Positions 1-64,000 of a stretch of DNA of 64,000 bases are shown piece by piece. The notes beneath the pieces were generated by a model. That model ran no database searches, was not told where the DNA came from, and saw only the letters and a program-made list of their open reading frames with translations. The position numbers and the translations under genes were made by a program. Numbering within the stretch: the first letter of the stretch is position 1; every line of letters begins with the position of its first letter. This stretch comes from Bradyrhizobium nivariense (GTDB lineage Bacteria; Pseudomonadota; Alphaproteobacteria; Rhizobiales; Xanthobacteraceae): positions 124,001 through 188,000 of the forward strand of contig NZ_JARVWW010000008.1 in the NCBI RefSeq assembly GCF_029846715.1, in the 5' to 3' direction.

Positions 1-333
1 CTTTGGCTGATCGTAGCGCACTGTCACCAGGCGGTGGTCGCCGAGGATGAAGGTGACCGCCGTGGTCCGCGGCATGTCGGTATCGGATTGGCACATCAGC
101 GTCGCCGTCATGTAGCGCGCGCTGTTCTCGATATAGAGGCGGCTGGAGATCTCGATCTCCTGCATGTCCTCCCGGGTCGGGATCGCGATCCCCGAGAGCT
201 TCTCCACGGCCTTGTCCTCGGCCGCGGTCGGGTTGACCAGGTCGATCCACACCGCATGCTCCGGCACCGCCGCAAGATCCTCGACGATGGCCTTCTTCAA
301 GATGGAGTCGGAGGGAACGAACACAGAAAACAT
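1..333 (-). CDS. corA: CorA-family divalent cation transporter, N-terminal part (cut by window edge)
   Basis: The reading frame is open from the ATG at 331-333 (minus strand) to the window edge, giving 111 residues that begin MFSVFVPSDSILKKA. The sequence resembles the cytoplasmic N-terminal domain of CorA magnesium/cobalt channels (W-I-D-L-x-N-P-T near residue 29, then R-E-D-M-Q-E-I-E-I-S-S-R near residue 54). The diagnostic membrane segments and GMN motif lie outside the window, so ion specificity cannot be judged. The family forms pentameric inner-membrane Mg2+ channels. The gene stands alone here and reads away from the YkuD lipoprotein gene. Confidence 0.8.
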   Translation of the reverse strand, partial: MFSVFVPSDSILKKAIVEDLAAVPEHAVWIDLVNPTAAEDKAVEKLSGIAIPTREDMQEIEISSRLYIENSARYMTATLMCQSDTDMPRTTAVTFILGDHRLVTVRYDQPK

Positions 334-672
334 GCACAACTCCAGCAGGGGCCTGCGACAGAGTGACAGCCCTTAGCGCGATTCTGACAAGTTCAAGATG
401 ACAAGCACATTAACGGCGCGTTTGCATTTGTGGCGGCGCGGTGGCTCAACCGTGACACGGAATCGACAGTCGGGCATCGTTTGCCCCAAAACCAGCCCAA
501 GACCGCAAAATTTGCGGCAAAAAAGCCACAGGTGAGGTCTCGCATCGCGGGAAAAGGTCCGAAAGGCTGGAATTGTGGCAGATTTCAACGATAATAGGGG
601 TCAACGGAATCGTGGTCTTTGGGCTTGGCCCAAGCTCCGCGCAAGTTTGTTGTTGTCGATTGGAACCAAATC
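334..672. other. Intergenic region between divergent corA and the L,D-transpeptidase gene
   Basis: About 340 bases without a convincing gene. It must hold the divergent promoters of both neighbours. A 71-codon minus-strand frame (373-588) lies inside it but lacks a clear ribosome binding site and has no recognisable features. I see no repeat or strong hairpin. Confidence 0.5.
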
Positions 673-1359
673 ATGTCGTCGCTGAAAGTTATGCTGGGTA
701 TTTTGGCCGCTGGCCTGATGCTGTCGGGCTGCATGCAGGCCACACATTTTGAGGCGACCGACACCAAGGCCTTCAAGCCGAAGGACAAGGAACTCCTTGC
801 CAAGGTCCGGTACGAGAACACCCCGGTCGCAGAGCCGTTCCGCCGCGCCATCGTCGACTACCATCGCAAGGAATCGCCGGGCTCGATCGTGGTCGATTCC
901 GACAACCATTACCTCTACTGGGTGATGGATGGCGGCAAGGCGATCCGCTACGGCATCACGGTCGGCGAAGAGGCCATGGCCTGGTCCGGCATCGCCAAGG
1001 TCGGCAGCATGACCGAGTGGCCGGCATGGCATCCGACCCCGGGCGAGATTTCGCGTCTGGGCGTACCGACCTTCGTTGCACCCGGTCCGGACAATCCGAT
1101 GGGCTCGCGCGCGATGTACCTCTACTCGGGCGGCAAGGACACGCTGTTCCGCATCCACGGTACCAACCAGCCGGAATATATCGGCGCCTCGATTTCGTCG
1201 GGCTGTATCCGCATGACCAATGAGGACGCGATCGACCTCTACAGCCGCGTCAAGGTCGGCACGATCGTGGTCGTGCTCGAGCCCAAGCATGGCGACTCGC
1301 CCTACAATTCACGCCTCGCGCTCGGCGGCGGCGGAACTGGCCAGGCGGGCAGCTACTGA
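673..1359 (+). CDS. L,D-transpeptidase (YkuD domain) lipoprotein
   Basis: The protein has 228 residues. I chose the ATG at 673 over an in-frame upstream start at 619 because it begins a clean lipoprotein signal: a hydrophobic stretch ends in the lipobox L-S-G-C with the lipidated cysteine at residue 20. The C-terminal half is a YkuD domain with the catalytic signature H-G-T-N (His162) and S-S-G-C-I-R-M (nucleophile Cys178). This family makes 3-3 peptidoglycan cross-links or attaches proteins to peptidoglycan in the periplasm. Alphaproteobacteria usually carry many paralogues, so the exact role cannot be assigned. Transcription likely ends at the hairpin at 1383-1411. Confidence 0.9.
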   Translation: MSSLKVMLGILAAGLMLSGCMQATHFEATDTKAFKPKDKELLAKVRYENTPVAEPFRRAIVDYHRKESPGSIVVDSDNHYLYWVMDGGKAIRYGITVGEEAMAWSGIAKVGSMTEWPAWHPTPGEISRLGVPTFVAPGPDNPMGSRAMYLYSGGKDTLFRIHGTNQPEYIGASISSGCIRMTNEDAIDLYSRVKVGTIVVVLEPKHGDSPYNSRLALGGGGTGQAGSY

Positions 1360-1382
1360 TCCCCTCCTGATCTCTGACATCC

Positions 1383-1411
1383 AAAAGCGCCGGTTTCACC
1401 GGCGCTTTTTT
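1383..1411. terminator. Bidirectional rho-independent terminator
   Basis: The stem AAGCGCCGGT / ACCGGCGCTT has a three-base loop, a run of T on the plus side and a run of A on the other. It lies between two convergent genes and overlaps the last codons and stop (1396-1398) of the minus-strand extensin-like gene, so one hairpin can serve both. Confidence 0.85.
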
Positions 1412-2526
1412 GTTGCCGGCTTGTGCGGCTGAGCTTTGTTGCCGTCGACCGCCGACTTGTCCGCAGCCGCAGAGGATTTCTCCGCCACCTCGTCATCAGC
1501 TCCTTGCTTTGCCTCGGGCTTGGCCGCGACCTCACGCGGCGGCGCTTCCTCGGGCCGCTCCGCCGGCAGAAGCGGGGCGACCTGCGGCAGGGGATCCCAG
1601 ACATTCCACTGGCAGATCCGGTAGTCGTTGCGCCGCTGCGCCAGGTCGAGATGGATGTGATCCTCGTGGTACCAGTCCGAGCCGGGGCCGAGCACGGTCG
1701 AAAAGCGCGAGCAGACCGAATGCAGCACGCGCTCGCGCACGTCGCGCGACATGATGCGGTCGGTCAGGCCGATCGACTGCCCGTTGGCGAGCTTGATGGC
1801 GCGGACATCGAGGGCGTTGGCCTTGCCGTGCTCGGACAGCATGGCGCCGACAACGCGGTTGCGGCCACGGCACTCGAAGCTGTCGAAATTGTCGAGATCG
1901 CTGATGGTCGAGCCGAGGCTCGCGGCCAGCGGCACCATGTCCTTGCGCACCCAATCGGCGATCGCCGACGCCATCGTGCAGCGAAGGATCGCCGCTGGCT
2001 TGACCGCCACCTTGCGCTTGTCCGGCAGCACGATGGCTTCGAGCCGCACCAGATCCTCACCGCCGCAGGCGCCGGGGCCATGGATGTCCGGGATGGACGG
2101 CGCGATAGCGATCTCCTCGGTCAACGCGAGGCGGCAGGCCGAGACCTGCTTCTCGGGCGGCGGCGCGGCCTCGGCGGGCTTGTTGGCGCCAGGCTTGTCC
2201 GCGGAAGGCTTGTCGGGGGACGGCTTGTCGGGAGAAGGCCTTTCCGGGGAAGCCTTGCCGTCGGTCTCCGGAGGGGCCTCGTCCGATGCTTTGGGGGCCT
2301 CCTCGGGGCGTGGTCTCGGGAGCGGGACCTTGGCAGAATGAACCGTCGCGCGCGGCCGTGGTGCAGCAATGCCGAAGATATCCAGCGGGAAAGCATATTT
2401 TCGCGCCTCCGCCCTCTCCGCAAGCACCAGCGACAGCCCGAGTGCGGCGGTAACCATTGCCGCGCCGGCGGACATATAGCCGCGACAAGACCATTTGCGG
2501 CGAAAGGCCGGCAGGCTAAAACTCAT
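1396..2526 (-). CDS. Extensin-like C-terminal domain protein, secreted
   Basis: The protein has 376 residues, starting at MSFSLPAFRRKW (the longer frame to 2559 adds an unlikely leader). A signal or anchor segment near residues 18-40 is followed by a Pro/Lys/Asp-rich low-complexity linker containing repeats of D-K-P-S-P. The C-terminal domain matches the bacterial extensin-like family: conserved cysteines, E-H-G-x-A-x-A-L-D-V and W-Y-H-E-D-H-I-H-L-D-L. The His/Asp pattern recalls M15-type zinc peptidases, so a periplasmic peptidoglycan-related role is inferred. The gene converges on the YkuD transpeptidase gene, another envelope gene. Confidence 0.85.
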   Translation of the reverse strand: MSFSLPAFRRKWSCRGYMSAGAAMVTAALGLSLVLAERAEARKYAFPLDIFGIAAPRPRATVHSAKVPLPRPRPEEAPKASDEAPPETDGKASPERPSPDKPSPDKPSADKPGANKPAEAAPPPEKQVSACRLALTEEIAIAPSIPDIHGPGACGGEDLVRLEAIVLPDKRKVAVKPAAILRCTMASAIADWVRKDMVPLAASLGSTISDLDNFDSFECRGRNRVVGAMLSEHGKANALDVRAIKLANGQSIGLTDRIMSRDVRERVLHSVCSRFSTVLGPGSDWYHEDHIHLDLAQRRNDYRICQWNVWDPLPQVAPLLPAERPEEAPPREVAAKPEAKQGADDEVAEKSSAAADKSAVDGNKAQPHKPATKKRR

Positions 2527-2591
2527 GACAATTCTTTGGCCCAACGCTGAGAGCGACAATCCGCCCAGCGACTTCTCGGAGGAACGACCGA

Positions 2592-4220
2592 ATGCTTGGT
2601 TTGATGCAAGACTGGCCCCTGCTCTGCCACCGGATCATCGAACACGCCGCCAGGATTCATGGCAAGCAGGAGGTCGTCACGCGCTCGGTCGAGGGACCGA
2701 TCCATCGCACCACCTATGCCGAGATCCACAAGCGCGCGCTCAAGGTCTCGCAGATGCTGGAGCGCGACGGCATCAAGCTCGGCGACCGTGTCGCAACGAT
2801 CGCCTGGAACACGTGGCGCCATCTCGAGGTCTGGTACGGCATCATGGGGATCGGCGCCATCTGCCATACCGTCAATCCCCGCCTTTTCCCCGAGCAGATC
2901 GCCTGGATCATCAACCACGCGCAGGACCGCATCGTGATGACCGACATCACCTTCGTTCCGGTCCTGGAGAAGATCGCCGACAAGCTGACAAGCGTGGAAC
3001 GCTACGTCGTGCTCACCGACAAGGCGCACATGCCGCAGACGACGTTGAAGAACGTGGTCGCCTACGAGGACTGGATTGCGGAGGCCGACGGCGAATTTAA
3101 ATGGAAGGACTTTGACGAGAACACGGCGGCCGCGATGTGCTACACCTCCGGCACCACCGGCGACCCCAAGGGCGTGCTGTATTCGCATCGCTCCAACGTG
3201 CTGCACGCGCTGATGGCGAACAATGTCGACGCGCTCGGCACCAGCGCCTCCGAGACCATGCTCCCCGTGGTGCCGCTATTCCACGCCAACAGCTGGGGCA
3301 TCGCCTTCTCCGCGCCCTCGCAGGGCACCAAGCTCGTCATGCCCGGCGCCAAGCTCGACGGCGCCTCGGTCTACGAGCTGCTCTCGACCGAGAGGGTGAC
3401 GCACACCGCCGGCGTGCCCACGGTGTGGCTGATGCTGCTCCAGCACATGACCGCCAACAATCTCAAGCTGCCGGACCTTAAGATGGTGATCTGCGGCGGC
3501 TCGGCGATGCCGCGCTCGATGATCAAGGCCTTCCTCGACATGGGCTCGAACGTCCGCCACGCCTGGGGCATGACCGAGATGAGCCCGATCGGCAGCGTCG
3601 CGGCGCTGAAGCCGCCGTTCCAGAATGCGACCGGCGAGGCGCGGCTCGACGTGCTCCAGATGCAGGGCTACGCGCCGTTCGCCGTCGAGATGAAGATCAC
3701 CGACGATGCCGGCAAGGAACTGCCGTGGGACGGCACGACCTTCGGCCGCCTCAAGGTCGCCGGCCCGGCCGTCGCCAAGGCCTATTACCGGGTCGACGCC
3801 AACATCCTCGACGAGGACGGCTTCTTCGACACCGGCGACGTCGCGACCATTGACGAAGCCGGCTACATGCGGATCACCGACCGCTCCAAGGACGTGATCA
3901 AGTCCGGCGGCGAGTGGATTTCCTCGATCGACCTGGAAAACCTCGCAGTCGGCCATCCCGCCGTAGCGGAAGCCGCCGTGATCGGCGTGTTCCATCCCAA
4001 ATGGGACGAGCGTCCGCTACTGATCGTGCAGTTGAAGCAGGGCCAGCAGGCCAGCCGCGAGGACATCCTGAAGTTCATGGACGGCAAGATCGCCAAATGG
4101 TGGATGCCCGACGACGTTGCCTTCGTCGACGGCATCCCGCATACGGCGACGGGCAAGATCCTGAAGACCGCGCTGCGCGACCAGTTCAAGGAATACCGCT
4201 TCCCGAACGCGGCGGCGTAG
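2592..4220 (+). CDS. AMP-forming acyl-CoA synthetase (fatty-acyl / methylthiopropionyl-CoA ligase type)
   Basis: The protein has 542 residues, and the ATG is preceded by GGAGGAACGACCGA. Adenylate-forming motifs occur in order: Y-T-S-G-T-T-G-D-P-K-G (from about residue 184), W-G-M-T-E-M (about 324), F-D-T-G-D (about 411), D-R-S-K-D-V-I-K-S-G-G-E-W-I-S (about 430) and the catalytic lysine of T-G-K-I-L-K (522). It activates a carboxylic acid to acyl-AMP and then acyl-CoA in the cytoplasm. Proteins of this length and pattern are often labelled medium/long-chain acyl-CoA ligase or DmdB-like 3-methylthiopropionyl-CoA ligase; sequence alone does not settle the substrate. No neighbouring gene points to a pathway. 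Confidence 0.88.
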   Translation: MLGLMQDWPLLCHRIIEHAARIHGKQEVVTRSVEGPIHRTTYAEIHKRALKVSQMLERDGIKLGDRVATIAWNTWRHLEVWYGIMGIGAICHTVNPRLFPEQIAWIINHAQDRIVMTDITFVPVLEKIADKLTSVERYVVLTDKAHMPQTTLKNVVAYEDWIAEADGEFKWKDFDENTAAAMCYTSGTTGDPKGVLYSHRSNVLHALMANNVDALGTSASETMLPVVPLFHANSWGIAFSAPSQGTKLVMPGAKLDGASVYELLSTERVTHTAGVPTVWLMLLQHMTANNLKLPDLKMVICGGSAMPRSMIKAFLDMGSNVRHAWGMTEMSPIGSVAALKPPFQNATGEARLDVLQMQGYAPFAVEMKITDDAGKELPWDGTTFGRLKVAGPAVAKAYYRVDANILDEDGFFDTGDVATIDEAGYMRITDRSKDVIKSGGEWISSIDLENLAVGHPAVAEAAVIGVFHPKWDERPLLIVQLKQGQQASREDILKFMDGKIAKWWMPDDVAFVDGIPHTATGKILKTALRDQFKEYRFPNAAA

Positions 4221-4227
4221 GGCTCAC

Positions 4228-4336
4228 ACGTCATTCCGGGGCGATGCCAACGGCATCGAACTATGGCGCGCCCTTGCGCATCTGAGAATCTCGAGGTTCC
4301 GGGTTCGCCCTTCGGGCGGCCCGGAATTGACGGGCA
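4228..4336. repeat. Intergenic palindromic repeat (Bradyrhizobium type)
   Basis: The segment contains CATTCCGGGGCG at one end, TCTGAGAATCTCGAGGTTCCGGGTTCG in the middle (an imperfect dyad) and GGGCGGCCCGGAATTGACG at the other end. I recognise this layout (two halves of 'attccggg...cccggaat' type) from Bradyrhizobium intergenic regions. It is noncoding and could fold into a long hairpin downstream of the acyl-CoA ligase gene. Confidence 0.5.
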
Positions 4337-4444
4337 GTAACAATCCGGTCTCCCTTGAATTTGGCCTCAGGCCGTGGTCTCAACGGCCCATAGTCGTGCC
4401 AAATCGGCCGGCACCGCCCCCAAGCCCCCGGCAGAGCTCACCCG

Positions 4445-5299
4445 ATGGCCCGCAGGTTTTCCGCTCCCTATCAGTCGGAGCCCGTGTCCAGCCTCGCGAG
4501 CTGGGCGCGCAATCTGGCCGTGTTCGCAGTGGTGGCGGTGGTGGTCTCGATCATCATCCTCCGGTTCGGCTTCCTGGAGATGAAGCCGGCGCTCGCGACC
4601 TTCTTCGGCGGCCTCGGGATCGCCGCGCTCTCGATCCTGTTCGGGCTCGCCGGCTTTGCCGCGATCTGGCAGAACGGCTCGCGCGGCATGGCGCGCATCC
4701 TGCTCGCCTTCCTGATCGACGGCGCGATCCTCGCCTATCCCGCTTATCTCGGCCTGCAATACCGCAAGCTGCCGGCGATCCACGATATCACCACCGACCC
4801 GATCGACCCGCCGCGCTTCGACGCACTGGCCCGCCTGCGCACCGGCGATGGTGCCAATACCGCTGTGTATGCCGGCCTCTATTCGGCCGAGCAGCAGCGT
4901 CACTTCTATCCTGATATCGAGCCGATCGAGCTCGAGATTTCGGCCGACCGCGCCTATGCGATCGCGCTTCAGCTCGTCAACAAGCGCAAATGGCTGGTCA
5001 TCGACGAGCGCGCGCCGCAGCCGCCGCGCCGCATCGGCCGCATCGAGGCGGTGGCGCGCTCGCCGATCATGGGTTTCCGTGAGGACATCGCGATCCGCGT
5101 CGTGCCGGATGGCGACGATTCCCGCGTCGATATCCGCTCCGCCTCGCGCTATTTCGACAGCGACCTCGGCAGCAACGCCGCGCGCGTGAAGAAATTCATC
5201 GACGATCTCAACACCGCCGCCGATGCCGACGCACTCAAGCCGGTGAAGAAGACGCCGGTGACGCCGCCGAAGGCGCCGGCGAAGACGGTGAAGAAATGA
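4445..5299 (+). CDS. DUF1499 family membrane protein
   Basis: The protein has 284 residues. The N-terminal third holds about three hydrophobic segments (residues about 22-42, 50-75 and 80-100). The remainder is a DUF1499-type soluble domain (D-P-I-D-P-P-R-F, Y-P-D-I-E-P-I, D-D-S-R-V-D-I-R-S-A-S-R) ending in a Lys/Pro/Thr-rich tail. DUF1499 proteins have no established biochemical function; an inner-membrane location is inferred from the hydrophobic segments. The gene ends eight bases before the convergent MBL hydrolase gene. Confidence 0.8.
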   Translation: MARRFSAPYQSEPVSSLASWARNLAVFAVVAVVVSIIILRFGFLEMKPALATFFGGLGIAALSILFGLAGFAAIWQNGSRGMARILLAFLIDGAILAYPAYLGLQYRKLPAIHDITTDPIDPPRFDALARLRTGDGANTAVYAGLYSAEQQRHFYPDIEPIELEISADRAYAIALQLVNKRKWLVIDERAPQPPRRIGRIEAVARSPIMGFREDIAIRVVPDGDDSRVDIRSASRYFDSDLGSNAARVKKFIDDLNTAADADALKPVKKTPVTPPKAPAKTVKK

Positions 5300-5306
5300 C
5301 GGAACG

Positions 5307-6230
5307 CTAAGCGTTCGCCATTCGATACGTCCCGCCGATCACGGGATCGCCATCCGTCGCCACCACGCCGCGGGCGACCAGGTCTTCCAGATGCGCCAGC
5401 ACGGAGTAGCCCGCCGCAGTGGTGAGCCTCGGATCGATGCCGATATAGATCGCCCGGACCATGGTCGGGATGTCGGTCTCGCCCTTGGCAAGGCGGTGCA
5501 GGATGGAGGCCTCGCGCGCCTTGCGGTGACGGATCAGGAAGCGCACGAAGCGCGGGCCGTCCGGAATTTCGGGGCCGTGGCCGGAGAAATACAGATCCTC
5601 CTCGCGCGCGGCGAGACGATCCAGCGATTCCATGTAATCGATCATCGAGCCGTCGGGCGGCGCCACGATCGAGGTCGACCAGCCCATCACGTGATCGCCG
5701 ACGAAGTTGAATTTTCGCTCGGGCCAGGCGAACGCGAGGTGATTGGCGGTATGGCCGGGGGTCGCCACGGCCTCGAGCCGCCAGCCGTCTCCTTCGACGA
5801 CGTCGCCATGGGCGATCCTGATATCGGGCGCGAAGTCGCGATCGGCGCCGGATTCCGGGTTGTGCTTCTCGCTTTCGAAACGCGGGCGCGAGGCGCGGTG
5901 CGGGCCTTCGGCATAGACCGGCGCGCCGGTCGCCTGCTTGATCCGCGCGGTGTTCGGCGAATGGTCGCGGTGGGTGTGGGTGACAAAGATATGGCTCACC
6001 GTCTCGCCGCTGACAGCATCGAGCAGCGCCGCCGCATGCGCCCCGTCGTCCGGACCGGGATCGATGATCGCGACGTTGCCTCGGCCTACGATGTAGCTGA
6101 CCGTGCCGGTGAAAGTGAACGGGCTCGGATTGTTACAGAGCACGCGCCGCACGCCGGGGCGGACTTCCTCGACGATGCCGGGCTTGAGCGGAAATTCGCG
6201 GTTGAACGGGACGTCGTCGTTGTCGGACAT
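5307..6230 (-). CDS. MBL-fold metallo-hydrolase (LACTB2-like)
   Basis: The protein has 307 residues from the ATG at 6228-6230, which has AGGAAGG ten bases upstream; a longer frame to 6266 lacks this. The metallo-beta-lactamase zinc motif T-H-T-H-R-D-H is at residues 84-90, with a further metal ligand in A-T-P-G-H-T-A-N-H and a histidine in F-S-G-H-G-P-E-I. A C-terminal winged-helix region (about 240-300, ending with G-V-V-A-T-D-G-D-P-V-I-G-G-T-Y) matches the LACTB2/BLACT_WH class. Members act as hydrolases or endoribonucleases; the substrate here is unknown. Confidence 0.85.
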   Translation of the reverse strand: MSDNDDVPFNREFPLKPGIVEEVRPGVRRVLCNNPSPFTFTGTVSYIVGRGNVAIIDPGPDDGAHAAALLDAVSGETVSHIFVTHTHRDHSPNTARIKQATGAPVYAEGPHRASRPRFESEKHNPESGADRDFAPDIRIAHGDVVEGDGWRLEAVATPGHTANHLAFAWPERKFNFVGDHVMGWSTSIVAPPDGSMIDYMESLDRLAAREEDLYFSGHGPEIPDGPRFVRFLIRHRKAREASILHRLAKGETDIPTMVRAIYIGIDPRLTTAAGYSVLAHLEDLVARGVVATDGDPVIGGTYRMANA

Positions 6231-6261
6231 GGGCCTTCCTATTCGTACCGCGACACTCTTC

Positions 6262-6357
6262 GTCATACCCCGCGAAGGCGTATCCAGTACGCCGCGACGC
6301 CCGAGACGAAGATGAGGTCTCTCGGATACTGGATCGTCCGCCTTCGCGGACGATGAC
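6262..6357. repeat. Intergenic inverted-repeat element
   Basis: GCGAAGGCG-TATCCAGTA on the left is mirrored by TACTGGAT-CGTC-CGCCTTCGC on the right, around a roughly 40-base centre. The element lies upstream of the MBL hydrolase gene and downstream of gcdH. I recognise it as a common dispersed palindrome in Bradyrhizobium genomes (knowledge from memory). Confidence 0.6.
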
Positions 6358-6409
6358 AGCAGAGCATATCGGTCACCACCGAACGCCGTGGCCTCTAGAA
6401 GCCGTCGCC

Positions 6410-7624
6410 CTAGAAAAACGCCTGAATGCCCGTGATCGCGCGGCCCAGGATCAGGGCGTGGACGTCGTGGGTGCCCTCGTAGGTGTTGACGGTCTCGAGG
6501 TTATGGACGTGGCGCATCACGTGATACTCGATCGAGATGCCGTTGCCGCCGTGCATGTCGCGCGCGACGCGGGCGATGTCGAGCGCCTTGCCGCAATTGT
6601 TGCGCTTCATGATCGAGATCATCTCGGGCGCGAACTTGCCCTCGTCCATCAGGCGGCCGACGCGAAGCGAGCCCTGAAGGCCCAGCGCGATCTCGGTCTG
6701 CATGTCCGCGAGCTTCTTCTGCACGAGCTGGGTTGCAGCGAGCGGCTTGCCGAACTGCTTGCGGTCGAGCGTGTACTGGCGGGCGCGGTGCATGCAGTCC
6801 TCGGCCGCGCCGAGCACGCCCCAGGAAATGCCGTAGCGGGCGCGGTTGAGGCAGCCGAACGGGCCCTTCAGGCCGGAGACGTTGGGCAGCAGCGCGTCTT
6901 CCGGAACCACGACGCCGTCCATCACGACCTCGCCGGTGATGGAGGCACGAAGCGACAGCTTGCCGCCGATCTTCGGGGCCGACAGGCCCTTCATGCCCTT
7001 CTCCAGCACGAAGCCGCGGATCTGGTTGTCGTGCGCGGCCGACTTGGCCCAGACCACGAACACGTCGGCGATCGGCGCGTTCGAGATCCACATCTTGCTG
7101 CCGGTCAGGCGATAGCCGTCCGAAACCTTCTCGGCGCGGGTTTTCATCCCGGCCGGATCGGAGCCGGCGTCAGGCTCGGTCAGCCCGAAGCAGCCGACCC
7201 ACTCGCCGCTGGCGAGCTTCGGCAGGTACTTCTTGCGCTGGTTCTCGTCGCCATAGGCGTAGATCGGATACATCACCAGCGAGGACTGCACCGAGTTCAT
7301 CGAGCGGTAGCCGGAATCGACCCGTTCGATTTCGCGCGCGACGAGACCATAGGCGACATAGCCTGCATTGGCGCAGCCATATTCCTCCGGCAGCGTGATG
7401 CCGATCAGGCCGAGCTCGCCCATCTCGTTGAAGATCTCGCGGTCGGTCTTCTCTTCGAGATAGGCCTTGGCGACGCGCGGCAGCAGCTTGTCCTGGGCGT
7501 AGGCGCGCGCGGTGTCGCGCACCATGCGCTCGTCTTCGGTGAGCTGCTCGTCGAGCAGGAACGGATCGTCCCATTGGAAAGAAGCCGAAGTCGGCTTGTC
7601 CTTGGCCTGAGGGCGCGCGGTCAT
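6410..7624 (-). CDS. gcdH: Glutaryl-CoA dehydrogenase / acyl-CoA dehydrogenase
   Basis: The protein has 404 residues; the ATG is preceded by AAAGGA at good spacing. It carries the acyl-CoA dehydrogenase signatures [14 protein letters not shown] (FAD/substrate region) and W-I-S-N-A-P. The C-terminal catalytic-base motif [10 protein letters not shown] has Glu383, the arrangement typical of glutaryl-CoA dehydrogenase. The expected reaction is oxidative decarboxylation of glutaryl-CoA to crotonyl-CoA in lysine/tryptophan breakdown, with electrons passed to ETF. No CoA-transferase partner is adjacent, so the narrower substrate call rests on sequence pattern. Confidence 0.87.
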
Positions 7625-7761
7625 GAAACGTCCTTTCGTCTGGTTCCGTCAAAATTTGCCCGACAAAGTAAAGCGCCGCGGCAACAAGTGCAATTGCGTT
7701 GCAGATGTACGGGTCTGCGTGAATCCCGGGGACCTGCGAGGCGCGCCTCGGGATGACAGCG

Positions 7762-8838
7762 CTAGCTTTCGAGCTGCTCGTTGGCGACGATCTCGATGCC
7801 GAAGCCCGACAGGCCCTTGTAGTCGTGCACCGAGGAGGTGAGATGCCGGATCGAGGTGACGCCGAGATCGCGCAGGATCTGCGCACCGACGCCGACTTCG
7901 CGCCACTGGCGGTTGCGGTCAGCCTCGGTCGCGCTCTCATCGGGCAGCGGCGCCACGGGGACACCGGCCGCGCCGTCGCGCAGATAGACCAGGACGCCAC
8001 GGCCGGATTTCTTGAAGTGCTCGAGCACCGCCGCCATGCGCTTGTGGCCGGTGAAGATGTCTTTGACGATGTTCGGCTTGTGGAAGCGCGTCAGGACGTT
8101 CTTGCCGTCGCCGACGCCGTTGTAGACGAAGGCGACGTGGGCGATGGAATCGAACGGCGAGCGGTAGGCATAGCCCTGAAGCGGCCCAATCGGGCTCTCG
8201 GTGACGAAGGTCGAGACCCGCTCGATCAGCTTCTCGCGCACCTGGCGGTAGGCGATCATGTCGGCGATAGTGACGTGCTTGAGCTTGTGCTCGGCGGCAA
8301 AGCGGGCGACCTGCTCGCCCTTCATCACGCTGCCGTCGTCGTTCATCAACTCGCTGATGACGCCGACCGGCGGCAGGCCGGAGAGCTTGCACAGATCGAC
8401 CGCGGCCTCGGTATGGCCGGAGCGCAGGAGCACGCCGCCGTCCTTGGCGATCAGCGGGAAGATGTGGCCGGGACGGGCGAAGTCGTTGGCGCCGGCATTG
8501 GGATTGGACAGCGCGCGGCAGCACGAGGCGCGCTCCTCGGCCGAGATGCCGGTGCCGCCATCGGGCTTGTAGTCGATCGAGACCGTGAATGCGGTGGTGT
8601 GCGCGGAATCGTTGTGGGCCACCATCGGATCGAGCCGCAGGCGGCGCGCATCTTCGGTGGTGATCGGCGCGCAGACGATGCCGGAGGTATGGCGGATGAT
8701 GAACGCCATCTTCTCGGCGGTGCAGAGCGAGGCTGCGACGATCAGATCGCCCTCGCCCTCGCGGTCCTCATCGTCGGTGACGACCACGAGCTCACCCCGG
8801 GCAAAGGCCTGCAAGACTTCCTGGACGTTATCGGGCAT
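7762..8838 (-). CDS. ribB: 3,4-dihydroxy-2-butanone-4-phosphate synthase with degenerate GTP cyclohydrolase II domain (RibBX type)
   Basis: The protein has 358 residues from the ATG at 8836-8838 (M-P-D-N-V-Q-E-V). The N-terminal domain (about 1-205) has RibB motifs: the acidic metal site D-D-E-D-R-E-G-E-G-D at 22-31, then R-P-G-H-I-F-P-L and S-G-H-T-E-A-A-V-D-L. It makes the four-carbon unit of riboflavin from ribulose-5-phosphate. The C-terminal domain aligns in outline with GTP cyclohydrolase II, but where the family has its zinc-binding cysteine cluster this protein reads F-H-K-P-N-I-V-K-D-I-F-T-G-H without cysteines, so cyclohydrolase activity is unlikely. This matches the described RibBX class. 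There is no FMN riboswitch upstream. Confidence 0.85.
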   Translation of the reverse strand: MPDNVQEVLQAFARGELVVVTDDEDREGEGDLIVAASLCTAEKMAFIIRHTSGIVCAPITTEDARRLRLDPMVAHNDSAHTTAFTVSIDYKPDGGTGISAEERASCCRALSNPNAGANDFARPGHIFPLIAKDGGVLLRSGHTEAAVDLCKLSGLPPVGVISELMNDDGSVMKGEQVARFAAEHKLKHVTIADMIAYRQVREKLIERVSTFVTESPIGPLQGYAYRSPFDSIAHVAFVYNGVGDGKNVLTRFHKPNIVKDIFTGHKRMAAVLEHFKKSGRGVLVYLRDGAAGVPVAPLPDESATEADRNRQWREVGVGAQILRDLGVTSIRHLTSSVHDYKGLSGFGIEIVANEQLES

Positions 8839-9016
8839 TTCCCAATCTCTATCGGTTATGGCCCGGAGGCTTAGCTGGACTTGGGCCGGGGCGCTAGTGT
8901 CCTGGACGCAACCGCACATGCCGGGTGGCTGGCCCGTCCGGGGGTTTCAGGCTTGCACCGGGCATACCAGGGATATAGGCGCGGACGAGCTCGGGAAGAA
9001 GGGCGGCTAGTCCGCG

Positions 9017-10747
9017 TCAGGGTAGCACTTCGCGCCGCTCGCCGAGCCGCTGATCGAGCTCGGCACGTTTGTCGGACAGAAGCCCGGCCTGGGCCGCTTC
9101 GATCACCGTGAACAGCTCATGGGCGTCGCTGAGCCGGGTCACCGCGACATAGCTGGCTCCGGCCTCGTAGAGCTCGCCGACATCGGCCAGCAGGTCCGCT
9201 GTGGCGACGATCAGGGCGGTCGGGTTGAGCGCGCGGACGTGGCGGACCAGTTTTTCGTTGCTGGCGCCCTTGAGCAACGAATCCGGCACGCTGAGGATGA
9301 CCAGCTCGGACTTGCCGACGCCGGCATGGAGCAGCGTGTCGGCATTGCTGATGTCGCCATAGATCACGTGCAGACCGCGCGAAAGCAGGGTCTGGTACAC
9401 ATTCGGGTTGAAGTCGACCACCGTGATCTGCTCCAGGAGCGGCGGATTCTGCCGCTCGATCTCGGCCAGCAGCGCGCTCGCCGCACGGAAAAAGCCGAGG
9501 ATGACGATGCGGCGAGCCTCGCCATGACCGCCCTCGTTCTCCTCCTCGGCATGGCCGTTGCCATGGTCGAGGTCGCGCAGGCCGATCCGCTTCAGGGGGC
9601 CGATCGCCCAACGGGTGATCTCGTCGCTGCGGGTCATCACGAAGGTCGAGACCACTGCCAGCACCACGAAGGCGAAGGAGGCTGCATTCGCCGTCTCGGC
9701 TGCGATGTGGTGGTCGGCGACGCCGGTCTGGATCACCACCAGCGAGAACTCGGAGATTTGCGCGAGGTTCAGAGCCGGCAACAGGCTGGCGCGCAGGCCC
9801 TGCTTCATCAGATAGAGCGGGGCGAAGGTGGTGACGAGGCGGCTCACCACCGTGAACGCCGCGATCAGCAAGGCAAGTCCGATCACGGAAAGGCCGGGCA
9901 CGGGAATGGTCATGCCGAGCGCGACGAAGAACAGCGTGATGAAGAAGTCGCGAAGCGTGGTGACCTTGGCGGTGACGTCGAGCGCGTAAGGAAAGGTCGA
10001 GAGCGAGACGCCGGCGATCAGGGCGCCCATCTCGCGCGACAGCGACAGCCGCTCTGCTGTCTCGGCGACCAGGAAGCACCAGGCGAGCGCGCCGAGCAGG
10101 ATCAGCTCGGGGCGGCGGGCGATCTGGTGAAACAGGCGCGGCAGCACGTAGCGGCTGACCAGCAGCGCGGCGGCGACCAGCACCGCGACGCGGCCGATCG
10201 AAAGCAGGATGACGCTGACCTGGAGATTGGCAAGGCTCGGCTGCACCGCCAGGAACAGGATGGCGAAGATATCCTGGAGCACCAGCACGCCGAGGGTGAT
10301 GCGGCCGGGCAGCGTGTCGAGCTCACGCTTCTCGTAGAGCACCTTGACGATGATGACGGTGCTCGACAGCGCGCAGGCGACGCAGAGATAAACCGCATCG
10401 AACTGGCCGCCGCCGAGCGACAGGCCGATGCCGACGAAGAACAGCACCCCGAGCAGGCAGCCGCCGATGAGCTGGCCGCCCGCCGCAAACAGGATCACCT
10501 TTCCCGCCCGCACGATCTTCTTCAGGTCGATCTCCAGGCCGATCATGAACAGCATGAAGATCAGGCCGAGCTCGGAGATGACGCTGATCGATTCCTGCGA
10601 CTTGACCCAGCCAGCGCCGAATGGACCTATGCAGAAGCCGGCGATAAGGTAGGCCAGGATCAGCGGTTGCCTGGAGAAGTGGGCAAGCAGGCCCAGCATC
10701 CAGGCAAACAGGATACAGAGAGTGATGTCGCGAATGAGCTCGTGCAT
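9017..10747 (-). CDS. CPA2-family K+/H+ antiporter (KefB/YbaL-like)
   Basis: The protein has 576 residues, starting at M-H-E-L-I-R-D-I (ATG 10745-10747). About twelve hydrophobic segments fill residues 1-390 in the Na+/H+ exchanger arrangement (G-L-L-A-H-F, L-I-A-G-F-C-I-G-P-F-G, Q-D-I-F-A-I-L-F). The C-terminal part (about 420-550) is a TrkA-N/RCK nucleotide-binding domain, though its glycine loop reads I-L-G-F-F-R-A-A-S rather than the usual G-Y-G-R-x-G. The family exchanges K+ for H+ across the inner membrane. The gene is divergent from the DUF3124 gene, with 67 bases between starts. Confidence 0.85.
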   Translation of the reverse strand: MHELIRDITLCILFAWMLGLLAHFSRQPLILAYLIAGFCIGPFGAGWVKSQESISVISELGLIFMLFMIGLEIDLKKIVRAGKVILFAAGGQLIGGCLLGVLFFVGIGLSLGGGQFDAVYLCVACALSSTVIIVKVLYEKRELDTLPGRITLGVLVLQDIFAILFLAVQPSLANLQVSVILLSIGRVAVLVAAALLVSRYVLPRLFHQIARRPELILLGALAWCFLVAETAERLSLSREMGALIAGVSLSTFPYALDVTAKVTTLRDFFITLFFVALGMTIPVPGLSVIGLALLIAAFTVVSRLVTTFAPLYLMKQGLRASLLPALNLAQISEFSLVVIQTGVADHHIAAETANAASFAFVVLAVVSTFVMTRSDEITRWAIGPLKRIGLRDLDHGNGHAEEENEGGHGEARRIVILGFFRAASALLAEIERQNPPLLEQITVVDFNPNVYQTLLSRGLHVIYGDISNADTLLHAGVGKSELVILSVPDSLLKGASNEKLVRHVRALNPTALIVATADLLADVGELYEAGASYVAVTRLSDAHELFTVIEAAQAGLLSDKRAELDQRLGERREVLP

Positions 10748-10814
10748 GCCAGATTGGTCCGTTTTGCCGCACCCTAGTGATCGAGTGCGGCGCGGCAAGC
10801 GAGCAATTCGTCAC

Positions 10815-11342
10815 ATGCGGATGGGGCTCGCCGTTGCAATGCTGCTATGCCCGCTCGCGTCCGCTCCGCCCGCGCTCGCGCAGCCCAAAGTCAATATCGA
10901 GCAGAGTTCTGCCGATTCGCTCACCGCGATGCCGAAGGAGGAGCTCGCCGTCTCCGGCGGATTCTACGTGCCGGCCTATTCCAGCGTGGCAATGAGCCAG
11001 GGCAAGCTGCGCGTCGATTTCTCGGTGACGCTGAGCATCCACAACGCCTCGGAGACCCAGGCGCTGGTGGTCAAGCGCATCGCCTATTTCGATACCGCAG
11101 GCAAGCAGGTCGAGAGCTATTTGAAGGCGCCGGTCGCGTTGAAGCCGCTCGCCACCGTCTCGATCTTCGTTCCGACCGACGACGTGCGTGGCGGGACCGG
11201 AGCCAATTTCATCGTCGACTGGGCCGCAACGAGCGAGATCGCCGAGCCTGTTGTCGAGGCCTTGATGGTTGGCGGCGTCGCCAATGCGCATTACGCTTTC
11301 ATCAGCCAGGGCCGTCCGACCCGGACCGTCGGCAAGAGGTAA
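10815..11342 (+). CDS. DUF3124 family exported protein
   Basis: The protein has 175 residues from the ATG at 10815; a second ATG follows at 10821. A signal peptide (about 1-28, ending A-P-P-A-L-A-Q) precedes a DUF3124-like beta-rich domain with V-S-G-G-F-Y-V-P-A-Y-S-S-V and F-S-V-T-L-S-I-H-N-A-S. The function of the family is unknown; a periplasmic location is inferred from the signal. GTG or ATG codons further upstream overlap the antiporter promoter region and are less likely starts. Confidence 0.75.
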   Translation: MRMGLAVAMLLCPLASAPPALAQPKVNIEQSSADSLTAMPKEELAVSGGFYVPAYSSVAMSQGKLRVDFSVTLSIHNASETQALVVKRIAYFDTAGKQVESYLKAPVALKPLATVSIFVPTDDVRGGTGANFIVDWAATSEIAEPVVEALMVGGVANAHYAFISQGRPTRTVGKR

Positions 11343-11406
11343 GCAAGAGGTACGACTGACCGGCGCAAAGCCGGCAGCCTGACAAGAATAGAACGAGGAA
11401 CGCCCC

Positions 11407-12639
11407 ATGTCGTCCAGCTTCGATTTCGCGCCCCTGTTTCCCGCAGGGCTGCCGGCCCCTTCTGCGCGCTGGACGGGCCTCGCCAAATACAGTTTTGTTG
11501 GCGGCAACAACGACTCCGAGCAGTTGCCGCTCGATCACTTGATCGAGGCGGCCAACCTGGCTCTGCAAGGCGAAGGCCGCTCGCTCGCCACTTACGGGCT
11601 GGCACATGGTCCCCAGGGCTACCTGCCCTTGCGCGAATTCCTGGTGACAAAACTCAAGCGCGATGCCGGCATCAGCTGCACGGTCGACGATCTCCTGATC
11701 GTCTCCGGCTCGCTGCAGGCGCTCGACCTCGTCAACGCCACGCTGCTGACGCGCGGCGATACCGTGATCTTCGAGCAGGAAAGCTATCAGGGCTCGCTGA
11801 CCCGCCTGGCACGGCTCGGAGTCAACGTGGTTGGCATCCCCCTCGACAACGACGGCATGCGCATGGACGTGCTGGCCTCGACGCTGGCCGACCTCAAGAG
11901 CCGCGGCATCCGACCAAAATACATCTACACCATTCCGACCGTGCAGAACCCGACCGGCAGCATCATGCCGGAGGCCCGCCGCATGGAGTTGTTGCGGCTG
12001 TCGGCAGAATACGGCGTGCCTGTATTCGAGGACGACTGCTATGCCGATCTGGTCTGGTCAGGACAGCGGCCGCCGGCGATCTATGCGATGAGCCCGAACG
12101 GCGGCGTGATCCATATCGGCTCGTTCTCGAAGTCGATCGCGCCGGCTCTGCGCGTCGGCTTCATCGTCGCGCCCTGGGATGTGATGTCGCGGATGCTGGC
12201 ACTGAAGACGGACGCCGGCTCCGGCGCGCTGGAGCAGATGGTACTCGCCACCTACTGCAAGCCGCATTTTTCGACCCACGTGCCGGCCCTGACGAAGGCG
12301 CTGCGCACCAAGCTCGATACGCTGATGGAAGCCCTCAACGAGCAATTCGGGACGGCCGCCGAGTTCGAGGAGCCGAAGGGCGGCATCTTCCTGTGGGTGA
12401 AGCTGCCCGATCAGGTCGATACGTTAAAGCTATATCAGGCCGCGCTTGCCGCCGGCGTATCGATCAATCCGGGGCCGGAATGGTCGACCGACAAAAACCA
12501 TTCCAGATCGCGGCTGCGGCTATGCTTTGCGAGCCCTTCGCATCAGCAGATCCGCGAGGGCGTTGCCGTGCTGGCCGAGATCTGCCGCAAGGAGTTCAGC
12601 GTGCCGGCCCGTAGCGCCAATGTGGAGAAGCGGGCCTAA
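11407..12639 (+). CDS. PLP-dependent aminotransferase, class I/II (2-aminoadipate / MocR-domain type)
   Basis: The protein has 410 residues. It is a fold-type I aminotransferase with the Schiff-base lysine in S-F-S-K-S-I-A-P-A (Lys242), the P-T-V-Q-N-P-T-G segment and the D-D-C-Y-A-D-L-V stretch. It resembles the aminotransferase half of MocR regulators and LysN-type 2-aminoadipate aminotransferases but has no N-terminal GntR helix-turn-helix, so it should be an enzyme acting on amino or keto acids in the cytoplasm. The short XRE regulator gene converges on its 3' end with three bases between the stops. Confidence 0.85.
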   Translation: MSSSFDFAPLFPAGLPAPSARWTGLAKYSFVGGNNDSEQLPLDHLIEAANLALQGEGRSLATYGLAHGPQGYLPLREFLVTKLKRDAGISCTVDDLLIVSGSLQALDLVNATLLTRGDTVIFEQESYQGSLTRLARLGVNVVGIPLDNDGMRMDVLASTLADLKSRGIRPKYIYTIPTVQNPTGSIMPEARRMELLRLSAEYGVPVFEDDCYADLVWSGQRPPAIYAMSPNGGVIHIGSFSKSIAPALRVGFIVAPWDVMSRMLALKTDAGSGALEQMVLATYCKPHFSTHVPALTKALRTKLDTLMEALNEQFGTAAEFEEPKGGIFLWVKLPDQVDTLKLYQAALAAGVSINPGPEWSTDKNHSRSRLRLCFASPSHQQIREGVAVLAEICRKEFSVPARSANVEKRA

Positions 12640-12642
12640 GGC

Positions 12643-12915
12643 TCAGCCGATCTGGGGCTGGCTGCCGTGGATCGCGGAGGCCAGCCGCAGCAACAGCACG
12701 ATCGAGACGTTGCCCTTGCCGGCCTCGATCTGGGCGATGTAGCGCTCGGAAATCCCGGAGCGGCGGGCAAGCTCCCGCCGCGACAGGTCGCAGCGCATGC
12801 GCGAGGACCTCAAGCGGTCGCCCAGCTCGGCCAGAAACGCGGTCTCGGAATAAGGCGGCACGGCACAGCTCCCCGGCAGCACCTCACCTGCGAAATCCCT
12901 GACTTGATTCAGCAT
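12643..12915 (-). CDS. Short XRE-family helix-turn-helix regulator
   Basis: The protein has 90 residues if it starts at M-L-N-Q-V-R-D-F (ATG 12913-12915). In-frame ATGs at 12948 and 12987 are possible alternatives, and I see no decisive ribosome binding site. The body is an XRE DNA-binding domain (L-G-D-R-L-R-S-S-R, L-S-R-R-E-L-A-R-R-S-G-I-S-E-R-Y-I-A-Q-I-E-A-G-K-G-N-V-S). This is very like the HTH half of BoxR/BzdR regulators, but the shikimate-kinase-like C-terminal half of those proteins is absent. It may be a complete small regulator of the convergent aminotransferase gene or a truncated relative. Confidence 0.65.
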   Translation of the reverse strand: MLNQVRDFAGEVLPGSCAVPPYSETAFLAELGDRLRSSRMRCDLSRRELARRSGISERYIAQIEAGKGNVSIVLLLRLASAIHGSQPQIG

Positions 12916-13072
12916 CGGTCCATCCAATCTCGCCTTCGGGAGCGCCATCCTACCCCGGAAGCGGCCGGCCTCATTGACGCGGATCAAATTCGCGCCCGAA
13001 TGGCGGTCAGCGTGGACGATCGCGCGCGGGATGCTACACTTCGGAATTATTGGAGGTGGGGCTTTTCAGAAC

Positions 13073-13525
13073 ATGACGTGTTGTCTGAGCCGCTGGATCA
13101 CGGCGGCGTTGCTGTGGCTTGCATTCACGCCAGCGGCCGGCGCCGAGACGCTTGCGGCGAGGGTCGAGCAATGGGGCCTGCTCGGCACATGGGCGGTCGA
13201 TTGCGCGGCTCGGCCCGACCGCGACAAGGGCGCGCTCTTGACTTACGAGATCCGGAAGGACGAAAGGCTGATGTACCGGCGCAATTTCGGCGAGGCCAAG
13301 GACGACAACGAAGTGGTGTCCGCCACGGTCAGCGCCGAGGGCCTGCTCAATGTGATGGTGTACTTCCCGTCGCTGCGGCAGACACGCGAGTTCGGCCTGT
13401 TGCTATCGAAGCAAGGTAGCCTGCGCGCGATCTACAATCGCAGCGAACGCGGCGAATACACGATCAGGGACGGCAAATACGTCGCGACGGGCGCTCCGAC
13501 GCCGCTGCAGCAACGCTGCGATTAA
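13073..13525 (+). CDS. Secreted protein of unknown function
   Basis: The protein has 150 residues from the ATG at 13073 (M-T-C-C-L-S-R-W); GGAGGTGGGG lies 10-20 bases upstream. A signal peptide spans about residues 1-24 (A-G-A cleavage region before E-T-L-A-A). The mature part has W-G-L-L-G-T-W-A-V-D-C-A and Y-E-I-R-K-D-E-R-L-M-Y-R-R, which suggests a small beta-barrel-like periplasmic protein with a disulfide (Cys near both ends). I do not recognise the family. An in-frame ATG at 13031 is an alternative start. Confidence 0.65.
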   Translation: MTCCLSRWITAALLWLAFTPAAGAETLAARVEQWGLLGTWAVDCAARPDRDKGALLTYEIRKDERLMYRRNFGEAKDDNEVVSATVSAEGLLNVMVYFPSLRQTREFGLLLSKQGSLRAIYNRSERGEYTIRDGKYVATGAPTPLQQRCD

Positions 13526-13565
13526 CCACCTGAACATCCATTCAGAATTCTCCTGCGATTCCTCC

Positions 13566-13590
13566 GGAACGTTCACGCGAATGCGCTGTT
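13566..13590 (+). promoter_or_regulatory. EcfG-like promoter boxes (GGAAC-N16-TGTT)
   Basis: GGAAC at 13566-13570 and TGTT at 13587-13590 are separated by 16 bases, 31 bases before the start of the His-rich peptide gene. The described alphaproteobacterial general-stress (EcfG) consensus is GGAAC-N16/17-CGTT, so this differs by one base. Confidence 0.5.
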
Positions 13591-13620
13591 TAGATTTGCA
13601 TTCGATTGGAGGAGGACATC

Positions 13621-13842
13621 ATGAAGAAGCTCGGTTATGTGGTTGCCGCTATCGGCGCGCTCGCGGTTGCATTGCCGACGCTCGCCAGCGCGGAGACGGT
13701 GGTGATCAACCGTGGTCATCACTACGGCCCGTATGGCGCCCGCGCCGAATACGGCATGCATCGCGATCACGGCTGGCATCGCGGTTGGTACCATCGCGAT
13801 CGGGTCGTGGTGGTGAAGCGTGGTCACCGTCACCACTGGTGA
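13621..13842 (+). CDS. Small exported histidine-rich protein
   Basis: The protein has 73 residues. The start is fixed by GGAGGAGG seven bases before the ATG at 13621; the upstream in-frame ATG at 13606 overlaps that site. A signal peptide (about 1-23, ending L-A-S-A) is followed by a short mature part rich in His, Arg, Tyr and Val (M-H-R-D-H-G-W-H-R-G-W-Y-H) and ending R-H-H-W. Such composition could bind metal ions, but no function is established. An EcfG-like promoter precedes it and a hairpin terminator follows. Confidence 0.75.
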   Translation: MKKLGYVVAAIGALAVALPTLASAETVVINRGHHYGPYGARAEYGMHRDHGWHRGWYHRDRVVVVKRGHRHHW

Positions 13843-13862
13843 CTAATGCGCAAGGCAATATG

Positions 13863-13888
13863 GAAATGGCCCCTCACGGGGCCATTTC
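13863..13888 (+). terminator. Rho-independent terminator
   Basis: The stem GAAATGGCCCC / GGGGCCATTTC has a four-base loop and is followed by a short T-rich run, twenty bases after the His-rich peptide stop codon. It is a nearly perfect dyad and also lies upstream of the convergent aldo/keto reductase gene end. Confidence 0.8.
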
Positions 13889-13915
13889 TTTGCGTGTTCG
13901 AAACGTTCGGCGAGG

Positions 13916-14734
13916 TCAGTCCCATGCCGGCGCGAAGCCGGGATTGACGCAGCGCCTATCCTTCGGCAGCGCCGCGATCTTGTTGCGGTCGGCCTCGTCG
14001 AGCGGGATCTTCAGCGCGTCGAGATTAGCCTGCTGGCTCTCGCGGCGTGAGGCCTTCGGGATCGCGGCGACGCCATCCTGGTCGAGCAGCCATTTCAGCG
14101 CGACCTGCGCAGCGGTCGCATTGTGCTTGGCGCCGATCTCGGCCAGCACCGGATCGGATGCGACGCGCCCCTGCGCCAGCGGACAATAGGCGACCAGCGG
14201 GATCGACTTGGCGTTGAGATAGGCCAGCACCTTCGATTGATCGAGCATGGCGTGATACTCGATCTGATTGCAGGCGATCGGCGCCTTGATGTCCTCGACC
14301 GCGATCTTGAGCAGCGCCGTGGTGAAATTGGCGACGCCGATCGCCCGCGTGCGCCCCTCCTCCTTCAGCTTCATCAGGGTCTCGAACACCGCACCCCAGT
14401 TCGCCGCTTTCGAGGGCCAGTGCACGAGATAGAGGTCGATATGGTCGAGCCGCAGCTTCTTCAGGCTGGCGTCGAAGGCGTGGCGGATGGCGTCGGGGCT
14501 GAGGTTCTCGTGCCAGACTTTGGTCGTGACGTGCAGCTCGCCGCGCGGCAGCCGGGCCGCGGTGAGCGCCGCGCCGATCGGTTCTTCGTTGCCGTACATC
14601 TCGGCGGTATCGATGTGGCGATAGCCGATCGACAGCGCGCTCTCGACCGCCGCGCGGCAAGGATCGCCCTGCATGCGGAAGGTACCGAGGCCGAGCTTGG
14701 GCATGCTGATGCCCTGTGTCTTCAGATGATCCAT
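13916..14734 (-). CDS. Aldo/keto reductase (2,5-diketogluconate reductase-like)
   Basis: The protein has 272 residues from the ATG at 14732-14734, with AGGAG upstream; the frame continues to 14860 but without a start signal. The AKR catalytic tetrad is visible as Asp42, Tyr47, Lys72 and His105 (H-I-D-T-A-E-M-Y-G-N-E, T-K-V-W, V-H-W-P). The C-terminal I-P-K-A-S-R-R-E segment is the NADPH-binding region. It should be a cytosolic NADPH-dependent carbonyl reductase of the DkgA/DkgB type with unknown natural substrate. Confidence 0.87.
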   Translation of the reverse strand: MDHLKTQGISMPKLGLGTFRMQGDPCRAAVESALSIGYRHIDTAEMYGNEEPIGAALTAARLPRGELHVTTKVWHENLSPDAIRHAFDASLKKLRLDHIDLYLVHWPSKAANWGAVFETLMKLKEEGRTRAIGVANFTTALLKIAVEDIKAPIACNQIEYHAMLDQSKVLAYLNAKSIPLVAYCPLAQGRVASDPVLAEIGAKHNATAAQVALKWLLDQDGVAAIPKASRRESQQANLDALKIPLDEADRNKIAALPKDRRCVNPGFAPAWD

Positions 14735-14879
14735 GAAAAGGCTCCTGACATAGTTCAGCCCGCCGGAGGCCAGCAGCGATGCTGCGTGAGCAGACTCTTC
14801 GGTGATGGAAAAGAGGTGGCGGGAACGGACAGCATAGCGCGGGAGGTGGACGGCGGCCAATCAAGATCGGGTTAGCGAC

Positions 14880-16451
14880 CTACGAATGCTGCGCCACCAC
14901 GGCCGGGCGCGGCTGCGGCTGCGGCTGCGGCACGATGTCGACGGACCAGAGGTCGTGGTTGTCGACATCCTTCAGGGTCACTGTCATCACACCGCTGCGG
15001 CCGTCGATGTCGACCTTGCCGAAGAACTGCAGTCCGAAACAGGGCGCCAAATTCTCGCCTTGCGCCTCGCTGCAGCCGTTCTGGTACATCGCGACCGGAC
15101 CAAAGGTGTTGTCGAGTTCGCCCGGGCCCCAGGTGCCGGCATGCAAGGGACCGGACACGAACTCCCAGAACGGTTCGAAGTTCTGGAATTGCGCCTTGTT
15201 CGGATCGTAGTAATGCGCGGCGGTGTAGTGCATGTCGGCGGTGAGCCAGACGATGTTGCGGATTCCGGCGCGCTTGATGGACGCGAGAAGATCGGCGATC
15301 TCGTGCTCGCGCCGGTCGGGCGGCCCATTACCGAGCGCGACGGCATCGAGACTGATGAGGCCGATCGGCAAATCGGCAGCGATCACCTTCCAGGTCGCGC
15401 GCGAGGCGGCGAGCTCGCGCTTCAGCCAGGCGAGCTGCTCGGCACCCAAAATCCAGCCGCGGTGATCGTCGCCCTTGTTCCAGCTATCGTCGCGAAAACT
15501 GCGCATGTCGATCATGAAGACGTCGAGCAGCGGACCATAGGCGATCTTGCGATAGACCCGCGCCTTTCGCGCGCCGACGTCGCGGATCGGCATGAAGTCG
15601 AAGAAGGCGCGGCGGGCGCGCGCGACCAAGCGCGGGGTGCCGTCATCCTCATGGCCGGCCCCGTCATAGCTGCCGGTCGGCGACCAGTCGTTGGTGACCT
15701 CGTGGTCGTCCCACTGCGCGAACATCGGCACCTCGGCGTGGAAGGCGCGGAAGTGCTGGTCGAGATGGTTGTATTTGTAATTGCCGCGGAACTGCGCCAA
15801 CGTGTGTGCGACCTCGGATTTCTCCTCGGTCACGACATTGCGCCAAATCTCGCCGTTCGGCAGCTTCTGCTCCGAGGGAATCGTGCAGTCGGCATAGACG
15901 TGATCGCCGGAGTGGATGAAGAAGTCCGGGCGATTGTCGAGCATGGTGCGATAGCTGCGGTAGCCCCCGCGCGATGTGTCGATGCCCCAGCCCTGCCCCG
16001 CGGTATCGCCGGACCACAGGAACGAGATCGACCGGCCGGCAGCCGGCGCTGTGCGGAAATGGCCGATGCGGCTTTCGCCGGCGATGCCGGTCGCGATATC
16101 GTCGAAGCGCACGCGATAGAAGATGTCCTGCCCGAGGGGCAGATCGTTCAGCAGCAGTTTTGACGTGAGATCAGCGTCGCGCAATGCATCGCTCGAAGCC
16201 GACGCAATAATGGTCTTGAAGCTTTCGACGGTCGAGTAGTCCACCTGCATGCGCGCCGGCCGGTCGGCGCGCGCCCAGATCACGGCGGAGTCATCCGAGA
16301 CGTCGCCGGACTGGATGCCGCCTGTGATCTGCGGACGGTCGGCGGCGCGGCTGAGGTGTGGCTTTGCGAGCGCGGCGACGGCGAGGCTGGAGGTGGAGCG
16401 GACCAGGAATTGCCGCCGGGTCCAGGCGCGCGAGGCGCGGAGCGATGCCAT
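14880..16451 (-). CDS. phoD: PhoD-type alkaline phosphatase, Tat-exported
   Basis: The protein has 523 residues. The N-terminus has a twin-arginine signal (T-R-R-Q-F-L at residues 11-16, then a hydrophobic stretch and A-L-A-K-P). The PhoD N-terminal domain (G-G-I-Q-S-G-D-V-S) precedes a metallophosphatase domain with W-S-G-D-T-A-G-Q-G-W, H-S-G-D-H-V-Y-A-D, W-D-D-H-E-V-T-N-D and L-T-A-D-M-H-Y-T-A-A. These phosphatases hydrolyse phosphate mono- or diesters in the periplasm using Ca2+/Fe3+ and are usually induced by phosphate limitation. I could not identify a Pho box with confidence. Confidence 0.88.
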   Translation of the reverse strand: MASLRASRAWTRRQFLVRSTSSLAVAALAKPHLSRAADRPQITGGIQSGDVSDDSAVIWARADRPARMQVDYSTVESFKTIIASASSDALRDADLTSKLLLNDLPLGQDIFYRVRFDDIATGIAGESRIGHFRTAPAAGRSISFLWSGDTAGQGWGIDTSRGGYRSYRTMLDNRPDFFIHSGDHVYADCTIPSEQKLPNGEIWRNVVTEEKSEVAHTLAQFRGNYKYNHLDQHFRAFHAEVPMFAQWDDHEVTNDWSPTGSYDGAGHEDDGTPRLVARARRAFFDFMPIRDVGARKARVYRKIAYGPLLDVFMIDMRSFRDDSWNKGDDHRGWILGAEQLAWLKRELAASRATWKVIAADLPIGLISLDAVALGNGPPDRREHEIADLLASIKRAGIRNIVWLTADMHYTAAHYYDPNKAQFQNFEPFWEFVSGPLHAGTWGPGELDNTFGPVAMYQNGCSEAQGENLAPCFGLQFFGKVDIDGRSGVMTVTLKDVDNHDLWSVDIVPQPQPQPRPAVVAQHS

Positions 16452-16496
16452 TCAGGAAACCTTCGTCGAATCGCGACGGAAGGTGCCTGCGTCGTT

Positions 16497-16541
16497 TGAC
16501 CCCCGGCTTACGGTTTCTTGACCCCGGGCCTACGGTTTTAC
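16497..16541. repeat. Imperfect tandem repeat, two copies of about 22 bp
   Basis: TTTGACCCCCGGCTTACGGTTT is followed directly by TTGACCCCGGGCCTACGGTTTT, just upstream of the phoD start. Two copies only; meaning unknown. Confidence 0.4.
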
Positions 16542-16572
16542 GACGTGCGGATGACGGCTCGGAACTGACCTA

Positions 16573-16620
16573 AAGCATGATCCGGAAAAGTGCGGAGCGG
16601 TTTTCCGAAAAGATCATGCT
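16573..16620. repeat. REP-like palindrome (GCATGATCCGGAAAA family)
   Basis: AGCATGATCCGGAAAAG on the left mirrors TTTTCCGAAAAGATCATGCT on the right. A second copy of the same element lies at 60867-60914. I recognise it as a widespread Bradyrhizobium/Rhodopseudomonas intergenic palindrome. Confidence 0.75.
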
Positions 16621-16632
16621 CAAGCAACAACC

Positions 16633-16673
16633 TAAAGCGCGATGATGATTCATCCTCATCTCATCGCGCTTTA
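16633..16673 (-). terminator. Hairpin (terminator-like) overlapping the end of the following minus-strand gene
   Basis: TAAAGCGCGATGA and TCATCGCGCTTTA form a perfect 13-bp stem with a 15-base centre. The right arm overlaps the stop codon of the gene ending at 16671, so it probably ends or protects that transcript. It also matches a common intergenic palindrome of the genus. Confidence 0.6.
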
Positions 16674-17096
16674 GCGCTTCCAGTTGCAGATGCCACCCGA
16701 GCGGCAAGGCCAGGTCTGGATGCGAGTGTCCATCGCCTGCGCGTCGAGCGGATTGCCGTGGCGATGCGCGAGCTTGGTGCGCGCCGCGCCGCGTGGCTGC
16801 GCGGGCTTGGCGTGCGCGACCTTGACCTTCGGCTCCGACACCCGCACGCGTTCGGCGGCGACCTTCTTCGGCACGTCGACCGGCTCGGCGTGCGCCTGCG
16901 CCTCATTGCCGCCGCGCGCCTCCAGCGCGACCGGCGTGAAGTGGGTTTCCGGCCCGAGCCGCTTCGGCGACAACACCGCCTTCGAAAGATCGAGGCCGAG
17001 ATATTCGTTTGGCTTGTAGTCGTCAGCGCGCGCGATGCCGCCCCATGCGAGCACGAGGGCGACGGCAACGGCAAAAGGAACGCTCTTCAGGACCAT
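16671..17096 (-). CDS. Exported protein of unknown function
   Basis: The protein has 141 residues. A signal peptide (about 1-24, ending G-I-A-R-A) precedes D-D-Y-K-P-N-E-Y-L-G-L-D-L-S-K. The central part is rich in Ala, Lys, Val and Arg, and the C-terminus (W-P-C-R-S-G-G-I-C-N-W-K-R) has two cysteines that could form a disulfide. No family is recognised; a periplasmic location is inferred from the signal. Confidence 0.65.
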   Translation of the reverse strand: MVLKSVPFAVAVALVLAWGGIARADDYKPNEYLGLDLSKAVLSPKRLGPETHFTPVALEARGGNEAQAHAEPVDVPKKVAAERVRVSEPKVKVAHAKPAQPRGAARTKLAHRHGNPLDAQAMDTRIQTWPCRSGGICNWKR

Positions 17097-17203
17097 GGAC
17101 GCCTCCTGAAATTGATTGTTAAGAGGTAATTTACCTCTACTTAGGGGGCGTCGCGCGCAATTCCAGCAGTCAACTGCCGCCGTGGTTAAGGAGTTTGGCG
17201 GTG

Positions 17204-18205
17204 TCAGGCGACCTTTTTCGCCGTTCCCATCCCCTCGAGGAACCCCATCAGACGGTTGCGGATGATGGTTTCAGCCTCGGCCATGATGCGATCGACGAGT
17301 TCCTTGCAGGTGGGGATGTCGTGGATGAGGCCTGCGACCATGCCGCAGCTCCAGGCACCCGCATCCATCTGCCCCTCCAGCATGATCCTGGGATAGACGC
17401 CCGCGACCTGGTCGTGAATGTCGTCGATCTTCAGCTTGTCGCCCTTCTCGCGTTCGATCTCGAGCAGGCGGTCGACATTGGCGTTCTTCAGCACGCGCTC
17501 GGTGTTGCGCAAGCTCCGCATGATCAGGCGGGTGTCGAGCTCGGTCGCCGCGACAAGAGCGTTCTTCACGTTCTGATGCACCGGCGCTTCCTTGGTAGCG
17601 ATGAAGCGCGTGCCCATGTTCATGCCGGCCGCACCCAGCGACAGCGCCGCAACGAGGCTGCGCCCATCGGCCATGCCGCCGGAGGCGACGAACGGGATCT
17701 TCAGTTCCTCCGCTGCGCGCGGCAGCAGGATCATGTTGGGAATGTCGTCCTCGCCGGGATGGCCGCCGCACTCAAAACCGTCGACGCTGACGGCGTCGCA
17801 GCCGATCCGCTCCGCCTTCAAGGAATGGCGCACCGAGGTGCATTTATGGATGACCTTGATGCCGGCCGCTTTCAGCGCGGACATATAGGCTTCCGGGCTG
17901 CGGCCCGCGGTCTCCACACTCTTCACCCCGCCTTCGACGATGGCCGCGATGTATTCCGGATAAGGCGGCGCGGCGAAGGTCGGCAGGAAGGTGAGGTTCA
18001 CGCCGAACGGCTTGTCGGTCATGTCGCGGCAGCGTGCGATCTCTTTTGCCAGCAGCTCCGGCGTCTTCTGCGTGAGACCGGTGATGATGCCGAGCCCGCC
18101 GGCATTCGAGACGGCGGCAGCCAGCGCCGCAAAGCCGACGAAATGCATCCCGCCCTGGATGATGGGGTGCTCGATGCCGAACAGTTCGGTAATCGCGGTC
18201 TTCAC
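17204..18205 (-). CDS. Nitronate monooxygenase / NAD(P)H-dependent flavin oxidoreductase family
   Basis: The protein has 333 residues and forms a TIM-barrel FMN protein. It shows H-P-I-I-Q-G-G-M near the N-terminus, A-A-A-V-S-N-A-G-G-L-G-I-I-T-G, D-G-F-E-C-G-G-H-P-G and P-F-V-A-S-G-G-M-A-D-G-R in the phosphate-binding region. Family members oxidise alkyl nitronates or act as quinone or enoyl reductases; the sequence does not tell which. The start at M-K-T-A-I-T-E-L has an A/G-rich stretch (CCGGGAGGTAAC) upstream that can serve as ribosome binding site. Confidence 0.85.
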   Translation of the reverse strand: MKTAITELFGIEHPIIQGGMHFVGFAALAAAVSNAGGLGIITGLTQKTPELLAKEIARCRDMTDKPFGVNLTFLPTFAAPPYPEYIAAIVEGGVKSVETAGRSPEAYMSALKAAGIKVIHKCTSVRHSLKAERIGCDAVSVDGFECGGHPGEDDIPNMILLPRAAEELKIPFVASGGMADGRSLVAALSLGAAGMNMGTRFIATKEAPVHQNVKNALVAATELDTRLIMRSLRNTERVLKNANVDRLLEIEREKGDKLKIDDIHDQVAGVYPRIMLEGQMDAGAWSCGMVAGLIHDIPTCKELVDRIMAEAETIIRNRLMGFLEGMGTAKKVA

Positions 18206-18298
18206 TTAAGTTACCTCCCGGAGTTTCGGTTTGTGTTTGGGTCAGTGTAGCCGGAGCTTTGCGCCGCGGTCACCATTTCTCTCCGAGCGGCCGTTGGC

Positions 18299-19918
18299 TC
18301 AATGCCCCCGCGCCGGCGCGCCCAGCTCAATCGAGCGCAGCACAGCGGCGGTCGGGATCATCAGCACGGCGACGATAGCAAGCGTCCAGAACACGTCGAT
18401 ATAGGCGAGCAAGTCGACCTGCTGCTGCAGGGTGCGGCCGACCCAGGCGACCGCCTGCGAGGCCGCATCGCTCGCGTTCGAGCCCTGAGCCTGGAAGAAG
18501 CGTGTCATCGTCTCGATGGTCTGCTGGTAGCCGAGATCCGACGGCGCGGCGTGCTCGATCAGGCGGCTCTGATGGAATTGCTGGCGCTGCGCCAGAATTG
18601 TCTGTGCCAGTGCGACCCCCATGGAGCCGCCAATGTTGCGGGCGACGTTGATCAGCGCGGAGGCCTGATTGGTCTTGTCGGGCGGCACGCCGTCATAGGA
18701 CGCGGTCGTGACCGGCAGGAACAGGAAAGGCAGACCGAGGGCGAGGAAGATGCGCGACATCGCAGCATAGCCGTAGGTGATGTCGCCGGTGAGCCCTGTG
18801 AGATGCCACATCGAGAAGGCGACAATGACAGCGCCGAACATGATCAGATATTTCGGCTGCACGCTGCCGACGAGGCGGCCGACCACCGGCATCAGCACCA
18901 GAGTCGCGATTCCGCCCGGTGACAAAGCGAGACCGGCCAGCATCGCCGTGTAGTTCAACTCGGTCTGCAGCAATTGCGGCAGGAGTTGCGTCGTGGAGAT
19001 CAACACCGCGCCGGTGCCGAGCATGACCAGGAAGCAGGCGGCGAACTGGCGGCGGCCGAGCAGGCGGAGATCGACGATGGGATCCTCACGCGTCAGCTCC
19101 CACGGGATCAGCGCAAGCAGTGACACGGCCGAAAGCACCGCGAAGAACACGATCACGTTCGAGCCGAACCAGTCGTTGCGCTGGCCTTCGTCGAGCACGT
19201 ATTCGAGCGAGCCCAGCCCGATCGCGACCAGCAGGAAGCCGATATAGTCGACCCGCAGCCCCTTGCTCAGCAGCTTCTCCCTCTCCTCCTCCGCGCCCGA
19301 TGGCTCCTTGACCAGTGTGCCGACCAGTAACAGCGACAGCATCCCCATGGGGACATTGATCAGGAACACCCAGTGCCAGGTATAGGTGTCGGTGATCCAG
19401 CCGCCGAGCGTCGGTCCGATCACCGGCGCGACCACGACGGCGACGCCATAGATCGCAAAGGCCTGGCCGCGCTTGTGCGGCGGAAAGGAGTCGGCGAGGA
19501 TCGCCTGCTCGCTGGTCGCCATGCCGCCGCCTCCAAGGCCCTGAAGGATGCGGAACAGTACCAGCGACTGCAAATTCCAGGCGAAGCCACACAAAAGCGA
19601 GGAGACAGTGAAGGTCGCAACGCAGATCATGTAGAAGCGCTTGCGGCCGATCACGGTCGACAGCCAGCCCGAGATCGAGAGCACGATGGCGTTGGCTACG
19701 AGATAGCTGGTGACGACGTAGGTGCTCTCGTCGATGCCGACGGCAAGCCCACCGGCGATGTGGCGCAAGGCGACGTTTGCGATGGTGGTGTCGAGCACCT
19801 CCATGAAGGTCGCGATCGAGACGACGAACGCGATGAGATAAGGATTATGACCGCCCGCCGCCGAGCGCTCCGGCGACCAACCTGCAGCGGACGCGCCTCC
19901 TTGCGCCGTGTCCGTCAT
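18299..19918 (-). CDS. emrB: DHA2-family MFS multidrug exporter (EmrB-like)
   Basis: The protein has 539 residues with about fourteen hydrophobic segments, the DHA2 layout. Signatures include A-T-F-M-E-V-L-D-T-T-I-A-N-V-A-L, the loop G-R-K-R-F-Y and L-Q-G-L-G-G-G-G-M near segment 4/5. It should use the proton gradient to export hydrophobic compounds through a tripartite pump. Its ATG overlaps the stop codon of the upstream emrA-like gene by four bases (ATGA), so the two are translationally coupled. No regulator gene is adjacent. Confidence 0.9.
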   Translation of the reverse strand: MTDTAQGGASAAGWSPERSAAGGHNPYLIAFVVSIATFMEVLDTTIANVALRHIAGGLAVGIDESTYVVTSYLVANAIVLSISGWLSTVIGRKRFYMICVATFTVSSLLCGFAWNLQSLVLFRILQGLGGGGMATSEQAILADSFPPHKRGQAFAIYGVAVVVAPVIGPTLGGWITDTYTWHWVFLINVPMGMLSLLLVGTLVKEPSGAEEEREKLLSKGLRVDYIGFLLVAIGLGSLEYVLDEGQRNDWFGSNVIVFFAVLSAVSLLALIPWELTREDPIVDLRLLGRRQFAACFLVMLGTGAVLISTTQLLPQLLQTELNYTAMLAGLALSPGGIATLVLMPVVGRLVGSVQPKYLIMFGAVIVAFSMWHLTGLTGDITYGYAAMSRIFLALGLPFLFLPVTTASYDGVPPDKTNQASALINVARNIGGSMGVALAQTILAQRQQFHQSRLIEHAAPSDLGYQQTIETMTRFFQAQGSNASDAASQAVAWVGRTLQQQVDLLAYIDVFWTLAIVAVLMIPTAAVLRSIELGAPARGH

Positions 19919-21066
19919 CGCACCCTGGTCCAGGGCACAACCGACATGCCGGGACCGACAGGCAGATCCGCCGGCCAGCTGTCGACCACGATCTTCACCG
20001 GCACGCGCTGCACCACCTTGACGTAATTGCCGGTGGCGTTTTCCGCCGGCAGCAGGCTGAACGCGGTGCCGGAGCCGGGCTGCACGGACTCGACATGGCC
20101 GGTCAGCTTACGCCCGGGATAGGCGTCGATGCGGATCTCGACCGGCTGGCCCGGCCGCATGTCGTTGAGCTGCGTCTCCTTGTAGTTGGCGACGATCCAG
20201 ACCTCGTCAGGCACGAACATCATCAGGCTCTGTCCCGCAGTGACGAAAGTTCCCTTGGCGCCGCTGAGCTTGACGACGCGGCCGGACTGCGCCGCAACGA
20301 CGCTGGTATATTGCAGGTTCAGCTTGGCCTGATCGAGCTGCGCCTGCGACTGCTCGAGCTGCGCCCGGGCACCCTCGAGCTGCGCTTGCAGCGTCTTGAT
20401 GCCCACTTGCGCGGCGGTCACAGCGGTCTTCGCGCGTTCATTGTTGGCCTGCTGCGCCTGAAGATCGGAGCGGGTCTGCTGCTGGCGCTGCACCGTGCCG
20501 GCGCCCTTCTCGACGAGATCCTCGGCGCGCGCGAATTCCTCCTGCGAGAACTGAAGCTGGGCCTGGGCCTGTTCGAGCTGCGCCTGAGCCTGCTTGATCT
20601 GCTCCTGCTGCGAAACGATCTGCGCCTCGACATTCGCGATGTTCGCCTTGGCAACCGCGACCTGCGCATTGGCCTGATCGACGGCGATGCGATAGTCGCG
20701 CTCGTCGATCCTGGCGAGAAGGTCGCCGGCATTGACATGCTGGTTGTCCGTGACCGGAACGTCGCTGACGTAGCCGCCGACTTTCGAGGCCACGGAAAAG
20801 CTGCGCGCGGCGACGAAGGCATCGTCGGTGGACTCATAGTGGCGCACCTGGAGCCAGTAGAGCAGTCCGCCGATCAGGGCCGCGAGCAAAACGATGGCGC
20901 CAACGGTTGCCAGCAGCCAATGCTCGCGAAGCCGATCGCGCAGCGACGGCGTCTCGGCCGACCGATCCTTGACGTCGCGGGTCTGATCAGGCGATGTGTT
21001 CGGAGCTTCCTTCGCCCTCTGCGGCTGCTCCGCGGACGGCCCACGCTCCCGTGTTTGAGCATCCAC
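19915..21066 (-). CDS. emrA: HlyD-family periplasmic adaptor (EmrA-like)
   Basis: The protein has about 383 residues. I chose the GTG at 21064-21066 because AAAGGTGG lies just upstream; the GTG at 21073-21075 is the alternative. A cytoplasmic N-terminus is followed by one membrane segment (about 54-75, L-L-A-T-V-G-A-I-V-L-L). The lipoyl half-motif and a long Gln/Ala-rich coiled coil (about 125-235, e.g. Q-A-Q-A-Q-L-E-Q-A-Q) come next, then the barrel domain with V-P-D-E-V-W-I-V-A-N-Y-K-E-T-Q. It links the EmrB-like pump to an outer-membrane channel that is not encoded here. Confidence 0.87.
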   Translation of the reverse strand: MDAQTRERGPSAEQPQRAKEAPNTSPDQTRDVKDRSAETPSLRDRLREHWLLATVGAIVLLAALIGGLLYWLQVRHYESTDDAFVAARSFSVASKVGGYVSDVPVTDNQHVNAGDLLARIDERDYRIAVDQANAQVAVAKANIANVEAQIVSQQEQIKQAQAQLEQAQAQLQFSQEEFARAEDLVEKGAGTVQRQQQTRSDLQAQQANNERAKTAVTAAQVGIKTLQAQLEGARAQLEQSQAQLDQAKLNLQYTSVVAAQSGRVVKLSGAKGTFVTAGQSLMMFVPDEVWIVANYKETQLNDMRPGQPVEIRIDAYPGRKLTGHVESVQPGSGTAFSLLPAENATGNYVKVVQRVPVKIVVDSWPADLPVGPGMSVVPWTRVR

Positions 21067-21256
21067 GGCGACCACCTTTCCAGGGGACTAAACTGACGGC
21101 AGAGCGGCGAAAGGCTCATGCGCCGCGAGCCCAACTACATCCCCAAGGCATGGTTCCGGCCTTCGAGAGCATCACCGCCATTCGTGATTGCACTGCTCGA
21201 GAAGGAAGCGCGGCACCGCGCGCGCTTATCTCGAATGCCGTCGTCGTGCACTTTGC

Positions 21257-21415
21257 TCAATGTGTCTTCGTCTCCTGCCACTTCTCGAGGTCGGGTTTTA
21301 CTTCGCCCGACTTTTGCTCCTTCTCCGGATTGCCCTTCCACGGCTTGTCCGTCTGGGCATGCGATCCCCAGTCGTTCTGCTGCCGGGGATCGTCGGTGGG
21401 CCGTTCCTTGCTCAT
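21257..21415 (-). CDS. Small hydrophilic protein, 52 residues
   Basis: The ATG at 21413-21415 has GGAAAGGGAG upstream. The product begins M-S-K-E-R-P-T-D-D-P and is rich in Lys, Glu, Asp, Pro and Trp (N-D-W-G-S, K-P-W-K-G-N, L-E-K-W). It starts 23 bases after the PRC-barrel gene stop, so both probably share a transcript from the EcfG-like promoter at 21844-21869. I recall similar short proteins in Bradyrhizobium; the function is unknown. Confidence 0.65.
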   Translation of the reverse strand: MSKERPTDDPRQQNDWGSHAQTDKPWKGNPEKEQKSGEVKPDLEKWQETKTH

Positions 21416-21438
21416 CGAGCTCCCTTTCCGTGAAACCG

Positions 21439-21813
21439 CTAAACGAAGGGAACGCCGTAGTAGGAGTTGATGCCGCGAACTGTGGCGTCATCCGCCCAGT
21501 TCCAATCACTCCGTTCGCCGTATTTCGGCGCGCCCTTCAGCTCCTTGGTGGTAATGCCGGTGACATAACCGCCAAGCTCGGTGTCGTATTTCAGCGACTG
21601 CCAGGGCAGCGGATAATGGTCGTTGCCAAGGCCCAGGAAGCCGCCAAAGCCGAGCACGGCGTAAGAGACCTTGCCGCTGACCTTGTCGATCATCACGCGT
21701 TCGATCGAGCCGATCTTGTTGCGATCCGCGCCATAGACCGATGTTCCCTCGACTTTGTCGCTGCCGATCAAACGGCCCATCTCGTTTTGGTCCAGTTCGC
21801 GTTGATTCAACAT
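21439..21813 (-). CDS. PRC-barrel domain protein
   Basis: The protein has 124 residues from M-L-N-Q-R-E-L-D (ATG 21811-21813). The longer frame to 21936 would run through the promoter boxes and is rejected. The PRC-barrel fold is seen in L-I-G-S-D-K-V-E-G-T-S-V-Y-G, I-G-S-I-E-R-V-M-I-D-K-V-S-G-K-V and P-L-P-W-Q-S-L-K-Y-D. PRC-barrel proteins of this small type are often stress-induced, and their biochemical role is not known. An EcfG-like promoter sits 31 bases upstream. Confidence 0.8.
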   Translation of the reverse strand: MLNQRELDQNEMGRLIGSDKVEGTSVYGADRNKIGSIERVMIDKVSGKVSYAVLGFGGFLGLGNDHYPLPWQSLKYDTELGGYVTGITTKELKGAPKYGERSDWNWADDATVRGINSYYGVPFV

Positions 21814-21843
21814 CTCAATTCTCCACTCAGCCAGTGTGGAGAC

Positions 21844-21869
21844 AACCCGGATAGGTGAGCGATCGTTCC
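21844..21869 (-). promoter_or_regulatory. EcfG-like promoter boxes, minus strand (GGAAC-N17-GGTT)
   Basis: On the minus strand GGAAC lies at 21865-21869 and GGTT at 21844-21847, with 17 bases between them. The PRC-barrel start follows 31 bases downstream. It is back-to-back with the plus-strand box pair at 21889-21913. Confidence 0.55.
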
Positions 21870-21888
21870 TGCTTGTTCCGCGAGTGCG

Positions 21889-21913
21889 GGAACATCGCCT
21901 GACACGGCCGGTT
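21889..21913 (+). promoter_or_regulatory. EcfG-like promoter boxes, plus strand (GGAAC-N16-GGTT)
   Basis: GGAAC at 21889-21893 and GGTT at 21910-21913 are separated by 16 bases, 37 bases before the pyruvate-oxidase-like gene start at 21951. Confidence 0.55.
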
Positions 21914-21950
21914 CTCTCAATTTCAAGCCCTGGCAACGAAGAGCGGCCCC

Positions 21951-23741
21951 ATGACGTCCCAGACCGTCTCCGACTTCATCGTTCAACGTCTGCATCAATG
22001 GGGCGTGCGCCACCTCTTTGGCTATCCCGGCGACGGCATCAACGGCGTATTCGGTGCCCTTCAACGTGCTGAGGGCAAGATCGGCTTTGTCCAAGCGCGG
22101 CATGAGGAGATGGCCGCCTTCATGGCCACGGCCTACGCGAAGTTCTCCGGCCAACTCGGGGTCTGCATCGCAACTTCGGGCCCCGGCGCCTCCCATCTCG
22201 TGACCGGCCTCTACGATGCCCTGCTGGATCACCAGCCCGTGCTCGCGATCGTCGGTCAGCAGGCACGCAATGCACTGGGCGGACACTATCAGCAGGAACT
22301 TGATCTCGTCTCGATGTTCAAGGATGTGGCTGGTGCCTACGTCATGCAGGCATCCTCGCCAGCGCAAGCTCGGCATCTGATCGATCGATCGATCCGGATC
22401 GCGCTGGCCCGGCGGACGCCAACGGTGATCATCCTGCCCAACGATATCCAGGAGGAGCCGTACGAGGATCCGCTGCGCGCTCACGGCACCCTGCACTCTG
22501 GCATCGGCTATAGCGCTCCAAGCATCAAGCCTCGTGACGCTGACCTCGACCGGGCGGCAGAAGTGCTCAACGCCGGCAAAAAGGTCGCGATGCTTATCGG
22601 CGCCGGCGCGCTTTATGCCACCGAGGAGGTGATCGCGGTCGCCGATCGGCTATCGGCCGGCTGCGCCAAGGCGCTGCTCGGCAAGGCTGCGCTACCCGAT
22701 GACCTGCCCTGGGTCACCGGCTCGATCGGCCTGCTCGGCACCGAGCCCAGCTACAACATGATGATGGAATGCGACACGCTGCTGATGGTCGGCTCCGCCT
22801 TTCCCTATGCCGAATTCCTGCCGAAGGAAGGCGCGGCGCGCGGCGTGCAGATCGACATCGACACAAGCATGATGTCGATCCGCTTTCCCATGGAGGTCGG
22901 CCTCGTCGGCGATGCCGCCGGGACGTTGCGCGCCCTGCTGCCGCGACTGAAACCCAACAGCGACGGCGCCTGGCGCCAGGGCATCGAAGACGACGTCGCG
23001 AAATGGTGGAAGACGCTGGATGATCGTGCACATCAGCCCGCAGCACCGGTCAATCCACAGCTCGTCGCCTGGGAGTTGTCTCCGCGCCTGCCCGACCGCG
23101 CCATCATCACCAGCGATTCTGGCTCCTACGCCAACTGGTTCGCGCGCGACCTGAAGATGCGCCGCGGCATGATGGCCTCGCTCTCCGGCGGCCTCGCCTC
23201 GATGGGCGCCGCGGTGCCCTATGCGCTCGCCGCGAAATACTCCCATCCCGACCGCCCCGTGATTGCACTGGTCGGCGACGGCGCCATGCAGATGAACAAC
23301 ATGGCCGAGCTGATCACCGCCGCGAAGTATTGGCGCGGCTGGAAGGATCCGCGCTTCATCGTCTGCGTCTTCAACAACGAAGACCTCAACCAGGTGACGT
23401 GGGAGCAGCGCATCATCAACGGCGATCCAAAATTCGAGGCATCGCAGCGCATACCAAACGTGTCTTATTCGCGCTTTGCCGAGTTGATCGGCCTCTCCGG
23501 CATCTACGTCGACAGCCCGCAGCTGCTGGGCTCGGCTTGGGAGCAGGCGCTGGCGAGCGAGATGCCGGTGGTGCTGGAGGTGAAGACCGACCCCGAAGTG
23601 CCGCCGCTGCCGCCGCACATCACGTTGCAGCAGGCGAAGAATTTCTCGCTCGCCTTGATGAAGGGCGACCCCAACGAGAGCGGAGTGATCAAGGGGGCGG
23701 CGCGGCAGATGTTGGAAAAGATCCTGCCTGGAAAGGAATGA
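21951..23741 (+). CDS. Thiamine-pyrophosphate enzyme, pyruvate oxidase / acetolactate synthase-like
   Basis: The protein has 596 residues with the three-domain TPP layout. The N-terminal pyrimidine-binding domain has G-Y-P-G-D-G-I-N-G and the activating Glu52 in R-H-E-E-M. A central domain with G-A-G-A-L-Y follows, then the C-terminal domain with the TPP/Mg motif G-D-G-A-M-Q-M-N-N-M-A-E-L ending at N-N about residue 471. It most resembles PoxB-type pyruvate:quinone oxidases, which convert pyruvate to acetate and CO2. Other 2-oxoacid decarboxylases of the superfamily cannot be excluded. Divergent EcfG-like promoters suggest stress-phase expression. Confidence 0.85.
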   Translation: MTSQTVSDFIVQRLHQWGVRHLFGYPGDGINGVFGALQRAEGKIGFVQARHEEMAAFMATAYAKFSGQLGVCIATSGPGASHLVTGLYDALLDHQPVLAIVGQQARNALGGHYQQELDLVSMFKDVAGAYVMQASSPAQARHLIDRSIRIALARRTPTVIILPNDIQEEPYEDPLRAHGTLHSGIGYSAPSIKPRDADLDRAAEVLNAGKKVAMLIGAGALYATEEVIAVADRLSAGCAKALLGKAALPDDLPWVTGSIGLLGTEPSYNMMMECDTLLMVGSAFPYAEFLPKEGAARGVQIDIDTSMMSIRFPMEVGLVGDAAGTLRALLPRLKPNSDGAWRQGIEDDVAKWWKTLDDRAHQPAAPVNPQLVAWELSPRLPDRAIITSDSGSYANWFARDLKMRRGMMASLSGGLASMGAAVPYALAAKYSHPDRPVIALVGDGAMQMNNMAELITAAKYWRGWKDPRFIVCVFNNEDLNQVTWEQRIINGDPKFEASQRIPNVSYSRFAELIGLSGIYVDSPQLLGSAWEQALASEMPVVLEVKTDPEVPPLPPHITLQQAKNFSLALMKGDPNESGVIKGAARQMLEKILPGKE

Positions 23742-23749
23742 GGTGAAGC

Positions 23750-23977
23750 ATGAGCGATTTCCGCGATATCCAGCACGGCGTCAACGATCCCGTGGATGGC
23801 GTCGACGTCAAGCGGCAGATCAACGACAACCAGACGCCGCATGAAAGGGCACAACGCCATGCAGACGTACGTGCCGAGGCCACCGCCATGCCGACCGAGC
23901 CGTTTCTGCCCGAACGGCTTCGGCGCAAGCCGACCGATCCCATCAATCCGCGCACCGGGCGCCACCCCACGGATTAG
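23750..23977 (+). CDS. Small hydrophilic protein downstream of the pyruvate-oxidase-like gene
   Basis: The protein has 75 residues and its start, eight bases after the preceding stop, is preceded by GAGGTGAAGC. It begins M-S-D-F-R-D-I-Q-H-G-V-N-D-P-V-D-G and ends with a Pro/Arg-rich tail (R-R-K-P-T-D-P-I-N-P-R). There are no cysteines, signal peptide or membrane segments. Tight spacing implies co-transcription with the TPP enzyme gene. The family is not recognised. Confidence 0.7.
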   Translation: MSDFRDIQHGVNDPVDGVDVKRQINDNQTPHERAQRHADVRAEATAMPTEPFLPERLRRKPTDPINPRTGRHPTD

Positions 23978-23983
23978 CCGTTA

Positions 23984-24008
23984 GGAACCTCGGCCCCTGC
24001 GGGGTGTT
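23984..24008 (+). promoter_or_regulatory. EcfG-like promoter boxes (GGAAC-N16-TGTT)
   Basis: GGAAC at 23984-23988 and TGTT at 24005-24008, 16 bases apart, 56 bases before the DUF4142 gene. Confidence 0.5.
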
Positions 24009-24064
24009 GGTCGGCGCAGCGTCGCGCGGCGAGAGGCTGCGCGCTCAATCGAAGGGACCGGACC

Positions 24065-24616
24065 ATGAAACGTACCATTATCGCCCTCGCATGCGTGCTT
24101 CTCGCAGGCCCCGCGCTCGCCCAGTCCCTCGGTGAGAAGACCGGCGTCAATTCGGCGCTTGGCGTCGCGCCTGCGACCGCCGACTTCGTCAAGGAGGTCG
24201 CCATCAGCGACATGTTCGAGATCGAATCGAGCAAGCTCGCGGAGCAGAAGGGCAACGCGCAGGAGAAGAGTTTTGCGCAGCAGATGGTGACGGACCACAC
24301 CAAGACCAGCAGTGAGCTGAAGGGCCTTGTCAGCGGCGGCAAGGTGCAGGCGACCCTGCCGACAGCACTCGACAGCTCGCACCAGAGCAAGCTCGACAAG
24401 CTCAAGAGCGCGAACGGAAGAGACTTCAGCTCGGATTACAATTCCTACCAGGTCAGCGCCCACGAGGACGCGGTCTCACTGTTTGAGCGCTATGCCAAGG
24501 GCGGCGATAATTCCGAGTTGAAGGGTTGGGCCGGCAAGACGTTGCCGGCGCTCAAGCACCACCTCGACATGGCCAAGGAGCTCGGCAAGGCGCCGAGCGT
24601 CGGTCAGTCCAAGTAA
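24065..24616 (+). CDS. DUF4142 exported protein
   Basis: The protein has 183 residues with a signal peptide (about 1-20, ending P-A-L-A-Q). The mature part is a DUF4142 helical bundle with D-F-V-K-E-V-A-I-S-D-M-F-E-I-E-S-S-K-L-A, F-A-Q-Q-M-V-T-D-H-T-K and L-P-A-L-K-H-H-L-D-M-A. The family is ferritin-like in fold, periplasmic, often stress-induced and has no proven activity. A second, more divergent protein of similar organisation is encoded at 27936-28448. Confidence 0.82.
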   Translation: MKRTIIALACVLLAGPALAQSLGEKTGVNSALGVAPATADFVKEVAISDMFEIESSKLAEQKGNAQEKSFAQQMVTDHTKTSSELKGLVSGGKVQATLPTALDSSHQSKLDKLKSANGRDFSSDYNSYQVSAHEDAVSLFERYAKGGDNSELKGWAGKTLPALKHHLDMAKELGKAPSVGQSK

Positions 24617-24628
24617 ACATCGTCCGAT

Positions 24629-24649
24629 GACGCCGGCCCTGCCGGCGTC
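24629..24649 (+). terminator. Hairpin after the DUF4142 gene
   Basis: GACGCCGGC and GCCGGCGTC form a perfect 9-bp stem with a three-base loop, 12 bases after the stop codon. There is no T-run, so it may be a stabilising or rho-assisted end rather than a classic terminator. Confidence 0.45.
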
Positions 24650-24723
24650 CTCGCGATTTGCAACGACGCCTCTCTCCGCGCATTGGACTCGCAAAGATCG
24701 CGGAGACGGTAATGGCGGCGCCA

Positions 24724-24881
24724 CGATGGAGAAGCTCGAAAAATTCGGCGGCATGACACCGCTCGGCCGTCCCGGCCAGCCCGCGGAGCTGGCCTCGATC
24801 TACGTGCAGCTTGCCGCGGCCGACGCAAGCTATGCGACCGGCCAGGTCTATGGCGCTGCCGGTGGATCGGGGCAGCCGTAA
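24724..24881 (+). pseudogene. C-terminal remnant of a short-chain dehydrogenase/reductase
   Basis: About 50 in-frame codons read E-K-L-E-K-F-G-G-M-T-P-L-G-R-P-G-Q-P-A-E-L-A, then Y-V-Q-L-A-A, S-Y-A-T-G-Q-V-Y and a terminal glycine-rich end. This is the conserved C-terminal end of classical SDR enzymes (the G-R-P-G-Q-P-A-E-L-A and A-S-Y-x-T-G-x-V-x-G-x-x-G-G motifs). The Rossmann fold, catalytic Tyr/Lys and everything else upstream are missing, so this is a gene fragment and not a functional enzyme. Confidence 0.75.
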
Positions 24882-24949
24882 CGCGAGGAACCTTCGATGT
24901 CATCCAAGCTTTACAATAGTGTCAGGAAGGACATCGCGCCTGCAGACCG

Positions 24950-25531
24950 ATGGCATCAGTAAGCGTCAAACCTACCCGGATCGACACCGCGATCGCGAAT
25001 GAGATCGCCGACCGCACCAATTCAGGTCTCGAGCACACCGCGCAAACGCTAACCTGGGCCGCCGACGAGCACGTGCTGCTCGCGCTGGCCGCAGCGGCGT
25101 GGCTCTATACTCATATTCGGCAGCCGCAACAGCAGCCTATTGCCAACCACGTTCTGGCGGTTTCGGTAGCGACTGCCGTTTTACCTCATGTCCTGAAATC
25201 CGTGTTCGATCAGATCAGGCCAGATCGGCTGACCCTGCGCGGACACCGCCATGGGATTCCAATCTCAGGACAGGCGCGCAACGCCTTCCCTTCCGGTCAC
25301 GCGGTCCATATGGGCGCACTTGCCTCGGCGGCGGGCTTGCTGCCGAAGACGCCACGTCGGTTGGTGCGCACGGTCGCGGTCGCGCTTTCGCTGACACGGA
25401 TTGCAGTGCTCGCGCATTGGGCGAGCGACGTGGTCGCAGGTTTCGCGCTGGGCGCGGCCGTGGAGAGACTGATCCGGCCATGGACGCTGACCAGATCGCG
25501 GAGCGGAAAAGACAAATTGCGGACGCCATGA
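24950..25531 (+). CDS. PAP2-family membrane phosphatase
   Basis: The protein has 193 residues. The three PAP2 motifs are recognisable: K-S-V-F-D-Q-I-R-P (about 83-91), F-P-S-G-H (about 113-117) and L-T-R-I-A-V-L-A-H-W-A-S-D-V (histidine/aspartate of motif 3, near 150). Several hydrophobic segments place it in the inner membrane, where the family dephosphorylates lipid phosphates or undecaprenyl pyrophosphate. Its stop overlaps the start of the next gene, so it heads a three-gene operon with two small DUF3147-like membrane proteins. Confidence 0.85.
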   Translation: MASVSVKPTRIDTAIANEIADRTNSGLEHTAQTLTWAADEHVLLALAAAAWLYTHIRQPQQQPIANHVLAVSVATAVLPHVLKSVFDQIRPDRLTLRGHRHGIPISGQARNAFPSGHAVHMGALASAAGLLPKTPRRLVRTVAVALSLTRIAVLAHWASDVVAGFALGAAVERLIRPWTLTRSRSGKDKLRTP

Positions 25532-25875
25532 CCGAATATCTCCTGCGCTTCATCGCCGGCGGCCTGATCGTTTCCGTGTTCGCGATTTTCGGCGACATGC
25601 TTCGGCCAAAGACCTTTGCCGGGCTTCTGAGCGCGGCGCCGTCGGTTGCGTTGGCCACCCTTGGCATCGCCGTCGTCCAGCACGGCCCGCACTATGCTGC
25701 GGCCGAAAGCTGGACGATGATCTATGGCGCGGTCGCCCTCGCCTGTTACAGCCTCGCCGTTTGTCAGGTGCTGATGAGGCTTCGTCTCGGCGCGCTCCCC
25801 GCCACGATCCTCGCCTTTGGCGCCTGGCTCGTGGTCGCCTTCGGTCTGCTCGCGGGCTTCGGAGGTGCTGCCTGA
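25528..25875 (+). CDS. DUF3147-like small membrane protein (first of two)
   Basis: The protein has 115 residues. The ATG at 25528 overlaps the PAP2 stop (ATGA). About four hydrophobic segments fill the whole length (R-F-I-A-G-G-L-I-V-S-V-F-A-I-F-G-D near the N-terminus, Y-G-A-V-A-L-A-C-Y-S-L-A in the middle). It resembles the DUF3147 family of unknown function. Coupled translation with the PAP2 phosphatase and the next DUF3147-like gene suggests the three act together in the membrane. Confidence 0.7.
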   Translation: MTEYLLRFIAGGLIVSVFAIFGDMLRPKTFAGLLSAAPSVALATLGIAVVQHGPHYAAAESWTMIYGAVALACYSLAVCQVLMRLRLGALPATILAFGAWLVVAFGLLAGFGGAA

Positions 25876-26360
25876 TGCTGGTCAAACTGTCTTCATCGGT
25901 GTTGAAGCAGACGCGTTGGTACGAATACGCCGTTCGCTTCGTACTCGGCGGCTTCGCGACAGTGCTCGCGGGATTGCTCGGCTCGCATTTCGGCGTCTCT
26001 GTCGGCGGGCTCTTTCTCGCGCTCCCCGCGATCTTTTGCGCCAGCGCAACGCTGGTCGAAAGCCATGAACGCCGTACCAAGGAGAAGGCCGGTCTCAGCG
26101 GCCGGCGACGCGGCCAGGAGGCGGCCGCGCTCGACGCTGCCGGCGCCGCTTGGGGAAGTATCGGTCTTGTGGCATTCGCCGCCGTCTTCCATCTCACCGT
26201 AGCGGCAAGCGTCGCTGGTGCCTTCATTGCCGCCCTGACGGCGTGGGCCGTCGTCGCGGTGTCGGCGTGGTGGCTCAGGCGGAAGCTCCGCATCGTATCC
26301 CATCACGCACGACAGTCCCGCCGCAGGTCATCAGCGAAGAATCTCCGGTTCTTCTCGTAA
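25875..26360 (+). CDS. DUF3147-like membrane protein (second of two)
   Basis: The protein has 161 residues. Its ATG overlaps the preceding stop by one base (TGATG). It begins M-L-V-K-L-S-S-S-V-L-K-Q-T-R-W-Y-E-Y-A-V-R-F-V-L-G-G. A hydrophobic pair is followed by a basic/acidic loop (S-H-E-R-R-T-K-E-K-A-G) and two further hydrophobic segments; the tail is Arg/Ser-rich. The R-F-x-x-G-G start is shared with the preceding protein. The last 30 bases overlap the convergent small gene. Confidence 0.72.
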   Translation: MLVKLSSSVLKQTRWYEYAVRFVLGGFATVLAGLLGSHFGVSVGGLFLALPAIFCASATLVESHERRTKEKAGLSGRRRGQEAAALDAAGAAWGSIGLVAFAAVFHLTVAASVAGAFIAALTAWAVVAVSAWWLRRKLRIVSHHARQSRRRSSAKNLRFFS

Positions 26361-26525
26361 CGACAGGAATTCGTGCATCTCGGCTGCGGTGCGCAGCTGC
26401 TCAAGCCGTGCAGCGACGATGTCGCGCTGCATACCGAGGGGCAGGTTCGCCAGCTCATGCTCGAGCCGACATTTCTGTGCCTCGATGCGCTCCATGAAAG
26501 TGTGTGGCACAGACCGTTTACGCAT
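26331..26525 (-). CDS. Small protein, 64 residues, coiled-coil-like
   Basis: The product begins M-R-K-R-S-V-P-H-T-F-M-E-R-I-E-A-Q-K and continues with leucine-spaced acidic/basic residues (L-E-H-E-L-A-N-L-P-L-G, A-A-R-L-E-Q-L-R-T-A-A-E-M), which suggests a short helical hairpin. It overlaps the tail of the convergent DUF3147-like gene. I recall comparable proteins in Bradyrhizobium; the function is unknown. Confidence 0.6.
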   Translation of the reverse strand: MRKRSVPHTFMERIEAQKCRLEHELANLPLGMQRDIVAARLEQLRTAAEMHEFLSLREEPEILR

Positions 26526-26591
26526 TTCGCATCCCCGACGATTGGGGCTTCGGTGGTTGCAGGCCGGGCTGACGCCTTTGCCGCATCTTGT

Positions 26592-26616
26592 GGAACTCGG
26601 GCAGAGTTAGTTTGTT
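26592..26616 (+). promoter_or_regulatory. EcfG-like promoter boxes (GGAAC-N16-TGTT)
   Basis: GGAAC at 26592-26596 and TGTT at 26613-26616, 16 bases apart, 39 bases before the ribbon-helix-helix-like gene. Confidence 0.5.
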
Positions 26617-26655
26617 GAGTAGACTGCTCAACTTACTCATTCTGGGTGATCGATC

Positions 26656-26904
26656 ATGAACGACCTTCGCGCTGAGCGGCTCCAGGTCATGCTCTCGCCG
26701 GAAGAGTTGGCCGCCATTGACGATTTCCGGTTCAGGCATCGCATGCCGACGCGGGCGGCAGCGGTCCGCGAACTGCTCAGGTTCGGACTGGACGCCGCGG
26801 GCGTCGACGCAGCGGCTGGCGTGAAGTCGAGCAGCTACGGCGTGTTCGGCCGCGGACCTGACGGACATATGCAGGAAGATCCCGAGAGCGGCACCGAGGA
26901 CTGA
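26656..26904 (+). CDS. Ribbon-helix-helix-like small protein
   Basis: The protein has 82 residues. The first 50 (R-L-Q-V-M-L-S-P-E-E-L-A-A-I-D-D-F-R, then R-M-P-T-R-A-A-A-V-R-E-L-L-R-F-G-L) follow the beta-strand/helix/helix pattern of MetJ/Arc DNA-binding domains. The C-terminal part is polar and ends in an acidic tail. A DNA-binding or regulatory role is an inference from this pattern; no toxin gene is adjacent, so an antitoxin role is not supported. Confidence 0.7.
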   Translation: MNDLRAERLQVMLSPEELAAIDDFRFRHRMPTRAAAVRELLRFGLDAAGVDAAAGVKSSSYGVFGRGPDGHMQEDPESGTED

Positions 26905-26929
26905 CCTGTAAAGGCCCGTCCACAAGCAA

Positions 26930-26960
26930 ACGGCCCCGGCACGGTGGGTGCCAGGGCCGT
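26930..26960 (+). terminator. Hairpin terminator candidate
   Basis: ACGGCCCCGGCAC pairs with GTGCCAGGGCCGT with one mismatch around a four-base loop. It lies 25 bases after the ribbon-helix-helix-like gene and is followed by CCTTGG rather than a clear T-run. Confidence 0.5.
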
Positions 26961-27111
26961 CCTTGGAGATTGCTTCCGGCGCACCGGGGGCATGACAACC
27001 GGAAGCAACCTGTCGACTCTTCCCGCCAGGATTGGTTCCTTGCGAGAAACTCGTCTATTCTGCGAGCATGATCTCTCCGGAAAACCGCTCGACACGTTCC
27101 CGGATGATGCT

Positions 27112-27318
27112 CTAACCCGTCGGAGCGTCGCCGGAATCGTCCGGCATCACGCCGGAGCCCGGTGTCTTACTTTTGTCGTTCAGCTTGGGATCGCGCGTCG
27201 CCTCCCGCGACGGAGACCCTTGCGGATCCGTCTTTTGCACGGACTGCGCACGCCGCTTGTCGCGTGGCTGCTCCTCCGCCCGCTGATCCTTGACGATACC
27301 GTGGTCGGAATGGGCCAT
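27112..27318 (-). CDS. Small hydrophilic, probably disordered protein
   Basis: The protein has 68 residues starting M-A-H-S-D-H-G-I-V-K-D-Q (ATG 27316-27318), with AGGAGAAG about twelve bases upstream. It is almost entirely charged or polar (K-D-Q-R-A-E-E-Q-P-R-D-K-R-R, D-P-K-L-N-D-K-S-K-T-P-G). Longer upstream frames would cross an EcfG-like promoter and are rejected. The composition resembles hydrophilin-type stress proteins; this is inference. Confidence 0.65.
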   Translation of the reverse strand: MAHSDHGIVKDQRAEEQPRDKRRAQSVQKTDPQGSPSREATRDPKLNDKSKTPGSGVMPDDSGDAPTG

Positions 27319-27354
27319 GATGTGCTCTCGCTTCTCCTGATGCGTCGAAGCGCT

Positions 27355-27379
27355 TACGCCTCGCGGCGCCGAATGTTCC
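27355..27379 (-). promoter_or_regulatory. EcfG-like promoter boxes, minus strand (GGAAC-N16-CGTA)
   Basis: On the minus strand GGAAC at 27375-27379 and CGTA at 27355-27358 are 16 bases apart, 36 bases before the start of the 68-residue protein gene. Confidence 0.4.
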
Positions 27380-27388
27380 GGCGAGATG

Positions 27389-27526
27389 CTAACTGCGCGC
27401 CGCGTGGACCGCAGCCGATGCATTTTCATGATGCACCTGCCGCACCGTCGTCACCGTCGCGAACGCGACCGAGACGCCAAAGGCGAGAATGAGCGAAAGA
27501 AGAGCCAGACGTGGACGTGGAGCCAT
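27389..27526 (-). CDS. Single-span membrane peptide, 45 residues
   Basis: The ATG at 27524-27526 is preceded by a perfect AAGGAGG at ideal spacing, the strongest ribosome binding site nearby. The product begins M-A-P-R-P-R-L-A-L-L-S-L-I-L-A-F-G-V-S-V and continues with T-V-T-T-V-R-Q-V-H-H-E-N. One hydrophobic segment follows a positively charged N-terminus, suggesting a membrane-anchored or secreted peptide. The function is unknown. Confidence 0.6.
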   Translation of the reverse strand: MAPRPRLALLSLILAFGVSVAFATVTTVRQVHHENASAAVHAARS

Positions 27527-27643
27527 CGCAAACCTCCTTCTGGAATCGAAAAGTCAACGCGATCGACTGTTCCTGAATAATCCTGAATTGATCGCTTGCA
27601 TTCCGTGAGCGGCCTCACACGCAGATTCACGAAAACGAGAGCG

Positions 27644-27838
27644 TCACGCATCCTGCTTTCGAGGGGTACGGACCGCAACGGGCGGGACCTCGCCGTCGAG
27701 CCAGTCCTGCTCGTTCGCGAGCGCCGTCCATGCCTCCGCCATGCGCGAAAAGCGTTTGTGAGCCGGCTGTCCTTCGGCCCGCTCGGCGAGCTGAAGGCAA
27801 TTGTCGGCGTTATCCCTGAAAATATCAGACTGTTTCAT
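27644..27838 (-). CDS. Small cytoplasmic protein, 64 residues
   Basis: It begins M-K-Q-S-D-I-F-R-D-N-A-D-N-C-L-Q-L-A-E-R-A-E (ATG 27836-27838) and contains F-S-R-M-A-E-A-W-T-A-L-A-N-E-Q-D-W-L-D-G-E. The helical E-N-x-x-x-C-x-x-L-A-E-R pattern with a terminal W-L-D-G recurs in small Bradyrhizobium proteins (the protein at 36893 also ends its helical part A-W-L-E-G). The function is unknown. Confidence 0.65.
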   Translation of the reverse strand: MKQSDIFRDNADNCLQLAERAEGQPAHKRFSRMAEAWTALANEQDWLDGEVPPVAVRTPRKQDA

Positions 27839-27935
27839 CAACAACAAATTAGGGACGGAACCTTCGCGCCGCAACCGCCCTTACCGGATCGTAACATCTT
27901 GCGGAACTTCGCCTGCCATCCGCCATTGGATATGC

Positions 27936-28448
27936 ATGCGGATTCTTGTCGCGATAGCCCTGGCCTTCATCAGCACTGCGGCGCTTGCCGACAGCACCGG
28001 CGAGCGCAGGCCGGGCGGCCGAGCGCCGACCGCAACCGAGATCATCAGCGACCTCTACACGTTCAGCCGCTTCCAGCAGGTCCTGCTGGAGAGCACCGAC
28101 CTGAAAGGCAATGCCGAGGTCAAGAACCTCGCCGCCCTGCGTGCCGAAGAAGCGGTCCAGCGCGACAAGGCCCTGAAGCAGATTCAGGAAGCGATCGGCA
28201 CTGAACCGCGCGTCGCCAAGACGACCCCCGCGAGTGCGAGCCTCGTCCAGCCCTGGGCCTCGGACGGGCCGACTTACGTCAGAAGCTTCTATGCCGCGCA
28301 GATCCCCGAGTATGAATCGGTCATCGACCTGCTCGAATGCTATCTCAAGGCGCCCGACAATGCCGCGCTTGCAGCGTTCGCGCGTGAGCAGCTTCCGATG
28401 TTGCGCTCGCAGGTCAAGGACGCCGAGCGCACCATGGCGGACAAGTAG
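27936..28448 (+). CDS. Exported DUF4142-like helical protein
   Basis: The protein has 170 residues from the ATG at 27936; the longer frame to 27801 overlaps the divergent gene and lacks a leader. A signal peptide spans about 1-18 (A-A-L-A-D). The mature part has the DUF4142-like pattern: a helix with an aspartate/lysine-rich core, then Y-V-R-S-F-Y-A-A-Q-I-P-E-Y-E-S-V-I-D-L-L-E-C-Y and E-Q-L-P-M-L-R-S-Q-V-K-D-A-E-R. Assignment to DUF4142 is tentative. A weak GGAAC-N16-CATT pair at 27903-27927 lies directly upstream. Confidence 0.65.
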   Translation: MRILVAIALAFISTAALADSTGERRPGGRAPTATEIISDLYTFSRFQQVLLESTDLKGNAEVKNLAALRAEEAVQRDKALKQIQEAIGTEPRVAKTTPASASLVQPWASDGPTYVRSFYAAQIPEYESVIDLLECYLKAPDNAALAAFAREQLPMLRSQVKDAERTMADK

Positions 28449-28456
28449 GCCCCCCT

Positions 28457-28753
28457 TTACTTGTCGTTCGGGTGACGTTGCTGGCTCTCCGGCCGAACAG
28501 TGCGGTTGCTCTCCGGCATCATGTCCCGGTCTGCATCCCCATTGTCATCCTTGCCGCCCGAGCTCGAGGTGCCGCTACCGCTGGGGTTCGACCGGGTCGA
28601 CGTACCCGTGGTCGGCGTATCCGCATGTGGGGTGGCGGAGTTTGCGGCGGGATCGCCGGTCGCGGCGCCGCGACCGCTGGGCGCACCGCCTTGCGCGAAC
28701 GCCGATCCGGCAAACAACATCACGGTCACGATGACGGCAAATGCTGCTTTCAT
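28457..28753 (-). CDS. Small exported Ser/Thr/Gly-rich protein
   Basis: The protein has 98 residues. A signal peptide (about 1-20, ending G-S-A-F-A-Q) is followed by a low-complexity Gly/Ser/Thr/Pro stretch (S-G-S-G-T-S-S-S-G-G-K-D-D) and an acidic/basic tail. No domain is visible. A near-consensus EcfG-like promoter (AGAAC-N16-CGTT, minus strand) lies 27 bases upstream. Confidence 0.65.
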   Translation of the reverse strand: MKAAFAVIVTVMLFAGSAFAQGGAPSGRGAATGDPAANSATPHADTPTTGTSTRSNPSGSGTSSSGGKDDNGDADRDMMPESNRTVRPESQQRHPNDK

Positions 28754-28779
28754 ATGCGCTCTCCCTGGATTTGCGGGCT

Positions 28780-28804
28780 AACGGCAGGGCCGTCGCTCCG
28801 TTCT
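28780..28804 (-). promoter_or_regulatory. EcfG-like promoter boxes, minus strand (AGAAC-N16-CGTT)
   Basis: On the minus strand AGAAC at 28800-28804 and CGTT at 28780-28783 are 16 bases apart, upstream of the exported Ser/Thr-rich protein gene. One mismatch in the -35 box. Confidence 0.4.
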
Positions 28805-28825
28805 GGAAGCCGATGGCCGAGTCCG

Positions 28826-28867
28826 GAAGCCAAGTCCCTGAAGCCAAGTCCCTGAAGCCAGGTCCCT
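28826..28867. repeat. Three tandem 14-bp repeats (GAAGCCAAGTCCCT)
   Basis: Copies start at 28826, 28840 and 28854; the third has one change (GAAGCCAGGTCCCT). The repeats lie between the exported small protein gene and the large kinase gene. Confidence 0.75.
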
Positions 28868-29101
28868 GAAACCGGCACATGGAAACGTATCTTCCGTCCG
28901 TATCTTCTCTTCCATCCGGAAAAATATTGGAACCGGACGGAACCATTCCAAATGGTCGCGATTGTATCACTCGGGCTGAACAAAGCAGGTTCCATTTCCT
29001 GGCGCCGCAACCTTGGCGCTTGATTTCGAATTGGGCTTGACGCTCTATTTTGATCATTGCGTCTTGCCTGGGATTCGGCCGATGCCTGCGGGGGAATCAA
29101 T

Positions 29102-32100
29102 ATGAGCGACGTCGATCCCGGAACTGCATCACGCTCCGGTCGTCGCGGCCCAAAGCCAAAGACCAACGGCATGTCGGAGCCGGATTCCCGGGCAGAATTG
29201 CTGCTCGCCCTCCAGGCCATGCGCAGCGGCGATTTCTCGGTGCGCATGAGCGGCGACTATCTCGGCATCGACGGCAAGATCGCCGACACTCTTAACGAAA
29301 TCATCGCCGCAAACCAGCGCATGGCGCAGCAGCTCGAGCTGGTCGGCCAGGTGGTGGGCCGCGAGGGCAAGACGCGGCAGCGCGTGAAGTTCGGTCTCGC
29401 CTCCGGCTCCTGGGCCGACATGGAAGGGTCGGTCAACACATTGATCGACGATCTGTTGTGGCCGACCCGCGAGGTGACGCGCGCGGTCGCAGCCGTGGCG
29501 CAAGGCGACCTGCTCCAGACCGTCAAGCTCGACGTCGATGGCCGCCCCCTGCGCGGCGAATTCCTGCAGTCGGCGACCATCGTCAACACCATGATCAAGC
29601 AGCTCGGCGTGTTCACCTCCGAGGTGACGCGCGTCGCGCGCGAGGTCGGCACCGAGGGCAAGCTCGGCGGACAGGCCCAGGTACCGGAAGTGACCGGCGT
29701 CTGGAAGGACCTGACCGAGAGCGTCAACTCGATGGCGAACAACCTGACCAATCAGGTTCGCAACATCGCCGAGGTGACGATCGCGGTCGCCAACGGAGAC
29801 TTGTCCAAGAAGATCACCGTCGACGTCCGCGGCGAGATCCTTCAGCTCAAGGAAGCCATCAACACGATGGTGGACCAGCTCCGCTCCTTTGCCTCTGAAG
29901 TGACGCGCGTGGCGCGCGAGGTCGGCACCGACGGCAAGCTCGGCGGCCAGGCGATCGTGCCGGGCGTCGCCGGCACCTGGAAGGACCTCACCGACAGCGT
30001 CAACGCGATGTGCGGCAACCTCACCGCACAGGTCCGCAACATCGCCAACGTGACCACCGCCGTGGCGCGCGGCGATCTGTCCCGCAAGATCACCGTGGAC
30101 GTGCGCGGCGAAATCCTGGAGCTGAAAGACACCATCAACACCATGGTGGACCAGCTCAACTCGTTCGCCTCCGAAGTGACGCGCGTCGCCCGCGAGGTCG
30201 GCACCGAAGGCAAGCTCGGCGGCCAGGCCCAGGTGCCCGGTGTCGCCGGTACCTGGAAAGACCTCACCGACAACGTCAACTTCATGGCGTCGAACCTGAC
30301 CGCGCAGGTCCGCAACATCGCCGACGTCGCCACCGCGATCGCGGGCGGCGATTTGTCGAAGAAGATCACGGTGAACGTGTCGGGCGAGATCCTTCAGCTG
30401 AAGGAAACGCTGAACACCATGGTCGACCAGCTCAACGCCTTTGCCGGCGAAGTCACGCGCGTCGCCCGCGAGGTCGGCACCGAGGGACGGCTCGGCGGCC
30501 AGGCCAACGTGCTCGGCGTCGCCGGCACCTGGAAGGACTTGACGGAAAGCGTCAACTCGATGGCGTCGAACCTGACAGCGCAGGTTCGCAACATCGCCGA
30601 GGTGACGACGGCGGTCGCCGGCGGCGACCTGTCCAAGAAGATCACCGTGGACGTGCGCGGCGAGATTCTGGAGCTGAAGGACACCATCAACACCATGGTG
30701 GACCAGCTCAACGCCTTCGCCGGCGAAGTCACGCGCGTCGCCCGCGAGGTCGGCACCGAAGGCAAGCTCGGCGGTCAGGCCCAGGTTCGCGGCGTCGCCG
30801 GCACATGGAAGGATTTGACGGACTCGGTCAACTCGATGGCCTCGAACCTGACCGGCCAGGTCCGTAACATCGCCGAAGTCGCGACCGCGGTCGCCAAGGG
30901 CGATTTGTCCAAGAAGATCACGGTGAACGTGTCGGGCGAAATCCTTCAGCTGAAGGAGACGCTCAACACCATGGTCGACCAGCTCAACGCCTTCGCCGGC
31001 GAAGTCACGCGCGTCGCGCGCGAGGTCGGCACCGAAGGCAAGCTCGGCGGTCAGGCGCAGGTGCCGGGCGTCGCCGGCACCTGGAAGGACCTCACCGACA
31101 ACGTCAACTCGATGGCGGGCAACCTCACCGCCCAGGTCCGCAACATCGCCGAGGTCGCGACCGCGATCGCCGGCGGCGACTTGTCGCGCAAGATCACGGT
31201 GGACGTGCGCGGCGAGATCCTTCAGCTCAAGGACACCCTCAACACGATGGTCGACCAGCTCAACCGCTTCGCGGGCGAGGTGACACGCGTGGCGCGCGAG
31301 GTCGGCACCGAAGGCCGTCTCGGCGGCCAGGCCAACGTGCCCGGCGTCGCCGGCACCTGGAAGGACCTCACTGACAGCGTCAACTCGATGGCGGGCAACC
31401 TCACCGCCCAGGTCCGCAACATCGCCGAGGTGACGACCGCCGTGGCACGCGGCGACTTGTCCCGCAAGATCACCGTGGACGTGAAGGGAGAAATCCTCGA
31501 GCTGAAAAACACCATCAACACCATGGTGGACCAGCTCAACGGCTTTGCCGGCGAAGTGACGCGCGTGGCGCGCGAGGTCGGCACCGAAGGCAAGCTCGGC
31601 GGCCAGGCCGAGGTGCCCGGCGTTGCCGGTACCTGGAAGGACCTCACCGACAACGTCAACTTCATGGCCTCAAACCTCACCGCCCAGGTCCGCAACATCG
31701 CCGAGGTCGCGACCGCGATCGCCGGCGGCGACCTCTCGAAGAAGATCACGGTGGACGTGCGCGGCGAGATTTTGCTGCTCAAGGACACCTTGAACACCAT
31801 GGTCGAGCAGCTCCGCTCCTTCGCGGCCGAAGTGACGCGCGTCGCGCGCGAGGTCGGCACCGAAGGCCGGCTCGGCGGCCAGGCCGTGGTCCCCGGCGTC
31901 GGCGGCACCTGGAAGGACCTCACCGACAACGTCAACCTCCTGGCCGCGAACCTGACGACGCAGGTCCGCAACATCGCCGAAGTCACCACCGCCGTGGCGC
32001 GCGGCGACCTCTCGCGCAAGATCACCGTGGACGTGAAGGGCGAAATCCTCGAGCTGAAAAACACCATCAACACCATGGTGGACCAGCTGAACGCGTTTGC

Positions 32101-35100
32101 CGGCGAAGTGACGCGCGTGGCGCGCGAGGTCGGCACCGAAGGCGAGCTCGGCGGTCAAGCCCAGGTGCCAGGCGTTGCCGGCACCTGGAAGGATCTCACC
32201 GACACCGTCAACTTCATGGCGGCGAACCTGACCGAGCAGGTCCGCGGCATCGTCAAAGTGGTGACCGCGGTCGCCAACGGCGACCTCAAGCAGAACCTGA
32301 CGGTGAAATCGAAGGGCGAGGTCGCGGCGCTCGCCGACACCATCAACAACATGACCGAGACGCTCGCGACCTTCGCCGACCAGGTGACGTCGGTGGCGCG
32401 CGAGGTCGGCGTCGAAGGACGGCTGGGCGGCCAGGCCGACGTCCCCGGCGCCGCCGGCACCTGGAAGGACCTCACCGGCAACGTCAACCTGTTGGCGGCC
32501 AACCTCACCTCGCAGGTGCGCGCGATCGCAGAAGTCGCGACCGCCGTGACCAAGGGCGACCTCACACGGTCGATCCAGGTCGATGCCCGCGGCGAGGTCG
32601 CGGAGCTGAAAGACAACATCAACACGATGATCACGAACCTCCGTCTGACGACGGACGTGAACACCGAGCAGGACTGGCTGAAGACCAATCTTGCTAAATT
32701 CACCAACATGCTCCAGGGCCAGCGCGACCTCACCACCGTCGGCCGGCTGCTGCTCACCGAATTGTCGCCGCTGGTGAACGCCCATACCGGCGTGATCTAT
32801 CAGGTCGAAAACGAGGATAGTCCGCAGCTTCTGCTGCTCGCTTCCTATGCCGGCGACGGCCTCTACCCCTATCAACGCGTACTTCCGATCGGCGACGGCT
32901 TGATCGGCCAATGTGCGCTCGACCGGCGCCCGCGCGTGGTCGCGGACATTCCCGCCGACGTGGTACCGATCAATTCGGCGCTGCTCCGCGTCGCACCGAA
33001 GAACCTCGTGGTGCTGCCTGTCCTGTTCGAGGGTCAGGTCAAGGCGGTGATCGAGCTCGGCTCGCTCACCTCGTTCACGACCTCGCAGATGACCTTCCTG
33101 GAGCAGCTCACCGACTCCATCGGCATCGTGCTCAACTCGATCGAGGCGACGATGCAGACCGAAGGCCTGCTCAAGCAATCGCAACAGCTCGCCGGCGAGC
33201 TCCAGACCCAGCAGCGCGAATTGCAGCAGACCAACGACCAGCTCGAACAGAAGGCGCAGCAGCTCGCCGAGCGCAATGTCGAAGTCGAGCGCAAGAACCA
33301 GGAGATCGAGCAGGCCCGCCGCGCACTGGAGGAAAAGGCGACCGAGCTTGCGCTCACCTCGAAGTACAAGTCCGAATTCCTCGCCAATATGAGCCACGAG
33401 CTGCGCACGCCGCTGAACTCGATCCTGATCCTCGGCCAGCAGCTCACCGACAATCCGGACGGCAACCTCACCGGCAAGCAAGTCGAATTCGCCCGCACCA
33501 TCCACGGCGCCGGCACCGACCTGCTCAATCTCATCAGCGACATTCTCGATCTCTCCAAGATCGAGTCCGGCACCGTGACGGTCGACGCCGAGGAAATCCT
33601 GACTGCGAACCTGCTCGAGACCGTCGGGCGGCCGTTCCGTCACGAGGCGGAAAACCGCAACCTTTCGTTCAAGATCGACGTCGATCCGAATCTCGCGCGC
33701 AGCCTCGTCACCGACTCCAAGCGCCTGCAGCAGGTTTTGAAGAACCTGCTCTCCAACGCCTTCAAGTTCACCGCCGAAGGCGAAGTGCGCCTGAAGGTTG
33801 CCGCCGCGATCGGCGGCTGGGGAACGGATCATCCCGTGCTGAACTCGGCGCCGGCCGTGATCGCATTCGAAGTGTCCGACACCGGCATCGGCATTCCCCT
33901 GGAGAAGCAGAAGCTGATCTTCGAGGCGTTTCAGCAAGCGGATGCCGGCACCAGCCGCAAATACGGCGGCACCGGCCTCGGCCTTGCGATCAGCCGTGAG
34001 CTGGCAAGCCTGCTCGGCGGCGAAATCCACCTGCGCAGCTTGCCGGGCAAGGGGTCGTGCTTCACGCTTTACCTGCCGCTAAAATATTCCGGCCCAACGC
34101 TCGCGCCCCGCGCTGCGCCCCAGCAACACAGCCAGCCGCCGGCGCTGCAGCCCGCCGCGCCCGAACAGCAGCGCGTCATCGAGCAGCTTCCCGACGACCG
34201 GCTCAACCTCGAACCCGGCGACAGCATCCTCCTGATCGTCGAGGACGACCCACATTACGCGCGCGTGCTGGTCGACCTCGCGCGCGACAAGGGATTCAAG
34301 GTGCTGGTCGCCGCACGCGGCGCGGAGGCGCTGGAGCTTGCAAAGCAATACCAGCCAAGGGCCGTCTCGCTCGACGTGTTCCTGCCTGATATGCTCGGCT
34401 GGACCGTGCTGAGCCAGCTCAAGCACAATCCGCTGACCCGCCACATCCCCGTGCAGATCATCACGCTCGACGAGGATCGCCAACATGCGCTGGCGCGCGG
34501 CGCCTTCTCCTTCGTCAACAAGCCGACGACGACCGAGGGCGTCTCGGCCGCGCTGACGCAGATCAAGGAATATGCGCGGCCGCGGCGCAAGCGGCTGCTG
34601 ATCGTCGAGGACAACGAGGCCGAGCAGCTCTCGATCCGTGAGCTCCTGCATCACGACGATATCGAGATCGTGACGACCGGCACCGGTGCCGACGCGCTTT
34701 CGATGCTGCGTGAGGTCCCCTGTGATTGCGTCGTGCTCGACCTGCGGCTGCCCGACATGAGCGGCTTCGAGGTGCTGGACCAGATCCGCAACGACGAGGC
34801 GCTGTCGAACGTCCCGGTCGTCGTCTTCACCGGCCGCGAGCTGTCGGCCGAGGAAGATGCGGAACTCCACACCATGGCGCGCAGCATCGTGGTCAAGGGT
34901 GTGGAATCGCCGGAGCGCCTGCTCGACGAGACCGCGCTGTTCCTGCACCGCGTGATCACGGAATTGCCGGTCGAGAAGCAGCGCATGCTCGAGAAACTGA
35001 ACAGTTCCGACGAGGACCTGATCGGCAAGACTGCGCTGCTCGTTGACGACGACGCCCGCAATATTTTCGCGCTGTCGAGCGTGCTGGAGCGGCGCGGCAT

Positions 35101-35392
35101 GAAGGTGCTGACGGCGACCACCGGCAGGGAGGCGGTGACGCTGGTCGAATCCAATCCGGAGATCGCCATCGTGCTGATGGACATCATGATGCCGCAGATG
35201 GATGGCTATCAGACGATCGGCGTCATCCGTGAAAACCCGGTCTTCGCCCGTCTTCCGATCATCGCGTTGACGGCTAAGGCCATGAAGGGCGACCGCGAGA
35301 AATGCCTCGAGGCCGGCGCGTCCGACTACCTCGCCAAACCCGTCAACACCGATCAATTGCTGCTTGCAATCCGCATGTGGCTGCACCGCTGA
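29102..35392 (+). CDS. Giant soluble hybrid histidine kinase with an eleven-unit HAMP-type array, GAF and three receiver domains
   Basis: The protein has 2096 residues from the ATG at 29102 (GGGGGAATCAAT upstream); the frame opens earlier at 29057 without a signal. No membrane segment is visible. Order: a divergent N-terminal HAMP-like region (about 30-170), eleven 92-residue units (171-1182), GAF (about 1209-1350), coiled coil (1355-1420), HisKA with phospho-acceptor His1432 in [10 protein letters not shown], and HATPase (N-box near 1552, D-T-G-I-G-I-P near 1592). Three receivers follow (from about 1708, 1830 and 1977), each with a phospho-acceptor Asp ([24 protein letters not shown]). It senses an unknown cytoplasmic cue. 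The next gene, 13 bases on, encodes a second kinase. Confidence 0.92.
29612..32647 (+). repeat. Eleven in-frame tandem 276-bp units (HAMP array)
   Basis: Each unit encodes 92 residues beginning F[15 protein letters not shown], then W-K-D-L-T and N-L-T-x-Q-V-R-N-I-A, and ending x-T-M-V-D-Q-L. 11 x 276 = 3036 bases fits the borders exactly, with no partial unit. Units 1-9 are very similar; units 10 and 11 diverge ([18 protein letters not shown]). Confidence 0.92.
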
Positions 35393-35405
35393 GTTGGATG
35401 CCGGT

Positions 35406-36896
35406 ATGGACCACGAAAAGGTCAACATCCTCCTCGTCGACGACCAGCCGGCCAAGCTGCTCGCCTATGAGGTGATCCTGAAGGATCTGGGCGAGAACCT
35501 CGTGATCGCCTCGTCCGGTCGCGAGGCTCTGGAGGTGCTGCTCAAGACCGAGATCGCGGTGATTCTGGTCGACGTCTGCATGCCCGAGCTCGACGGCTTC
35601 GAGCTCGCCGCGATGATCCGCGAGCACCCGCGCTTCCAGAAGACCGCGATGATCTTCATCTCGGCCATTCAAGTCAGCGACATCGACCGCCTGCGCGGTT
35701 ACGAGATGGGCGCGGTCGACTACGTCCCGGTCCCGGTCGTGCCGGAGGTGCTGCGCGCCAAGGTCAAGGTGTTTGCCGAACTCTACCGCAAGACGCGCGA
35801 GCTCGAACGGCTGAACCAGGATCTCGAGGACCGCGTGCGTGCACGTACCGCCGAGCTGGAGAATTCCACCGCAAAGCTGCGCGAGAGCGAAGAGCGGCGC
35901 AGCATGGCGATCGCCGCCGGCAAGATGGGCTCCTGGGATTGGGACTGGATCACCGGCGACTGGATGTGGGACGAGGGGCAATATCGCATCTTTGGCGTTG
36001 GCCCGGAGAGCTTCGAGGTGAACCCGGCCAACGTTCAGGCGCTGTTGCATCCCGATGACGTCGATCAGTTGCGCAAGGCGATCGGCGAATTCAACAAGGG
36101 CACGCGCGCCTATGAAACGGAGTTCCGCATCGTGCGGCCTGACGGCGATGTGCGCTGGTGTGTCGGCACAGCCGCCGCCACGGCCGACGATAGCGGTCGG
36201 GTTGTGCGCGTCAGCGGCGTGACGGTGGACATCACCGAACGCAAGCGCGCCGAGGAGCGGCAGAATCTCCTGGCGCGGGAGGTCGATCATCGCGCCAAGA
36301 ATGCGCTGGCGCTGGCGCAGTCGATCGTACGCCTCACCCGGGCCGACGAGGTCAAGGCCTATGTCAACGCTGTCGAGGGGCGCATCAATGCACTGGCGCG
36401 CGTGCATACGATCCTGTCGCTGTCGAGCTGGCAGGGCGCCGAACTCTCGAAGCTGATCGACGAGGAGCTTGCGCCCTATTCCCTCGGCGGCCAGATCAAA
36501 TTGGCAGGGACCGAAGTTCAGTTGCTGCCGGCGACCGCCCAGACGCTGGCGCTGGCGCTGCATGAGCTTTTCACCAACTCGGCGAAGTATGGCGCGCTCT
36601 CGACGCGGTCGGGACGGCTCGCGATCGGCTGGCAGGTCGAGGACGAGCTGCTCACGTTAACCTGGGAGGAGTCCGGCGGCCCGCTTGTCGGGCCCCCGAA
36701 ATCCCGCGGCTTCGGTACGCGGAGCTTGCTTGCGAGCGTCGAGTCCCAGCTCGGTGGACGGGCGCATTTCGATTGGCGTGCCGAGGGCCTGTTGTGCCGC
36801 CTGGAGGTGCCGTTGATCCGCAAGACTGCCGCGACAGCCGCACCCGGCAAATTCGAAGCCGTCAGCTCTGCCGAATTGCAGCGGGCATCCGGTTAA
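35406..36896 (+). CDS. Receiver-PAS-HWE sensor histidine kinase
   Basis: The protein has 496 residues, starting M-D-H-E-K-V-N-I-L-L-V-D-D-Q-P-A-K, 13 bases after the giant kinase. A receiver domain (about 5-122; phospho-acceptor Asp in I-L-V-D-V-C-M-P-E-L-D-G) is followed by a coiled-coil linker (about 125-165), a PAS domain (about 170-285; G-S-W-D-W-D-W-I-T-G-D, ending V-T-V-D-I-T-E-R-K-R) and an HWE-type kinase core. That core has E-V-D-H-R-A-K-N-A-L-A-L-A-Q-S-I-V with its histidine, and W-E-E-S-G-G-P. HWE kinases often feed the PhyR/EcfG stress pathway in alphaproteobacteria; whether this one does is inference. Confidence 0.9.
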   Translation: MDHEKVNILLVDDQPAKLLAYEVILKDLGENLVIASSGREALEVLLKTEIAVILVDVCMPELDGFELAAMIREHPRFQKTAMIFISAIQVSDIDRLRGYEMGAVDYVPVPVVPEVLRAKVKVFAELYRKTRELERLNQDLEDRVRARTAELENSTAKLRESEERRSMAIAAGKMGSWDWDWITGDWMWDEGQYRIFGVGPESFEVNPANVQALLHPDDVDQLRKAIGEFNKGTRAYETEFRIVRPDGDVRWCVGTAAATADDSGRVVRVSGVTVDITERKRAEERQNLLAREVDHRAKNALALAQSIVRLTRADEVKAYVNAVEGRINALARVHTILSLSSWQGAELSKLIDEELAPYSLGGQIKLAGTEVQLLPATAQTLALALHELFTNSAKYGALSTRSGRLAIGWQVEDELLTLTWEESGGPLVGPPKSRGFGTRSLLASVESQLGGRAHFDWRAEGLLCRLEVPLIRKTAATAAPGKFEAVSSAELQRASG

Positions 36897-37129
36897 CCGG
36901 ACGCCGCACCCTTCATGCGTTGCGTCGTCCGCGGTTCGCGCGCGACGCGCCCTTCGAGCCAGGCTTCCGTTTGGGCGAGATCGCGTAGCGCCTTGGCATA
37001 GCGGCGCGCCGCGCTTCGCTCCGCGCCGCGCGGCAGCTTGCGCGCTTTGCTCAGGATGTCCGCGGCGGCGTTGCGATAGGCCAGCGAGCGGTAAAGAAAG
37101 ACCACCTTACCCATATCGAATGTTCCCAT
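36893..37129 (-). CDS. Small basic helical protein, 78 residues
   Basis: Start chosen at M-G-T-F-D-M-G-K-V-V-F-L-Y (ATG 37127-37129); the frame extends to 37387 but that part would overlap the divergent membrane protein gene. Helical Arg/Ala-rich sequence (Y-R-N-A-A-A-D-I-L-S-K-A-R-K-L-P-R-G, Y-A-K-A-L-R-D-L-A-Q-T-E-A-W-L-E-G) suggests a compact cytoplasmic protein. It overlaps the HWE kinase stop by four bases on the opposite strand. The function is unknown. Confidence 0.6.
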   Translation of the reverse strand: MGTFDMGKVVFLYRSLAYRNAAADILSKARKLPRGAERSAARRYAKALRDLAQTEAWLEGRVAREPRTTQRMKGAASG

Positions 37130-37203
37130 GTTGCAGCGTTCATCCTCGCAGGCCCGGCATGAACATCGGATGAAGCGGGCAATGACAATTCCTTCATCTG
37201 GAT

Positions 37204-37228
37204 GGAACCGGCGGGTGTCCCACGCGTT
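37204..37228 (+). promoter_or_regulatory. Perfect EcfG-type promoter (GGAAC-N16-CGTT)
   Basis: GGAAC at 37204-37208 and CGTT at 37225-37228 match the described consensus exactly, 25 bases before the ATG of the two-span membrane protein. Confidence 0.65.
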
Positions 37229-37253
37229 GCATGCCAGATCGGGATAGAGTTCC

Positions 37254-37511
37254 ATGCGCGCGAAAAAGTCGTCGGACCTGATCTCTCCCACCGGCCTCGT
37301 CAAGCTGATGACGCACGCGATGATGGGCGCAGCCCTCGGCCTCGCTTTCAGCCTCGTGCTCGTTCTGACCAATCCAGCCGTCGCCAACCTGCTGAGTGCC
37401 GGCGGAAGTCAGGCCGTTGTCGTTTTCGCCCTCAAATTGATGACGACGTTCGCGATCGGCGCGACACTCACCGGCGTCGTATTCATTCTCGCAGAAGACA
37501 AGCAATCTTGA
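37254..37511 (+). CDS. Small membrane protein with two hydrophobic spans
   Basis: The protein has 85 residues, beginning M-R-A-K-K-S-S-D-L-I-S-P-T-G. Spans lie at about 19-45 (A-M-M-G-A-A-L-G-L-A-F-S-L-V-L-V-L) and 55-78 (L-M-T-T-F-A-I-G-A-T-L-T-G-V-V-F). An inner-membrane hairpin topology is likely. A perfect EcfG-type promoter lies directly upstream, so it is probably part of the general stress response. No family is recognised. Confidence 0.75.
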   Translation: MRAKKSSDLISPTGLVKLMTHAMMGAALGLAFSLVLVLTNPAVANLLSAGGSQAVVVFALKLMTTFAIGATLTGVVFILAEDKQS

Positions 37512-37543
37512 AGGATGCGTGACGCACGAGAGCTTTTTTGTTC

Positions 37544-37568
37544 GGAACTCCTGCGTCGAACGGCGGTT
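37544..37568 (+). promoter_or_regulatory. EcfG-like promoter boxes (GGAAC-N16-GGTT)
   Basis: GGAAC at 37544-37548 and GGTT at 37565-37568, 16 bases apart, 39 bases before the gene at 37607. Confidence 0.5.
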
Positions 37569-37606
37569 GGCTGCCTGCGTCAATTTAACCCAGGGAGTTC
37601 CCGCGC

Positions 37607-37849
37607 ATGAAGACGACCAAGCTCGCTCTCGCCGTGATGTTGGCAACCGGCCTCGCTGCCGCACCGTTCGCCGCGGAGGCCAAGTCGCACAAGGCGAAAC
37701 ATGAATCCTCGACCTCGTCCTCGCAGACGACAGGCGCCAACACGAAATCCAAGGGCGCCGATCCCTCCGGTCAAGGCGGCTCCGGCCCCGGCTCCGACCA
37801 GGGCGGAGCCATGACGAACAACAAGGGCGGCATGAGCAACACCAAGTAG
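37607..37849 (+). CDS. Small exported Gly/Ser/Lys-rich protein
   Basis: The protein has 80 residues with a signal peptide (about 1-24, ending P-F-A-A-E-A). The mature part is low complexity: K-S-H-K-A-K-H-E-S-S-T-S-S-S, then G-Q-G-G-S-G-P-G-S-D-Q-G-G-A and N-N-K-G-G-M-S-N-T-K. An EcfG-like promoter lies upstream and a strong terminator downstream, so it is a monocistronic stress-type gene. The function is unknown. Confidence 0.72.
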   Translation: MKTTKLALAVMLATGLAAAPFAAEAKSHKAKHESSTSSSQTTGANTKSKGADPSGQGGSGPGSDQGGAMTNNKGGMSNTK

Positions 37850-37872
37850 CTGTTCGCCGAAATTCATGGAGG

Positions 37873-37896
37873 GCCCCGCCACCGCGGGGCCTTTTG
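37873..37896 (+). terminator. Rho-independent terminator
   Basis: GGCCCCGC and GCGGGGCC enclose CACC and are followed by TTTTGCTTT. It lies 24 bases after the exported protein gene. Confidence 0.85.
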
Positions 37897-37985
37897 CTTT
37901 GGGGTTCGACCGAACTCTTTCTCAGGCCGCTTCGTAAACATCCGGCATCGACCAGCCCGTATGTCGCCTTGCGCGCGCGCACGCT

Positions 37986-38195
37986 TCAACTGCGACGGTC
38001 GCCGGTGATGTTGGGATGACCGCCTGCGGCATCCGATTTCACCAGATGATCCAGCTGTGCACGCTTGCGCGCGATCAGGAGTTGGGCCGCGGCGTCGTCG
38101 AGTCCCTCGCGTTGCAGCTGCCGGATGGCAGAGCCCAGTTCGAGAATCTCGCCGCGCAGTCTCAAGATCCGGTACGTCGCCGGGTCTTCTTCCAC
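37986..38195 (-). CDS. Small helical protein, 69 residues
   Basis: It begins M-E-E-D-P-A-T-Y-R-I-L-R-L-R-G-E-I-L-E-L-G and continues with heptad-like helices (L-Q-R-E-G-L-D-D-A-A-A-Q-L-L-I-A-R-K-R-A-Q-L-D-H-L). Seventeen bases separate it from the upstream 91-residue gene on the same strand, so they are probably one transcript. No family is known to me. Confidence 0.62.
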   Translation of the reverse strand: MEEDPATYRILRLRGEILELGSAIRQLQREGLDDAAAQLLIARKRAQLDHLVKSDAAGGHPNITGDRRS

Positions 38196-38212
38196 GGCAC
38201 GCTCCCAAGCTC

Positions 38213-38488
38213 TCAGTGCCGCGCGAAGGCGCGCACGGAATTGCCGACTTTCTTCCCGGAACGAAGGCGCACCCTATCGCGGACATTCGGCAGGACATCG
38301 CCGCCCCCTGCAGCCTTCCATTCGCCGATCAGCAGATTGATTTTCCGGCGCAGATCCATCTGCGCAAGGGCCTTCTCTGTGCAGTCGCGATCGCGGTCGA
38401 CGAACTCGCGCACGGACGCCTCGACATCGGCCATTTCCAGCCTCAAGGCGCTGATTTTACGTCGAATTTCGTTAATTCTGTTGTCCAT
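38213..38488 (-). CDS. Small coiled-coil protein, 91 residues
   Basis: It begins M-D-N-R-I-N-E-I-R-R-K-I-S-A-L-R-L-E-M-A-D-V-E-A-S-V and has heptad spacing over the first 60 residues. A basic tail follows (V-R-D-R-V-R-L-R-S-G-K-K-V-G). Probably cytoplasmic and self-associating. Its promoter region is unusually AT-rich (38489-38520). Confidence 0.62.
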   Translation of the reverse strand: MDNRINEIRRKISALRLEMADVEASVREFVDRDRDCTEKALAQMDLRRKINLLIGEWKAAGGGDVLPNVRDRVRLRSGKKVGNSVRAFARH

Positions 38489-38549
38489 GGCTTGTTAGAA
38501 CAAAATAAGAACATATAGTCAAGTCAGGATTTCAGGACGGAGCAGCGAC

Positions 38550-38744
38550 ATGCAGGTTCAGGGTAAATACGACGCCAGGGTTTTCCTCACCGAGCAGATG
38601 ACCCGGACACAGGGCCTCAGGCTGAAACGGTTGAGCGAAGAGGCGTATCAACCCGCGCAATATGCGCGGGATCTGTCCTCCAGCGAGGCAGCACGGCGCA
38701 TCCAGGTGCTGGAAGCGGAGATCGAGCTGGCGAATTCCTTCTAG
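38550..38744 (+). CDS. DUF3072-like small protein
   Basis: The protein has 64 residues. The core L-T-E-Q-M-T-R-T-Q-G-L-R-L-K-R-L-S-E-E-A and D-L-S-S-S-E-A-A-R-R-I-Q-V-L-E-A-E-I follow the DUF3072 pattern of a short 'T-x-x-Q-x-x-x-L-K-x-L-S-E-E-A ... S-x-x-E-A-x-x-x-I' helical domain. The function of the family is unknown. Confidence 0.65.
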   Translation: MQVQGKYDARVFLTEQMTRTQGLRLKRLSEEAYQPAQYARDLSSSEAARRIQVLEAEIELANSF

Positions 38745-38831
38745 GCTGCGTCGCGCATCTGGAACGTTGCGGGCCCGCTTTCGGAACCATGCCTGTTTTG
38801 GATGGTTCTCCCCGGCCAAGGGAGAACATGC

Positions 38832-39161
38832 ATGGCACGCAAGGCAACGAAGCGCCGCTACTCGCGCAGCTCCGGCAGCGATGTCGAAACCGAGATGAAA
38901 CGCTACAAGAAGGGTACCGCGAAAAGCGGACGCGGCGGTCGAGGCGGACGCGTGAAGAGCCGCAAGCAGGCGATCGCGATCGGTCTGTCGAAGGCGCGCA
39001 AGAAGGGCAAGAAGGTCCCAAAGAAGGTCTCGAAGCGGAAGACTGCCAAGAAGACATCCAAGAAAACGTCCAAGAAAACTTCCAAGAAAACGTCCAGGAA
39101 AAGTTCGAAGAAAACGTCCAGGAAGACGTCGAAGCGCAAATCCTCCCAACGGTCGCGCTGA
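38832..39161 (+). CDS. Lysine-rich, histone H1-like protein with DUF6496-type N-terminus
   Basis: The protein has 109 residues from the ATG at 38832. The N-terminal 60 residues (M-A-R-K-A-T-K-R-R-Y-S-R, V-K-S-R-K-Q-A-I-A-I-G-L-S-K-A-R-K-K-G) resemble the DUF6496 family. The remainder is a lysine/serine/threonine tail of about nine K-K-T-S or K-K-S-S tetrads ending K-S-S-Q-R-S-R. The tail has the composition of histone H1-like nucleoid proteins, so DNA binding is the likely role (inference). The DNA of the tail is a 12-bp tandem repeat, so tail length may vary between strains. Confidence 0.78.
   Translation: MARKATKRRYSRSSGSDVETEMKRYKKGTAKSGRGGRGGRVKSRKQAIAIGLSKARKKGKKVPKKVSKRKTAKKTSKKTSKKTSKKTSRKSSKKTSRKTSKRKSSQRSR
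39040..39138 (+). repeat. 12-bp tandem repeats encoding the K-K-T-S tail
   Basis: Degenerate copies of AAGAAAACGTCC follow each other in frame. Copy differences are mostly A/G at third positions or conservative Lys/Arg changes. Confidence 0.75.
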
Positions 39162-39167
39162 CTTCAG

Positions 39168-39530
39168 TCAGATCATGCTGCCCGGCATGAAGCAGCGGAT
39201 CGAAATCCCGAACGCGGTCTTCACCGGCCATACCATGGTGCGGCCGGCTCGATTCGGCTCAGTGATCACGGCTTCGTCCGGCACCTCGACCCACTCGCCG
39301 TCGAGGCGCACGCGATAATGTCCGTTGTGCGAGTCCCAGTCGGGATCAGCGACGGCAAATCCATCCGCATCCGAGCAGCACGGACCGAGATGGCTGCGCA
39401 GGCTGTCGAACCACGGCTTGAGGGGTGAGTCCGCGTAGCGGCCGTCGTCACGCCCGACAGCATTTCCACCCCACAGCACGAACGGCGCCACAAGCAGCGC
39501 ACCTATCAGCGAGAGCTTCAATCGATCCAT
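39168..39530 (-). CDS. Exported protein of unknown function with paired cysteines
   Basis: The protein has 120 residues from M-D-R-L-K-L-S-L-I-G-A-L-L-V-A (ATG 39528-39530). A signal peptide spans about 1-25. The mature part has G-P-C-C-S-D-A-D-G, then D-S-H-N-G-H-Y-R-V-R-L-D-G-E-W-V-E-V-P-D-E-A-V, and a late F-G-I-S-I-R-C-F-M-P-G. The C-C-S/D-A-D-G plus W-V-x-V-P motif recurs in small periplasmic alphaproteobacterial proteins. The function is unknown. Confidence 0.68.
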   Translation of the reverse strand: MDRLKLSLIGALLVAPFVLWGGNAVGRDDGRYADSPLKPWFDSLRSHLGPCCSDADGFAVADPDWDSHNGHYRVRLDGEWVEVPDEAVITEPNRAGRTMVWPVKTAFGISIRCFMPGSMI

Positions 39531-39749
39531 GTCGGCACCGATCAATGCGAACTACCGGCCAGCCGCTGAGTGGCGGCAAGTTCGAAGTTCCACGCTTGCA
39601 ATCATCCCGGCGGCTTCGTTGCCGCCGAGTACATACGAGACCCGGAACTGTGATGAGCGAACACGGCTTTTTCGGACGAACCGGGTCATCCTCTCTGCCG
39701 TTAACGAGAATGTTATCGGCGGCCTCCGTGAATCCTGAAGGCGAACAGG

Positions 39750-39775
39750 AAAGGCGGCCCGGGGGCCGCCTTTTT
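39750..39775. terminator. Hairpin terminator downstream of the DegP-like gene
   Basis: AAAGGCGGCC and GGCCGCCTTTTT form a strong stem with a short CGGG loop; A- and T-runs on both sides make it usable in either direction. It lies 26 bases past the stop codon of the minus-strand protease gene. Confidence 0.75.
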
Positions 39776-39800
39776 GGATTTGCACCGATCGACGTTCGAC

Positions 39801-41336
39801 TTATGCGAGCGGCACCGCGACGAACCGGGTCGCCTGCGCGCTTCTGACCTGCAGCAGTACGCTGCGCTTGCCGGACGATTTCGCCTGCGCCAGCTCCGAA
39901 CGGACATCGCCGATGTTGGCGACGGCCTTGCCGCCGACATTGAGGATGACGTCGCCGGTCTGGATGCCGCGCTGCGCGGCCGGCCCCTGCGGATCAACTT
40001 CAGTGACGACGACCCCCTTCTGGCCGGCGCCCTGGACGTCGCCGGCCGGAGCCAGGCTGAGCCCGAGACGCGGCGTGCCGGCATCCGGCTGCGCCTTGCC
40101 CTCGTCCGCGTTAGCCTGCCGCTCGTTCGGCAACTCGCCGAGCGCCAGCGTCACCGTCTTGCTGTCGCCCTTATGGACGACATCGAGCTTCACGGATGTG
40201 CCCGGCGCCAGGGTAGCGATGGTGCGGGCGAGATCGCGGGAGTCCTTGATCGCGGTGCCGTTGACGGCGGTGATGACGTCGCCCGCCTCGATGCCCGCCT
40301 TCGCCGCCGGGCTGCCGTCCTGCGGATTGTCCACGATCGCGCCGCGCGCCTCCTTGAGGCCGAGGCTGTCGGCGATATCCGATGTCACCGGCTGCACCTG
40401 CACGCCGAGCCAGCCGCGTGTGACCGCGCCCTTGTCCTTCAACTGTGCGACGACGAGCTTTGCCGTCGAGGCCGGAATGTCGAAGCCGATGCCGACCGAG
40501 CCGCCGGAGGGCGAGAAGATCGCGGTGTTCACGCCGATCACATTGCCGCTCATGTCGAAGGCCGGACCGCCGGAATTGCCCTTGTTGATCGGCGCGTCGA
40601 TCTGGATGAAATCGTCATAGGGACCGTTGCCGATGTCGCGGCCGCTGGCCGAGACGATGCCGGCGGTCACGGTGCCGCCGAGCCCGAAGGGATTGCCGAC
40701 GGCGACCACCCAGTCGCCGATGCGCGGCTTCTGGTCCGAGAATTTGACGAACGGAAAATCCTTCCTGCCCTCGACCTTGATCAGCGCAAGATCGGTCTTC
40801 GGATCGGTCCCGACCACCTTTGCGGTATAGATCGCGCCGTCGTCCATCGTCACCTGCACCGACGCGGCGTGGTCGACGACATGGTTGTTGGTCACGGCAT
40901 AGCCGTCGGCGGAGATGAAGAAGCCGGAGCCCTCACCCGTGATCATCTGGTGGCGCTGGCGCGGCATGCCGTTCATGCCACCCGGACCACGGAAGCCGAA
41001 TTGTCGTGAGAACTGGTCGAACGGCGCGTCTGCGTCCGAATCCATCCGGTTCTGTTGCAGCATCGCGCTGTTGTCGTTGTCCTGGTCAATCCTGACCCGC
41101 ACCGAGATGACGGCGGGTTTGACCTTGCTGACGAGATCGCCGAAGCCCGGCAGTGTCGCGGCGGTCTCCGCGGCCTGGGCGGGCGCAATGAAGGAGGTCG
41201 CGCTGAACGGCGAAGAGCCGGGAGCAGTCGCCAGCAGGGCCACGCCAAGTGCGGCCGCGGTGCCGAGCAGCGCGAGCCGGCGCGGCCTCAGGATATTGCG
41301 GGACGTGGTGGTGTCGGAATTGACGCGGTCGTTCAT
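39801..41336 (-). CDS. degP: DegP/HtrA-family (Do) periplasmic serine protease
   Basis: The protein has 511 residues from M-N-D-R-V-N-S-D (ATG 41334-41336). A basic N-terminus and hydrophobic segment (about 20-40) export it. The trypsin-like domain has the catalytic triad in T-N-N-H-V-V, T-D-L-A-L-I and G-N-S-G-G-P. Two PDZ domains follow (G-W-L-G-V-Q-V-Q-P-V; then G-L-S-L-A-P and G-D-V-I-L-N-V-G-G). It degrades or chaperones misfolded envelope proteins. The leader holds an 11-bp inverted repeat. Start choice avoids an upstream ATG at 41390 that would run through that repeat. Confidence 0.9.
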   Translation of the reverse strand: MNDRVNSDTTTSRNILRPRRLALLGTAAALGVALLATAPGSSPFSATSFIAPAQAAETAATLPGFGDLVSKVKPAVISVRVRIDQDNDNSAMLQQNRMDSDADAPFDQFSRQFGFRGPGGMNGMPRQRHQMITGEGSGFFISADGYAVTNNHVVDHAASVQVTMDDGAIYTAKVVGTDPKTDLALIKVEGRKDFPFVKFSDQKPRIGDWVVAVGNPFGLGGTVTAGIVSASGRDIGNGPYDDFIQIDAPINKGNSGGPAFDMSGNVIGVNTAIFSPSGGSVGIGFDIPASTAKLVVAQLKDKGAVTRGWLGVQVQPVTSDIADSLGLKEARGAIVDNPQDGSPAAKAGIEAGDVITAVNGTAIKDSRDLARTIATLAPGTSVKLDVVHKGDSKTVTLALGELPNERQANADEGKAQPDAGTPRLGLSLAPAGDVQGAGQKGVVVTEVDPQGPAAQRGIQTGDVILNVGGKAVANIGDVRSELAQAKSSGKRSVLLQVRSAQATRFVAVPLA

Positions 41337-41346
41337 GTCGATATGT

Positions 41347-41380
41347 CCATGTTGGGTAAGTCGCCTTGCACCCAACATGG
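41347..41380 (-). promoter_or_regulatory. Perfect 11-bp inverted repeat in the degP leader
   Basis: CCATGTTGGGT (41347-41357) and ACCCAACATGG (41370-41380) surround a 12-base centre. The proximal arm ends eleven bases before the degP ATG. It could be a dimeric repressor or activator site, or an RNA hairpin at the ribosome binding region, since no other Shine-Dalgarno sequence is obvious. Confidence 0.55.
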
Positions 41381-41542
41381 CGGACGCCACCTTACAGCGT
41401 CCCGTCCACGCAATTAAATCTTGGCAAAGAAGACACGATCGGAGGTCGGACGAAATGCTTCGAGCCGACGCGGTACCCGATGCGACGGACGACGACGCCC
41501 CGGTGCAAATGTCGCTTCAGCGGAAGCGGTACGCGTGCGCCG

Positions 41543-41755
41543 TCACGCCGCGGCAGGCCTCTCCCACCCCGGGGCCTCGACGGCGTCCTCGTCGTGTTGC
41601 GCATTGCACGCGTCGAAATGCGCCTTGAGTTCGACTTCGGCGAGATGTTCGAAATGTTCGGCCTGACCGAGCAGTTCCCAGTTCTGGAGCGGCCGGTAGG
41701 CGGCCTGCTGACGACAGAGGGACGCCAGCGCGCGGTAGCGACGTACGTTCTCCAT
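41543..41755 (-). CDS. Small protein of the E-N-V-R-R-Y-R family (copy 1)
   Basis: The protein has 70 residues. The ATG at 41753-41755 follows GAGGGAGGGTCTC, a good ribosome binding site, so the longer frame to 41896 is rejected. It begins M-E-N-V-R-R-Y-R-A-L-A-S-L-C-R-Q-Q-A-A-Y-R-P and continues N-W-E-L-L-G-Q-A-E-H-F-E-H-L-A-E-V-E-L. A clear paralogue is encoded at 52074-52283. The helical, soluble protein has no assigned function. Confidence 0.68.
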   Translation of the reverse strand: MENVRRYRALASLCRQQAAYRPLQNWELLGQAEHFEHLAEVELKAHFDACNAQHDEDAVEAPGWERPAAA

Positions 41756-41991
41756 GAGACCCTCCCTCGCATTCACAGAGCTTATTGCCCTTATTTGCGT
41801 CAGGCCGATGGCGGTTATGCAAAAGATTTGCTGTGCCCGCCCGCGCGCCAGACCCCGGTTGGTTCTAGGAAATGCGTATTCAGGCAAAAGTTCCAATCAG
41901 CGCGAACTCAGCGCTCGGAACCTGTCGCAGGCCAATGGCTAGGCGTAGAGGCGCCGCTCCACGGTCACGCCGACGAGGTCGAGATAGCGCT

Positions 41992-42729
41992 CTACCGGAT
42001 GAGCGCGGTCTCGCCGAGACGCGCCGGCCTCCCGGAAATGTCTTGCAACTTTGGAACTCTGCCGGCCTCCGCCGCGACGCGAATGGCCGCGATGTTCGCG
42101 GCATAGTCCGCGCTGCTCTTGCCGCGAAACACGGCGGAACCCGCCACAAGCGTATCGGCACCTGCAGCGGCCACGGCAGCGGCGTTGTCGCGCGTGATGC
42201 CGCCGTCCACCTCGAGCCGGATCGGCCGGTCGCCGATCATGCTTCGAATGCGCCTGATCTTCTCGAGCTGGGACTCGAGAAAGGACTGGCCGCCAAAGCC
42301 CGGATTGACCGTCATCACCAGTACGAGGTCGAGACGATCGAGCACATATTCGATCGCGCTTTCGGAAGTAGCGGGACACAGGCTGACACCGGCTTTCTTG
42401 CCGAGCGCGCGGATGGCCTGAAGCGAGCGGTCGAGATGGACACCGGCTTCGGCATGCACCGTGATGACATCCGCTCCGGCCTTCGCGAATGCTTCGAGAT
42501 AAGGATCGGCGGGCGCGATCATGAGATGCACGTCGAACATTTTCTTCGTCAGCGGCCGGATCGCCTTGATGACGTCGGCGCCATAGCTGATGTTCGGGAC
42601 GAAATGCCCGTCCATGACGTCGCAATGAATCCAGTCGGCACCCGCCGCGTCGATCGCCGCGATCTCCTCGCCGAGGCGCGCAAAATCTGCAGCCAGGATC
42701 GAAGGCGCGATGAGGATTTCTCTCGTCAT
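41992..42729 (-). CDS. cbbE: Ribulose-phosphate 3-epimerase of the cbb operon
   Basis: The protein has 245 residues. It is a TIM barrel with the RPE pattern: [43 protein letters not shown] and V-D-G-G-I-T. The metal-binding His/Asp residues are in place. It interconverts xylulose-5-phosphate and ribulose-5-phosphate for ribulose bisphosphate regeneration. Its ATG overlaps the cbbX stop by four bases. It is the last gene of the operon. Confidence 0.93.
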
Positions 42730-43661
42730 GGTTTCGCACTCCTCTGCGTGTCTGCACCGCCGCTGAAAACGCGGCTCGCCAGGACGTCGATGGGATCGAT
42801 CGTTTCGAGGTCGGCGATATCGAGCGTGCGGTCGAGATCGGACACTAGGCGATCGGCCTGCCGCAGGCGGATGCGGTCGACGGCGTTGCGGATCGAGCGC
42901 GCATTTGAGAAGAACGGCTGGGTCCGGCGCAGCGCGACGTACTTCTCGAAGGCCTCGCGCGCCGCCGCCGAGAAGCGATAGCCCCGCTCCGTCAGCATAA
43001 GCTCGGCGATGACGAGCAGCTCGGCTTCCGCATAGTCCGGGAATTCGATGTGGTGCGCGATCCGCGAGCGGAACCCGGGATTGGAGGCGAAGAAGTTCGT
43101 CATCCGCTCGCCATAGCCGGCAAGGATGACGACGAGGTCCTCGCGCTGGTTCTCCATCACCTGGAGCAGAATTTCGATCGCCTCCTGGCCGTAGTCGCGC
43201 TCGTTATCCGGCCGGTGCAGATAATAGGCCTCGTCGATGAACAACACGCCGCCCATCGCCTTCTTCAGGATCTCTTTGGTCTTCGGCGCGGTGTGGCCGA
43301 TATACTGGCCGACGAGATCGTCGCGCGTCACCGAGATCACCTGCCCGCGCCGCACGAAGCCGAGGCCGTGCAGGATCTTTGCCATGCGCAGCGCGACGGT
43401 CGTCTTGCCGGTGCCGGGATTGCCGGTAAACGACATGTGCAGCGTCGGCGGCGACGACGCCAATCCCGCACGCTGCCGGATGCGTTCGATCAACAAGAGC
43501 GACGCGATCTGGCGCACGCGGTTCTTCACCGGCTTCAATCCGATCAGCTCCCGCTCGAGCTGTTGCAGCGTGTCGGTGATGCCGGCCGCTTCGGCCTCCT
43601 TGCGGAGATCGAAATTGGTCTCGCCGGGCTCGGTGGTCATTGCGTGGGGAACATCCAGCAT
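42726..43661 (-). CDS. cbbX: Red-type RuBisCO activase CbbX (AAA+)
   Basis: The protein has 311 residues, starting M-L-D-V-P-H-A-M (ATG 43659-43661) with GAGGTG upstream; the frame is open to 44093 but that part overlaps cbbS. Walker A G-N-P-G-T-G-K-T (80-87), the pore loop Y-I-G-H-T-A-P (120-126) and Walker B V-L-F-I-D-E-A (139-145) are all present. CbbX hexamers are activated by ribulose bisphosphate and pull the large-subunit C-terminus of red-type RuBisCO to release inhibitory sugar phosphates. A hairpin in the 98-base gap after cbbS may lower its expression relative to RuBisCO. Confidence 0.94.
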
Positions 43662-43680
43662 CGGCACCTCGAAGAAAAGA

Positions 43681-43706
43681 GCTTCGCCGCGGGGGAGCGG
43701 CGAAGC
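43681..43706 (-). terminator. Hairpin with T-rich tail between cbbS and cbbX
   Basis: GCTTCGCCGC and GCGGCGAAGC form a perfect 10-bp stem with a six-base loop. Read in the operon direction it is followed by TCTTTTCTT. It sits 54 bases after the cbbS stop and ends 20 bases before the cbbX start. Confidence 0.7.
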
Positions 43707-43759
43707 AGTGGTCCGCCAAGGAAACGGAGCAGGGAGTGCTCCGCGCGGAGGAGGATGAC

Positions 43760-44167
43760 TTAGGTTGGCGCGTGCGCGGGCTGCCGGCGCACGGTGGTGT
43801 AGCGGATCGCACGTCCCCCCACCTCCTGCCGCACCAGATCGAACTCGGCCTCCTGCGGCGGCCGGTTGACGATGAACGAGATCCGCACCGATTCCCAACC
43901 ATGGCTGGAGTCGAAGCCGCTGAGGCGGATGTAGCGGTCGCCATACACTCTGCGGCATTCGGCGAGCTCCATCATCACGCCGGCGGCGTCCTGGAGATCG
44001 AACATCGGCAGGCCCCACATCTCCCAATAGGTGTTGCGAGGATGCGGATCGTCGGTGAACTCGATGTTCACCGCCCAACCTTTGGTGAGACAATACTGCA
44101 CCTGCTTGGTGATCTGATCGTCGGTCAGATCGGGCAGGAACGAGAAACAGCCTTGGGTCAGCTTCAT
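43760..44167 (-). CDS. cbbS: RuBisCO small subunit, red type
   Basis: The protein has 135 residues from [16 protein letters not shown] (ATG 44165-44167, preceded by GAGGAGATTTGAC). Hallmarks are D-D-Q-I-x-K-Q-V-Q-Y-C-L, [10 protein letters not shown] and a C-terminal extension ([13 protein letters not shown]) typical of form IC/ID small subunits that build a beta-barrel at the fourfold axis. It assembles with CbbL as L8S8. Only 11 bases separate it from cbbL. Confidence 0.95.
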
Positions 44168-44178
44168 GTCAAATCTCC

Positions 44179-46756
<2,578 letters not shown>

Positions 46757-46770
46757 GACAATTCCTCCTG

Positions 46771-48792
46771 TTATTGCTTGCCGGCGCGGGCAATCGCCCG
46801 CCGGGCGGCTTCCGCAGTGCTTTGGGGCGTGATGCCGAATTCGCGGTAGAGCACGGGTGCAGGCGCCGAGGCACCGAAGCCGCGCATGCCGACGAATTCG
46901 CCCTCAGTGCCGATCCAGCGATGCCAATCGCCGGCGACTGCCGCCTCGATGCCGATCCGTGGCGCAGTGCCGAGCACGGCAGCGCGGTAGTCCTCCGGCT
47001 GCTCCTCGAACAACGCGAAGCAGGGCGCGGAGACCACGGCCGCGCGGACGTGCTCGGTGGCGAGCAGGCGGGCGGCTTCCAGCGCAATAGACACTTCCGA
47101 GCCCGTTGCGATGAGCGTCACGTCGCGGCCGCCGTCCGGCGAAACGATGAGATAGGCGCCCCGTGCGACGCGGTTTCTACCGCGGACATCGCTGCGGAAG
47201 GTCGGCAGCGCCTGACGGGACAGGCACAGCACGGAGGGACGATTTTCGGCTTCGAGTGCGCAGTCCCATGCTTCCAGCGTCTCAACCGCGTCGGCCGGAC
47301 GGAACACAAGCAAGTTCGGAATGACACGGAGCGCTGCGAGATGCTCGACCGGTTGGTGCGTGGGGCCGTCCTCACCCAGGCCGATGGAGTCATGGGTCAT
47401 CACATGAATGACGCGGATCCGCATCAAGGCCGCAAGGCGGATCGCCGGCCGGCTGTAATCGGAGAAGGCGAGGAAGGTGCCGCCATAGGGAATGAAGCCG
47501 CCGTGCAGCGCGAGGCCGTTCATCGCGGCTGCCATGCCATGCTCGCGGATGCCGTAATGGATGTAATCGCCGGCGAACGCGTCGCGCTTGACCGGGGTCT
47601 GCGCCTTGGCATGCGTCAGGTTCGAATGCGTCAGGTCCGCCGAGCCACCGACAAATCCGGGAATCGTCCCCGCGATGCCGTCGAGCACCTGTTGCGAAGC
47701 CTGCCGCGTCGCGAGCTTCGGACGCTCGCTGGCAAAGCGCTCCCGTAATTTCGCCGAGGCCTGGACATAGGCATTCGGCAGGGCAACCGCCTTGCCCTCG
47801 ACGAACAGATCGCGCTGCTCAGGCGTCGCGCGTTCATAGCGATCGAGCCAGGCGAGACGCTCGACCTGCCCGCGCTGCCCGATCATCCGCCATGCTTTCA
47901 GGATCGTGACAGGCGCCACGAAGGGCTGATAGTCCCAGCCGAGCGTTCGCCGCGCCGCCGCCGTCTGCTCGGTGCCGAGCGGCGCGCCATGGGCCTTCTC
48001 GGTGCCCTGACGATCCGGCGCGCCGTAGCCGATGATGGTGCGGCAGGCGATCAGCGACGGTTTTGCGCTCTCGCGCTCCTCAGCAATCGCCTGCGCAACT
48101 GCTTCGGGATCGTGCCCGTCGACACGGCGCACCGACCAGCCGGAGGCAGCGAAGCGCGCGAGCTGGTCGTCGGAGGTCGCGAGCGAGGTCGGGCCGTCAA
48201 TGGATATGCCGTTGTCGTCGAACAGCACGATCAGGCGGGACAATTGCAGATGACCGGCGAGCGAGATCGCTTCCTGGCTGATGCCTTCCATCAGACAGCC
48301 GTCGCCGGCGATCACATAAGTGAAGTGATCGACGAGACCCTCGCCATGCCGCGCATTGGCCATGCGCTCGGCGAGCGCCATGCCGACGGCGGTCGCAATC
48401 CCCTGCCCCAGCGGACCGGTCGTGGTCTCGACGCCCGGCGTGTGGCCATATTCCGGATGGCCCGGCGTCTTGGAGCCCCATTGCCGGAAAGCCTTGATGT
48501 CGTCGAGACTGACGTCGCCGCCGGTGAGATGGAGCAGTGCATAGAGCAGCATCGAGCCATGGCCCGCCGACAGCACGAAGCGATCGCGGTCCGGCCAATT
48601 GGGGTGAGCCGAGTCGAATTTCAGGAAGCGCGAGAACAACACGGTCGCGACATCGGCCATGCCCATGGGCAGGCCGGGATGGCCGGACTGCGAGGTCTCG
48701 ATGGCATCGACCGCGAGAAAGCGGACGGCATTGGCGAGATCGCTATGCGCGACCGCCGAGAGGTCGGCGTCGGCGTGAACCGAGATGTTCAT
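46771..48792 (-). CDS. cbbT: Transketolase
   Basis: The protein has 673 residues. It has the transketolase start ([16 protein letters not shown]), the TPP motif [13 protein letters not shown] near residue 163 ending in F-D-D-N, and the middle-domain [13 protein letters not shown] and [15 protein letters not shown]. It transfers two-carbon units between sugar phosphates in ribulose bisphosphate regeneration. It lies 16 bases after cbbP. Confidence 0.94.
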
Positions 48793-48808
48793 CGGATACT
48801 CCCCTTGT

Positions 48809-49684
48809 TCACTTCAGGTTTCGCTTGCGCTCGATGAGCTGCATGATCAGCGGCGTCAGGATCAGCTGCATGGCAAGATCGAGCTTCGCGCCGGGACACA
48901 CGATCGAATTGGCGCGCGACATCCAGCTTTGCGGCAGCATCGAGAGCAGATAGGGGAAGTCGATGCCGCGCGGGTTCTTGAAGCGGATCACGACCATCGA
49001 TTCGTCCGGCGTCGGGATCCAGCGCGCGATGAACGGATTGGAGGTGTCCACCGTCGGCACCCGCTGGAAGTTGATGTCGGTCTCGGAAAATTGCGGGCAG
49101 ATGTAGTGGATGTAATCCGGCATCCGCCGCAGAACGGTGTCGGTGACGGCCTCGGTCGAATAGCCTCGCGCACTGCGGTCGCGGTGCAGCTTCTGGATCC
49201 ATTCGAGATTAATGACGGGCACGACGCCGATCTTGAGATCGGCATGACGCGCGACGTTGACCTTGTCGGTGACGACGGCGCCGTGCAGGCCCTCGTAGAA
49301 CAACAGGTCGGAGCTCTCCGGCAGCCGTTTCCATTCGGTGAAGGTGCCGGGTGCGGCGCCATGCAGCGCGGATTCCTCGGCGTCGTGGACATAGTGCCGC
49401 GTCGTCGCCGTGCCGGTCTCGCCATAGTCGCGGAACGCCCGCTCCAGCTCCTCGAACAGATTGGTCTCGGGGCTGAAATGGCTGAAATGCCGGTTGCCGC
49501 GATCGGCCTCCTTGGCCATCTGCGTGCGCATCTCCGCGCGATCGTAGCGATGGAAAGCGTCGCCTTCGATGTAGGCGGCGTTGACTTTCTCGCGGAAGAA
49601 GATCTGCTCAAAAGTCTTCTTGACCGAGGTGGTGCCGGCGCCGGAGGAGCCGGTGATGGAGATGATCGGATGCTTCCTGGACAT
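48809..49684 (-). CDS. cbbP: Phosphoribulokinase
   Basis: The protein has 291 residues, typical of the octameric proteobacterial class I enzyme. The P-loop [11 protein letters not shown] is at residues 10-20 and is followed by [10 protein letters not shown] and F-Y-E-G-L-H-G-A-V. The enzyme phosphorylates ribulose-5-phosphate to make the RuBisCO substrate and is usually NADH-activated. It lies 12 bases downstream of cbbF. Confidence 0.95.
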
Positions 49685-49696
49685 GGAATGCCTCGC

Positions 49697-50734
49697 TCAC
49701 AGCCGGAAGAAGCCGCGCCGCGCGAACAGCGGTGCGGAGACGCTGGCAACCAGCAACGGATCGCAATGCAGTTCCTCGACGCGCTGCACCTCGTTGCTCG
49801 AGCCCATGATCAGCGGCACGCGCTGGTGCAGGCTTTGCGCTGAGAGGTCGAGGATGCGCTCGCGCCCGGTCGAGGCCGAGCCGCCGGCCTGCTCGATGAT
49901 GTAAGCCATCGGGTGCGCTTCATAAGTGAGGCGCAAGCGGCCGTCGCCATAGCCGGGCCGTGCATCGGAGGGATAGAGGAACACGCCGCCGCGGGTGAGG
50001 ATGCGATAGGCCTCGGCAACCAGCGAGCCGATCCAGCGCATGTTGAAATTGTGGTTGGCCGGCCCTTCCACACCGGCGAGGCATTCGTCGACGAAGGCGC
50101 GCACCGGCTGTTCCCAATGCCGGCGGTTCGAGGCGTTGATCGCGAACTCCTCGCACGTCTCGGAGATCTGCACGGCGCTGCGCGCGAGACGAAAGCAACC
50201 GGACTTGCGGTCAAGCGTGAAGAGGTCGACGCCGTCGCCGAGCGTCAGCACCAGCGAGGTCTGCGGGCCGTAGGTGACGAACCCCGCCGCGAGCTGCGCC
50301 GAACCGCGCTGATGGAAGGCGAGCGCGAGATCATCAGGCGCGGGCAGGATCGAGAAGATCGTGCCGACAGTCATGTTGATGTCGATGTTGGAGGAGCCGT
50401 CGAGCGGATCGATCGCGACGCAGATCTTGGCCTCGCGATCGCCGATCTGCGGTTCGCGCATTTCCTCCGACGCAAGCGCTGCGACCGGCAGCTTGCTGAG
50501 ACAGCGGCGCAGGATCGCATCCGCCTGCACGTCGAGATCGCGCTGGACATCACCGTCGCTATTGCGGCCGGTGGTCAGGCCCGATGCGTCCGCCAGGTCT
50601 CCAGTGGCGATCAGATCGGTGATCTCGATCGCGGCCGCCGCGATGGCGTCGACCGCGGCCGCCACGGCCAGCGCATGCGGCGCCGTCTCGGAATACCGTT
50701 GAAGGTGGTCGTCCAGCCTGAGTTGCCCGGTCAT
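49697..50734 (-). CDS. cbbF: Fructose-1,6-bisphosphatase (class I)
   Basis: The protein has 345 residues from [10 protein letters not shown] (ATG 50732-50734); the longer frame to 50806 enters the promoter. Metal-binding residues are Glu90/Glu91 (A-S-E-E-M) and the signature D-P-L-D-G-S-S-N at 109-116. The second signature is [12 protein letters not shown]. It hydrolyses fructose-1,6-bisphosphate (and probably sedoheptulose-1,7-bisphosphate) in the Calvin cycle. It is the first gene of the operon, facing cbbR. Confidence 0.94.
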
Positions 50735-50853
50735 CTGCGTCCATCCCTGTGCTGGTGCCGCATCAGTTCCCTCCCCGCTGGAGGTCGGTGCGGTCAGTGC
50801 CAACAACGATGAGATTGACAGGGGCGGCTTAATAAGGAAAATTTCTATTCATA
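50735..50853. promoter_or_regulatory. Divergent cbbR-cbbF promoter/operator region
   Basis: The 119-base gap must contain the cbb operon promoter and the CbbR binding sites. Its cbbR-proximal part (50829-50880) is strikingly AT-rich for this genome and contains the dyad GAAAATTTC at 50837-50845. I could not fit a clean TNA-N7-TNA pair, so precise operator borders are not claimed. Confidence 0.6.
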
Positions 50854-51825
50854 ATGAGTGCCAAAGAATTATCTTATAATGCCCATTCAGCGGCGCAGCT
50901 CCGGCATCTGACGATCCGGCAGCTCCGCTCGCTCGCGGCGCTCTCGGCCAAGGGCAGCGTCACGGCCGCCTCGAGCCAGCTCGGCCTGACGCAGCCGGCC
51001 GTGACCCAGCAGCTGCGCCAGCTTCAGGATCTCGCCGGCCTGCCGCTGGTGCAGCGGACCGGCGACGGCATGCTGCTGACGGAGGCCGGCAAGGAGGTGC
51101 TGGCGCTCGCCGAGCGCGTCGAGGCCGCGATCGCCGACTGCCAGGGTGCGCTCGACCTGCTTGCGGGGCGAACCGGCGGCACGGTGCATCTCGGCGCGGT
51201 CTCGACCGCAAAATATTTCGTGCCGCACGCGATCGCGGCGTTCTCGAAGCGGCATCCGAAGATCGAGATCAAGCTCACCATCGGCAATCGCGAGGAGATC
51301 CGCGAAGCCATGCACGGCTACGACCTCGACTTCGCGGTGATGGGTCGGCCACCGGCCGACGTGAGCGTCGACGTCCGCCAGCTCGGGCGCAATCCGCACA
51401 TCATCGTCGCGCGCAAGGGGCACTGGCTGGAGAAGGATTCCGGCCTCAACCTGACCGACCTCGTGCACGAGACCTTCCTCACCCGCGAGCCCGGCTCGGG
51501 CACGCGGACGCTGATGGAAGGCATGTTCCAGAAGTCGGATCTCGAGCCGATGATCGGCATGGAGATGAGCAGCAACGAGACCATCAAGCAGGCCGTCATC
51601 GCCGGGCTCGGCATCGCCTTCATCTCGGCCCACACCGTCGCGCACGAGCTCACCGAGGGCCGGCTCATCGTGCTCGACGTCGCGGGCCTGCCGATCGTGC
51701 GGCAATGGTACGTGATCCGCCGCAGCGACAAGGTGCTGTTGCCGCCGGCGCAGGCGATGTTCGATTTTCTCGGCTCGGAGGGGTCGAACTACCTGCCCGA
51801 CGTGCCCGAACTCGGCGCGCGATAG
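50854..51825 (+). CDS. cbbR: LysR-type regulator of the Calvin-cycle operon
   Basis: The protein has 323 residues. The N-terminal winged helix-turn-helix (about 18-80; L-R-S-L-A-A-L-S-A-K-G-S-V-T-A-A-S-S-Q-L, T-Q-P-A-V-T-Q-Q-L-R-Q-L) is followed by the substrate-binding domain starting G-G-T-V-H-L-G-A-V-S-T-A-K-Y-F. Divergent placement from cbbF is the standard cbbR arrangement. The effector in related proteins is a Calvin-cycle metabolite such as ribulose bisphosphate; that is family knowledge, not seen here. Confidence 0.93.
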   Translation: MSAKELSYNAHSAAQLRHLTIRQLRSLAALSAKGSVTAASSQLGLTQPAVTQQLRQLQDLAGLPLVQRTGDGMLLTEAGKEVLALAERVEAAIADCQGALDLLAGRTGGTVHLGAVSTAKYFVPHAIAAFSKRHPKIEIKLTIGNREEIREAMHGYDLDFAVMGRPPADVSVDVRQLGRNPHIIVARKGHWLEKDSGLNLTDLVHETFLTREPGSGTRTLMEGMFQKSDLEPMIGMEMSSNETIKQAVIAGLGIAFISAHTVAHELTEGRLIVLDVAGLPIVRQWYVIRRSDKVLLPPAQAMFDFLGSEGSNYLPDVPELGAR

Positions 51826-51836
51826 CCCGCCGACAT

Positions 51837-51929
51837 TCAGCCCATCAGCTTCATCGCGATGGTTGCCGCCAGAATGACGATGATCTGGAGCAGGCGCTCG
51901 GTCGTGAAAATGCGGTGGAAGGTGGTCAT
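51837..51929 (-). CDS. Candidate 30-residue membrane peptide
   Basis: ATG 51927-51929 to TGA 51837-51839, beginning M-T-T-F-H-R-I-F-T-T-E-R-L-L-Q and continuing as a single hydrophobic helix (I-I-V-I-L-A-A-T-I-A-M) before a short end. A purine-rich GGGGCGAG lies upstream. The balance of a charged N-terminus and one span is what true small membrane proteins show, but so short a frame could arise by chance. Confidence 0.4.
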   Translation of the reverse strand: MTTFHRIFTTERLLQIIVILAATIAMKLMG

Positions 51930-52073
51930 CGCTCGCCCCGGAATATCTCGGTTCGGACGTTGCTAGCATATGCGGGCATCGAGATAACTCCGTAGTCGCC
52001 CCGTGGTGGCCGTGCACGACCCGACGACCGGGCGTTCGGCGAGCCGGTCCAAGGCCGCGCCGATGGTTAACGA

Positions 52074-52283
52074 TCAGGCCGCGAGCCGGGCGGCATAATC
52101 CGCGCGCGCGGCGAAATAGGCTTCCAGCTCCGTCAGCGCCCGCGCTTCCCAATCCCTCGCCTGCTCGAGCAGCGACCAGCTCTGGCCCGGGCGGAATGCA
52201 GCGGTCTGGCGATAGAGCGATGCGATCCCGCGATAGCGGCGCACGTTCTCCAAGATGGCGTGACCGGTTATTTGGCCGTTCAT
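52074..52283 (-). CDS. Small protein of the E-N-V-R-R-Y-R family (copy 2)
   Basis: The protein has 69 residues from M-N-G-Q-I-T-G-H-A-I (ATG 52281-52283). The core E-N-V-R-R-Y-R-G-I-A-S-L-Y-R-Q-T-A-A-F-R-P and Q-S-W-S-L-L-E-Q-A-R-D-W-E-A-R-A-L-T-E-L-E matches the protein at 41543-41755 position by position. Soluble, helical, function unknown. It flanks the other side of the cbb region from its paralogue. Confidence 0.68.
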   Translation of the reverse strand: MNGQITGHAILENVRRYRGIASLYRQTAAFRPGQSWSLLEQARDWEARALTELEAYFAARADYAARLAA

Positions 52284-52421
52284 GTCCGAAAACTCCCTCG
52301 TCATTCCCGCGGGAGAAATTGCGGCCAAATCTTTTTCGAAAAGTTAGCGCCACGCGGCAAGTGCGCGAATGGTTGCCGGACTGTTGCCCGCGCGCAACGG
52401 GCGCGCCCGCGCAACGCCGAT

Positions 52422-52841
52422 TTATTGCGAATTCGTTGCCGCGCTCTCGCTCCGCGGCTTCAACCCGCCGCGGCTGATGATCGCCATCGTCTCGCGGCAG
52501 AGATCGGCAAGGCCGATCACCAGCACGGCGAGCAGGCAGAACAGGTTGATGGAATCGGCATGCGCACTGGTCAGCGAATTGAACTCGAAGAAGGGCGGCA
52601 TGAACGCCCACCACACCAGCGGAATGGTGAGCAGCGCGGCGAACGCCGCCGCCGGCGCGCCGGCGACAATGCCGAGCACGAACAGGCTCGGCAGGAACGT
52701 CGCGAAATAGAGTTTTGCGCCGAGCGCGACACAGATGCCCTGGAGCGCAGCCGACATTGCGACAACGACGAATCCAAGCAGAAACGCCTGCCACGACCAT
52801 GGTCGTACCCGCGGTACGCCAAACAGCCCCGCACGCCTCAT
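52422..52841 (-). CDS. Stand-alone DUF4118-like membrane protein
   Basis: The protein has 139 residues with about four hydrophobic segments (about 18-38, 45-62, 66-82 and 100-118) and the pattern Y-F-A-T-F-L-P-S-L-F-V-L-G-I-V-A-G-A and W-W-A-F-M-P-P-F-F-E-F. This matches the KdpD-type membrane sensor domain DUF4118, normally fused to a histidine kinase; no kinase part is present here. It may be a free-standing sensor subunit or a remnant. Confidence 0.68.
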   Translation of the reverse strand: MRRAGLFGVPRVRPWSWQAFLLGFVVVAMSAALQGICVALGAKLYFATFLPSLFVLGIVAGAPAAAFAALLTIPLVWWAFMPPFFEFNSLTSAHADSINLFCLLAVLVIGLADLCRETMAIISRGGLKPRSESAATNSQ

Positions 52842-52979
52842 CAGCCTCCCCCTGCCGCCCGTTAACCAAGCCCGCTTGCGACCAAAGTACTACAGCGGCA
52901 GGGAAACCGCGAGGTGGAAACTGCCGCCCGGACGGCCTTGGTAAACGGGCCGCATCGCACAATTGCGGCCACCCGGCCC

Positions 52980-54173
52980 CTACTCGGTCGCCGCATAGAT
53001 CAGGCCCGCAACGGGCAGCGCGAGGCCAATCGCCGATGCGAGCGTCCAGCCGCCTTGCGCAAAGGCCCAGGCGCCGACCGCCGAGCCCGCCGCGCCCGCG
53101 GTGAAGAACGTTGCCATATAGAGGCCGTTGAGGCGGCTGCGGTGCTCATGCCCCAGCGCGAAGATGGCGCGGAAGCCGAGCACGACATTGCCCTGCGCGC
53201 CAATATCGATCGCGATCGCAGCCACGACCAGGCAGGCGAGGTTCAGCACCGATCCGGCCGCGCCGATATGCGTGATCAGGAAGCCCACGGCCGCGAGCAG
53301 CAGCGCGACCAGGGTTGCCATGCGGCTATGGCCGCGATCGGCAAGCCGTCCTGCGATCGGGGCCGCGAACACGCCGGCGACACCGGCGAGCGCGAACAGC
53401 GCGATGCCGCGCTGGGTGAAGCCGAACTCGCTGGCGAGCAGCAGCGGCGTCACCGTCCAGAACAGGCTGAAGGCGCCGAACAGGCTGGCCTGGTAGAGCG
53501 CGCGGCGGCGCAGCAGCGGCGTGGTCCGCACCAGATGCGGCATCGACAGCAGCAACTCGCCATAATGCATGCGCGCGACCGGCTTGCGCTTCGGCAGCGT
53601 CATCCAGAGCACGGCCGCGAGCGCGATCATCAGCGCTGCCGAGCAGAAGAACACCGCGTGCCACGACAGCATGGCCGTGACGAAGCTCGACACCGGCCGC
53701 GCCAGCATGATGCCCAGCATCAGGCCGGTCGAGACGTTGCCGACGACGCGGCCGCGGATGGCTTCCGGCGCGAGATGCGCCGCATAGGGAATGATGATCT
53801 GCACGGCGACCGAGCCGAGCCCGATGAACAGCGCGGCGATCAGGAACGGCAGCGCGTGGGACGCGAACCCCGCGGCGAGCAGGGCTGCTGCGCCGAGCGT
53901 GATGACGGAGCAGATCAGGGTGCGGTTCTCGACGAGGTCGCCAAGCGGCACGATCAGCAGCAGCCCGGTGCCGTAGCCGATCTGCGTCATGGTAACGATC
54001 AGCCCCGCCGCCGCGTGCGACAGGCCGAGCGCGGCGCTGATCGGGGCGATCAGCGGCTGGGCGTAATAGATGTTGGCGGCGACCATGCCGCAGGCCGCGG
54101 CAAGCACGAAGGTCAGTCGCTGCGACACCGCATCCGGCCCGGGGGCGGTCTCGATCGTGGCATTCATCGTCAT
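52980..54173 (-). CDS. MFS transporter, DHA1-like exporter
   Basis: The protein has 397 residues with about twelve hydrophobic segments. It begins after a short cytoplasmic tail with F-V-L-A-A-A-C-G-M-V-A-A-N-I-Y-Y-A-Q-P-L-I, the YgaY/YnfM-like start, and has the inter-segment loop P-L-G-D-L-V-E-N-R. It probably exports a small organic compound using the proton gradient. The upstream tetR gene ends 53 bases before it, and an operator-like dyad at 54195-54210 lies in that gap, so TetR control is likely. Confidence 0.85.
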   Translation of the reverse strand: MTMNATIETAPGPDAVSQRLTFVLAAACGMVAANIYYAQPLIAPISAALGLSHAAAGLIVTMTQIGYGTGLLLIVPLGDLVENRTLICSVITLGAAALLAAGFASHALPFLIAALFIGLGSVAVQIIIPYAAHLAPEAIRGRVVGNVSTGLMLGIMLARPVSSFVTAMLSWHAVFFCSAALMIALAAVLWMTLPKRKPVARMHYGELLLSMPHLVRTTPLLRRRALYQASLFGAFSLFWTVTPLLLASEFGFTQRGIALFALAGVAGVFAAPIAGRLADRGHSRMATLVALLLAAVGFLITHIGAAGSVLNLACLVVAAIAIDIGAQGNVVLGFRAIFALGHEHRSRLNGLYMATFFTAGAAGSAVGAWAFAQGGWTLASAIGLALPVAGLIYAATE

Positions 54174-54194
54174 TCACACGGTCTCCGACCTATA

Positions 54195-54210
54195 GGGAAC
54201 GCTTGTTTCC
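54195..54210 (-). promoter_or_regulatory. Operator-like dyad upstream of the MFS gene
   Basis: GGGAACGCTTGTTTCC contains the half-sites GGGAA/TTTCC and matches a second site before tetR (54860-54875) at 13 of 16 positions. It lies 22 bases upstream of the transporter start. Confidence 0.6.
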
Positions 54211-54226
54211 TAATATGACAAAAAAT

Positions 54227-54847
54227 TCAGGCGAGCAGCTTCATCGCGACGGCGACCAGCCGCTTGCCGTCGAGCGAAAGGCGCGCCTTGCCGACGACGC
54301 GCAGACCCTGCGTGATGCAGATCATCAGGCGCGCGGTGTCTTCGGCGGCGACATGGCGGGGAATCGAGCCGTCGGCCTGCCCCTCGCGAATGAGGCCGGC
54401 GATGAAGCCCTCGTTGGTCTCGAGCCGCGCACTGACGAGGGCGGCGACCACCGGATCGACCGCGGACAATTCGACCGCGCTGCCGACCACGAGGCAGCCG
54501 CGCCGCCCCTCGCTGCCCTGGGAGTGCTCCACATACGAGAGCAGCACGTTGCGCAGCCGCTCGCGGCCATTGGCGCCTTGCGCCGCGGCGCTGCGCATCT
54601 GCTCCTGGCGTAGCGCAACGTAGCGCTCGAAGGCGGCGAGAAACACCGCATGCTTGTCGCGAAACGCCTTGTAGACGCTGCCGGTCGCCAGCCGCATCGC
54701 CGCGGTGAGATCGCCGATCGAGGTGGCATGATAACCGCGCTCGCAAAACACGCGGACGGCCCTGTCGAGCGCAGTGTCCATGTCGAACTCCCGGGGACGT
54801 CCGGGCGGACGGACGGCGGGTTGGGATTTGCGGGCGGCCTTTTGCAT
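54227..54847 (-). CDS. TetR-family transcriptional regulator
   Basis: The protein has 206 residues from M-Q-K-A-A-R-K-S-Q (ATG 54845-54847). The helix-turn-helix spans about 22-65 (A-V-R-V-F-C-E-R-G-Y-H-A-T-S-I-G-D-L-T-A-A, then G-S-V-Y-K-A-F-R-D-K). The ligand domain follows. It is transcribed in the same direction as the MFS gene just downstream, and near-identical dyads precede both genes, so it probably represses itself and the exporter until an unknown ligand binds. Confidence 0.88.
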   Translation of the reverse strand: MQKAARKSQPAVRPPGRPREFDMDTALDRAVRVFCERGYHATSIGDLTAAMRLATGSVYKAFRDKHAVFLAAFERYVALRQEQMRSAAAQGANGRERLRNVLLSYVEHSQGSEGRRGCLVVGSAVELSAVDPVVAALVSARLETNEGFIAGLIREGQADGSIPRHVAAEDTARLMICITQGLRVVGKARLSLDGKRLVAVAMKLLA

Positions 54848-54859
54848 TGCGGGATAATA

Positions 54860-54875
54860 GGGAATGATTGTTTCC
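54860..54875 (-). promoter_or_regulatory. Operator-like dyad upstream of tetR
   Basis: GGGAATGATTGTTTCC shares half-sites and spacing with the site at 54195-54210. It lies 13 bases upstream of the tetR start, positioned for autorepression. Confidence 0.6.
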
Positions 54876-54932
54876 GAATAAAGACAATTGGTTGTGATGG
54901 AGCGTGGGTCAAACTGATGGCGACCAACTCCG

Positions 54933-55063
54933 ATGTCGTCCTGGCGAAGGCCAGGACCCATTACTCCAGGGAGGGGTTTGGCGGAAATTCGTTCGGTGGG
55001 ATTGATACCGCCTCAAATCGATCGACCTCGCGGTATGGGTCCTGGCCTTCGCCAGGACGACAT
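54933..55063. repeat. Element with perfect 29-bp terminal inverted repeats
   Basis: Arms at 54933-54961 and 55035-55063 are exact reverse complements (inner motif GTCCTGGCGAAGGCCAGGAC, itself palindromic) around a 73-base centre. No coding capacity. Such structures are typical of dispersed miniature or REP-associated elements. Confidence 0.75.
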
Positions 55064-55820
55064 TTGAGGTTGTCGCGCCTGACTGCCGCAACATCGCCAC
55101 GGAGCAAGGGGCGACATCGCAGTCCTCCGACACACATTTCAATTCGCAGACACAGCTTCGCATCCTCGCGGCGCATTTCGCCCGAGCTTTGCTTGGTCGC
55201 TCCACCCTCAAATCCAAGAGGGCACAGGGAAGGCCGGGTGCCGGCTGGCACCCGCGGTCTGCTGCGCAAAAGCACACGCAGAAAAACCGCACAGCAGCAT
55301 ACAGGTGTAGCCAAATCACTCGGCCTTCCCTGCGCAGTGGCTTTACGGCTTATGCCGTGCTCTCCCGGGAGCCGAGTTCGTTCTGGCCTCCCTCACCCTC
55401 ACAGAAGTCGCCGACATCGCGCCGGTTGACGCGAATGCCGCATCCGCAAAGGCTTGACCGTAGCAACGACGGCCAGGACCACACGGTTTTGCCGTACGCA
55501 CGGCTCGCCATTTCGCCGCAGTTTTCCCGGCCCTGTCGACGGAGCCGGAAACTTACAGACGAGACGAACCTGACAGCGTCGCTCGTCGGAACGAAGCCTC
55601 GGGCTCACGGAGAGCAATCCGCCCTACCCACGCCTCTCGCACCCGAACGCTGCCGCGTCCACCGCAAGCCCGGCTCGCGAACGTGACGACCACAAGATCG
55701 CCCCTCAAGGATGAGCCGGGATGGGCGACACATACGCCAAAACCGAATTTCGGTAAAGTGGAATATTTTTGCGCGATGGGATTGACACCCGCCGGCTGTT
55801 TTGCCCAACGGCAAGGTCTC
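55064..55820. repeat. Noncoding repeat-derived region
   Basis: It includes AGGGAAGGCCG (55226-55236) mirrored by CGGCCTTCCCT (55321-55331), and the tight hairpin GGGTGCC-GGCT-GGCACCC at 55236-55253. I recognise this block as a highly repeated Bradyrhizobium intergenic sequence whose frames are often mis-annotated as cysteine/arginine-rich proteins. I see no real gene between tetR and the hydrolase gene. Confidence 0.6.
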
Positions 55821-55898
55821 GTAGCCCGGATGAGCGAAGCGACATCCGGGACTCTCGCAGCAGCGGTCCCGGGTATCGCTGCGCTCACCCGGGCTACG
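55821..55898. repeat. Palindromic element (GTAGCCCGG...CCGGGCTAC)
   Basis: GTAGCCCGGATGAGCGAAGCG on the left mirrors CGCTGCGCTCACCCGGGCTAC on the right. It is adjacent to the end of the hydrolase gene and could act as its transcript end. Common palindrome in this genus. Confidence 0.65.
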
Positions 55899-55903
55899 GG
55901 AGC

Positions 55904-56863
55904 TCACCCCTTCGGCCGCACCGCCGATCCGTCCGCCATGATGGTCACGCCCTTCCGCTCGACAATCATCCCGTAGGCCTGCGGCTGACGGTGAACGTCG
56001 AAATTGAACGTGGTGCGCTTGTAGGAATTGCAGAGATCGAGATCGCAGCGGGCCAGCGCGATCTCGTCGCCCTTGGTCGTGCATCGCGCGACGATCTCGC
56101 CGGAGGGCGCGATGATGCAGCTGCCGCCGATGTGGTCGACGCCCTCCTCGACGCCGGCCTTGGCGACGCCGACCACGAAGGTGCCGTTCTGGTAGGCGCC
56201 GGCCTGCATCACCAGATGATTGTGGAACAGCGAGAGATCGTCATGCTCGGGCGCGGGCGGATTGTGCACCGGCGTGTTGTAGCCAATCATCACCAGCTCG
56301 ACGCCCTGCAGGCCCATCACCCGATAGGTCTCGCTCCAGCGGCGATCGTTGCAGATCGCCATCCCCATCACGCCGCCAAAGGCTTCGGTCACGCCGAAGC
56401 CATCGCCGGGTTCGAAATAGCGTTTTTCCAGATGCTGGAATTCGCGCCACGGCTCGTGCTCGGCATGGCCGGGCAAATGGACCTTGCGATATCTGGCGAC
56501 GATCGCACCGCTTCTATCGACCAGAATGGAGGTGTTGTAGCGCCTGACAATTCCGGCCTCGACCGTCAGCTCGGCATAGCCCAGATAAAATCCGATGCCG
56601 AGCTCGCGGGCGAGGTCGAACAGGCCTTTCGTCTCCGGCCCCGGCATCTCGCGCTCGAAGAAGCTGTCGATCTCGGCCTGATCGTCGAAATACCAGCGCG
56701 GGAAGAACGTGGTCAGCGCGAGCTCGGGATAGACGATCAGGTCGCAGCCGTTTGCGTGCGCCTGGCGCATCAGGGCCGTCAGGCGCGCCACGACCTCGGT
56801 TCTGGTCTCGGTCCGCGCGACCGGGCCAAGCTGGCCGGCCGCGATAGTCACAAATCTCGCCAC
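55904..56863 (-). CDS. N-carbamoyl-D-amino-acid amidohydrolase-like carbon-nitrogen hydrolase
   Basis: The protein has 319 residues from a GTG at 56861-56863, with AAGGAA eight bases upstream. With this start the nitrilase-superfamily triad falls at Glu47 (Y-P-E-L-A-L-T), Lys127 (Y-R-K-V-H-L-P-G) and Cys171 (A-I-C-N-D-R-R-W). That nearly coincides with the Glu47/Lys127/Cys172 known for D-carbamoylases, which supports both the start and the family call. It would hydrolyse an N-carbamoyl amino acid to the amino acid, CO2 and ammonia. No hydantoinase gene is adjacent. Confidence 0.85.
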   Translation of the reverse strand: MARFVTIAAGQLGPVARTETRTEVVARLTALMRQAHANGCDLIVYPELALTTFFPRWYFDDQAEIDSFFEREMPGPETKGLFDLARELGIGFYLGYAELTVEAGIVRRYNTSILVDRSGAIVARYRKVHLPGHAEHEPWREFQHLEKRYFEPGDGFGVTEAFGGVMGMAICNDRRWSETYRVMGLQGVELVMIGYNTPVHNPPAPEHDDLSLFHNHLVMQAGAYQNGTFVVGVAKAGVEEGVDHIGGSCIIAPSGEIVARCTTKGDEIALARCDLDLCNSYKRTTFNFDVHRQPQAYGMIVERKGVTIMADGSAVRPKG

Positions 56864-57076
56864 GCGTCGTTCCTTCGTTGGCTTATCGATGGCGCACAAT
56901 CAAATTCCGTGCCTCTTCGACTCTTCGTCCAGCGGTAATTCCATCCCACCTGAAATCGAGGAACTTTCGTGGCTAATCTGCAACGGTTCCCCGCGGTCTG
57001 AAGCCGGACAAAACAAACTCCCATTCCGGCCACGAACCGCTCTCACAAGGCCGTGAGACAAGCCAAGGGAACGACG

Positions 57077-57301
57077 ATGCGTGCACAACGCGTTTGGAAA
57101 GTGAATGGCGCCGCCAGCGTCGGGCAGCTCCAATCCAGACTGGACGATCTCAACAAGCGTCTCGGTCAGCTCGAAAACCAGCATCCGGACAGCTGGAAGG
57201 TCGAAGAACTGAAATCGAGCGCGCTCAGCCTGTCGCGCGAGATCGACGACATCCGCTGCGCCGAGGCGACCGCGGCACTGAGCGAATTGCTGCGCAAGTA
57301 G
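57077..57301 (+). CDS. Small coiled-coil protein, 74 residues
   Basis: Start at ATG 57077 with AAGGGAACG upstream; an in-frame ATG at 57053 overlaps that site. It begins M-R-A-Q-R-V-W-K-V-N-G-A-A-S-V and continues with heptads (L-Q-S-R-L-D-D-L-N-K-R-L-G-Q-L-E and L-S-L-S-R-E-I-D-D-I-R). Soluble, probably dimeric. The function is unknown. Confidence 0.68.
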   Translation: MRAQRVWKVNGAASVGQLQSRLDDLNKRLGQLENQHPDSWKVEELKSSALSLSREIDDIRCAEATAALSELLRK

Positions 57302-57379
57302 CCCGGACAGGGCGATTCGGCGTCGCACAGGAACCAACGCCGCGCACCGCCATTTCCATCGAGAGCATGGAGCAAAATC

Positions 57380-57493
57380 ATGACCAGGCACCTGACGCGA
57401 GCCCATCTCGCGCGCGGAGTGGCCGGTGCTGTGTCCACGCTGGTCCTGTGCGCGACGGCGGCATTCACCATCGCGCGCCACTTTGCGCCATGA
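57380..57493 (+). CDS. Candidate 37-residue membrane peptide
   Basis: The ATG at 57380 follows GGAG at suitable spacing. It begins M-T-R-H-L-T-R-A-H-L-A-R-G-V-A-G, then one hydrophobic segment (V-S-T-L-V-L-C-A-T-A-A-F-T-I) and a short end. The arginine-rich N-terminus and single span fit a true small membrane protein. A weak GGAAC-N16-CATT pair lies at 57330-57354. Confidence 0.45.
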   Translation: MTRHLTRAHLARGVAGAVSTLVLCATAAFTIARHFAP

Positions 57494-57537
57494 AGGGTTT
57501 GGCGCTCTGAGGGATTTGGCGCTGCGAGGAATTTGCG

Positions 57538-57864
57538 ATGACGTCCGACCCCGAGGAATCGGTAAGGCTGCAAGGCTATGGCGAGATGACGTTGCGCACC
57601 GCGATCGCGACGATGATGGCGCTTGCACCGCGCGAGCGCTCCGATGCTGCCATCTTCCGCGTCCGCGATGGCTCGCAACTCGCCTCAAACGAGATCGCCG
57701 AACTCGCATCAAGCTGGGGCATGGCGCCGATAGCTGAAATCAGATCTCCAAAACTCGTCCCGGACCAGCACTGGCCGGACATCGTTCGCGGCATGGTGCG
57801 CGAGGCACCGCTGCCGTCGCTGCTGGTGGCGTTCATGCTCGGTGTGCTGGTGGCGAGGCGGTAA
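57538..57864 (+). CDS. Protein of unknown function with C-terminal membrane segment
   Basis: The protein has 108 residues. A polar N-terminal region (M-T-S-D-P-E-E-S-V-R-L-Q-G-Y-G-E-M) precedes a helical middle (R-V-R-D-G-S-Q-L-A-S-N-E-I-A-E-L-A). A C-terminal hydrophobic tail (S-L-L-V-A-F-M-L-G-V-L-V-A-R-R) suggests a tail-anchored protein. No family is recognised. It marks the left border of the AT-richer cassette that follows on the other strand. Confidence 0.6.
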   Translation: MTSDPEESVRLQGYGEMTLRTAIATMMALAPRERSDAAIFRVRDGSQLASNEIAELASSWGMAPIAEIRSPKLVPDQHWPDIVRGMVREAPLPSLLVAFMLGVLVARR

Positions 57865-57895
57865 GGCCAAGCCCCTCAAGCTTGAACGCCTGCGC

Positions 57896-58642
57896 CTAAC
57901 TAACCACGACAGGCATTTCATCGAACGTGGAGTCCCGATAGGTCCTCCCAGTAGCCTTCTTTCGAACACCTCCCCATTGCTTGAAGAAGAATGCTGTGTT
58001 GGCCTTGCGACACGCAGCCTGGATCTCGTCCACCCATTCCTCGGCCATAGGCCTCGCATGAGGCCCGCTCTCGCCCCCCACAATCACCCACTGGATCCCT
58101 GCAAGGTTGGCGCCAGCTACCGACCCCAATAGTGGCTCAAATGAAATAAAGCGAACGGCAGCAGTTACCCTGCGCAGATCATCGACGCGATCGAGATACG
58201 CAAAACTCTCAACACTCGTCCCAAGCCAGACATTGGGCAAAGCTCCCAACTTTGCAGTGATCTCTGCCATTCGGCTGGGACGCTTTGTGAGTATCTGATA
58301 GGTGTGCCGAGGGGTCGATGCCATGACCTCCCAAACATCTGCAATGAATGTCGCCGGCACAGATTCGTGAAATAGATCCGACATCGAATTGACGAAGATG
58401 CGGCGCGGTCGCTTCCATCTCGCTGGCGCTGCGAGTACTTCTCGATCAAGCCTAATTTTTCCGTTCCACTTCGCACGCCCTCCGCTTTTGCGGGTCAGAC
58501 CGCGATACTTCTCCATACCCATAGCGTCGAGTCTTGCCGCCATTCGCATAGCATAACAGTTGGTGCAGCCTGGCGAGAGCACTGTACAGCCGGCGACAGG
58601 ATTCCACGTAACATCCGTCCATTCGATTGACGTGTCAGCCAT
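57896..58642 (-). CDS. Three-Cys-motif protein, phage Gp37/Gp68 (DUF5131) family
   Basis: The protein has 248 residues from M-A-D-T-S-I-E-W-T-D (ATG 58640-58642). The family hallmark T-W-N-P-V-A-G-C-T-V-L-S-P-G-C-T-N-C-Y-A gives cysteines 19, 26 and 29 (C-x6-C-x2-C), recalling radical-SAM iron-sulfur sites. Then come R-I-F-V-N-S-M-S-D-L-F-H, Q-I-L-T-K-R-P, F-I-S-F-E-P-L-L-G and V-G-G-E-S-G. Biochemical activity is not established. It starts one base after the TcmP-like stop (TGA-T-ATG), so the two are coupled. Codon use is much less GC-rich than the surroundings, suggesting acquisition. Confidence 0.85.
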   Translation of the reverse strand: MADTSIEWTDVTWNPVAGCTVLSPGCTNCYAMRMAARLDAMGMEKYRGLTRKSGGRAKWNGKIRLDREVLAAPARWKRPRRIFVNSMSDLFHESVPATFIADVWEVMASTPRHTYQILTKRPSRMAEITAKLGALPNVWLGTSVESFAYLDRVDDLRRVTAAVRFISFEPLLGSVAGANLAGIQWVIVGGESGPHARPMAEEWVDEIQAACRKANTAFFFKQWGGVRKKATGRTYRDSTFDEMPVVVS

Positions 58643-58643
58643 A

Positions 58644-59474
58644 TCAAAAACCCATCTCTCTCTGCCCACCTGGATTGCGGACGGCATTCCAAAGCTTTTG
58701 TGCGAGATCGTGGGCTGCAACGAACATAAGCCAATACAGGCGTTGCCCCTTCGATCCAACGACGAGTTCGACTCCGTGTGCAGGCATAGTTCCAAGCTTG
58801 CGAATTTCGTCCAACCAATATTCCATCAATGCAGCCCGAAAGGCATTGTTCGCTTGGTTGGGATTCACTCGACTGCGCCAACCCGGCGCGAATTTGTCGA
58901 GTGCGCCGCCTTGCACACTGTAACGATCAAGATTTCTCTGAAGGTCCTGCACACTCACGTGCACCAGCATATCCATGTGTTTGAATCGCGCCAACTTCTC
59001 AATGATCTCAAAGGAGAGATACTCGAGATTGTAGGGATCTAGGAATGCGAAGTGCAATCCTGACGGATTGAGCGCGAAAACGATATCGTCGATTGCCTCC
59101 TGAGCAGGCTTATTATGGACGACAGCAGCGCCTCCCAAAGCGCGAATTCGAGTGTCTAAAGCTTGTGTCTTTGTAGGTTCGATATCGTTGAAGTGAAGAT
59201 CGGAAAATCTTACGCCGCTGGCTTGAGCAGCCTTATATGCGACGAGCGGACTACCATCGATATATGTCGAAGTCCCTTCGATTAGTGATCGACCAGATGC
59301 TGAGAACAATTCGATGTAAGAGGCCCCGCCTGTCCCCTTCGGCGGCACAAAGCTGGCCCGAGCGCCTCGTGCTAGCTTGATGTATTCACTCAACCGCTGG
59401 TGCTTCTCAGACGCCCAAGGGCCGACGACATCAACCATCAGGCCATCGATGGGATCAATCTCCACTTTTGCCAC
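58644..59474 (-). CDS. tcmP: Three-Cys-motif partner protein, TcmP-like
   Basis: The protein has 276 residues if it starts at the GTG 59472-59474 (GGGGGAG upstream); an ATG at 59510 is the alternative. The core looks like a Rossmann methyltransferase fold: Y-I-E-L-F-S-A-S-G-R (53-62, motif-I-like), I-D-G-S-P-L-V-A (72-79), F-N-D-I-E-P (95-100) and F-A-F-L-D-P-Y-N-L (142-150, resembling a D/N-P-x-Y motif). Family knowledge: TcmP proteins occur as partners of the three-Cys Gp37/Gp68-like proteins, as here. A nucleic-acid-modifying role is inference. Confidence 0.82.
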   Translation of the reverse strand: MAKVEIDPIDGLMVDVVGPWASEKHQRLSEYIKLARGARASFVPPKGTGGASYIELFSASGRSLIEGTSTYIDGSPLVAYKAAQASGVRFSDLHFNDIEPTKTQALDTRIRALGGAAVVHNKPAQEAIDDIVFALNPSGLHFAFLDPYNLEYLSFEIIEKLARFKHMDMLVHVSVQDLQRNLDRYSVQGGALDKFAPGWRSRVNPNQANNAFRAALMEYWLDEIRKLGTMPAHGVELVVGSKGQRLYWLMFVAAHDLAQKLWNAVRNPGGQREMGF

Positions 59475-59731
59475 AACATCACTCCCCCAAAGGAGGTGGC
59501 AGCCTCGCACTACCGCGGGTTGAAAAACAATACAGATGAAAGGCTAACTCAGTCCGGGCGCTGTTACCGGCGAATGCTGAGCCATGCCCTTGGAACACGC
59601 CGCCCTGCCCGGCCAAATCGGCCGTGGACCCGCCCCGAAAATCGTTGCAGAAAGGCGCTCCCGGGCGCTGGCGGCCGGTCCGCCAAGCCTTTAGGAACAA
59701 GCCTTTAGGAAAACGTCGACTTTTGGAAGAA
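59475..59731. other. Spacer between tRNA-Pro and the TcmP cassette
   Basis: No gene. It contains a direct repeat of AAGCCTTTAGGAA (59683-59709) just beyond the tRNA 3' end and a GC-rich middle. I looked for a copy of the tRNA 3' end as an attachment-site scar here and at the far end of the cassette and found none. Confidence 0.5.
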
Positions 59732-59808
59732 TGGTCGGAGTGGCAGGATTCGAACCTGCGACCCCTGCGTCCCGAACGCAGTGCTCTACCGGGCTGAGCC
59801 ACACTCCG
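59732..59808 (-). tRNA. tRNA-Pro (anticodon CGG)
   Basis: The 77-base minus-strand sequence folds as a cloverleaf: acceptor stem CGGAGTG / CACTCCG, D-arm with GGCTCAGCCCGGTAGAGC, anticodon stem CTGCG/CGCAG around loop TTCGGGA (anticodon CGG), T-arm with GGTTCGAATCC, and an encoded 3' CCA. It reads CCG proline codons. Confidence 0.95.
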
Positions 59809-59876
59809 ACAAGAGGCCGGCTTATAGCGTTGGGCTTGGCGCACCGCAAGCGGCCGATTTGAGGAATCTTATCCCT

Positions 59877-60866
59877 GTGAAAACGGGTCTTGAAACGCTA
59901 ATTTTGCCGGCCGGCGAGGCTGCTGCCGGGGCCGCCGCCCGGCGGCTGGCCGCCGGCGGGCTGGTCGCGTTCCCGACCGAGACGGTCTACGGGCTCGGGG
60001 CGGACGCCGGAAATGCCGGCGCGATCGCCCATCTTTACGCCGCCAAGGGGCGGCCGGCCTTCAATCCGCTGATCGCGCATGTCGCCGACCTCGCGGCCGC
60101 GCGGCGGATCGGGCGATTCGACGCCTGCGCCCTGAGCCTTGCGGAGACGTTCTGGCCGGGGCCGCTGACGCTGGTGGTGCCGAAGACGGAAAACTGCCCG
60201 GTGGCCGATCTCGCCACCGCCGGCCTCGATACGGTCGCGATCCGCATTCCGGCCCATCCGGTGGCGCAGGCGATCCTGCGCGCCTTTGGCGGGGCGGTGG
60301 TGGCGCCGTCCGCCAACCTCTCCGGCCACGTCTCGCCGACGCTGGCCGCCCATGTCGAAAGCGACCTTGCGGGGCGGATCGACCTGATCGTGGACGGCGG
60401 GCCGGTTACGGTCGGCGTCGAATCGACCATCGTCGGCTGCCTCAACGCGCCGATGCTGCTCCGCCCCGGCGGACTGTCACGCGAGCGGATCGAAGCCGTG
60501 CTCGGTGCACCGCTGGCGCGACTGCCCGCGGAGGCCGAGGGCGACGACAGCCAGCCGCTCGCCCCGGGCATGCTGGCCTCGCATTACGCGCCGCGTACGA
60601 ATGTACGGCTCAATGCGCTCGATGTGGCGCCGGACGAAGCGCTGCTGGCGTTCGGCCCCGCGCGCCTGCCCGGCCTGGAGGCCGCCGCCGCCGTCATGAA
60701 TTTGTCGCCCACCGGTGATCTCGATGAAGCCGCCGCCAACCTGTTCGGCTATCTTCGCGCCCTCGATGCGAGGCGCCCGCGAGCGATCGCGGTGATGGCG
60801 ATCCCCGAAGAAGATCTGGGTGAAGCGATCAACGACCGGCTGCGGCGGGCGGCGGTCGTGCGATAG
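59877..60866 (+). CDS. L-threonylcarbamoyladenylate synthase (Sua5/TsaC type)
   Basis: The protein has 329 residues from the GTG at 59877 (GAGGAA upstream); an ATG-initiated frame from 59781 would start inside the tRNA gene and is rejected. The Sua5/YrdC domain has L-V-A-F-P-T-E-T-V-Y-G-L-G-A-D-A, A-A-K-G-R-P-A-F-N-P-L-I-A-H-V, W-P-G-P-L-T-L-V and P-S-A-N-L-S-G. The C-terminal Sua5 domain with A-P-G-M-L-A-S-H-Y-A-P follows. It makes the threonylcarbamoyl-AMP used for t6A at position 37 of ANN-decoding tRNAs. Confidence 0.92.
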   Translation: MKTGLETLILPAGEAAAGAAARRLAAGGLVAFPTETVYGLGADAGNAGAIAHLYAAKGRPAFNPLIAHVADLAAARRIGRFDACALSLAETFWPGPLTLVVPKTENCPVADLATAGLDTVAIRIPAHPVAQAILRAFGGAVVAPSANLSGHVSPTLAAHVESDLAGRIDLIVDGGPVTVGVESTIVGCLNAPMLLRPGGLSRERIEAVLGAPLARLPAEAEGDDSQPLAPGMLASHYAPRTNVRLNALDVAPDEALLAFGPARLPGLEAAAAVMNLSPTGDLDEAAANLFGYLRALDARRPRAIAVMAIPEEDLGEAINDRLRRAAVVR

Positions 60867-60914
60867 CGCATGATCCGGAAAAGTGTGCAGCGGTTTTCCG
60901 ACAAGATCATGCGC
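60867..60914. repeat. REP-like palindrome, second copy of the 16573 element
   Basis: CGCATGATCCGGAAAAGTGT and CGGTTTTCCGACAAGATCATGCG form the same dyad as at 16573-16620, differing at a few positions. It lies directly after the Sua5 stop and before the dehydrogenase gene. Confidence 0.75.
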
Positions 60915-60946
60915 AAAGAGTAAGAAGCTTGAGAAGAGACACGACC

Positions 60947-62374
60947 ATGAACATCAATCAATCCGCCACCCCTCCGCTTGCGCCCGAGCTGATCGAACAA
61001 TTCCGCAAGATCGTCGGCGAGAAGCACGCGATCACCGATGCGGCCGACATCGAGGCCTATGTCACCGAGGAGCGCAATCTGTTCCACGGCCGCTCGCCGC
61101 TGGTGCTGCGCCCGGGCTCGACCGCGGAAGTCGCCGCAATCTGCAAGCTCGCCTCCGCGCACAAAATCGCGCTGGTGCCGCAGGGCGGCAACACCGGGCT
61201 CGTCGGCGGCCAGACGCCGCACAATGGCGAGGTGGTGGTGTCGCTGCGGCGGCTCGACAAGATCCGCGAGGTTGACGTTGCCTCCAACACCATGACCTGC
61301 GAGGCCGGCGTGGTGCTTCAGATCGCACAGCAGAAGGCCGCCGACGTGGACCGGCTGTTTCCGCTGTCGCTGGGCGCGGAAGGGAGCTGCACCATCGGCG
61401 GCAATCTCTCGACCAATGCCGGCGGCACGGCCGCGCTCGCCTATGGCGTCGCGCGCGAGATGGCGCTGGGGCTCGAGGTGGTGCTGGCGGACGGGCGGGT
61501 GCTGGGCGTGCTGTCGAAGCTGAAGAAGGACAACACCGGCTACAATCTGCACAACCTCTTCATCGGCGCGGAAGGCACGCTCGGCATCATCACGGCGGCG
61601 ACGCTGAAACTGTTTCCGAAGCCGCGGTCGATCGAGACCGCCTTCGTCGGGCTGAAGTCGCCGGACGCCGCGCTGAAACTCCTGGCGATCGCGCAAAGCG
61701 AGGTCGCCAATGCGCTGACGAGTTTTGAGCTACTCTCGGAGATGGCGGTCGATTTCTCGATCCGCCACGGCATCGACGTGCGCGACCCGCTCGCGCAAAA
61801 GCATGCCTGGTACGTGCTGATGGAATTGTCTTCGCCGGGCGACGACGCCCGCACGCCGCTGGAAACGATCCTCGGCCGCGCCATGGAGGACGAGATCGTC
61901 GACGACGCCGTGATCGCGGCCAATCTGACCCAGCGCGCCGGCTTCTGGAAGCTGCGCGACGAGATGTCGTCGGCGCAGAAGCCGGAGGGCGGCTCGATCA
62001 AGCACGATATCTCCGTGCCGGTGGCCGCTGTCCCCGCCTTCATCACGGAGGCCAATGCCGCCGTGGTGAAGTTGATCCCCGGCGCGCGGCCGGTGCCGTT
62101 CGGCCATCTCGGCGACGGCAATCTGCATTACAATGTCAGCCAGCCGATCGGCGCCAACACCGCGGATTATCTGGCGCGCTGGCACGAGATGAACGCGGTC
62201 GTGTTCGCGATCGTGCTGCGCATGGGCGGCTCGATCTCGGCCGAGCACGGCATCGGCGTGCTCAAGCGCGACGAGCTGCCCGATGTGAAGGACAAGACCG
62301 CAATCGAGCTGATGCGACAGCTCAAGGCGATGCTCGATCCGCTTGGAATCATGAACCCGGGAAAAGTGCTGTGA
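60947..62374 (+). CDS. FAD-linked 2-hydroxyacid dehydrogenase (D-lactate / D-2-hydroxyglutarate type)
   Basis: The protein has 475 residues from the ATG at 60947. The N-terminal VAO-type FAD domain has P-L-V-L-R-P-G-S-T-A-E-V, P-Q-G-G-N-T-G-L-V-G-G and G-G-N-L-S-T-N-A-G-G. The C-terminal FAD-oxidase domain has F-G-H-L-G-D-G-N-L-H-Y-N and a terminal I-M-N-P-G-K-V-L. It oxidises a D-2-hydroxyacid to the 2-oxoacid, probably passing electrons to ETF or quinone. The precise substrate is not determined by sequence. The acetyltransferase gene overlaps its stop. Confidence 0.88.
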   Translation: MNINQSATPPLAPELIEQFRKIVGEKHAITDAADIEAYVTEERNLFHGRSPLVLRPGSTAEVAAICKLASAHKIALVPQGGNTGLVGGQTPHNGEVVVSLRRLDKIREVDVASNTMTCEAGVVLQIAQQKAADVDRLFPLSLGAEGSCTIGGNLSTNAGGTAALAYGVAREMALGLEVVLADGRVLGVLSKLKKDNTGYNLHNLFIGAEGTLGIITAATLKLFPKPRSIETAFVGLKSPDAALKLLAIAQSEVANALTSFELLSEMAVDFSIRHGIDVRDPLAQKHAWYVLMELSSPGDDARTPLETILGRAMEDEIVDDAVIAANLTQRAGFWKLRDEMSSAQKPEGGSIKHDISVPVAAVPAFITEANAAVVKLIPGARPVPFGHLGDGNLHYNVSQPIGANTADYLARWHEMNAVVFAIVLRMGGSISAEHGIGVLKRDELPDVKDKTAIELMRQLKAMLDPLGIMNPGKVL

Positions 62375-62814
62375 GTACGCTCAAGATCGATGCGATCGCT
62401 GAGGCCGATGTCGAGCCTGTGGTCGCGCTGTGGCAGCGCTGCGGCCTGACCCGGCCGTGGAACGATCCGCACGCGGACATCGCGCTGGCGCGGCGGCGCG
62501 ACAATTCCACCATCCTGCTCGGCCGCGACGGCGGCGCCATCGTCGCCACCGTCATGGTCGGCCATGACGGCCATCGCGGCTGGGTCTATTACGTCGCGGT
62601 CGATCCCGATGGCCGCAAGCGCGGCCATGGCCGGGTGATCATGGCCGCCGCCGAGGACTGGCTGCGCGCCGCTGGAATTCTAAAGCTCCAGCTCCTCGTC
62701 CGGCGCGGAAATGAGCAGGCCAATGCGTTCTACCAGTCGCTCGGCTTCGAGGAATCGACCTCGGTGATGTTCCAGAAGTGGCTCGACGGCCGCGACACCA
62801 CTCCAAGCAACTGA
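62371..62814 (+). CDS. GNAT-family N-acetyltransferase (YpeA-like)
   Basis: The protein has 147 residues. The GTG at 62371 overlaps the preceding stop (GTGA), indicating coupled translation. The acetyl-CoA motif is V-A-V-D-P-D-G-R-K-R-G-H-G-R-V-I-M, followed by L-L-V-R-R-G-N-E-Q-A-N-A-F-Y-Q-S-L-G-F-E. The pattern matches YpeA-like acetyltransferases; the acceptor is unknown. Confidence 0.85.
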   Translation: MSTLKIDAIAEADVEPVVALWQRCGLTRPWNDPHADIALARRRDNSTILLGRDGGAIVATVMVGHDGHRGWVYYVAVDPDGRKRGHGRVIMAAAEDWLRAAGILKLQLLVRRGNEQANAFYQSLGFEESTSVMFQKWLDGRDTTPSN

Positions 62815-62823
62815 GATCGAGCC

Positions 62824-63405
62824 ATGACCATTTCCGACCGCGTCCGCATCAAGGACGTCCGCGTGCTCTCGGACAACTGGACGCCCCTGAAGAACACCAC
62901 GCTGGAGTACCGGCGCGCCAACGGCGAATGGCAGACGCAGCACCGCGAGACCTATGAGCGCGACAACGCTGCCGCCGTGCTGCCGTACAATCTCGCACGG
63001 CGTACGGTGATCATGGTGAAGCAATTCCGCCTGCCGGCCTTCATCCGTGGCTACGACGATCTCCTGATCGAGGCGGCCGCCGGCGTGCTGGACGATGCTT
63101 CGCCCGAGGTGCGCATCCGCGCCGAAGCGGAGGAGGAAACCGGCTATCGCCTGCACCACGTGCACAAGGTGTTCGAGGCCTTCATGAGCCCCGGCGCCAT
63201 CACCGAGAAGCTGCATTTCTTCGTCGCCGAATACGAGCCGGAGATGCGGGTGAGCGACGGCGGCGGCCTCGAGCATGAAGGCGAGGACATCGAGGTGCTG
63301 GAACTCTCCATCGACGAGGCGCTGGCGATGATCGCGGACGGGCGCATCATCGACGCCAAGGCGATCATGCTGCTGCAATACGCGGCGCTGCATCTGTTTC
63401 GGTAG
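62824..63405 (+). CDS. nudK: NUDIX hydrolase, GDP-mannose pyrophosphatase (NudK)-like
   Basis: The protein has 193 residues, 9 bases after the GNAT gene. The Nudix box reads G-V-L-D-D-A-S-P-E-V-R-I-R-A-E-A-E-E-E-T-G-Y, the modified form found in NudK rather than the canonical G-x5-E-x7-R-E-U-x-E-E. It ends with L-Q-Y-A-A-L-H-L-F-R. NudK hydrolyses GDP-mannose and related nucleotide sugars. It is probably co-transcribed with the two preceding genes. Confidence 0.85.
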   Translation: MTISDRVRIKDVRVLSDNWTPLKNTTLEYRRANGEWQTQHRETYERDNAAAVLPYNLARRTVIMVKQFRLPAFIRGYDDLLIEAAAGVLDDASPEVRIRAEAEEETGYRLHHVHKVFEAFMSPGAITEKLHFFVAEYEPEMRVSDGGGLEHEGEDIEVLELSIDEALAMIADGRIIDAKAIMLLQYAALHLFR

Positions 63406-63410
63406 GCTGT

Positions 63411-63558
63411 CTTCCTTCTCCCCTTGTGGGAGAAGGTGGCGCGAAGCGCCGGATGAGGGGTATGTTTCCACGAGCTCAGTTGCGTGCGGATAGAGACCCC
63501 TCACCCGTCTCGCCGCTGCGCGGGCGAGCCACCCTCTCCCACAAGGGGAGAGGGGAAG
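63411..63558. repeat. Long palindromic intergenic element
   Basis: CTTCTCCCCTTGTGGGAGAAGG at the left mirrors CCCTCTCCCACAAGGGGAGAG at the right, and inner arms GGATGAGGGGT / ACCCCTCACCCG pair as well. It is a well-known type of Bradyrhizobium palindrome, here after nudK. Confidence 0.7.
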
Positions 63559-63676
63559 ACGGCGCAATTCGCTCCAACATGCATGCAATTCTGGCCTGCG
63601 CCGCCCTTGCCCCCGTTGAGCAACTCGAAAACTATCTCTAGTCTGGCCGCAACAAGAACCACAGGAGACGCGCCCC

Positions 63677-64000
63677 ATGTCAGCTTCGCGCGACGAATTC
63701 GGCTTTGCGCCCGACTACGATTCTCCCGTGCCCTATATGCAGCGCACGCGGGACTATTACACCGCGATTGGCTACACCACGGCGTATCGCTGGGCCCACT
63801 ACACCGAGGCGCCGTTCCAGCCGCTGAAGAAGCCGCTTTCGCAGTCGCGCGTGACGATCATCACCACGGCCGCGCCGTACGATCCGGACAAGGGCGACCA
63901 GGGGCCGGGCGCGGCGTATAATGGCGGCGCGAAATTCTACCAGGTCTATGACGGCGACACAGCGAAGCAGCACGACCTTCGCATCTCCCATATCGGCTAC
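63677..64000 (+). CDS. GrdB/PrdB-like (glycine/sarcosine/betaine reductase selenoprotein B family) protein, N-terminal part
   Basis: The frame is open from the ATG at 63677 (AGGAGACG upstream) to the window edge, giving 108 residues. It begins M-S-A-S-R-D-E-F-G-F-A-P-D-Y and contains Y-M-Q-R-T-R-D-Y-Y, F-Q-P-L-K-K-P-L-S-Q-S-R-V-T-I-I-T-T-A-A and H-D-L-R-I-S-H-I-G-Y. These resemble the N-terminal region of the GrdB/PrdB reductase family. The catalytic Cys/Sec site lies beyond the window, so activity cannot be judged. Confidence 0.65.
   Translation, partial: MSASRDEFGFAPDYDSPVPYMQRTRDYYTAIGYTTAYRWAHYTEAPFQPLKKPLSQSRVTIITTAAPYDPDKGDQGPGAAYNGGAKFYQVYDGDTAKQHDLRISHIGY

Follow-up and report, generated by a model that had tools for sequence, protein, structure and literature searches.

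A conserved RNA element in the gap between cbbS and cbbX

The window, the 64-kb stretch of DNA analysed here, lies inside a 9.0-Mb Bradyrhizobium genome and carries on its minus strand a cbb operon with the gene order cbbF-P-T-A-L-S-X-E. The gene for the RuBisCO small subunit, cbbS (43760..44167, minus strand), was left unnamed by the profile search and is identified by its place in the operon and by its match to annotated small subunits in loci L206-L209. It is followed by cbbX (42726..43661, minus strand), which encodes the red-type RuBisCO activase (TIGR02880, 542.7 bits against a cut-off of 459) and begins at the ATG at 43661 or at an alternative ATG at 43640, and by cbbE/rpe (41992..42729, minus strand; TIGR01163), which overlaps the end of cbbX by four bases (42726-42729), an overlap that suggests coupled translation of the two genes. 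Between the cbbS stop codon (43762-43760) and the first cbbX ATG lie 98 bases, which agrees with the sequence-only reading that this is the sole long gap of a tight operon, as the remaining junctions from cbbF to cbbE measure at most 31 bases or overlap. Elsewhere in the window, a small ORF on the plus strand (38802-39161) encodes a lysine-rich, histone-H1-like product with KKTSKKTSRKS repeats.

The gap contains the originally reported terminator hairpin (43681..43706, minus strand), for which the sequence, terminator scans and covariation (see below) all speak. Read on the minus strand, 43706..43681 is GCTTCGCCGC TCCCCC GCGGCGAAGC, in which ten out of ten pairs are perfect, eight of them G-C, around a 6-nt loop. 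The claimed perfect, GC-rich 10-bp stem with the tail TCTTTTCTTC directly on its 3' side is indeed present, and the full U-rich tail, UCUUUUCUUC (43671..43680, minus strand; taken from the sequence and from a comparison of tails over 94 loci), gives the GC-rich stem-loop plus U-rich tract that characterises the structure of an intrinsic terminator. Immediately 3' of the tail the sequence has a probable Shine-Dalgarno motif for cbbX, GAGG (43667..43670, minus strand), 5 nt before ATG 43661. In four scans jointly covering the 64 kb, the hairpin was the strongest terminator-like site, the others having at most nine pairs and at most five G-C pairs, and it ranked first of four, at -19.7 kcal/mol, in a separate scan of both strands (tail score of at least 3.5, -10 kcal/mol or better). 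The folding of the surrounding 126-nt region beats 200 of 200 dinucleotide shuffles (z -4.2). On the minus strand 3' of cbbE (38000-41992), the scan found no terminator-like site.

The hairpin had been read as standing alone, and here the picture had to be extended: the hairpin stands, but it accounts for no more than the 3' half of a longer conserved RNA whose 40 upstream bases form a second, equally conserved domain. Matches to the two covariance models described below delimit the whole element, roughly 80 bases at 43671..43749 (minus strand), as a P1-P2 stem-loop, a linker, the terminator and the U-rich tail. A comparison of relatives' cbbS-cbbX gaps places the beginning of the conserved block about 10 nt past the cbbS stop. 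The element opens with the P1 5' strand UCCGC (strand A; 43745..43749, minus strand, as are all parts that follow), 10 nt 3' of the stop in the window and 8-16 nt past it across 94 loci, and continues with the P2 5' strand CGGAGC (43738..43743), the apical loop ACUCCCU (43731..43737), which is complementary to a Shine-Dalgarno-type sequence and contains CUCCC in 86 of the 94 loci, and the P2 3' strand GCUCCG (43725..43730). A bulge, UUUCCUU (43718..43724), separates the 3' strands of P2 and P1, the latter being (G)GCGGA (strand B; 43712..43717), which folding with strand A masked also reveals as an alternative partner of the terminator 5' arm, and an unpaired linker, CCACU (43707..43711), leads into the terminator. 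Folded alone, the upstream domain has a median z of -2.95 against shuffles, with 38 of 51 members below -2 (L091 skipped); folding is near chance in some members, six of which have z of -0.68 to -0.79, including L161, L228, L090, L314 and L221.

Conservation and covariation of both domains

Conservation was measured over 94 loci (L002-L111 minus L074, L081 and L088 and minus 13 set apart beforehand, L087, L089, L090 and L092-L101). Mean pairwise identity reaches 99.6 and 100% in the two P1 arms, the latter value applying to GCGGA, 98.6 and 96.7% in the P2 arms, and 99.1 and 99.4% in the terminator arms; the linker (93%), the apical loop and tail (87% each) and the bulge (84%) are less conserved. 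The terminator loop and the bases past the tail have 77% identity each, the spacer between the cbbS stop and P1 53% and cbbS third codon positions 78%. The element thus has a sharp boundary, with stem arms at 97-100% versus the spacer at 53%. A check on conservation of the hairpin in related operons, as proposed with the sequence-only reading, is therefore strongly positive, its arms being 99% identical over these loci and showing compensatory changes.

Those changes were counted in two alignments. Among 36 window-clade sequences chosen for diversity (35 of 88 distinct trimmed sequences, several re-trimmed, plus L079), five pairs changed on both sides, a count reached by none of 500 shuffles, and P1 was invariant. 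In a second, divergent type of the element (type 2), 17 sequences picked by eye (L161 and L092 left out, L179 overlooked) had nine pairs changed on both sides, again a count that 0 of 500 shuffles attained. The number of further pair types, taken alone, was reached by 136 of 500 shuffles for the window clade and by 28 of 500 for type 2. When 52 loci were analysed as one set, pairing and two-sided changes in P1, in P2 and in the terminator each exceeded those of 1000 of 1000 shuffles, numbers that lean towards structure as the alignment was fitted to the type-2 model and the shuffles ignore relatedness. The loci of this set were chosen as expected carriers of the element, the best match per locus being kept from 85, many of which fell on the opposite strand, the hairpins being palindromic. 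The compensatory changes seen in the helices, within and across the types, are those of a conserved structured RNA.

Two element types and their distribution

Two covariance models were built, R1 from the window clade only and R2 from type-2 sequences only. R1 found its best match in the window's own genome at the element (G000:C144:167671-167750, minus strand; E 2.3e-21), the next having E 0.2. R2, which holds no window-clade sequences, had its best match in the window at 43749..43672 (minus strand; E 2.4e-5; next 0.38) and failed to recover the element of the window when whole genomes were searched at E 0.01. Conversely, R1 matched the gap of 13 of 19 type-2 loci at E 0.001 or better and of 16 at 0.01 or better, in a test on loci preselected for likely presence and with opposite-strand matches appearing from E about 0.005; the weakest scores were those of L178 and L164 (E 0.07 each) and L092 (E 2.7). 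Models of two separate lineages recovering each other's sites indicates that the two types are homologous. Plain DNA searches failed to bridge them, as the window element retrieved seven Bradyrhizobium plasmid records and the Nitrobacter hamburgensis element only itself. A search of Rfam 15 with window positions 43400-44000 gave no match up to E 1, and five type-2 loci gave a single match, to RF02837, taken as chance (21.1 bits versus a gathering score of 49.5, E 0.25).

At E 1e-4, R1 detected the element in 133 of the 265 Bradyrhizobium genomes searched; these are precisely the ones with a CbbX sharing 88% or more identity with that of the window. A single match was found in 126 of the 133; the other seven have two, each second one lying 56 nt from a second CbbX match. 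The position next to cbbX was seen at the 94 gap loci and at 21 typed coordinates. An exact-pattern search of GTDB yielded 73 stretches, with titles that include strains of B. diazoefficiens, B. japonicum and B. yuanmingense; 67 have the pattern between cbbS and cbbX, five are clipped at an end but consistent, and one (L354), inside a coding sequence and with 15.4 bits, was dismissed as chance. One locus, L326 (JAUEPE010000027.1), is titled Frankia sp. RB7, probably wrongly; between its cbbS and cbbX genes lies an element of the Bradyrhizobium type.

As a class, the terminator-like sites of the window are not enriched over shuffles, as would be expected if the hairpin were due to chance or belonged to a dispersed palindromic repeat. 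The one strong match in its own genome, the co-occurrence with CbbX in 133 genomes and the covariation leave such an origin with virtually no chance of being correct, and the conservation and covariation refute it.

Type 2 occupies the cbbS-cbbX gap of other Bradyrhizobium, of Nitrobacter hamburgensis and of other genera, and many of the Bradyrhizobium genomes outside the 133 recognised by R1 bear it. R2 at E 1e-7 matched 63 of 223 Bradyrhizobium genomes, 62 of them once, and at E 0.01 matched 31 of 296 genomes of the family, some with no RuBisCO genes nearby. Among the weak matches at family level, L236-L239 (R2) were set aside, having no cbbL, S or E homologue nearby; the R1 family search gave further weak matches at L133-L144 plus unlocated ones, and five more came up at order level. 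Two loci of the order search, L281 and L282, were likewise rejected, with no nearby cbbA, L, S, X or E homologue despite weak R1 and R2 scores. In another family of the order, L279 and L280 (genomes G651 and G725) have a type-2-like element between cbbS and cbbX, and the cbb operon of these two genomes was possibly acquired horizontally.

Outside the window clade, the element was present at 20 of 75 junction loci, 17 of which are R2 training sequences, and absent from 55, including those of Afipia carboxidovorans, Sinorhizobium meliloti, Paracoccus kondratievae and C. necator. CbbX could be located at 26 element-less junctions, in 19 of which at most 44 nt separate the cbbS stop from the CbbX start used; at element-bearing junctions (n=16) the distance is 102-273 nt. 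In this survey no CbbX match was obtained at 35 of the 77 loci, in most cases because little of the gene was covered. Since element-less relatives exist, the element is dispensable for making both proteins.

Second copies and a natural variant

Genomes closely resembling Nitrobacter hamburgensis X14 (L207) harbour a second copy of the element. In four of five such loci (L213, L214, L215 and L216, at about 1501-1593, minus strand) it lies downstream of cbbA, 132-163 nt past the stop codon; the fifth (L219, 1501-1592, plus strand) has no cbbA, L, S, X or E homologue in the 3.1-kb stretch that contains it. A block of 93 nt is near-identical among the five copies while the flanks have diverged. 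No cbbX was found in the 3.1-kb stretches around these copies, so they cannot be devices that set a cbbLS-to-cbbX ratio, which suggests that the RNA is useful in its own right, perhaps serving another operon as terminator or stabiliser, or acting as a small RNA. A natural variant occurs at L092 (about 888-975), where P1-P2 is intact and the 3' arm of the terminator and the U-tract are lost, unlike in the very similar L095.

Possible functions at the 3' end of the cbbLS message

Building on the observed structure, conservation and location of the element, we infer termination, a read-through ratio, stabilisation of the message and a role for the upstream stem-loop. In the reading that we favour, with a probability of roughly 60%, the element is a 3'-end module that ends or protects the cbbLS mRNA and allows partial read-through into cbbX-cbbE. 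Transcription past cbbS would produce the bulged P1-P2 stem-loop first and then the strong GC-rich hairpin with its short, interrupted U-tract. Most RNA polymerase would probably stop at the hairpin, or the message would be trimmed back to it, leaving an abundant and stable cbbLS mRNA, while a fraction of transcription would continue to cbbX-cbbE. The upstream stem-loop may keep cbbS-proximal RNA out of the terminator, shield the 3' end and present the conserved pyrimidine loop.

The tail accords with incomplete termination. It usually has one or two early non-U bases; the longest U run is four in 68 of the 94 loci, and more than four consecutive U are rare. By its sequence the U-tract appears weak to moderate as that of a terminator, so that termination could be weak, and its brevity and interruptions fit partial termination with read-through into cbbX-cbbE, as does the position of the cbbX Shine-Dalgarno motif right behind the tail. 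The sequence-only reading, in which the hairpin ends most transcripts after cbbLS or guards their message against decay, is partly supported. A plain ratio device is not sufficient, since P1-P2 is about as conserved as the terminator and the Nitrobacter-like copies have no cbbX nearby, and a 3'-end module in which the upstream domain acts as a structural stabiliser is itself strained by the sequence invariance of P1, which exceeds what a stabiliser needs.

Alternatively, the cbb mRNA might be transcribed through the gap and cleaved there, the stem-loops shielding cbbLS from 3' exonucleases. Two adjacent GC-rich hairpins at the 3' end of cbbS would suit such selective processing, and according to PMC4423207, transcript ratios in the Clostridium cip-cel operon are set by stem-loops at the 3' ends of its strongly transcribed genes; our element resembles these in having stem-loops at the end of a gene and differs in the U-rich tail behind its hairpin and in having no known processing site. 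Protection by itself, however, needs no T-rich tail, yet a run of at least three T occurs within the first ten tail bases in 93 of 94 loci, and we regard this explanation as rather unlikely.

Transcription attenuators with competing helices are a known class, and in the window clade strand B of P1 and the terminator 5' arm are complementary. A ribosome halted at the cbbS stop could cover strand A, whereupon GGCGGA would pair with UUCGCC of the terminator arm and transcription would enter cbbX. Folding agrees with this for the nascent window RNA, which with strand A masked forms a 7-bp antiterminator (-20.5 versus -20.8 kcal/mol unmasked), and masking yields a similar helix in the related L089; both strands are nearly invariant, and strand A, at 8-16 nt past the stop, is within reach of a ribosome. 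The masked fold of L089 is, however, much weaker (-18.1 versus -25.3), and in each of the five folded sequences the full-length RNA still forms the terminator when the strand is masked. Type 2 has not retained the competing helix: it shrinks to about 4 bp in Nitrobacter (-18.0 versus -26.2) and L185 (-30.5 versus -32.1), L167 forms no alternative helix with the terminator arm, and in L164 and L171 the 4-bp match is broken, as judged by eye. An antiterminator conserved across the family is thus rejected, as the helix forms in both folded window-clade sequences, is short or missing in three of type 2 and is mismatched in L164 and L171, and attenuation cannot be the shared function because the three type-2 sequences have no comparable helix. 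Ribosome-gated attenuation is possible in the window clade only, and we consider it very unlikely.

A different role, compatible with that of a 3'-end module, would be that of a 3'UTR-derived sRNA: RNase cleavage near the cbbS stop could release an RNA of 80-95 nt, comprising the CUCC-loop stem-loop and the terminator tail, that is bound by Hfq and base-pairs in trans to ribosome-binding sites. Pointing this way are the CUCCC of the anti-Shine-Dalgarno loop, present in 86 of the 94 loci, the pyrimidine loops of type-2 copies, many with CUCC or UCCC, and the sharply bounded 93-nt block of the Nitrobacter-like second copies. According to passages of PMC3927594, the Rhizobiales sRNA models SmelA075 and SmelA099 likewise have hairpins with CUCC-rich apical loops, carrying CCUCCUCCC; these models have three or four hairpins that repeat the loop motif, whereas the Bradyrhizobium element has one CUCCC loop and lies inside an operon. 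Several hairpins each with the loop motif, the hallmark of the Rhizobiales anti-Shine-Dalgarno sRNAs, are not found in it, and Rfam 15 shows no relation. Against the sRNA stand also the eight of 94 loci that lack CUCCC, six of which have CUUGUU, CUUGCU, AACUCU or CUCUCG, the single match per genome in most genomes with either model, and two papers on B. japonicum transcripts (PMC4842269 and PMC5082802), whose main texts mention predicted terminators or new sRNAs and do not contain cbb. Autoregulatory pairing with the cbbL ribosome-binding site was rejected: seven window bases are complementary to the site, but in a comparison by eye of 39 cbbL starts, three of them element-less controls, the element did not follow changes of the site in L247, L248, L250 and L253, where the complementarity is lost. 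Overall, the sRNA is plausible though doubtful. We consider it somewhat improbable that both activities are combined, with RNA released from the RuBisCO message pairing with other mRNAs through the CUCC loop, thereby letting the cell sense the level of cbbLS transcription and tune other genes, while the 3' terminator sets the RuBisCO-to-activase ratio.

Relation to known systems and implications

Partial termination after cbbLS, between cbbS and cbbX, was reportedly described by Schaferjohann and colleagues in 1996 for Ralstonia eutropha (Cupriavidus necator). The junction is the same as here, and so is the expected effect, cbbLS exceeding the downstream genes, but the Bradyrhizobium element differs from this intra-operon terminator in its second conserved stem-loop part. 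The gap of C. necator H16 (L356) folds somewhat better than shuffles (z -2.3) and gave neither an R2 match nor, by scan, a hairpin with a U-tract. Homology between the two was discarded, as none was found in sequence or structure, and they are at best analogous.

The main text of a paper on the B. diazoefficiens RuBisCO genes (PMC11397080) does not contain the word terminator. Our literature search, which covered few subscription papers, recognised no description of the cbbS-cbbX element. Judged by the present tests, the element constitutes a new RNA family whose function is of a generally known kind.

Red-type RuBisCO depends on the activase CbbX to stay functional and, to our knowledge, how bacteria set the amounts of the two proteins from one operon has been little studied. 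A covarying two-domain RNA closely linked to the cbbS-cbbX junction, found in 133 of 265 Bradyrhizobium genomes and, as the second type, in 63 of 223, makes this question of amounts directly testable. Were the RNA also to act in trans, the expression of carbon-fixation genes would become linked with further pathways of nitrogen-fixing symbionts and of nitrite oxidisers.
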